This document shows positions 1 through 26,595 of a stretch of DNA of 26,595 nucleotides, piece after piece. Position 1 is the first letter of the stretch. Each line of letters begins with the position of its first letter. The stretch covers positions 1-26,595 of the IMG/VR virus record IMGVR_UViG_3300018421_000163; one strand, written 5' to 3'. This stretch comes from a virus. The notes beneath the pieces were generated by a model. The model saw nothing but the letters and a program-made list of their open reading frames with translations, made no database searches and was not told where the DNA came from. The position numbers and the translations under genes are program-made.

Positions 1-770
1 TCAGCAAGGATCTCAGAGGACAGAATGTTTGCCAGCTCTGACTCAGCATCCAGACCATGGATAGCACGCAGGTCTTGTGCGAGTTCGATGCTGTACTCTG
101 CCTTCAGAGCACGGGACTTAGCGGTAACAGCAATCTTTTCGATGCTGAAACCCATCTCGCGGAAGTCAGGAGCAGTGCCGTCGCTGTCCAGTGCCTCAGA
201 ATCCTGAGTGGACATTGCATGACCATTGGTGTAGTAACCCTGAACGGTGTTCTCGTTAGCGCCAGAGAAGGTGTCGTTCAGAACTGCAGGGTTGTCGCCT
301 GTCAGTGCATCAGCAGCACCTGTAACGTCGTTAGCACCTTGAGTACCCGACTGATTAGGATTGACTTCGTTGAAGAATGCTTCAGCACCTTGCTGACCAT
401 CGTAGCGAGCACGCATTGCGAAGATCAGTCCAGTAGGACCAGACATTGGTTGAACGCCTGCCAGGTCATATGCGACCAGATTAGGCATTGAACGGCGGAT
501 CAGTGAGATCAGAACAGGGTCGAAACCTGCAACAGGACCAGCAGCAGCAGCAGCGGTCGAGAAACCAGGAACACCAGCGCCAGCAGGATCGGTGTTAACG
601 GTTGGCAGTGCTTCCGAAAGAATTTGACGCTCTTCGCGGATTACACGCTCTTGGTTTTCAAGCAGGATGGAAGTGACAGCTTTCTTGTAGTTATCTTCAA
701 TCTTTGGAAGATCACCGTGCTCAAGAACAGGTGCCCACTTCTCCTGGAGGTGTTGGGACATGCCTAACAT
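1..770 (-). CDS. gp23: Major capsid protein gp23, N-terminal part (3' end cut by the window edge)
   Basis: This gene encodes the shell protein that forms the hexamers of the T4-type prohead. About 256 codons are visible and the reading frame is open through base 1, so roughly the C-terminal half lies outside. The protein begins MLGMSQHLQEKWAPVLEH, the usual start style of marine T4-like gp23, and continues with SLIRRSMPNLVAYDLAGVQP and TGLIFAMRARYDG, which are typical of the family. I chose the ATG at 770 because an AGGAGAA ribosome site (777-783) sits 6-8 bases upstream; Met4 at 761 would leave it too far away. T4 gp23 loses an N-terminal peptide to gp21 after an (I/L)-x-E motif; here ILSE, ending at Glu53 and followed by Ala, is a fitting site (inference). 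The gene is clearly GC-richer than the other head genes. It lies 37 bases after gp22. Identity is near certain. Confidence 0.97.
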   Translation of the reverse strand, partial: MLGMSQHLQEKWAPVLEHGDLPKIEDNYKKAVTSILLENQERVIREERQILSEALPTVNTDPAGAGVPGFSTAAAAAGPVAGFDPVLISLIRRSMPNLVAYDLAGVQPMSGPTGLIFAMRARYDGQQGAEAFFNEVNPNQSGTQGANDVTGAADALTGDNPAVLNDTFSGANENTVQGYYTNGHAMSTQDSEALDSDGTAPDFREMGFSIEKIAVTAKSRALKAEYSIELAQDLRAIHGLDAESELANILSSEILA

Positions 771-776
771 TTGATT

Positions 777-783
777 TTCTCCT
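777..783 (-). promoter_or_regulatory. Strong ribosome binding site of gp23 (AGGAGAA)
   Basis: On the minus strand AGGAGAA precedes the ATG at 770 at ideal spacing and decides between that start and a second in-frame ATG at 761. It is one of the strongest Shine-Dalgarno sites in the window, as expected for the most abundant virion protein. Confidence 0.8.
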
Positions 784-807
784 AGTAAGTAAGTAGTGGT
801 TTAATAA

Positions 808-1836
808 TTATTTCCAACGGGAAATTGCGCTAACATACGCAGCCATTGGACCCTCGACAGGGGATGCAACTTCATCAGTTGCAATGTCTTCCTTCAGTTC
901 AACCTTTGCCTTAGGGAAATAATTTTCCTTAATGGTTTCGAGTTTTGCCTTAAAGGACTCTTCGGATTCAAACTCAACTCCCTCTGCGAGAGAAGCAAGC
1001 TTCTCTGCTTGGGTTTGAGCAAGACCCTTAGAAACTTCGGTGATTGCTGACTCTCTTACGAAAGCAGAAATCTTACCGTTGAGTGACACATTTTTTTCAA
1101 TCTGCTCATTGAGCTTCTCTTCCATCTCATCTAATTTGTTTGTCATCTCTTCGAGAACATCATATTTATCTTCAGGGAGTTCTACATAATTTGCTTCAAA
1201 AAGTTGCTTCATGCCAGACATGAAGTTATCAACCATTTCCAGTTTGATGCCGTTGTGGATTTCGAGTTCATTCTCTTTTCTCCACTCTTCGGCAACATAT
1301 GCGAGGAACTTGTCCATCTTCTCAGCGAGTTCTACTTTAAGAGTTTCAACTTGCTCAGAGAGGCGTGCCTCAAATGCTTCTTCAATCTTCTTGGTTTGCT
1401 CAGCAAGTTTTGCCTTAACTGCTGCTTCGAAGATTGTCTTTGTTTTTTCCTTAAACTCTTCGGAGAGTTCTTCGCCAGCGATCAGAGCATTTACATCTTC
1501 TTCAACGCTGAACTCAGGAGTTTCGGTTACAACCTCTTCGGTTGTTTCTTCTTCTTCCTTCAATTTGCCAGGTGCTGCATCGCCTGGTTTAGCGTTCTTG
1601 GTTACATGACCATCGCTAACCTTTGATGTACCCTTGTTGGCAATCTTGGAAGAATCGTTATCTTGCTTGTAGTTCTGATTAGTAGGACCGCCAAGATTAT
1701 CTTTAGCGGTATCTTGAGGAGCAGGAATAGAAGCAGCAACCATGCCGTCTGCCTTTTTGGCACCATCAGTTGGCGCTTTTTCCTCAAGAGTTTCTTCTAC
1801 GAAAGTTTCAAATTTCTGGTCAACTGATGCTGACAT
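808..1836 (-). CDS. gp22: Prohead scaffold (core) protein gp22
   Basis: This is the main internal scaffold on which the T4-type prohead shell assembles; it is later degraded by gp21. The 342-residue protein is highly charged and mostly helical. Residues 1-110 are a low-complexity acidic and polar arm rich in Asp, Glu, Lys and Ala. Residues about 115-190 and 220-260 look like coiled coil with dense Glu/Lys heptads; the stretch EEFKEKTKTIFEAAVKAKL is characteristic of marine T4-like scaffolds. No enzyme motif is seen. It is longer than T4 gp22 (269 residues), mainly through the N-terminal arm. The start at 1836 has an AAGGAGAA site at 1843-1850, and a perfect late promoter word lies at 1880-1887. 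Its position between gp21 and gp23 matches T4 order. Confidence 0.93.
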   Translation of the reverse strand: MSASVDQKFETFVEETLEEKAPTDGAKKADGMVAASIPAPQDTAKDNLGGPTNQNYKQDNDSSKIANKGTSKVSDGHVTKNAKPGDAAPGKLKEEEETTEEVVTETPEFSVEEDVNALIAGEELSEEFKEKTKTIFEAAVKAKLAEQTKKIEEAFEARLSEQVETLKVELAEKMDKFLAYVAEEWRKENELEIHNGIKLEMVDNFMSGMKQLFEANYVELPEDKYDVLEEMTNKLDEMEEKLNEQIEKNVSLNGKISAFVRESAITEVSKGLAQTQAEKLASLAEGVEFESEESFKAKLETIKENYFPKAKVELKEDIATDEVASPVEGPMAAYVSAISRWK

Positions 1837-1879
1837 GTGCTATTCTCCTTTGAATATAATCTGTTAGATTTCTATAACT

Positions 1880-1887
1880 TATTTATA
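1880..1887 (-). promoter_or_regulatory. Putative late promoter TATAAATA before gp22
   Basis: The minus strand reads TATAAATA, a perfect match to the T4 late -10 element, 43 bases before the gp22 start and just after the gp21 stop codon (1890-1892). T4 late promoters are read by RNA polymerase carrying gp55 and gp33. Its use here is inferred from sequence and position only. Confidence 0.75.
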
Positions 1888-1889
1888 AA

Positions 1890-2534
1890 TTATAATCCTT
1901 TTAAGAATTTTTCAAACGCGGCAACTTTGCGCTCCTGAAGGTTATACAATGTTGCGTGATCTAATTCTTGTTTTAACTGTGCAATATGGCGTTCTTTAAG
2001 AATACCATTGTTCCACACCCACTCCTTTCCTTCCATAATACCTTCAACAAAAGCATCAGGTGCAGAAGGATCTGCTACAATATCTGCAGCAGTTGCAAGC
2101 ATGAAATCATCACGGACATAATTTACTCCGCTTCTTTCTTGAAGTGAACCAACACCTCTAGAAGAAACTCCAAGTTTTACTCCCTCATCAATTAAAGATT
2201 TTGCAATCTTACCCATAGGGGTATCCAGAAGTTTTGCTTTACCAATAAAATTAGTTCCCTCTTTTTGGAGTGAAATAATTTTATGGGATACACGGTCAAG
2301 ATTTACAGTAGGACCTTCTGGATGACCCAGTTCTCCTAATGCACGATCTTTAGAAATATAGGATTCGGTATATCTTTGAACTTCTTTTTCAAGAACATTC
2401 AGAGGATATACTCTACCGTTTCTATTTTTAATATCAGATTGCAGGAAGATGCCCTCAATGAAGTGATTCTTTTTAGAACCATTTTCTTCAATGAGAAATT
2501 CTACGCTTTCAATCTGTTCCGTGATCAGTTTCAT
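1890..2534 (-). CDS. gp21: Prohead core maturation protease gp21
   Basis: This serine protease is packaged in the prohead core, activates itself, and cleaves gp22, gp23 and small core proteins before DNA packaging. The 214-residue protein matches T4 gp21 in length (212). Visible family motifs are SDIKNRNGRVYP (33-44), GELGHPEGP with the likely catalytic His71, and KLGVSSRGVG with the likely catalytic Ser at 124 or 125, followed by a DIVADPSAPDAFV segment (151-163). The C-terminal helix region is probably an inhibitory tail removed on activation, as in T4 (inference). Its first 26 bases overlap the end of the upstream gp68-like gene. There is only a weak purine-rich ribosome site, so translation is probably coupled to that gene. 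Confidence 0.95.
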   Translation of the reverse strand: MKLITEQIESVEFLIEENGSKKNHFIEGIFLQSDIKNRNGRVYPLNVLEKEVQRYTESYISKDRALGELGHPEGPTVNLDRVSHKIISLQKEGTNFIGKAKLLDTPMGKIAKSLIDEGVKLGVSSRGVGSLQERSGVNYVRDDFMLATAADIVADPSAPDAFVEGIMEGKEWVWNNGILKERHIAQLKQELDHATLYNLQERKVAAFEKFLKGL

Positions 2535-2706
2535 CTTCTGTTTCTTCGGGAGTCGTTTCTAAATTTTTGAACATATTTGCACCAACCTTTTCTTTTTCAA
2601 GAGTAAGGATGGACGCCGCCTTGTTCATAATAATATCTTTCACAGCGTCAGACGCATCACTAAGTTGATCTTTCATGATCATGTCAACAATTTTTGTAGG
2701 TTCCAT
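2509..2706 (-). CDS. Small prohead core protein, gp68-like
   Basis: The product is a 65-residue protein. Residues 1-47 look like one or two amphipathic helices (VDMIMKDQLSDASDAVKDII), followed by a strongly acidic tail rich in Glu, Thr and Asp. It lies between the portal and protease genes, where T4 has the small core proteins gp67 and gp68. The pattern of a helical 'DA...A...K' segment followed by 'K..V...MF' resembles the gp68 family, but that resemblance is remembered and was not searched. GAGG lies 7 bases before the ATG at 2706, and a late promoter word (2724-2730) overlaps the gp20 stop. It overlaps gp21 by 26 bases in another frame. The gene looks real; the gp68 assignment is moderate, and it could equally be a gp67-type core peptide. 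Confidence 0.6.
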   Translation of the reverse strand: MEPTKIVDMIMKDQLSDASDAVKDIIMNKAASILTLEKEKVGANMFKNLETTPEETEDETDHGTD

Positions 2707-2722
2707 GATTTAACCTCGCTTA

Positions 2723-4333
2723 CTATTTAGTGTTTGAATTTCCTGACGTTTTAGGTGCAGGTGGGTTTTTCAATTGATTTAGTTGCGCTTTTTGCGTTTC
2801 CATATCAATCTCAGCAGATTGCTTTTCTTGAGCAACCTGATCAAGGGGATCAATAACTTGACCCGCCTTAATCTCATTATTTATCTGCTCTCTCATTTCT
2901 TCAATTTCCTGCTCAGTAAACTGCAGCAGTTGACGCATGACATAATCTTGAGAGAAGTATTTGCCAACATAGAGATCCAGTTTATCCAGAACATCCATCT
3001 TAGCTTGAAGCATATCAAGATCAGATCTCTCTGAGAAGTGATTATCATAAAGATAATCATACTGGATATGCTCTTTCATTTCCTCCCAATCTTCAGGAGT
3101 GATAACACCCTTAAGGATCAGTTGTGTTTTAAGTAGGTCGTGTAATAGATCAGAGAACTTCTTACGGAGGCGACCTACAAATTTGGTAAACTTAATCTCA
3201 TCTCTATTGATCTCTTCTGATTTACCAAGATCAAATGACTTGTCACTTTCTAAACGTGAAGGTGGTACGTTAAGTGCCTTGTAAAGTTGAGTTTGGAAAT
3301 ACTTAATGTCAGTAAGTTCTCCAAGGTTTTGTCCACCAGGGAGTGTAGTGATTTCAGTTCCTCTGCCACCTTCACGACGAGGAAGCCAGAAATCTTCCAG
3401 CATAGACATGTGCTTTTTGTCGTCACGAATCTCACCTGTATTTGAATCATATACAAGTTTATTTCTGTAGCGTGACATTACCTCACGGAGATATTGCTCC
3501 GCTTTGATCTTAGGTAAATTACCAACATCAATGTAGAAAATTCTACGTTCTGGTGCTCTTGACAAACGATAGATAACAATGCTATCTTCAAGCATTCTGA
3601 GTTGATTCAGATACTTGATTGCTTTGTGAAGATGACTTAATGTAATATTTCTACCCTGGTCTGTGACACCAGATGTGATAGATGCAATTGCATCTTTTGC
3701 AATTTTAATTCCCTGATTAGTGTTGTTTACACCTTTATTGTTGTAAACATAAAACTCAGTAATTTTACCATAATCATATTTCATGAACTGGTCAGCATCG
3801 ACTGGTGGTTTCTCCACCAGACGAACCTTTTTAATTTTCAAAGGATCGATATAACGCAGTTCTAAAATACCTTTTGAAGGATCTTCTAGATCAATTACTT
3901 TATGATAATAGATACGACCATCAATGTACCAACGTCTGAAAATTTCGTGTGCAGATTTATCAAAATCTAACAGACGTTTGATTTGATCAAACTCGTTTCT
4001 GATTGCTGTTTTAATTGATTCTGATGCTTGAAGATTAGACAGTTCAACTTCTACAGGACTGTCATCTTTATCAGTTACAATTGCTTCGTTTGTAATATCT
4101 TCGATAGCACTGTCAACTTCTGGTTGAAGTGCCATTTCTCTGTAGCGTCTGATAAGGTTTATCTCATCACGCTTCTTAGTATCGTCAAGATCCACATAAT
4201 GACCAAACCATCCCCCGTAAGGAGTGATGGTTGAGGCAGCATCGTTGTCTGTAGGAGGAACAGGGGACGGAGCGGACTTCGCCCCCTTTTTTAAATCCTC
4301 ATCTTTGATTGAAAAACCAAATAGTTGTGCCAT
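2723..4333 (-). CDS. gp20: Portal vertex protein gp20
   Basis: This gene encodes the dodecameric portal at one capsid vertex. It nucleates head assembly, is the channel for gp17-driven DNA entry, and later joins the neck. The 536-residue length is close to T4 gp20 (524). The start MAQLFGFSIKDED, a Pro/Ser-rich stretch, then TPYGGWFGHYVDLDD and REMALQPEVDSAIEDITNEA are typical of marine T4-likes. Further landmarks are EDSIVIYRLSRAPERRIFY, FWLPRREGGRGTEITTLPGG and KALNVPPSRLESD, regions conserved enough in this family that gp20 is used as a diversity marker. The C-terminal 40 residues are Gln/Glu/Pro-rich and probably disordered. A late promoter word lies 26 bases upstream, after the gp19 stop. 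The ribosome site is poor. Confidence 0.96.
   Translation of the reverse strand: MAQLFGFSIKDEDLKKGAKSAPSPVPPTDNDAASTITPYGGWFGHYVDLDDTKKRDEINLIRRYREMALQPEVDSAIEDITNEAIVTDKDDSPVEVELSNLQASESIKTAIRNEFDQIKRLLDFDKSAHEIFRRWYIDGRIYYHKVIDLEDPSKGILELRYIDPLKIKKVRLVEKPPVDADQFMKYDYGKITEFYVYNNKGVNNTNQGIKIAKDAIASITSGVTDQGRNITLSHLHKAIKYLNQLRMLEDSIVIYRLSRAPERRIFYIDVGNLPKIKAEQYLREVMSRYRNKLVYDSNTGEIRDDKKHMSMLEDFWLPRREGGRGTEITTLPGGQNLGELTDIKYFQTQLYKALNVPPSRLESDKSFDLGKSEEINRDEIKFTKFVGRLRKKFSDLLHDLLKTQLILKGVITPEDWEEMKEHIQYDYLYDNHFSERSDLDMLQAKMDVLDKLDLYVGKYFSQDYVMRQLLQFTEQEIEEMREQINNEIKAGQVIDPLDQVAQEKQSAEIDMETQKAQLNQLKNPPAPKTSGNSNTK
2724..2731 (-). promoter_or_regulatory. Putative late promoter ACTAAATA before the gp68-like gene
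   Basis: The minus strand reads ACTAAATA. Its last bases also form the TAG stop codon of gp20 (2723-2725). It is 18 bases from the start of the small core gene, so any leader would be very short. The C variant of the late word recurs at four other junctions in this window. Confidence 0.5.
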
Positions 4334-4358
4334 TCCAAATTTGAACTAACCGTTAAAC

Positions 4359-4366
4359 TATTTAGT
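4359..4366 (-). promoter_or_regulatory. Putative late promoter ACTAAATA before gp20
   Basis: The minus-strand word ACTAAATA lies in the short gap between the gp19 stop (4370-4372) and the gp20 start at 4333. It is the same C variant as at 2724-2731. Confidence 0.55.
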
Positions 4367-4369
4367 ATC

Positions 4370-5002
4370 TTACGAAAGTGCCGTATTACGGGTGGTGAGT
4401 TCACCATAACTATCTGGATCTGCACCTGCATCAAAGTACTGATACTGGAATTCAACATCAAATTCTTCAATCTGATCGTTGCTATCAAAAGCAAGGTTGA
4501 TAGCACCTACGCTGCTTGGCCAAGCACCAATCAGTTTATATGCTCTCAGATTTGCATTAGGATCATTACCAGTACCACCAGCAGTAGTAATATCTTTTGA
4601 CTTTTGAACAATATCAATATCCTGGAAGAATGCTCCAGATGCATTATCTCCACCAAAGTTTAAAGTACCAAGGTTTTCATCAACCTTGTTACCAAGGTTT
4701 ACCCATTGCTCAAATGCTCTTCTCAGATCAAAGTCCTTAGTGTTATAGAAGGTTGCGGTCCAAGATTCAAAGGTTCTATCACCAGGAATCTTGAGGAAAC
4801 GACCTCTAAAAGGAACTTCAATAACTCCCTGACTATGACCAGGGAGTGCTGCTGATCTGCAGAGGAAACCAGTTTTTGCGGTTAACTCTGAACCAGAAGG
4901 AACATTTACTAATGCTGCTGATGGGAATTTGACTGAAACCTCATAAAGGTTGGGGCGAACCCCACCCTTTAATTGAGTTTTGAATTTCGTGATGTTTGAC
5001 AT
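4370..5002 (-). CDS. gp19: Tail tube protein gp19
   Basis: This protein stacks as hexameric rings into the inner tail tube through which DNA passes. It is 210 residues long, larger than T4 gp19 (163) but as expected for marine T4-likes. Family features are the N-terminal MSNITKFKTQLKGGVRPNLY, then FLCRSAALPGHSQGVIEVPF and GRFLKIPGDRTFESWTATFY, a long strand-rich core, and a C-terminal FDVEFQYQYFD strand. It follows the sheath gene directly, as in T4, and has a strong AAGGAGAT site at 5011-5018 as well as its own late promoter word at 5024-5031. That suits a protein needed in high copy number. Confidence 0.95.
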   Translation of the reverse strand: MSNITKFKTQLKGGVRPNLYEVSVKFPSAALVNVPSGSELTAKTGFLCRSAALPGHSQGVIEVPFRGRFLKIPGDRTFESWTATFYNTKDFDLRRAFEQWVNLGNKVDENLGTLNFGGDNASGAFFQDIDIVQKSKDITTAGGTGNDPNANLRAYKLIGAWPSSVGAINLAFDSNDQIEEFDVEFQYQYFDAGADPDSYGELTTRNTALS

Positions 5003-5023
5003 TTTTTGAGATCTCCTTGATTT

Positions 5024-5031
5024 TATTTATC
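5024..5031 (-). promoter_or_regulatory. Putative late promoter GATAAATA before gp19
   Basis: The minus strand reads GATAAATA. The word shares bases with the TGA stop of gp18 (5030-5032) and lies just before the AAGGAGAT ribosome site of gp19. Confidence 0.65.
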
Positions 5032-7780
5032 AGCGGGCAACAACTTCAGAGAAGCTGATTCCAGTTCTCGTAGCAACAAATGTCAGCGTAATGAAGTTAA
5101 TAGAACGTGCTGGTTGAATATAAATATCAGCAACAAACTCGTTCTGATCAATAACTGCTGAAGTATTATTTGTTGAGTCGCAAACAACCAAGAAGTCATA
5201 AAGACCTCTTCTTGCTTGAACATCACGGAGGAATGGTTCAACAACACCCTTGAATACGTTTCTTGTGGTTTCGTCGTTGATTTCAAACAGTTGTGCTTTT
5301 GCTGCTTGTTCAATTGCCTTTTCTACAACCAAGAACAGACGACGGACGTTAATTCTGTCGAATGCAGATGGGTTAGCAAGTGCAGTTTTATCACCAAAGA
5401 GAACAGCACCTTGACCTGGGAATACAGCGATTGGGTTGATTCTGTTGGAATACAACTCATCTCTATCTAACTTGCTTGGGTTCCATGCAAGTTTAGCAAT
5501 ATTGCGAATGCCACCTCTTGAGAAACCTGCAGGTGAGAACCATGGTTCTGCACTGATTGCAGTGCTTGCTACCAGACCAGCAACGTCACTGTTGCAAGGA
5601 ATGTAACGATATACATCGTTCCAACGGTCATACACATACTTGTAGTTTGAATCAAGTACTGCGTATGAAGTGCTGGTAACTTGTGAGTAGAATCTCTTCA
5701 GGTTCTTAACAATTTCTCTGTTTGTAAGAACTAAACCACTATCAGAAATGATATTTCCTTTATGTGGTGAGAGGAATGCAACGCAATCTTGTCTTGTAGT
5801 AGCAAGACCAGCAAGGTAAGTTGCTTTTAATCTGGTATCCTCCTCGCTAGAGAGTCCAGGACCCATAAGCAGGTAATCTAATGATACTGTCTCAAGATCT
5901 GCAAATGATTCATATGCATTGTTTACATCAGTAACTGTAACATTCCATGCTCCACTTGGGAGGGTATCATAATCTTCGCCACTGGTTAATCTAAAGCTCT
6001 TAGCACCTACGGGTGCGAATGCAGCGGTTTTGTTTTGATATTCAAAAACAGTATCACCTGCGTATACATATCTACTTCCAGTTGAAACTACTCCTTTGTA
6101 GTAGTTAGATCCGCCTTGAGCACCTCTTGCATCTTTTGCTTTTGAAGCATACAGGAATGTTTCAAGAATGGTGTTTCTTGCACCAGAGATTGAACCATCT
6201 TCATCAACAACTGCAACGTGTACGCTGTCTCTTACTTCTACTCCACCGTAGAAAGCTTCTGCATCTGCAGATGCCAAAGGACGTGCTACAACTGCTGCCC
6301 AGGTTAAACCTGATCCTTGATACAGTTCTTTAGTTGCATACCACTGTTCGCCATCATCTAATGAATCTGCAAGGATTGCGTTTCCTGATGTAGCGCCAAT
6401 TGTCAGAACATCTTCTTCAACAAAGAGTTGCCCTGCTCCAGGAGCTGGTACATAAGAACCATTACTTTCAGTAATAATTACGTGAACATCAGTGTAAGTA
6501 ATTGAATCAACGGTTGCTGTAGTTACGTCAATAACTTTACCGTACTTAGAACCACCGTTAGTAACGACAGCACCAACTGCAATGTTAGTTGCGTTTGATG
6601 GGGAATTAGAAGTCAATCTGAATGACTGTCTTGGTCCGTTATCAATGGTGCAAACTCTTAATGCATTACCCCAGATACCTGGAGTTTTTCCAGCAAATAA
6701 CCAACCGTTTGCATTTCCTGCATAGGAAGAATCATATACGTCGCTGTTGGAGATCTTGATTGCTGCTGCAGCGATTGTTGCAGTTGCAGTTGCAGTTACA
6801 CCAGGAGCAGGAAGTGATACAGTTAAACCAGTAGTATCACTGTAGTTACCAAAAGTGGTAACGTTAATTCCTGTTACAATTCCACTAGAATTTACGACTG
6901 CAGTTCCAGAGAATGGAGTGATTGCAGTTCCACCAGATACGCTAACTGGATATGAACCGTTTGGATCATAGTTTGTACCACCAGTGGTAACGGCAACTAC
7001 AACACCAGTTGGAGCATCAACAGTTAAGGTTGGTGCAGAAGTATAACCACTTCCACCAGTAAGGGTGATTTGGGTAAGTTCACCTGCAGCATTAATTTGA
7101 GCAGTTGCTTGACCACTAGTTCCACCACCACCAGAAACTGTAACGGTTGGTGCTGCAGAATAACCACTACCAGGATTGGTGATTGTTGCAGTTCCAGTTA
7201 AGGAACCAGCATCCAAGTTACCTGCACCAGCAGTTGCGGTTGCTGTAGTTCCTGCTGCAACAGATGCAAGAGCATTTTCACCTACAGGTGCAATCGTTAC
7301 GGCTGGAGCAGAAGTGTATCCAGAACCAGTTTGAGTGACCAGAACGCTAGTTACTCTTCCATTTGCATCGATATTTGCAACACCTTCTGCACCAGATCCA
7401 CCACCACCTGAGAAGGTTACTGCTGGATTAGAGGTGTACTTACCATTTGTTTGTGGATTGGTAATGGTGACCGATCCTACATAATTACCTACTCTAGCAA
7501 TAGAGTTTTTCAGATCATCAGTATCAATTCTGACGACTGAAAGAGTTCCACCGTAGGAAAGATAGTTGGTTGCAGACAACCAATACTCTGCATTGTTTTC
7601 TACGGGTTCGCCAAATTCTGCGATTAAATCTGCTTCTGAACCAATCAGAACTGGAGAACCAAGTTCTCCCTTTGCGAATGGTGCAGCAAAACCTGCGATA
7701 TTGTTGTTCGCAATATCTGCTCTGCCGTTGGTAAGGTCTTTTTCCCTAACAACAACTCCAGGGGAGCGTAAAGTTGCCAT
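5030..7780 (-). CDS. gp18: Contractile tail sheath protein gp18, with an inserted repeat domain
   Basis: This is the sheath subunit whose contraction drives the tube through the host envelope. It has 916 residues against 659 in T4. The N-terminal MATLRSPGVVVREKDLT and the C-terminal core (FLSPHKGNII; AWNPSKLDRDELYSNRINPI; GQGAVLFGDKTA; FDRINVRRLFLVVEKAIE; FEINDETTRNVFKGVVEPFL) are standard for phage sheaths; the C-terminal part is the conserved interlocking domain. Residues about 102-340 are an insertion of Gly/Ala/Thr-rich GSGYTSAP-type repeats between a strand SVVRID and the sheath segment IKISNSDVYD. It probably forms a surface-exposed beta domain. The start has an AAGGAGAT site (7785-7792) and a late promoter word 38 bases upstream. 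Identity is certain; the function of the insertion is unknown. Confidence 0.96.
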   Translation of the reverse strand: MATLRSPGVVVREKDLTNGRADIANNNIAGFAAPFAKGELGSPVLIGSEADLIAEFGEPVENNAEYWLSATNYLSYGGTLSVVRIDTDDLKNSIARVGNYVGSVTITNPQTNGKYTSNPAVTFSGGGGSGAEGVANIDANGRVTSVLVTQTGSGYTSAPAVTIAPVGENALASVAAGTTATATAGAGNLDAGSLTGTATITNPGSGYSAAPTVTVSGGGGTSGQATAQINAAGELTQITLTGGSGYTSAPTLTVDAPTGVVVAVTTGGTNYDPNGSYPVSVSGGTAITPFSGTAVVNSSGIVTGINVTTFGNYSDTTGLTVSLPAPGVTATATATIAAAAIKISNSDVYDSSYAGNANGWLFAGKTPGIWGNALRVCTIDNGPRQSFRLTSNSPSNATNIAVGAVVTNGGSKYGKVIDVTTATVDSITYTDVHVIITESNGSYVPAPGAGQLFVEEDVLTIGATSGNAILADSLDDGEQWYATKELYQGSGLTWAAVVARPLASADAEAFYGGVEVRDSVHVAVVDEDGSISGARNTILETFLYASKAKDARGAQGGSNYYKGVVSTGSRYVYAGDTVFEYQNKTAAFAPVGAKSFRLTSGEDYDTLPSGAWNVTVTDVNNAYESFADLETVSLDYLLMGPGLSSEEDTRLKATYLAGLATTRQDCVAFLSPHKGNIISDSGLVLTNREIVKNLKRFYSQVTSTSYAVLDSNYKYVYDRWNDVYRYIPCNSDVAGLVASTAISAEPWFSPAGFSRGGIRNIAKLAWNPSKLDRDELYSNRINPIAVFPGQGAVLFGDKTALANPSAFDRINVRRLFLVVEKAIEQAAKAQLFEINDETTRNVFKGVVEPFLRDVQARRGLYDFLVVCDSTNNTSAVIDQNEFVADIYIQPARSINFITLTFVATRTGISFSEVVAR
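6761..7477 (-). repeat. GSGYTSAP repeat domain inserted in gp18
   Basis: Within gp18 residues about 102-340, four or five imperfect units follow the pattern 'T-I-T-N/T-x-G-S-G-Y-T-S-A-P-x-V-T-V' and then a Gly/Ala-rich link with 'A-x-A-x-I-N-A-x-G-x-V/L-T'. Clear copies start near residues 110 (GKYTSNPAVTFSGG), 150 (TGSGYTSAPAVTI), 202 (PGSGYSAAPTVTVSGG) and 242 (GGSGYTSAPTLTV). The composition suggests stacked beta hairpins. The same motif recurs in the giant fiber gene. Confidence 0.8.
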
Positions 7781-7817
7781 CTGTATCTCCTTAGAAATAT
7801 ATCATATTTTCTAAATC

Positions 7818-7825
7818 TATTTATT
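7818..7825 (-). promoter_or_regulatory. Putative late promoter AATAAATA before gp18
   Basis: The minus strand reads AATAAATA, 38 bases before the gp18 start, in the 85-base gap that separates the sheath gene from the zinc-ribbon gene. I see nothing else in that gap apart from the gp18 ribosome site, and no terminator hairpin. Confidence 0.65.
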
Positions 7826-7865
7826 ATTTTGACGCACTCAAAAGGGGAAACAATGCATGAACACC

Positions 7866-8090
7866 CTACCAATCAGGATACTCCCATCTTTTAGAGTCGT
7901 TTTTTCTTGCATTAGAAACTCTGCGTTTAGTGCATTGCTTACACTCGTAAGAGTATGCTGAAGGGAATCCCTTTTTATTTTTTCTTACCAAATAGAAGTC
8001 AGTTAATAAATCTTTTTTAATATTACATGTACGGCATCTTCTTTCATTGAAGAGTAAATGATCAAGTTCAAACTCTTCATCAAATTCCAT
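7866..8090 (-). CDS. Small zinc-ribbon protein, possibly an HNH-nuclease-like fragment
   Basis: This is a 74-residue protein with an acidic N-terminus (MEFDEEFELDHLLF) and two CxxC pairs: Cys19/Cys22 (CRTC) and Cys50/Cys53 (CKQC). They are separated by 27 residues that include DFYLVRKNKKGFPSAYSYE. This spacing, with an aromatic Phe-Tyr and a basic tail (TKRRVSNARKN), resembles the zinc-binding N-terminal portion of many phage HNH endonucleases, but no HNH catalytic part follows. Its ATG shares one base with the gp17 stop (TAATG), so it is probably translated by re-initiation after gp17. It could be a DNA-binding accessory factor or a remnant of a homing endonuclease. The function is not known to me. 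Confidence 0.7.
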   Translation of the reverse strand: MEFDEEFELDHLLFNERRCRTCNIKKDLLTDFYLVRKNKKGFPSAYSYECKQCTKRRVSNARKNDSKRWEYPDW

Positions 8091-9781
8091 TATCTATACT
8101 CCCACATATAACTAAGATCTCCATACTCACTTGTCTGCCCCATGTAAGATCCATTACCATCTTCAGCAATATACCAAACGTTACCCTGACTATCGAGTTC
8201 CTCATAAGTCCCAAGACCATCATCAATAAACCCAAATGGTGACATGTCTTGTTCTACTTGATTCTTTTGCTCTTCGTAGATTCTTCTTCTGACATCATTT
8301 TCAGTCAATTCTTTAAAATAATCTTGAGCACATAACCATGCAAAGATAACCAGGCACATTGCAAGGTCATCATTACACCCTTCTTCTGCTTCAAAGGATT
8401 GTTTTTTCTGGATAAACGTAGTAAGTTCAGCAATGATATCGTAGTCAGACACCAATAATTTATCGGTTTCAATCAATTGTTTCAGATTAGAACACCCAAT
8501 CTTTTTAACAGTGGTGCTCATCTTTACACCAAGTTGTGTCTTAGAACCAGAGAATCCTTGACCGACTAATTGACCAGCACGACCCCTCATGGCACACATG
8601 AGAAGATTCTCATTTTCAAGATCATACTGTAGAATAGATGCTACTTGATCTCCAATGTCATTAACTTCACAAAGGATAAATGCTTTGTTATAATTAGTTG
8701 CTACTTGGTGAATGATGTTTGGGAACACCATTGGTTTGATTGCATTGTTCCTGTAGATTCCAACTACTTTATATGGAACTGTTGTAATATCATATAGGAT
8801 AAATGCAGAGTAGTCATTATTAACACCACGAGAAACGTCAACCGTCATGAGGTACTCATGATTCTCAATTGGTTTTTCGTATATCTTCAATCCACCACTA
8901 TCATGAATGGGTTGTTCATACGTCATTGTACGAAGTTTGGATGCTGAGATCAGCGTATCAACCGATCCAAGGAATTCACATTCAAACTCCTGAGTGAACT
9001 GTCTTTCTGATGTGTTAGCAATGGTCTGCTTCTTCCATGCATCATCTCTTCCTGGAACTTGAGACCAATGTACTTCAGTTCTAGTGTATTCATTTCTATT
9101 CAACTCTGAATCATGCCAGAGTTTATAGAACATATTCATCCCATTTGGTGTTGAGATGATGATGACTTTTGTGCTTTTACCAGAAGAAATAGTAGGATAA
9201 ACAGAACTAAAGAATTGCTCTGCAATATGGTTTGGAATGAAAGCGAACTCGTCGAGGAAGATGATATTAAACGACATGCCTCGGACAGCAGACGCAGATG
9301 TAGAAGCTGCCAATATCTTACTGCCATTTTCTAACTCCATGTTACCTTTGTTGTACACCACGATACCTTGCTGCAACCAGATCGGCAAGTTTTCGTAAGC
9401 AAGTTGTAACCTTCCTAAAAGTTCCCTAGCAGTGGATGCTTTGTTAGCAAGGATACCAATTGTAACGTTATCATTAAAAATAGCATAATGTAACAGGTAA
9501 GAAACCACCGTAGTGGACTTACCTGTTTGGCGTGGTAGTTTTGCAATATTGAATCGGTTCTTATGGAACCTCCTAATCATATCTTCTTGGAAATCCCACA
9601 TTTCAAATGGAACAAGACCATGATCAAGTGAAACAATTTTGATGTAATGTTTAGCAAAATATACAGGGTCTTGTTTACATTTTAAATATTCTTGGATTTG
9701 TTCTTGAGTGAAGTTAATTGCAACGTTCGCTCTTTTTAAATTGGGATTACCAAGATAGATTTCATTAGGACTCAAACTCAT
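8090..9781 (-). CDS. gp17: Terminase large subunit gp17 (packaging ATPase and nuclease)
   Basis: This is the motor that pumps DNA into the prohead and cuts concatemers. It has 563 residues (T4: 610). The ATPase domain shows Walker A at 83-90 (PRQTGKST), Walker B with the catalytic Glu at 173-178 (IIFLDE, continuing FAF), and the coupling motif IISTPNG (208-214). The C-terminal RNase H-like nuclease shows acidic residues in MTVDVSRG (Asp315), FILCEVND (Glu372) and CNDDLAM (Asp471/472). The N-terminus LKCKQDPVYFAKHYIKI is typical of T4-like terminases. The last 60 residues are acidic and variable. It starts 6 bases after a small membrane-protein gene and runs into the zinc-ribbon gene by a one-base stop/start overlap. 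Unlike T4, it is separated from gp16 by five genes. Confidence 0.97.
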   Translation of the reverse strand: MSLSPNEIYLGNPNLKRANVAINFTQEQIQEYLKCKQDPVYFAKHYIKIVSLDHGLVPFEMWDFQEDMIRRFHKNRFNIAKLPRQTGKSTTVVSYLLHYAIFNDNVTIGILANKASTARELLGRLQLAYENLPIWLQQGIVVYNKGNMELENGSKILAASTSASAVRGMSFNIIFLDEFAFIPNHIAEQFFSSVYPTISSGKSTKVIIISTPNGMNMFYKLWHDSELNRNEYTRTEVHWSQVPGRDDAWKKQTIANTSERQFTQEFECEFLGSVDTLISASKLRTMTYEQPIHDSGGLKIYEKPIENHEYLMTVDVSRGVNNDYSAFILYDITTVPYKVVGIYRNNAIKPMVFPNIIHQVATNYNKAFILCEVNDIGDQVASILQYDLENENLLMCAMRGRAGQLVGQGFSGSKTQLGVKMSTTVKKIGCSNLKQLIETDKLLVSDYDIIAELTTFIQKKQSFEAEEGCNDDLAMCLVIFAWLCAQDYFKELTENDVRRRIYEEQKNQVEQDMSPFGFIDDGLGTYEELDSQGNVWYIAEDGNGSYMGQTSEYGDLSYMWEYR

Positions 9782-9787
9782 TTTTTC

Positions 9788-9985
9788 TTACCGCCATTCT
9801 TTGCTTTCTTTGCTGTCGCATTCCCCTGATTCTGCTTCTTGTTGTTTGCAGATCCCTTGTTCTTTGCTTTCGACATCATCCATCTCCTTGAATGCCATAA
9901 TCAATATATAGGCAACACAATACGCTGTGAACGCTAGTCCACATGAGAGAAGTATGATTACACTCCAAACAACTTCTACTCCCAT
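9788..9985 (-). CDS. Small single-span membrane protein
   Basis: I take the ATG at 9985, giving 65 residues: MGVEVVWSVIILLSCGLAFT, then AYCVAYILIMAFKEMDD, then a charged Glu/Ser/Lys tail. Residues about 5-32 form one long hydrophobic segment; the tail is probably cytoplasmic. A longer reading from a TTG at 10006 exists, but neither start has a ribosome site. The ATG lies inside the end of the preceding 49-residue gene (overlap 9976-9985), which suggests coupled translation. It lies directly upstream of gp17. The function is unknown. A small inner-membrane protein in a late operon could aid lysis or membrane association, but nothing in the sequence shows this. Confidence 0.65.
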   Translation of the reverse strand: MGVEVVWSVIILLSCGLAFTAYCVAYILIMAFKEMDDVESKEQGICKQQEAESGECDSKESKEWR

Positions 9986-10125
9986 TTTGGAGGTTTCGCA
10001 GGACAACTCATGAAGGGCAACTTCGTTTTAAGTGGCATAAAACAACCACAAAGTTTGCACTGTTTGGTTTGCTCTTTAAAATGTTCGCAAGTTTTACAAA
10101 TCTCGTAACGTTCGTCAGATGTCAT
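9976..10125 (-). CDS. Very small cysteine-rich protein (49 aa), putative zinc binder
   Basis: The 49-residue reading frame begins MTSDERYEICKTCEHF and ends with FMSCPAKPPKWE. It has seven Cys or His ligand candidates: Cys10, Cys13, His15, Cys23, Cys26, Cys28 and Cys41. The pattern CxxCxHF...CxxCxCFM...K.KLP...CP is one I associate with a small family common in marine T4-like phages, of unknown role. That is recall, not a search. The late promoter word at 10146-10153 lies 21 bases upstream and overlaps the previous stop. The gene overlaps the following membrane-protein gene by 10 bases. The conserved Cys pattern and tight packing make it a real gene despite its size. Confidence 0.75.
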   Translation of the reverse strand: MTSDERYEICKTCEHFKEQTKQCKLCGCFMPLKTKLPFMSCPAKPPKWE

Positions 10126-10144
10126 AATTTATAATCAGGTATAA

Positions 10145-10369
10145 TTATTTATCCCCAAAAGGATCGTCTTCTATTAATTGTGATAATCTTTTTTCCCAGG
10201 TAATCCCACTAGTAGATCCTTTGCATGGATTGATACATGTATCATCACCAAGTTTATTACATACTAATCCAGCAAGATCGTGAGGGTCTCCCTCTTTCTG
10301 AGTTCCAGACCAATAGTGCTGTCCACCGATCCATGTTGCCCCACACTTGGGGCAAATTTTAGTATCCAT
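10145..10369 (-). CDS. Small conserved zinc-binding-like protein (74 aa)
   Basis: The 74-residue protein begins MDTKICPKCGATWIGG, continues with the motif QHYWSGTQKEGDPHDLAGLV, and then shows CNKL, CINPCKG and GITWEKRLSQL. Cys6, Cys9, Cys37, Cys45 and Cys49 are likely metal ligands. A CPKCGATW start is typical of a zinc ribbon. I chose the ATG at 10369 because GGAG sits 7 bases before it; an upstream TTG at 10384 would be five codons longer but has no site. I recall closely similar proteins in many marine T4-like phages, always of unknown function. It has its own promoter word at 10395-10402. A DNA- or protein-binding role is only inferred. Confidence 0.8.
   Translation of the reverse strand: MDTKICPKCGATWIGGQHYWSGTQKEGDPHDLAGLVCNKLGDDTCINPCKGSTSGITWEKRLSQLIEDDPFGDK
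10146..10153 (-). promoter_or_regulatory. Putative late promoter GATAAATA before the 49-aa gene and gp17 group
   Basis: The minus strand reads GATAAATA. Its final bases include part of the TAA stop (10145-10147) of the upstream gene. It probably drives the 49-aa gene, the membrane protein, gp17 and the zinc-ribbon gene, since no other such word is seen before 7866. Confidence 0.65.
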
Positions 10370-10394
10370 GAGAATACTCCGCAAAGGAATATTC

Positions 10395-10402
10395 TATTTA
10401 GG
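10395..10402 (-). promoter_or_regulatory. Putative late promoter CCTAAATA before the 74-aa gene
   Basis: The minus strand reads CCTAAATA, 25 bases before the ATG at 10369 and followed by a GAATATTC palindrome. It lies in the 77-base gap after the 266-residue structural gene. That gap also holds a short GTAAC/GTTAC inverted repeat without a T-run. Confidence 0.5.
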
Positions 10403-10446
10403 AACACTGTATCATGCTGTAACAATAGTTACTTAAGTTATGTAAA

Positions 10447-11247
10447 TTATGGAGTTGGATTATCTACAATTATCATATCAAAGTGAGCATAGGTATCAAC
10501 ACCAGAAGAACCTGCCTTTGCTCTCAATTCAATATCAGTTTTCTCTGGGAAGTATAGCGGTGATGTAAATGTATGACTATAATGAACACCAGCAACTTGG
10601 AACAGATGCTGTGTTCTGAATACCTTGCCAAACAATCTGGACTTCAGAACAATAGTAATCTCTTCATTCTTTAGAGTGGTAGCATCTAAGTTGAACAGAT
10701 AAGCACTCTTACCAGCAGGAACAGTGTAAAGAGACATCAAAGTTTGTTGTGCCTCAATACCAATCTGTAGAACTACAGTAGCACCCTTTGATAATGTGAA
10801 GGCAGCACCTAATGCTTGTGATCCAGAACAGAACGCTCTGAATACACGCTTCCATAATGTCTGTGTGGTTTGTGCTGTGCCATCAAGTGTGAGAACTTCT
10901 GTCGTTAGTTCCCAGTTTTCGTTGAGACCTTGAATGGTAACTTCTGCTCCGTTGTTTAGAACATCAGCATTTGTGGTAAGTGTGGTGGCAGCGGTATCCA
11001 TGGTCGCCCAAGGATATAAGTTATTGCCATCCCAAATAGTTTCGTAAGATCCATTTGCTAGATCTGTGTTAGCACCAAACTTATGGACGTATTGGTATCC
11101 AGCAATCTGTCCGCCAGAGATGGGGATATTAGAAGCAGCACCAAACGAGTTGATGGGGTTGCCGTCTTCATCTCCAATCATCACTACTTCAAATAGTGAT
11201 GTTCCGTTAGGTAAGTATGATTGAGTGCTTTTATTCCACTGTGCCAT
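10447..11247 (-). CDS. Probable virion structural protein (266 aa)
   Basis: The protein begins MAQWNKSTQSYLPNGTSLFE and carries GSYETIWDGNNLYPWAT (residues about 66-82), VTIQGLNENWELTTEVLTLD and YTVPAGKSAYLFNLDAT. It is strand-rich, with no signal peptide, membrane segment or catalytic motif. I recognise the 'TIWDgnnlYpW ... I.GLn.n..l..E.vtLdG' layout from structural proteins of many marine myoviruses and podoviruses, where it is a virion protein of unknown position; this was not searched here. The 6-base gap after the 82-aa gene and the lack of a promoter word of its own suggest the two are co-transcribed. It lies between the two terminase genes, so it may belong to head, neck or capsid decoration. 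Confidence 0.7.
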   Translation of the reverse strand: MAQWNKSTQSYLPNGTSLFEVVMIGDEDGNPINSFGAASNIPISGGQIAGYQYVHKFGANTDLANGSYETIWDGNNLYPWATMDTAATTLTTNADVLNNGAEVTIQGLNENWELTTEVLTLDGTAQTTQTLWKRVFRAFCSGSQALGAAFTLSKGATVVLQIGIEAQQTLMSLYTVPAGKSAYLFNLDATTLKNEEITIVLKSRLFGKVFRTQHLFQVAGVHYSHTFTSPLYFPEKTDIELRAKAGSSGVDTYAHFDMIIVDNPTP

Positions 11248-11253
11248 TTTTTA

Positions 11254-11502
11254 TCAAGCGAGGTATGCTACGGGTGTTGCCCAAACTTCAGCAGTGGCAC
11301 CTGTGGTTGCTTGCAGAGTTTCATCATACTCTTTTCTGATGAGTACTCTTTCTCCCGCAGCAATCCACAGATTATTGCCGTTGCTGTTAACAATAAGAAC
11401 AGGAACAGTATTAGTATTAATTACAGATACAATAGTTGCATCTCCAACTAAATTTGCACCTGCTTGGATATCTACCGATAACCCTTTTGTCTTGAGAATC
11501 AT
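11254..11502 (-). CDS. Small putative virion protein (82 aa)
   Basis: The protein begins MILKTKGLSVDIQAGANLVG and continues with strands TIVSVINTNTVPVLIVN and GERVLIRKEYDETLQATTG, ending in WATPVAYLA. It appears to be one small beta sandwich. The theme 'IxKxPxDTLxA...V.ATPVAY' resembles small accessory structural proteins of marine T4-like phages that accompany the preceding type of gene. The similarity is remembered and not tested. It starts 17 bases after the gp16 stop, with a late promoter word overlapping that stop, and runs into the 266-residue gene. The function is unknown. A capsid-surface or fiber-tip role is possible. Confidence 0.65.
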   Translation of the reverse strand: MILKTKGLSVDIQAGANLVGDATIVSVINTNTVPVLIVNSNGNNLWIAAGERVLIRKEYDETLQATTGATAEVWATPVAYLA

Positions 11503-11519
11503 CTTACTAAGTTTTATTA

Positions 11520-11939
11520 TTATTTATTATCTAGGAGACCTTGCTTGATCAGTTTAGACAATTCTGCAGTTGATCCAACAAACAAGGCATTGTTGTTGGT
11601 AACCTTCTGCTTGGACTTAGGACCTTCTTCAAGATCCTGCATCTTCTGCTGCAAGGCAATCAGTTTCTCAGTGGCGTCAGAAACACTCTTAACGAGTTGT
11701 CCAGCGACTTCAAACGCTCTTGGGTGGTCTGTGTTATTTGCCACGTCTAAGATGCCTGAGAGCGCCTCCTGCCCCTTCTCTATGACATCATAGAGTTGAC
11801 TCCTGGAATATTCGTAATCTTTTTTGATGTCTGCTTCAACATCAACAATACGTTCTTTCTTCTTTGGTTTTTCTTCTTTAGTAGAGACAATCTCTGTCTC
11901 TACATTTAAACTATCTGCAATACCATCGTATTCATTCAT
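11520..11939 (-). CDS. gp16: Terminase small subunit gp16
   Basis: This is the ring-forming DNA recognition partner that regulates gp17 ATPase and cutting. It has 139 residues against 164 in T4. The charged N-terminal arm (KEEKPKKKERIVD) is followed by the helical core DYEYSRSQLYDVIEKGQEAL and DHPRAFEVAGQLVKSVSDAT, which is characteristic of T4-type small terminases of marine phages, then ALFVGSTAELSKLIKQGLL. The core looks like the coiled-coil oligomerisation hairpin. The start overlaps the gp15 stop by four bases (ATGA), so translation is coupled to gp15. In T4, gp16 and gp17 genes overlap; here about 1.7 kb of other genes intervene. Confidence 0.9.
   Translation of the reverse strand: MNEYDGIADSLNVETEIVSTKEEKPKKKERIVDVEADIKKDYEYSRSQLYDVIEKGQEALSGILDVANNTDHPRAFEVAGQLVKSVSDATEKLIALQQKMQDLEEGPKSKQKVTNNNALFVGSTAELSKLIKQGLLDNK
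11521..11528 (-). promoter_or_regulatory. Putative late promoter AATAAATA before the 82-aa gene
   Basis: The minus strand reads AATAAATA, overlapping the gp16 stop TAA (11520-11522). It probably drives the 82- and 266-residue virion genes that separate gp16 from gp17. Confidence 0.6.
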
Positions 11940-12739
11940 AGGTCTTCAAAGAATGAGGAAGTTTCATTAAATCCAAAGTCATCTCCAGGAAGCAGAAGTG
12001 AATCGTCAATGGTGTCTACTACACCATCATTATTCTTATCTTCTAGTGCCTTAGGTGTTACTTCATATTGTCTGTAACGACCTGGAGTATTAAGATCAGT
12101 TGTGGTATACTGCTTTGCAATTGCTTTCTTAATCAAACCTGTATCTGTGGTAGGACCATAGATATAAGTTTTCATAGTGAATGTAAGAGTATAGATTAGA
12201 GATCTTCTAGTGTCAAAATCTCCTTCATAGTTATCATCAAATACGATATCTTTTAATACAATAGGAACATCTCTAACAATATTTGCTTCCTTTACTAACT
12301 CAACTGAGAGATTAAAAGATGGTTGAAAATATGGAAGAATTTGTTCTGTAATTTGCAGAGCATCATCTTGCGTCTTTGCAAGAACGTTTAATTCAAAATC
12401 AATATTATATGGAACTGGAACATATGTTTTCTTAGTTCCTTCTTCGTCAGAAGTTAAACAAAACTGAACTGGACTTTGCTTTCTTCCTGGATCATAACTA
12501 ACACCTGTCATTTGGAATGAAATCCTAGGAAGTGTGATAGCATTGGGTCTACCAAGATCTGGTTGCTCAGTTAAACGAGCGAGAAATTTCTGACGTGGAC
12601 CATATGCCAAAGGAACTTTCATTCTTTGGTATACTGTTCCGTCTTCGTTAAATTTACGAATTTCTATATTATTAAACAGAGTACCAAATCCAACGACACT
12701 CTTTCTAATAATCTGATTATAGTGATAAGTTCCTAACAT
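11936..12739 (-). CDS. gp15: Tail completion and sheath stabiliser protein gp15
   Basis: In T4, gp15 forms a hexamer on the last ring of gp18 and gp3 at the head-proximal end of the tail and joins tail to head. This 267-residue protein matches T4 gp15 (272). Family features are MLGTYHYNQIIRKSVVGFGT, then FNNIEIRKFNEDG and MKVPLAYGPRQKFLARLTEQ, and LPRISFQMTGVSYDPGRKQ. The C-terminal 50 residues are acidic and may be disordered. It starts two bases after the gp14 stop with an AGGAAC site and overlaps gp16 by four bases, so it sits inside a tightly coupled 13-14-15-16 group. Confidence 0.93.
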   Translation of the reverse strand: MLGTYHYNQIIRKSVVGFGTLFNNIEIRKFNEDGTVYQRMKVPLAYGPRQKFLARLTEQPDLGRPNAITLPRISFQMTGVSYDPGRKQSPVQFCLTSDEEGTKKTYVPVPYNIDFELNVLAKTQDDALQITEQILPYFQPSFNLSVELVKEANIVRDVPIVLKDIVFDDNYEGDFDTRRSLIYTLTFTMKTYIYGPTTDTGLIKKAIAKQYTTTDLNTPGRYRQYEVTPKALEDKNNDGVVDTIDDSLLLPGDDFGFNETSSFFEDL

Positions 12740-12741
12740 AA

Positions 12742-13611
12742 CTAGTTCCTATTTCCAAATTCTCCAAATGGGTTACGCTCTGTAAAATCTAAAATTTCAT
12801 CTCCAAGGGTTTCAAACTCAAAGTTTTGAGAATAAGGATCCTTGATATGAATATCATCAAAGCTAGAAATATTTATAGAGAATCCAGATTCCTCTCCTGT
12901 GAGAGTTTCTCCAACAACAAATTCTCCATTAGGTGCTCTAAGTTCAACATAAAATTCAGATGGATTCCAATCATTAATCATTGCTTGAGAACCACTATTT
13001 GATCCTATGACCATTTCACCTAAACGTGGTTCGCCAGATAGAGTTGCTTCATCATAAAAATATTTAATAATATATCCTTCATCTTCTTGAGTTTCAAAAA
13101 TATTACCACCAGCAGTTTCATTTTGATATTCATAAAGTTCACATTTGATCTGATATGTATACAATGTTCCAAACTGATAGAATGGAACTTCATGCTCTAC
13201 AAATTTAATTTCAAATAAATTATCAGATAATGGGAAGTAAATTAAATCTCCTTCTTGTGGTCTATATCCAACTTCAATACCTTCAACACCAACCATTTGA
13301 ACAGCGATGAAATCTTGAAACATTTGACGAGATAATGTCAAAGTAACTTCATCTGTTGATCGGATTCCAAATTTAGTTAAGATATCCCCATTACCTTGAA
13401 ATCCCTCATAGTTTTCAAAGTATGCATAAGTTAAAAATGAATCATCAAATTCAGATATAATCTCTTCGTTTAAGATTGTATCTTTACGAATTAATTTTCT
13501 TGGAATGTATAAAATATCTAACCCAAACATTTTGATGAATTCCTCTACCAGCGAATGCTGTAAGAGTTGTTCATTTCTTGTACCGTGAGTAAAATAAGTA
13601 TTCTTTGCCAT
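12742..13611 (-). CDS. gp14: Neck protein gp14
   Basis: gp14 forms the lower neck ring that, with gp13, closes the DNA-filled T4 head and allows tail joining. This product has 289 residues (T4: 256). The N-terminus YFTHGTRNEQLLQHSLVEEF and the segments GLDILYIPRKLIRKD, SDNLFEIKFVEHEVPFYQFG and YTYQIKCELYEYQNE are typical. The C-terminal third, with an acidic and Gly-rich stretch around GSNSGSQAMI and GEFVVGETLTGEESG, looks like a small beta domain. It starts one base after the gp13 stop. The gene is very AT-rich, about 28% GC in one sampled line. Confidence 0.93.
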   Translation of the reverse strand: MAKNTYFTHGTRNEQLLQHSLVEEFIKMFGLDILYIPRKLIRKDTILNEEIISEFDDSFLTYAYFENYEGFQGNGDILTKFGIRSTDEVTLTLSRQMFQDFIAVQMVGVEGIEVGYRPQEGDLIYFPLSDNLFEIKFVEHEVPFYQFGTLYTYQIKCELYEYQNETAGGNIFETQEDEGYIIKYFYDEATLSGEPRLGEMVIGSNSGSQAMINDWNPSEFYVELRAPNGEFVVGETLTGEESGFSINISSFDDIHIKDPYSQNFEFETLGDEILDFTERNPFGEFGNRN

Positions 13612-13612
13612 C

Positions 13613-14416
13613 TTATCCGATCATATCTAGAGGTGGAAGTTCATACTTAGATGTCATCTCCTCTTCAATTTTTGCAAGTTCTCCAACTGCATCATCATAT
13701 AATTGTCTGCCATTCATAGTGATTCCACCAGGAAGTTGTGCTCCTTGGAATTTGATGAGATTCTGTCCCCACTGCCTTTTGATTAGTGCAGTAGTATACA
13801 ACTTTAAAAAGGGATCGTTGTAAACTTGCGAGTAAGATGATGGATCCAACAGACGATAGCAATCAATAATTACAAACTCTCCTTCATCAATTTGCTTAAC
13901 ATCAATATCCATATACAGACGATCTTGACGACGATTAAATCTGTAAGGAATAAATGATCCATTATTTAAAACCATATCTAGTGTCTCAAGATATGATTTA
14001 GTCATATAATAACTAAGAATATCAACTGAACCAAATTGATAAAGATCATTAAGGAACAGTTGATATTCTAATCCAAATAAGTTACTTCTAATATTGCTTC
14101 CTTTCACTCCAAATACTTTATTGACACCCAACACTTGTGGTGGAATATCGATATAGTTATCTCTTTCAATCCAATCAGTAGTATTGATTGTTGTTGTAGT
14201 GTTACTTGAAGTAAATCGAGTAACATCATCAGCAGTAAACTGATGCTTCAAGAACATCCTTTCTACACCATCAAAGTGGCGCTCTTGGAATAACTGAATT
14301 GCATCATCGATTAAATCATCAATCTGGTCATCATCTACGTTGATTTCCAGAACTGGTTTACCTAATCGGCGTAAGCAATATTGCTTTAATTCTTCTCTAG
14401 TTGTGGGTTGCGCCAT
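13613..14416 (-). CDS. gp13: Neck protein gp13
   Basis: gp13 is the upper neck protein that binds the gp20 portal and, with gp14, seals the filled head. This 267-residue protein is somewhat shorter than T4 gp13 (309). The start MAQPTTREELKQYCLRRLG is the family hallmark, followed by VLEINVDDDQIDDLIDDAIQ and FQERHFDGVERMFLKHQ, as in head-tail connectors. The C-terminal part YTTALIKRQWGQNLIKFQG and a Glu-rich helix complete the pattern. It is the first gene after a terminator hairpin. A late promoter word in the loop of that hairpin is its only visible promoter candidate. There is no clear ribosome site. Confidence 0.93.
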   Translation of the reverse strand: MAQPTTREELKQYCLRRLGKPVLEINVDDDQIDDLIDDAIQLFQERHFDGVERMFLKHQFTADDVTRFTSSNTTTTINTTDWIERDNYIDIPPQVLGVNKVFGVKGSNIRSNLFGLEYQLFLNDLYQFGSVDILSYYMTKSYLETLDMVLNNGSFIPYRFNRRQDRLYMDIDVKQIDEGEFVIIDCYRLLDPSSYSQVYNDPFLKLYTTALIKRQWGQNLIKFQGAQLPGGITMNGRQLYDDAVGELAKIEEEMTSKYELPPLDMIG

Positions 14417-14427
14417 TTATACGCATT

Positions 14428-14459
14428 AAAAAGTCCTCTACTATATTTAGCAGAGGACT
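14428..14459 (-). terminator. Rho-independent terminator between the 72-aa gene and gp13
   Basis: On the minus strand AGTCCTCT (14459-14452) pairs perfectly with AGAGGACT (14439-14432) around a 12-base loop and is followed by a T-run (14431-14428). This is an 8-base-pair stem with four G-C pairs, 7 bases after the stop codon of the 72-aa gene. It should end transcription coming from the fiber region. It is the clearest terminator in the window. Confidence 0.85.
14444..14451 (-). promoter_or_regulatory. Putative late promoter GCTAAATA in the terminator loop, before gp13
   Basis: The minus-strand loop of the hairpin reads GCTAAATATAGT and contains the recurrent CTAAATA word, 28 bases before the gp13 start. 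It would restart transcription for 13-14-15-16 exactly where upstream transcription ends. Confidence 0.5.
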
Positions 14460-14465
14460 AATTTA

Positions 14466-14684
14466 TCAACCGTTAACGTGTCCTTGAATCAATTCTTCTT
14501 GACCAGAATTGAGTTCTTGTCCACCGTCTCCGTCTTGTTTCGCCATACGAAGTCCTTCAATGGCACCTTGCAATCTAAAGAACTCTTCTTTCTTTTGAGC
14601 GATTGCTCCGTCCATATCACGGATTTCGTCTACGAGATCTTTCAGGTTCTTTTCAAAACGCTTAATCATTTCGTCAATTGTCAT
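14466..14684 (-). CDS. Small coiled-coil protein of unknown function (72 aa)
   Basis: The protein starts MTIDEMIKRFEKNLKDLVDE and continues as one long amphipathic helix to about residue 48 (IRDMDGAIAQKKEEFFRLQG). A Gln/Gly/Glu-rich tail of about 24 residues follows. Heptad spacing of Ile, Leu, Phe and Met suggests a coiled coil. AGGAGGA (14689-14695) is close to the ATG, and a perfect TATAAATA lies at 14725-14732, so it should be strongly expressed late. A terminator follows at once, making it a single-gene unit between the fiber gene and gp13. I recall short coiled-coil genes in this region of related phages but no function. A fiber chaperone or core component are possibilities only. Confidence 0.7.
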   Translation of the reverse strand: MTIDEMIKRFEKNLKDLVDEIRDMDGAIAQKKEEFFRLQGAIEGLRMAKQDGDGGQELNSGQEELIQGHVNG

Positions 14685-14724
14685 TGGATCCTCCTATAAA
14701 ATTGTATATTGGTCATGACACTTC

Positions 14725-14732
14725 TATTTATA
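14725..14732 (-). promoter_or_regulatory. Putative late promoter TATAAATA before the 72-aa gene
   Basis: The minus strand reads TATAAATA, two bases after the TGA stop of the fiber gene (14735-14737) and about 41 bases before the ATG at 14684. It is a perfect match to the T4 late element. Confidence 0.75.
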
Positions 14733-14734
14733 CA

Positions 14735-17700
14735 TCAATCATCTGGGTCATCAATGTCCTCTGGTGGTTGTGCTTGACCATCAAACATGTTGGACTTGTT
14801 CTCGGGTTCTTCAGCAAGGAACGCTTCATATGTTGGATAATCATCTCCAGGGCGGCGATGTCTATCTGGTTCAAGGATAGTTCTACCTTCATCATCAGTC
14901 CAGTTTGCTTCTCTAATCTTAGCATCCTGACGTTCGGCAACAACCATCCAATCGATGGTGTCAGTACATGCAGGATCTTGTGCTTCGATAGTAACAATAC
15001 CTGCTGCAGTGACTGTAGCACGAACTGGTGTCCATCCTTGGTTATTGACAACAAATACTTGAGGATCTCTACAAAGAAGTTCCCATGTACCTGGAGTCAT
15101 TCCAACTGCAACGTCAATATTGACAGTAGCAGTTCCATTAACAAGTGCAACCTTATCTCTATAAATCAGATCAGGACGTGGACCCTCAACGAATGAGTGA
15201 ACCAGATCTTTGGTTTCTGTAAGTTCAGGAAGTGGGTGTGGGATGCGGAACGTACCAGATCCCTTAGTCAGTGTACCTGCGTGGTATGCATCACCATTTG
15301 ATCTGAAGTAGTGATAAAGGTTACCTGACCACTCACCGCAACTGTATCCAGAACAAGAGTAACCATAGATAGCAAATTCTTCATTGCTATCATCATTAAG
15401 GTGAAGTTCTAATCTAGAGACGTTACCAGATGGAGTTACAAATCTGAAACCGTATGGGTCAGAGTTTGTACCATAACCTGTCTGACGGAATCTAATAGTG
15501 TTAGTGGTGATTGTTGGAACACGCATCTCACCCGTGACATCCAAGTTAATACCAGACGCTGGGTTTGTACCGATACCAACACGACCAGAGAAGTAGTTCT
15601 GATCTTCATTTCTTACATACAGACCATAACGATACGACAAGTTAGTTGGATTATTTCCTGCACTATCTGTGGTGCCAACTGAGAATGTTAGTCCTCTAAT
15701 ATCGAAGTTGATGTACATGCCACGCATGTTGTAGCAGTTACCACCATCCATTCTGGTGTAAATATACGCACCGTAGGAAGCATTAACTGTAGTTCCTCTT
15801 ACTCTCTCTTCAGCGTCAACACCAACTCTATTATAAGTGTAAATACCGCACTTCCAGTTAGTTCTAGAACTATATCTAGTATCTTGATAGTTATACCAAC
15901 CGATCATCTGCCCAACATAACCAGCACCCTGAGAAGCAGAGTTCAATCCATTATATTGATCACTATTCATAACATACATGTTATCAACACGACCATTAGA
16001 ATAGTTTCTATTATAATTTTTGAAACCATACATATTCACCCATCTACCACCGTAGATGTTATATGAAAGTGATCTAATACCCTCAGAATATCCAATATAT
16101 GCATTCGCATAGTTTCTCTTATCAAGATAACCATGACGTGAATATGCATATGTCAGGTTTGGATACCAACTATCAAGGAACATGTCTTGTTGGTTACCAT
16201 TAGCACCATACATGATAGCGCCATAGTTCTGCCAACTCATAGAGAAGTCAGAATATACACCAATTTGACCAGTGTTGGTAATATTGTATGTAGAACTTCT
16301 TGTGGTGTCTACATAGAGTGCTTTACCACGCTCACCTGTACCTGCACCATTAGCGGGAACGGTTGTCGAATAAGGCAGTGCAGTTCCTTGTGGTGGGAGA
16401 TAGTAACAAGTAAATCTATCGTTCCAACCAACATCAAGAGCAACGTTTGCACCAGTGCCAGTGTTAAAAAGTCCAAGGCGATTCCAACGTCCTTTTACTC
16501 TTGCATTTGCTGGGCAATTGAATGTAAAGGTAGTATTTACAGTTCCACCTGCTTGCTCTGCAAAGTTATAAGTTCCTGCAGCAGTTGGAGTTTGAGTTGT
16601 AGCAAGTTCATCCCAACCTGGGTTTCTTACTCTTAAAAGGAATCTTTCTGGATATGGATTTGTATCTGAAGAATCTGGTCTATAGCAGTTAATGTTTCTA
16701 TTAAATGTACCAGAGTTTGCCCAATCAGTATCACCTTCTCCACCATTGGTTCCACCTGCTGCTGTACCAAGACCAGTGTTTACCAGAGTTAGTCCTTGGT
16801 TATACATGAACTTATGACCTTCTGCTGCTCCAGTCATGGAGTTTGCAGTGGTTGGTTCAACATAAACCCAGCAGTTTTGATCTACGTTATTAAAAGTAAA
16901 TACTCCAGTTCCAACACCATTTTCATCAAGAACTTCCGTTGCAGTTCTATTGTAGTTTAAAATCTCAATCTTAAGAATTCTATATCCGTCATCATCATAG
17001 TTTGCTCCAATAGGACCATACTGCTTTAATACATCTGCAGCAACAATCTTAGAGTCACCAGTGTTTACACCTTCACCTGTTGTAACAGAAGCAATGTTTG
17101 TATAGTAAATTGGTCTACCACCCTGAGTAGAACCTGAGGTTGCCTCAAAGTATCTACTCCAGTTTCTGTAGTATCCAACTGTTCTATGTAAATATTGAGT
17201 ACGCCATGAATGCATTTGACGGTTATTGTAATAACCTAACCAATATGTCAAGGACCAACCCGAATTTCGGTAGTCCATTTGCCAATACCCACGAAGCATA
17301 TCTGAAGTCGATGGACCCCAGTACATAATGCCAACATTGCTACGTAATCTTGTAGCACCATTTACATCGAGTTTTGCATAACCATCAAAACTACCAGTAA
17401 GATTAATAGCAGCTCTGTAACTATCAAGATAGAAGATATCTCTTAATTGTTCTGTAGAACTATCATAGTTTCTGCCGTATGCTCTAAATCTCCACTGCTC
17501 TGGTCCAATCTTATCAGATCTTGAACGCATCCAAAGTGCTTCGTTAGTACCACCAGATTGATTGGAAGGTACTCTCCATCTAAAATACCAATAGTTAGCA
17601 TCAGTTTGAGTTGTAAATCTCCAGCGATACTCGCCATTGCTGGATCTTAATTCTGGACCTAGTTCTGGTTGGTTTGCATTTGACCCATTATCAAGAGTTA

Positions 17701-18256
17701 CAATATCTAAAGGTGAGTTTGGTGCTGTTGTTTTAATGCCGACACGCTTGTCAGCACGAACTGACATAACAACCGCATCAGATCCTAGATTAGTTGTATT
17801 GTTTCCCGAATCGCCAGCATATACGTCTAATCTTTGACCAACACCTGAAACGTTTGAAGATGAAAATCCAGTAGAATATCTTGGGTTTGTATTATCAGGA
17901 AAGGTTAATACTGGGGATGCTGGATTTGCACTATCTGCATGAATATGTAATCTAGAGATTGCGCTAGATCCACCAACCGCAGTTTTACCACCATATGGTC
18001 CTAACTTTGCAATGCCATCTAATCCAGCAGACATAACTGGAATACCAGAAATGTCATTGGCAGCAAAGGAATCACCACTAGTAGTGTTAGTATCTAATGT
18101 AAACAGCTGACCTAATGCAGCATTAAAAGATATAGCATTGTCATCCAAAACTTTCAGAGTAATTGGATTATTATCAAATCCTTTAAACTCAATTTTTGGT
18201 TCTTCCGTGTCTCCCACATTGGGAGTTATTAAAATATCCTTGTCAGTATTTGCCAT
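14735..18256 (-). CDS. Large tail-fiber-like structural protein (1173 aa)
   Basis: This is a probable adhesin. Residues 1-90 hold a marine-phage fiber attachment pattern: ISFNAALGQLFTLD, then NDISGIPVMSAGLDG and AKLGPYGG. Fiber-type turns of the form 'vGIGtxxPxxxLdV' appear near residue 170 (RVGIKTTAPNSPLDIV) and near residue 900 (GRVGIGTNPASGINLDV). The centre is unusually rich in Tyr, Trp, Asn, Arg and Gly (for example SWQNYGAIMYGANGNQQ and SYNIYGGRWVNMYGFKNYN), as in beta-rich receptor-binding shafts. The C-terminal 130 residues contain FRIPHPLPELTETKDLVHSF, then VEGPRPDLIYRDKVAL and DTIDWMVVAERQDAKI, a domain found at the ends of many environmental phage fibers, and finish in an acidic tail. 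A perfect late promoter word precedes it. The exact position on the virion is unknown. Confidence 0.8.
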   Translation of the reverse strand: MANTDKDILITPNVGDTEEPKIEFKGFDNNPITLKVLDDNAISFNAALGQLFTLDTNTTSGDSFAANDISGIPVMSAGLDGIAKLGPYGGKTAVGGSSAISRLHIHADSANPASPVLTFPDNTNPRYSTGFSSSNVSGVGQRLDVYAGDSGNNTTNLGSDAVVMSVRADKRVGIKTTAPNSPLDIVTLDNGSNANQPELGPELRSSNGEYRWRFTTQTDANYWYFRWRVPSNQSGGTNEALWMRSRSDKIGPEQWRFRAYGRNYDSSTEQLRDIFYLDSYRAAINLTGSFDGYAKLDVNGATRLRSNVGIMYWGPSTSDMLRGYWQMDYRNSGWSLTYWLGYYNNRQMHSWRTQYLHRTVGYYRNWSRYFEATSGSTQGGRPIYYTNIASVTTGEGVNTGDSKIVAADVLKQYGPIGANYDDDGYRILKIEILNYNRTATEVLDENGVGTGVFTFNNVDQNCWVYVEPTTANSMTGAAEGHKFMYNQGLTLVNTGLGTAAGGTNGGEGDTDWANSGTFNRNINCYRPDSSDTNPYPERFLLRVRNPGWDELATTQTPTAAGTYNFAEQAGGTVNTTFTFNCPANARVKGRWNRLGLFNTGTGANVALDVGWNDRFTCYYLPPQGTALPYSTTVPANGAGTGERGKALYVDTTRSSTYNITNTGQIGVYSDFSMSWQNYGAIMYGANGNQQDMFLDSWYPNLTYAYSRHGYLDKRNYANAYIGYSEGIRSLSYNIYGGRWVNMYGFKNYNRNYSNGRVDNMYVMNSDQYNGLNSASQGAGYVGQMIGWYNYQDTRYSSRTNWKCGIYTYNRVGVDAEERVRGTTVNASYGAYIYTRMDGGNCYNMRGMYINFDIRGLTFSVGTTDSAGNNPTNLSYRYGLYVRNEDQNYFSGRVGIGTNPASGINLDVTGEMRVPTITTNTIRFRQTGYGTNSDPYGFRFVTPSGNVSRLELHLNDDSNEEFAIYGYSCSGYSCGEWSGNLYHYFRSNGDAYHAGTLTKGSGTFRIPHPLPELTETKDLVHSFVEGPRPDLIYRDKVALVNGTATVNIDVAVGMTPGTWELLCRDPQVFVVNNQGWTPVRATVTAAGIVTIEAQDPACTDTIDWMVVAERQDAKIREANWTDDEGRTILEPDRHRRPGDDYPTYEAFLAEEPENKSNMFDGQAQPPEDIDDPDD

Positions 18257-18283
18257 TAGATTTGGAGACCTTTTCCTAAAAAG

Positions 18284-18291
18284 TATTTATA
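18284..18291 (-). promoter_or_regulatory. Putative late promoter TATAAATA before the 1173-aa fiber
   Basis: The minus strand reads TATAAATA, and the TAA stop of the upstream LamG gene (18287-18289) lies inside the word. It is 28 bases before the fiber ATG at 18256. Confidence 0.7.
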
Positions 18292-19045
18292 ATGCGCTGA
18301 AACGAGGAGCAAGGGCATTATAATTTGCCTTTACTTCGTTTTGGGATAATGCCTTAGTGTAGTAATAGTAATTTGCAACATCACCATTTAAATAATGCTG
18401 GAAGTGTCCATTTCTTCTCATAAGACGAATTACTGCACCCCCATCAACTCTGGGAATAAAATCTGTATCTTCTGCTGTCAATTGTCCATTGATATAAAAT
18501 TTTAGATTTCCACTATTAGCACCATAGGTGCCCGAAGTTTGAGTAAATACAAAACAATAGTTTGTCCAGATGCTATAATATGCAGTAATATTAGGAGTCA
18601 TTTGGGACCAACCATTTGTACCATTAGCACGAAAATAATCAGAAATTGGTTCTAAATGAATACCTCTTTCGTCACCACTTCCCTGTTTGTGAAACCAACC
18701 AACACCATTACCAGATTGAGTTCCAATAACTTTCAACCATCCATTTACAGTCCAACCATTGTTCCCTGGTGCTAATTCTGAAGAGTGATTGATAGTCCAG
18801 TGAGCACCATTAGTTGCTGTTGCATTAGGATCAGTACCGCCATATGTATTTTGTGGTCTATGTTCAAAATATCCTGCAGAATTCCAAGTTGAATATGAAC
18901 CAGCATCAGTCCTAGTTGCATGATTATCATTTCCAGACAGATCATACCAAATATCACCAGTACCAGGATAACTCCTAGGATTGGTTGCATCTAAACATAA
19001 TACTAAATTGTCTAAGACCATCTTGGTCCCGTGATATGCAGTCAT
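18287..19045 (-). CDS. LamG/concanavalin-like virion protein 1 (252 aa)
   Basis: The N-terminus MVLDNLVLCLDATNPRSYPG is followed by IWYDLSGNDNHAT, the entry pattern of LamG-type jelly-roll domains in phage and bacterial surface proteins. Later strands (GWTVNGWLKVIG; YYSIWTNYCFVFTQTSG; GNLKFYINGQL; VIRLMRRNGHFQHYLNGDVA) complete a sandwich of the usual size. It ends with YYYTKALSQNEVKANYNAL, the common closing helix. There is no signal peptide and no membrane segment. It is probably a carbohydrate- or glycan-contacting virion lectin, judged from the fold; ligand residues cannot be read off. It lies 22 bases after a second LamG gene and has its own promoter word. Confidence 0.75.
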   Translation of the reverse strand: MTAYHGTKMVLDNLVLCLDATNPRSYPGTGDIWYDLSGNDNHATRTDAGSYSTWNSAGYFEHRPQNTYGGTDPNATATNGAHWTINHSSELAPGNNGWTVNGWLKVIGTQSGNGVGWFHKQGSGDERGIHLEPISDYFRANGTNGWSQMTPNITAYYSIWTNYCFVFTQTSGTYGANSGNLKFYINGQLTAEDTDFIPRVDGGAVIRLMRRNGHFQHYLNGDVANYYYYTKALSQNEVKANYNALAPRFSAL

Positions 19046-19064
19046 AGTTCTAGTTTACCTTTTA

Positions 19065-19072
19065 TATTTAGA
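19065..19072 (-). promoter_or_regulatory. Putative late promoter TCTAAATA before LamG protein 1
   Basis: The minus strand reads TCTAAATA. The TAA stop of the second LamG gene (19068-19070) is inside the word. A purine-rich AAAAGG follows, about 11 bases before the ATG at 19045. Confidence 0.5.
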
Positions 19073-19805
19073 TGAAGCGAGCAGAGTACGCATCATATAA
19101 TTGCTTACACTCCCTAGCATTTAATGCTTTGTCATGCCAAAAGAAAGAATTAAGTTTGCCATCAAAACGAAGACAGCATGGGTTTCTACCAATGTTTGGA
19201 GGACTTCCTTGCATAGTGGTTTGTGCTCCAAATGCACCAACATCTCCTAATAATTCACCATCATGATAAAGATATAATGTTGGACCATTACCATATTCGT
19301 TACCGCGATCAAACACTCCAGTTGCCAAGTGCCAGTTTCCATCACCAGTTCCAGCACTAGTAAATGCAATTCCTTCCCGATAAGCGAGACCCATCAACCA
19401 ATAGTAACCTCCACTGGAAGGTCCAAATCTAAATCCATCTGCACTACCAGCATTAGCAACTAAACTAATTTGCCCACCAGAACCATCATGAGTAAACCAA
19501 AAAGAAATTGAAAAACTTCCAGTTCTGGTAAGACCCATTGAGTCCATATTTGCTGGTGAATTAAATCCCAAAGGAGCATTATATGATCTTGGTGTAGCAT
19601 CTCCATTGTCGTTACCACCAAAGTCCCAATAATTGTGGTTTGGTTGTGTAATTCTTGGGACAGTTCCTACAATATCATAATGATTTTCATTACCACTTAA
19701 ATCATAAATTTTAGATCCAGATCCAGGAAAACTGTTATCATTATTTGCATCCAATAAAATTTTCAAATCATCTAAAGGGACTCTCGTCCCATATACAGTA
19801 CTCAT
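19068..19805 (-). CDS. LamG/concanavalin-like virion protein 2 (245 aa)
   Basis: This is a paralogue-like neighbour of the 252-aa LamG protein. It has the same start pattern (VPLDDLKILLDANNDNSFPG, then KIYDLSGNENHYD) and the same closing helix (DKALNARECKQLYDAYSARF). Between them are typical strands: TGSFSISFWFTHDGSGGQI, then NWHLATGVFDRGN and PTLYLYHDGELLGDVGAFG. It starts with an excellent AAGGAGG site (19813-19819), and its ATG overlaps the TGA stop of the giant fiber gene by four bases (ATGA), so the two are translationally coupled. It is probably a virion surface lectin. Assignment to the fold is good; a role in host binding is inferred. Confidence 0.75.
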   Translation of the reverse strand: MSTVYGTRVPLDDLKILLDANNDNSFPGSGSKIYDLSGNENHYDIVGTVPRITQPNHNYWDFGGNDNGDATPRSYNAPLGFNSPANMDSMGLTRTGSFSISFWFTHDGSGGQISLVANAGSADGFRFGPSSGGYYWLMGLAYREGIAFTSAGTGDGNWHLATGVFDRGNEYGNGPTLYLYHDGELLGDVGAFGAQTTMQGSPPNIGRNPCCLRFDGKLNSFFWHDKALNARECKQLYDAYSARFI

Positions 19806-22800
19806 TCCTGAACCTCCTTAATTTCCATTTCTACTTCCATCTTAGGAACATCCTTACGCTCTGCTTGTACAAAGTAGAACGCCGCCCCGCCACCAGTCGT
19901 GACTTTATTGTCAGCGACATCAATTACCCAGCGATTGCCAGAGTCACCAATTGCAGTCAGTTGAACTGTAATGGTGTCTTCATCAACAAGTTGTAACCAG
20001 TAATCTGGTAATGTAATTACACCATCTGTGACACGTCCTCTGACGTATACACCATGTTCTGGACCCTCAAGTGAACCATGCTGAAGTTTGTAATTTTCCT
20101 TAGTTGGGTGATCGATAAGGAAGGACTTACTCTTAGCAGAGAAAGTACCGTTAACAGTCAGTGTGTGCGTAGGAACGTTTGTTCCAGTGTACATACCAAC
20201 TCTTGATGTTGTTACATCAGCAGCATCAGATCTTTGATACATGCTGAATACATAATCACCATTACTATTAGTAATTCTAAAGATATCATTTGGTGAAGAT
20301 GCACCGTCATTAAAGAGAACCCATCTAGTGGTTCCTTGACGTGCAAACGCCATACCAATGTCTCTGTCAAACGCATTATCGAGAGTTAAGAATGATGGAT
20401 AACCACTATCAACATCAAAGTTCTTAAAGAGAACGCCTGCACCAGATGCTGCTTGATTCCAACCTGCACCACCAGAAGCATTAACCGTAAGTTTTGATGT
20501 GATGTTTGCAGCAGTGACTCCGATACCTACGTTACCATTGTAACGGATTCTAACTCTCTCATAGAAAGTAGTATCACGTACACCAAATACTAAGTCAGTT
20601 TGATAATCACCTGCCTTAACTGCAGCAATTCGTGCAGAGGAGATTCTTGCACCATCAGATGCTCTACCTGCTTGTAACCACAGACCAGCAAACGTTGAGG
20701 AGTTTCCTGCTTCAGTATTATATACTGCAAGTTCTTGTGGATATGGTTCGTATGAATATTGACCAGTAACACTTGCTGACCATGCAGTTGAATCAGTAAC
20801 TTGCTGCTTCAACTGACCAGTCAAAGTACCACCAGACAGTGGTAAGTTCTCAGAAGCAGAACCAATCAGATCACCATAAGCATAGTTAAATCCAATGTTG
20901 CCATTTGAATCTCTGATTACACCCTTACTATTTGCTCCTGTATCATATACTTGGTTGACTGAATCAATACCAACACCAAAGGTAATGTTACCTGCGTGCC
21001 AAATGTTATTACCATTGACTTGAGCAGCATTTGCCTGGAAGTTGATAGTACCAGTACCAACAGTAGAAGTACCGCCAGTAGCAATAATCCTTACATCATA
21101 ACCATCTGGGTTTGGATCACCACTTGGAAGTGTGAATGCGTTACCACTTGAATTGAATCTAATCTGACCAGATCTTGCTTCACTTTCGTTACCAAGAGTA
21201 ATTACTGGATTGCCAGTACCATCGGTATGTAACTTATGCTTATTAATTGAATATGCATTAGATGATGTAATTCCAAAGTCAGCAATTGGGAAGTATGTTG
21301 CAGGTTCTACTGCAGTACCAAACTTAACAACAGTATTGTTTAAGATACCTGAGATGAGTTCTGCAGTTACTCTAGTGTGAGATAACTGAGAGGATCTCAA
21401 CCATGTTACTCCATTTTGAGATCCATCAGCTGGACCATGAATTGGAATAATGTTTGGACGTGGACTTACATATGTAAATCCAACACTACCATCAGTTGCA
21501 GTTCCAGTATTATGAGATGGTCCATTACCAGATGATGAAGTTGTACCAGCAGTAGTTACCTCATACAGGTTCTGATTAGCAATTACTAAAGTACCAATAC
21601 CCAGAACTAAATTATTATCATATACTTTTGGAGTTCTGATGAACTCATCAGTATTATAGATGTTGTTATTGTATTGAACTTCTCTACTTGGTGGAATACC
21701 AGTAGAAACAAATCTAAAGGCAGCAGTACCATTTGTAACGGTTCCACTTGTATGTGAAAGTGAAACTGTTCCAGATTCACCTGCAGTAGTTACTTCATAG
21801 AGATATACATCTTCTCCTAATGTTCCAGCAATGATGCTATAAACTAATTGACCCTGAGTGTATAAAGTTTCTGGATCAAAATCGACTGCAGTTACTGCAC
21901 TATAACCAACTTCCCATACGTAATTTGCTTCATACTCTGGAACTACATCAAGAATGTTAATAGTACCCTGGTTAACATTAGTATCAGTGTACAGATTCAA
22001 AGTGAAGAATGTTTGACCTAATGCATTTGCACTGGAACTTCCAGTGTCAAGCATTTGAAGGTCATCTGCAGTAAGAAGAAGGTTATCAATAATAAATTCA
22101 TAAATGGAACCATTATTAATCTGAACATTAGGATTAAATCTAGTAATACTAACTGAATCAGTAATGCTCTTTGGTGACAAGTTACCAGGCAATCTTCTAT
22201 TGCTTAAGTAACCATAATTCATGTTTGTTCCTGATCTTAAGAAGGTATCTGATTTACCTCTTAAAAATCCTGCATCTAAATCAGATCCTGCACCATCATT
22301 TCCACTAGACCATAACTTATACCAAGAACTCCACTGGTTAGCACTAACTGTAGCAAGAGTTGCAGTTAATTCTGCTCCAAGAGAACCTGCGTAGTCATAT
22401 ACAGCAGTTCCACTTGTTGCTTGTGCTGTTCCGCTAGTGTGTGATGGTTCTTGAGTTCCTGAAGTACCTGCAGTAACTACATCATACAATCTTCCAAAAC
22501 CAATCGTTTCTGGAACATATACTTTTTGACCAATATTATAAGATTGACCAGATGCCCATCTTACCCAACCAGAATCATATTGACGACCATTATCTACACC
22601 AAATATATTGGTTGGAAGTACGCAAGTGAATGTTGGAGGTGCATTACCAGTAAGGTTATATCCATAACCAGTATCAACAATAATTACTGAAGTGATCTTG
22701 CCATTAGTTCCAACGGTAATATTTGCTTTAAGACCATGACCCTCACCACCACCAAGTTCTACTGCCTTGTATTCGCCAGGAGTATAACCATTACCTGATT

Positions 22801-25800
22801 TTGTAATTGCAATGGAACCAACAAAGTTTCCACCATGACCGCGAATCCACTGGTTATTGTTATCAGTAAATGCAAACTGAGTGATTGCATAACCATCAAA
22901 TGTTGTTCCAGTACCGATACCTCTTCTGGTTGTATACTTGGTATGATCAGTTCCGCCGTCTAAAAGACCATCATCGGTGTTCTTTTTCCATGCAGCAGAT
23001 GTACCAAGAGGTGCGTTAGATGGTGCAAGAGTTTGCTGTCTAACGTCAGAGATTGTAAGATTCAGTGCAGTACCTGCTTGACCCGTAATATCAATGATAT
23101 ATTCGCCAGAAAGGTAGTCAGGACCAAGAGTACCCGCATCAATGTTAGATGCGTCTGTATAGAACTCTTTATCTTCTCCATCGAGTTGGTCAGCATCCAG
23201 ACCAGATCCTGCACCTTCTTTCAGAGTAATTGCACCATCTGGACCAAAGTTCCACTGCTCTTTGTAGAATCTCCAAACACCCAAATTACTAAAGTCATCA
23301 CCAGCAATGGTTAAGTTATCACCACGTTTGATGTCAATTGTAATATCATTAAAGATCTTAGATGTATCTGCAACTTTTGCTTCCAGATCTGCATCATCGT
23401 CTCCATTTGGATTCGTGATTGCTGCAGGTAATGTTGTAATTGAGAAGTCAGCGTTATAATTCAGACCACCTTCTACAACAGCAACTCTTGAAATTACACC
23501 ATCTGCAATAGTTGCGGTAGCGGCAGCACTGTTACCAACACCAGTGAATTCAATGTTAGGTGCGGAAGTAAATCCACTACCACCATCAAGAATTCTAATC
23601 TCGGTAACTGAACCATTGGTTGTAATTGCTTTTGCAACAACATTAACCAAAACATTTCCGTTGCCATCTTTGAAGATGACTGTTGGTGGTTCTTCAGCAA
23701 ATACAACTGGAGTAACGTTTTCGTCAACAACAAGGCGATAACCAGTACCACCGTTGGTGACTGCGATACTCTTGACGGCACCATCACTAACTGTGAAGTC
23801 AGCAAGGAATCCTTCTCCTGCTCCACCAACTACTTGCTGAGATTGTAAAGTTCCTGTTCCTCCACCCAAAGTAGAAATACCATAATTTTCACCACCGTCA
23901 ATAATTTCAACAGATCCAATATATGTACTTCTTTGATTTGAAGAACTGATAACAAGTGGTGTCTCTGCAGCATTCTTTCTGATAGAAGAAACAACAGGAA
24001 CGAACTTAGAATCACCTCTCAGATAAGTGTTAGAACTTGCTGGGTAATTAGAAGTGATGTTTGCTAATCTTGCTGGATTGATAATACCAGTGGTAATAGA
24101 ACCAGCGTCAATGTTAGTTGATGTTAACTGAACCCAGTTTGATTCAAGTTGACCAGAAGTATTAACTACGTTAGTAACTGCTACAGTTTGAGGTGTACCA
24201 CTAAAATCTTGAATATCATCTGCAACTGCAAATTTAACATTACCAATTAAAGTAACATGTAATCTACTTCTAATTGAAACTGTAGCACTTGCACCAGTTC
24301 CACCAGTTCCAGTGTTATCAATATTAAGAACTGGTACTGAAGTATATCCAGAACCTCTGTTAGTAACGTTGATAACCGAAACACGGTTATTGTCAATTTG
24401 TGCAGTAACAGTTGCTTGCGTTCCGACGTATTCAAAATCTACAGTTCCATCAGTTTGGGTTCCAGATGTATGTGAAGGTCCACTTCCAGAAGTCGCAGAA
24501 GTTCCATTAGTTGCTACTGTATACAGGTTGCCGCCGTTTGCAATTTGCTGACCTGCAGTATATACTGTGTTATTTGCATACTCAATACCAACTGTAATTG
24601 TAGGTGCTGTTGTATAAGAATTACCACCACTAATAATACTTACATTTGGAGAAAGTTCACCGTGAGTATACTCAATAACAGTACCTTGTGCGGTACTTGG
24701 TGAACCACTTACAACATCATTTACACTAAAGGTATATGATGCATCTGGGGTAAACTCAAGAATTTGAGCATAGGTATCATTGTTCAGAATGTAGGAGATA
24801 TTGTTTGGTGCCAATTGAATTACAATGTCACCTGCAAGTGCTCCTTCAAGATCAAGACGTGCCTGAAGGTCTGCAACAGTAAAGACGTTAAATGGTCTCA
24901 GTGCTGGAATCTGGTCAATATTAATACGACCAGTAGAATCTAACTGTACAAGATTACCTGGGGATGGAGTTGTACCATATGGTTTGTTCTTGTAGTTACC
25001 ATAGTTATTGGTAATGTATTCTCTGATAGATGCCTGAGTTGCCAGAATTCTATCGCTATTCAGTTCTGTAGAACCGAGAGTAATATCACCAAGTTTCTCA
25101 TCTCCAGAGAAACCAACAATTTCAATATCACCACCCTTAATCTTCAGGAACGCAACTTCTTCGATTTCAACAGTACCACCGAAGGTGATGTTACCAGTTC
25201 TGTTCTCAATGTTAGCGAAGTAACCAACCTTGAAGTTACCAAGTTCATCAGTACCTGATGCATAAACACGACCATTCTGTTGTGATACCTGTTCGTAATC
25301 TGCAGTATCTTCCGATCCTCTCTTACCACCATTCTGTGGAAGAGCATTGTAGTCAACACCAGAACCTGAGAATTCCCAGGTGTGTGAGGATGAGTTACAA
25401 ATAGATGGTCTATGAAGATTGATCGGGTGATTAAGTAACTTGTAACGAGTTGAGTTATCAAGTAAGAATTGACCATTATCTCTTACTGCACCAGATGGAA
25501 GTGGTGTTGTAACTGTTGGGTTATCAAGAATTTCATCAATCAGGGTATTCAGGGTATCGATTGCTGCCTGAACGTTAGCACAATCAGAAGTGCTATACAG
25601 ATCAGAAGCAGTTCCTACTGCACCTGCAGGTGATGATACATCATGAATTACTGCAAGATCAATATATGGTGCAACAGTTGTATACTGTGCAACATAATAT
25701 CCAGCAGTTGTTTCTGCTCCAGTCAGGGTAGTTCCAATTTCTCTGAGTTGATTGTTAATTGCTTTCTTACACAGAGATACTGCTTCATCAAATACTGCCT

Positions 25801-26595
25801 TTGTTCCTGCAGCATATCCAGTAATATGTGCAACTGTATTGTTTTCAATATATGACTTACCTGCATCCCAAGTAAATGCGTTACCATCATCTCTGATGTC
25901 ATCTGCAATCGCCTGAACAATCAGTTCAGTATCTCTAATACACTTAGCATAATTTGCTTGGAATGAATATACGTTGCTATACAGAACAGTATAGAATGCT
26001 TCTTCTGCAATGTACTTCTTGTTATTTTCAATAAGAACAGCAGCATCTGTATATCTATTTTCATTACCAATTAGATACATTTGAGCATCTGCTTGTACTA
26101 ATGCATCTGTATTGGTTGCTTGAATAACAGCATCAATAAAGTATTCTGGATTATTATTGCCTGATCTCAGAACGGGTTTGATGCCATCAACTTTAATAAT
26201 ATAGTGCTCTCTTGGTTCTGAATTTAATTGACTAATATCAAACGTTGGTACACCAATTAAGTCAAAAGTGACATCATCGACTTTACCAATATCAAAAGAA
26301 TATGCGTTTTCTCTGAATCCAGTTGCTCTCAGTGAGAAAATACCAAAGTTAGATGCTGAGTTGGTCAGGGATGCATATCCACCACTTTCAACAACACAAC
26401 CATCATAAGTAAAGATACAGAAGACCGAAACCAACTGGGTGTAACCATCATTGATGACTCGATAACCTACACCACCGAAAGAGATGATTGTAAACGCAGC
26501 AGCAACCATCGACTTACCTTGTGGTGGCAGTCCAGGTCTGATAACGTTAGGATCAGCAACCTTAGCACCGTCAATCTCACATCCAGATCCACCAA
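19802..26595 (-). CDS. Giant tail-fiber-like protein (5' end outside the window)
   Basis: 2263 residues are visible and the frame is open through base 26595: 28 codons without a stop precede the first internal Met at 26509 (GGSGCEIDGAKVADPNVIRP is upstream). The true start is therefore outside. From N to C, residues are numbered from that Met. First comes a beta-rich part (FGGVGYRVINDGYTQLVSVF). A helical insert (about 155-335; IENNKKYIAEEAFYTVLY) follows, then a conserved marine fiber core (HRPSICNSSSHTWEFSGSG; GTDELGNFKVGYFANIEN). GxGY repeats alternate with four Cys-free modules ending 'PSHTSGT..DGT..F.YV'. A fiber turn YNGNVGIGVTAANI and the C-terminal domain KSFLIDHPTKENYKLQHGSL complete it. 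It is a probable long fiber or baseplate-attached adhesin. The stop overlaps the next start. Confidence 0.85.
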   Translation of the reverse strand, partial: GGSGCEIDGAKVADPNVIRPGLPPQGKSMVAAAFTIISFGGVGYRVINDGYTQLVSVFCIFTYDGCVVESGGYASLTNSASNFGIFSLRATGFRENAYSFDIGKVDDVTFDLIGVPTFDISQLNSEPREHYIIKVDGIKPVLRSGNNNPEYFIDAVIQATNTDALVQADAQMYLIGNENRYTDAAVLIENNKKYIAEEAFYTVLYSNVYSFQANYAKCIRDTELIVQAIADDIRDDGNAFTWDAGKSYIENNTVAHITGYAAGTKAVFDEAVSLCKKAINNQLREIGTTLTGAETTAGYYVAQYTTVAPYIDLAVIHDVSSPAGAVGTASDLYSTSDCANVQAAIDTLNTLIDEILDNPTVTTPLPSGAVRDNGQFLLDNSTRYKLLNHPINLHRPSICNSSSHTWEFSGSGVDYNALPQNGGKRGSEDTADYEQVSQQNGRVYASGTDELGNFKVGYFANIENRTGNITFGGTVEIEEVAFLKIKGGDIEIVGFSGDEKLGDITLGSTELNSDRILATQASIREYITNNYGNYKNKPYGTTPSPGNLVQLDSTGRINIDQIPALRPFNVFTVADLQARLDLEGALAGDIVIQLAPNNISYILNNDTYAQILEFTPDASYTFSVNDVVSGSPSTAQGTVIEYTHGELSPNVSIISGGNSYTTAPTITVGIEYANNTVYTAGQQIANGGNLYTVATNGTSATSGSGPSHTSGTQTDGTVDFEYVGTQATVTAQIDNNRVSVINVTNRGSGYTSVPVLNIDNTGTGGTGASATVSIRSRLHVTLIGNVKFAVADDIQDFSGTPQTVAVTNVVNTSGQLESNWVQLTSTNIDAGSITTGIINPARLANITSNYPASSNTYLRGDSKFVPVVSSIRKNAAETPLVISSSNQRSTYIGSVEIIDGGENYGISTLGGGTGTLQSQQVVGGAGEGFLADFTVSDGAVKSIAVTNGGTGYRLVVDENVTPVVFAEEPPTVIFKDGNGNVLVNVVAKAITTNGSVTEIRILDGGSGFTSAPNIEFTGVGNSAAATATIADGVISRVAVVEGGLNYNADFSITTLPAAITNPNGDDDADLEAKVADTSKIFNDITIDIKRGDNLTIAGDDFSNLGVWRFYKEQWNFGPDGAITLKEGAGSGLDADQLDGEDKEFYTDASNIDAGTLGPDYLSGEYIIDITGQAGTALNLTISDVRQQTLAPSNAPLGTSAAWKKNTDDGLLDGGTDHTKYTTRRGIGTGTTFDGYAITQFAFTDNNNQWIRGHGGNFVGSIAITKSGNGYTPGEYKAVELGGGEGHGLKANITVGTNGKITSVIIVDTGYGYNLTGNAPPTFTCVLPTNIFGVDNGRQYDSGWVRWASGQSYNIGQKVYVPETIGFGRLYDVVTAGTSGTQEPSHTSGTAQATSGTAVYDYAGSLGAELTATLATVSANQWSSWYKLWSSGNDGAGSDLDAGFLRGKSDTFLRSGTNMNYGYLSNRRLPGNLSPKSITDSVSITRFNPNVQINNGSIYEFIIDNLLLTADDLQMLDTGSSSANALGQTFFTLNLYTDTNVNQGTINILDVVPEYEANYVWEVGYSAVTAVDFDPETLYTQGQLVYSIIAGTLGEDVYLYEVTTAGESGTVSLSHTSGTVTNGTAAFRFVSTGIPPSREVQYNNNIYNTDEFIRTPKVYDNNLVLGIGTLVIANQNLYEVTTAGTTSSSGNGPSHNTGTATDGSVGFTYVSPRPNIIPIHGPADGSQNGVTWLRSSQLSHTRVTAELISGILNNTVVKFGTAVEPATYFPIADFGITSSNAYSINKHKLHTDGTGNPVITLGNESEARSGQIRFNSSGNAFTLPSGDPNPDGYDVRIIATGGTSTVGTGTINFQANAAQVNGNNIWHAGNITFGVGIDSVNQVYDTGANSKGVIRDSNGNIGFNYAYGDLIGSASENLPLSGGTLTGQLKQQVTDSTAWSASVTGQYSYEPYPQELAVYNTEAGNSSTFAGLWLQAGRASDGARISSARIAAVKAGDYQTDLVFGVRDTTFYERVRIRYNGNVGIGVTAANITSKLTVNASGGAGWNQAASGAGVLFKNFDVDSGYPSFLTLDNAFDRDIGMAFARQGTTRWVLFNDGASSPNDIFRITNSNGDYVFSMYQRSDAADVTTSRVGMYTGTNVPTHTLTVNGTFSAKSKSFLIDHPTKENYKLQHGSLEGPEHGVYVRGRVTDGVITLPDYWLQLVDEDTITVQLTAIGDSGNRWVIDVADNKVTTGGGAAFYFVQAERKDVPKMEVEMEIKEVQE
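21463..21610 (-). repeat. CBM5/12-like module D of the giant fiber
   Basis: This copy reads LVIANQNLYEVTTAGTTSSS, then GNGPSHNTGTATDGSVGFTY. It lies only about 90 bases after module C, so C and D form a tandem pair. Confidence 0.6.
21700..21870 (-). repeat. CBM5/12-like module C of the giant fiber
   Basis: This copy reads YTQGQLVYSIIAGTLGEDVY, then LYEVTTAGESGTVSLSHTSG, and ends AAFRFVST. It is the most divergent copy in the 'PSHTSGT' segment, with Leu-Ser replacing Pro-Ser. Confidence 0.6.
22385..22550 (-). repeat. CBM5/12-like module B of the giant fiber
   Basis: This copy reads YNIGQKVYVPETIGFGRLYD, then VVTAGTSGTQEPSHTSGTAQ, and ends AVYDYAGS. It has a longer loop between the two halves than module A and follows a run of GxGY repeats. 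Confidence 0.6.
22655..24650 (-). repeat. GxGY repeat region of the giant fiber
   Basis: Scattered units of the type 'v.vt.gGsGYtsaP.v.i.g.g...ga.A.a.i..g.i..v.v' occur near 24577-24650 (SGGNSYTTAPTITVG), 24270-24395 (NRGSGYTSVPVLNIDNTG), 23450-23920 (TNGGTGYRL, LDGGSGFTSAPNIEFTGVG, EGGLNYN) and 22655-22830 (KSGNGYTPGEY, VDTGYGYN). They match the units inserted in gp18. Module A (24420-24570) lies between two of them. Confidence 0.75.
24420..24570 (-). repeat. CBM5/12-like module A of the giant fiber
   Basis: The module reads VYTAGQQIANGGNLYTVATN and then GPSHTSGTQTDGTVDFEYVG. The pattern 'Y..GQ.V...g.LY.V...GTSg..pSHTSGT.tDGT..F.YvG' recurs three more times in this gene. It resembles small carbohydrate-binding modules (CBM5/12 type) often present in phage fibers. 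The assignment is by eye. Confidence 0.65.

Follow-up and report, generated by a model that had tools for sequence, protein, structure and literature searches.

A three-module repeat array in a cyanophage-like tail sheath maps to the site of T4 gp18 domain I

The tail sheath protein gp18 encoded in the window, by which we mean the whole 26,595-nucleotide stretch of viral DNA analysed here, carries an insert made of three tandem GSGYTSAP modules of about 70 residues each. By sequence comparison, the insert occupies the site of domain I in the T4 sheath (T4 residue 97/98, within domain II). We regard this anatomy, three exposed and self-folding modules at the domain I site, as highly probable. 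Our best overall explanation is a three-copy array of promiscuous beta modules in the domain I loop that faces outward and makes low-affinity surface contacts, a reading to which we give about an even chance. Members of the same uncurated module family are found in sheaths of three types, in lambda-like tail tubes, and in proteins of the neck, baseplate and fibres, and we suggest that the module is a widely shared surface-decoration part of phage tails.

The insert is a discrete domain between standard sheath segments

The gp18 gene (5030-7780, minus strand, as are the gp18 segments, the modules and the fibre gene below) was recognized from its open reading frame and translation of 916 residues and from matches in Pfam, PHROG (tail sheath, E 5.3e-117) and PDB sequences, where T4-type gp18 was found with a best E of 5.7e-86 and its chain aligned to residues 3-210 and 612-914. 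The conserved C-terminal core (residues 601-916; 5033-5980) contains PF04984 (Phage_sheath_1) at residues 617-800 (E 1.6e-10, 41.5 bits, cut-off 31.4) and PF17482 (Phage_sheath_1C) at residues 804-904 (E 3.2e-17, 62.9 bits, cut-off 26.9). The N-terminal segment ahead of the insert (residues 1-101; 7478-7780) aligns with 12 reference sheaths and matches PF22671 (Gp18_domIII_N) at E 1e-5 and 26.1 bits, slightly below the cut-off of 27. Residues 341-600 (5981-6760), downstream of the insert in the protein, correspond by alignment to the region after T4 domain I as delimited in PMC3004832. By these matches both flanks of the insert read as ordinary T4-type sheath. A tail tube candidate, gp19 (4370-5002), adjoins gp18, and the same order, gp18 then tube gene, is found in T4 and in annotated cyanophage records. 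The name gp19 rests on a sub-threshold Pfam match (PF06841 gp19, E 3.4e-4, 20.9 bits, cut-off 28.2), and that of the neighbour gp14 has Pfam support. Further neighbours, named by eye, we take to be gp13, gp15, gp17, gp20 and gp21.

An earlier note, made from the sequence alone, had placed a GSGYTSAP repeat domain of about 240 residues at 6761-7477, between standard sheath segments. These positions correspond exactly to residues 102-340, or 239 residues, and the domain is indeed discrete, with a clean junction relative to cyanophage sheaths that lack it: the references run from an 'LKNA' stretch straight to an 'IKNxDDY' stretch, and the window has the insert in between, with the junction at residues 101-102. 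Nor was the note mistaken in attributing the unusual length of the sheath to this domain, because the 677 residues that are left without it fall within the 633-801 residues of reference sheaths (659 in T4).

Within the insert, the module HMM recovers module 1 at residues 103-170 (7271-7474; E 1.7e-20), module 2 at residues 198-262 (6995-7189; E 3.5e-22) and module 3 at residues 262-331 (6788-6997; E 1e-14). The third is the most diverged and gives the weaker profile match to the other two (hhalign probability 26-44%), whereas residues 101-190 and 195-266 align with a probability of 98.4% and a pairwise E of 3.7e-14. The repetition is thus one of protein sequence. In the insert DNA, TRF reports just two short arrays (6777-6797 and 6880-6937), and this scarcity of tandem repetition at the DNA level indicates that the module copies are old. 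A recent expansion of a DNA repeat, or an assembly artefact, was set aside on three grounds: the little that TRF finds, the purifying selection described below, and the presence of the insert in 42 distinct sequences among 50 full-length members of the clade.

The insert is of low complexity, rich in glycine, threonine, alanine and serine (G+S+T+A 60%), with 10 charged and 10 aromatic residues among its 239 and no cysteine, tryptophan, histidine or methionine. We also considered whether it is a domain already named in Pfam or NCBIfam, and found nothing convincing: Pfam returned only FTP for the insert (E 0.24), its best match among 65 modules was Peptidase_S3 (E 3e-4, in two modules), which we judged stray, and NCBIfam gave no convincing match to three window sequences. 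A tblastn search of phages with the insert alone gave no hit; the low-complexity filter may have masked the query.

The insert is predicted to be nearly all beta

AlphaFold2, run on residues 100-342 with 30 aligned sequences, produced a model of the insert with a mean pLDDT of 95.6 and a pTM of 0.78, containing 20 strands and no helix of at least four residues. With high confidence, the insert is predicted to be nearly all beta, in line with the low-complexity, beta-type repeats that the earlier note had read from the sequence. Structure prediction, which that note had proposed for the whole of gp18, yielded a poor full-length model (pLDDT 62.5), in which the insert blocks average 72-91; the outward orientation of the insert therefore rests on homology.

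Searches with the predicted insert gave no match in the PDB better than E 1.3 by Foldseek, T4 gp18 included, and a best Z of 5.1 by VIA, which is background level and includes matches to Ig domains. When module profiles were compared with PDB sequences, the best solved candidate was a tailspike, similar over one stretch (E 0.02). Among predicted viral structures there were 37 fold matches at E ≤ 0.001, many without a name; among those with names are neck, baseplate wedge, baseplate hub and fibre proteins, for the most part from cyanophages or uncultured phages, and one belongs to a giant virus. We do not claim a new fold, as the absence of a structure match is no evidence of one.

The insert occupies the site of T4 domain I

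In T4, domain I comprises residues 98-188, a six-stranded beta-barrel plus a helix, and is set into domain II (residues 88-97 and 189-345), which is part of a protease-resistant, solvent-exposed piece (PMC3004832). Domain I is described as protruding outward, taking part in no subunit contacts, and binding the baseplate and the retracted long tail fibres; three point changes in it inhibit fibre retraction (PMC3004832). A phmmer alignment to T4-type gp18 continues through the insert site, pairing window residues 3-210 with chain residues 2-208. The alignments that mapped sites on the sheath core were made after T4 domain I had been removed at its published limits and hence confirm the flanks only. 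VIA, applied to the weak full-length model, aligned residue 102 with residue 99 of 3FOA (Z 8.2, rmsd 15.7 over 282 residues).

Because this site is that of T4's protruding domain, exposure of the insert on the tail surface is strongly inferred. The earlier note had envisaged a tail coated with adhesive or protective repeats; the coating is likely, on the description of T4 domain I in PMC3004832, and its adhesive or protective character is conjecture. Its estimate of a hundred or more subunits fits the 138 gp18 copies in 23 rings of the T4 tail (PMC3004832). If the T4 copy number also applied to the window's virus, its tail would display 414 modules.

A charge-poor, Gly/Thr-rich and confidently predicted insert would also suit a structural part, in which outer contacts between neighbours cement the extended sheath or shield it against proteases. 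A tail-stabilising role has been proposed for extra sheath domains (PMC9230969), and an inserted domain is reported to stabilise the YSD1 tail tube (PMC8718954). We consider such stabilisation quite unlikely here, given that T4 domain I makes no subunit contacts at the same site (PMC3004832), that sheaths lacking the insert are widespread, and that copy number at the domain I site varies by lineage.

Is T4 domain I itself a relative of the module? We built a module HMM free of T4 sequence (trained on 1073 ORFs, with no T4-group locus) and applied it to 251 T4-group ORFs at E ≤ 10. It matched gp18 and no other ORF, in 19 of 23 T4-group sheaths (five of them near-copies of T4), leaving four unmatched, and all 19 matches fall in the first half of domain I. 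The E-value was 4.2e-5 for T4 and 1.4e-3 for 44RR, and the domain E was 0.006 to 2.8 for the remainder, compared with best control values of 0.11 among 5020 shuffled ORFs and 0.42 among 1324 reversed ORFs; by sequence E, the best controls reached 0.091 and 0.034, respectively. By domain E, 12 of the 19 beat the best control and seven are no better, so that the common location at domain I is a stronger point than the E-values. Profiles slid along gp18 peaked at domain I in four of five cases, the broadest scoring 29.4 there versus at most 18.5 elsewhere; with module 1 alone, T4 domain I is not separated from the controls (21.0 versus 20.1), and the five profiles have data in common, so they are not independent. 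In most comparisons about 45 residues align, and T4 gp18 was absent at E ≤ 10 when module profiles A1 and A3 were searched against PDB sequences. We take it as probable that domain I of T4 is distantly related to the module and retains one copy; the sequence evidence is suggestive rather than proof.

The main rival to our explanation draws on these same observations. By analogy with T4, the modules would be an enlarged domain I, keeping the long fibres against the tail when retracted and touching the baseplate. The shared site, the fibre and baseplate binding of T4 domain I (PMC3004832), and the fact that the T4-free HMM picks domain I only all speak for this docking; the evidence from fibres and from other tail proteins is taken up below.

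The insert defines a clade and is under selection

Scanning IMG/VR with gp18 returned 62 loci. After six C-terminal fragments that begin no earlier than query residue 317 were left out (L052 and L054-L058), 57 sequences were examined, comprising the window and 56 loci; L003, which has ambiguous letters, was omitted from module profiles A1 and A2. The comparison with related sheaths that the earlier note had recommended gave this outcome: 53 of the 57 sequences carry the insert, every one of the 53 has exactly three modules by the module HMM, and the four relatives L059-L062 have none. One locus, L001, is identical to the window; non-identical members share 48-65% identity with it in the insert, 62-82% in the N-terminus and 63-78% in the C-terminal core. 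The contrary case that the note had named, a standard constant domain of all marine T4-like sheaths without surface exposure, is contradicted by the sheaths that lack the segment: all 15 of the remaining cyanophage- or pelagiphage-type sheaths in our tree, and all 80 Mosig-type sheaths compared, which were the best 80 of more than 600.

A tree of 44 sheath cores places all 23 rows with the insert in a single group (support 100/100) that is nested among the 15 rows lacking it; five T4-group rows stand apart, and Marzo lies on a long, uncertain branch. This topology fits a gain of the insert on one branch, separately from T4 domain I, and it is possible that the insert was present ancestrally and then lost several times.

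The median dN/dS of the insert is 0.27 (155 usable of 1176 pairs), close to the 0.28 of residues 342-600 and above the 0.09 and 0.13 of two core parts, with no pair above 1 in any region; by this measure the insert is under purifying selection. Among a collection of phages, 2586 records match gp18 and none does so at 60% identity or more, so no isolate of the window's clade was found there. Photo_RC (psbA/psbD-type) genes occur in three of six long clade records, from which we take the clade to be cyanophage-like. The other three long records gave no Photo_RC match and may be fragments.

The module recurs on sheaths, tail tubes and fibres

Two further scans brought in 159 sheaths, of Marzo type (the best 80 of 89) and of the Mosig type described above. 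Among the Marzo-type sheaths from that best 80 of 89, 20 of 79 carry the module, representing 15 distinct proteins and three insertion sites: nine in or close to the position of domain I (a one-module type present six times, L142 and L143 with four hits, and, approximately, L162), five near T4 residue 242, and six near T4 residue 325. All but one map inside T4 domain II or to its edges; the exception, L162, has a weak first module hit, which puts its computed junction at T4 residue 80. Stenotrophomonas isolates have the Marzo sheath at 98.6-100% identity (15 records among the matches listed).

When one module was used to scan genomes of bacteria and archaea, 79 loci were obtained, every one of them matching the module HMM; in 53 the best ORF exceeds 700 residues. 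We annotated 12 ORFs from 11 of these loci, chosen for size or look, and seven of the 11 encode phage tail proteins. These are sheaths of phrog_23 (L293, in two reading frames, and L364) and phrog_205 (L359), and lambda-like tail tubes matching PF16460 (L358 and L323) or phrog_158 (L318 and L326). By eye, the phrog_23 loci look like P2-like prophages. The module-bearing ORF of L313 matches a glucanase, and those of L300, L328 and L357 have no Pfam match. The tail tube of Pseudomonas phage PseuP_224 carries the module and the homologous tubes of D3 and SC_8 do not, with identities to PseuP_224 outside the gap of 65% and 75%, respectively. In sheath and tube alike, the module would sit on what is normally the outermost layer of the tail.

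Such patchiness, with 20 of 79 Marzo-type sheaths (from the best 80 of 89) bearing the module and homologous tubes with or without it, could reflect a near-neutral plug-in that folds alone, is tolerated in exposed loops and spreads without strong function. We rate this the least likely of the readings discussed here: the median dN/dS stated above is low, and the copy number is fixed at three in 53 sheaths whose inserts are as little as 48% identical to that of the window.

The window itself encodes a second module-bearing protein, a fibre-like protein of 2235 residues (19802-26509; PHROG 5342, tail fibre). It has seven partly overlapping module HMM hits (E 1.1e-10 to 4e-2), with modules at 22652-22816, 23528-23689, 23735-23914, 24305-24469 and 24587-24754, one of which was additionally recovered by a genome search. 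Module-bearing ORFs of 2530-3510 residues occur in four of six clade records, and PHROG matches of the module include neck (Hc2), baseplate wedge, hub and fibre families. The earlier note had overlooked that the module also occurs in the virus's own fibre, in other phages' tail proteins and, probably, as T4 domain I.

A fibre with the same modules means that a docking contact could be module to module, and in cyanophage A-1(L), a phage of a different kind, a long fibre arm is described as folding back along the sheath (PMC10966104). We nevertheless consider docking unlikely. The module is also found at two other sheath sites and on lambda-like tubes, where holding a fibre is less plausible; sheaths without domain I are common; and the similarity to T4 domain I spans about 45 residues and was missed by two profile searches of PDB sequences. 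A more specific scheme, in which T4 domain I is a worn-down single copy and the cyanophage sheath array and fibre modules bind each other as a homotypic dock for storing and releasing fibres, we regard as very unlikely.

A surface array and its known counterparts

The explanation that we prefer is that a three-copy array of beta modules has been inserted at the sheath loop where T4 has its domain I. The array would point outward along the whole tail, would be dispensable for sheath assembly and contraction, and may act as a low-affinity contact layer toward the host envelope or other surface material; sheaths, tail tubes, necks, baseplates and fibres would all draw like decoration from one module family. 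By analogy with the Ig-like domains of phages, we favour weak surface adhesion as the most likely role, and the few aromatic and charged residues of the insert argue against a classical sugar-binding site.

Phage Ig-like domains (Big_1, Big_2, I-set and FN3, as in lambda gpV, T5 pb6 and SPP1 gp17.1*) resemble the module in being promiscuous beta domains of outer virion proteins whose presence varies, as does that of the module. They lie on phage tail surfaces (PMC8718954, PMC9022992), and a role in surface contact has been proposed for them. In lambda, losing the domain is reported to cut activity 100-fold but not to prevent tail formation, and SPP1 does not need its domain to form tails (PMC8718954, PMC9022992). 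A review describes the T5 domain as indispensable to forming the tube (PMC8718954, PMC9022992), so an outer domain is not accessory in every case. The window array differs in being internal and tandem, whereas known tail-tube Ig domains are mostly C-terminal, and no Ig or FN3 family (Big_1, Big_2, I-set) was among the 13 Pfam families matching the 65 modules at E ≤ 0.1.

The closest counterpart is T4 gp18 domain I (PDB 3FOA), which shares the protein, the insertion point and a beta-rich character, is exposed in T4, and has weak but specific profile similarity to the module in its N-terminal half. It is a single copy of about 90 residues with a helix; the window has three copies in 239 residues with intact GSGYTSAP motifs. 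The type 3 multi-domain sheaths of Evseev et al. (2022; PMC9230969) are likewise large and carry additional beta domains remote from the tube, some having five or more domains; the portions of that account available to us mention neither this repeat, nor a three-module cyanophage clade, nor a module common to sheath, tube and fibre. In vB_PcaM_CBB the whole contractile tail surface is decorated with whiskers for which host contact has been proposed, but these are described as 119-nm hairs of unknown gene origin (PMC5259590). Literature screened by title and the start of the abstract held no account of a GSGYTSAP-type repeat on tails.

Outer tail decoration and multi-domain sheaths are therefore already known; what the present analysis adds is an uncurated module that occurs on sheaths, tubes and fibres. 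It offers an origin for T4 domain I, and the natural pair of PseuP_224 and D3 tubes, with and without the module, makes the function of an outer domain directly testable, as do the Stenotrophomonas phages of Marzo type, which are isolates with a sheath module.

Modules in other sheaths

The roughly 70-residue GSGYTSAP module, three copies of which form the gp18 insert, is found in further sheaths. At two database loci, L142 and L143, a sheath of the Marzo type (one group of T4-type sheaths; 899-residue ORF from 3450, + strand) carries four module matches at the site where T4 sheath bears its outward-protruding domain I. The module appears to have multiplied there independently, in the same manner as in gp18. 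A phrog_23 sheath with the module, encoded in a bacterial MAG (L293:2485-4255, + strand), is divided between two overlapping reading frames, a split that may reflect a frameshift, decay or an assembly error.

Modules outside sheaths and the fibre gene neighborhood

The module is not confined to sheaths. Eleven matches fall within one ORF (L349:1-3456, + strand) on a contig titled Candidatus Methanoperedens, an archaeon, and one lies in an ORF truncated at its contig end (L060:1-486, + strand), upstream of a module-less sheath; its position suggests that the product may be a neck protein. In the window itself, a fibre-like protein of 2235 aa (19802-26509, - strand) contains at least five modules of the gp18-insert type, and its C-terminal region is common to phrog_28536 and phrog_17490.

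Beside the fibre gene, two adjoining proteins of about 250 aa (18287-19045 and 19068-19805, both - strand) look alike, and possibly constitute a duplicated receptor-binding pair. By eye, both resemble LamG/concanavalin-like domains. Adjoining this cluster and a gene presumptively named gp13 by eye is a 1173-aa protein (14735-18256, - strand) with almost no family matches: none in Pfam, and one to phrog_17834 near its C-terminus (E 1e-8).

Among PDB sequences, the nearest to the module is a GSGY-type stretch of the solved tailspike Dpo31/Dpo36 (8CK1 / 28LX, residues 431-506; E 0.02), which might serve as a structural template.
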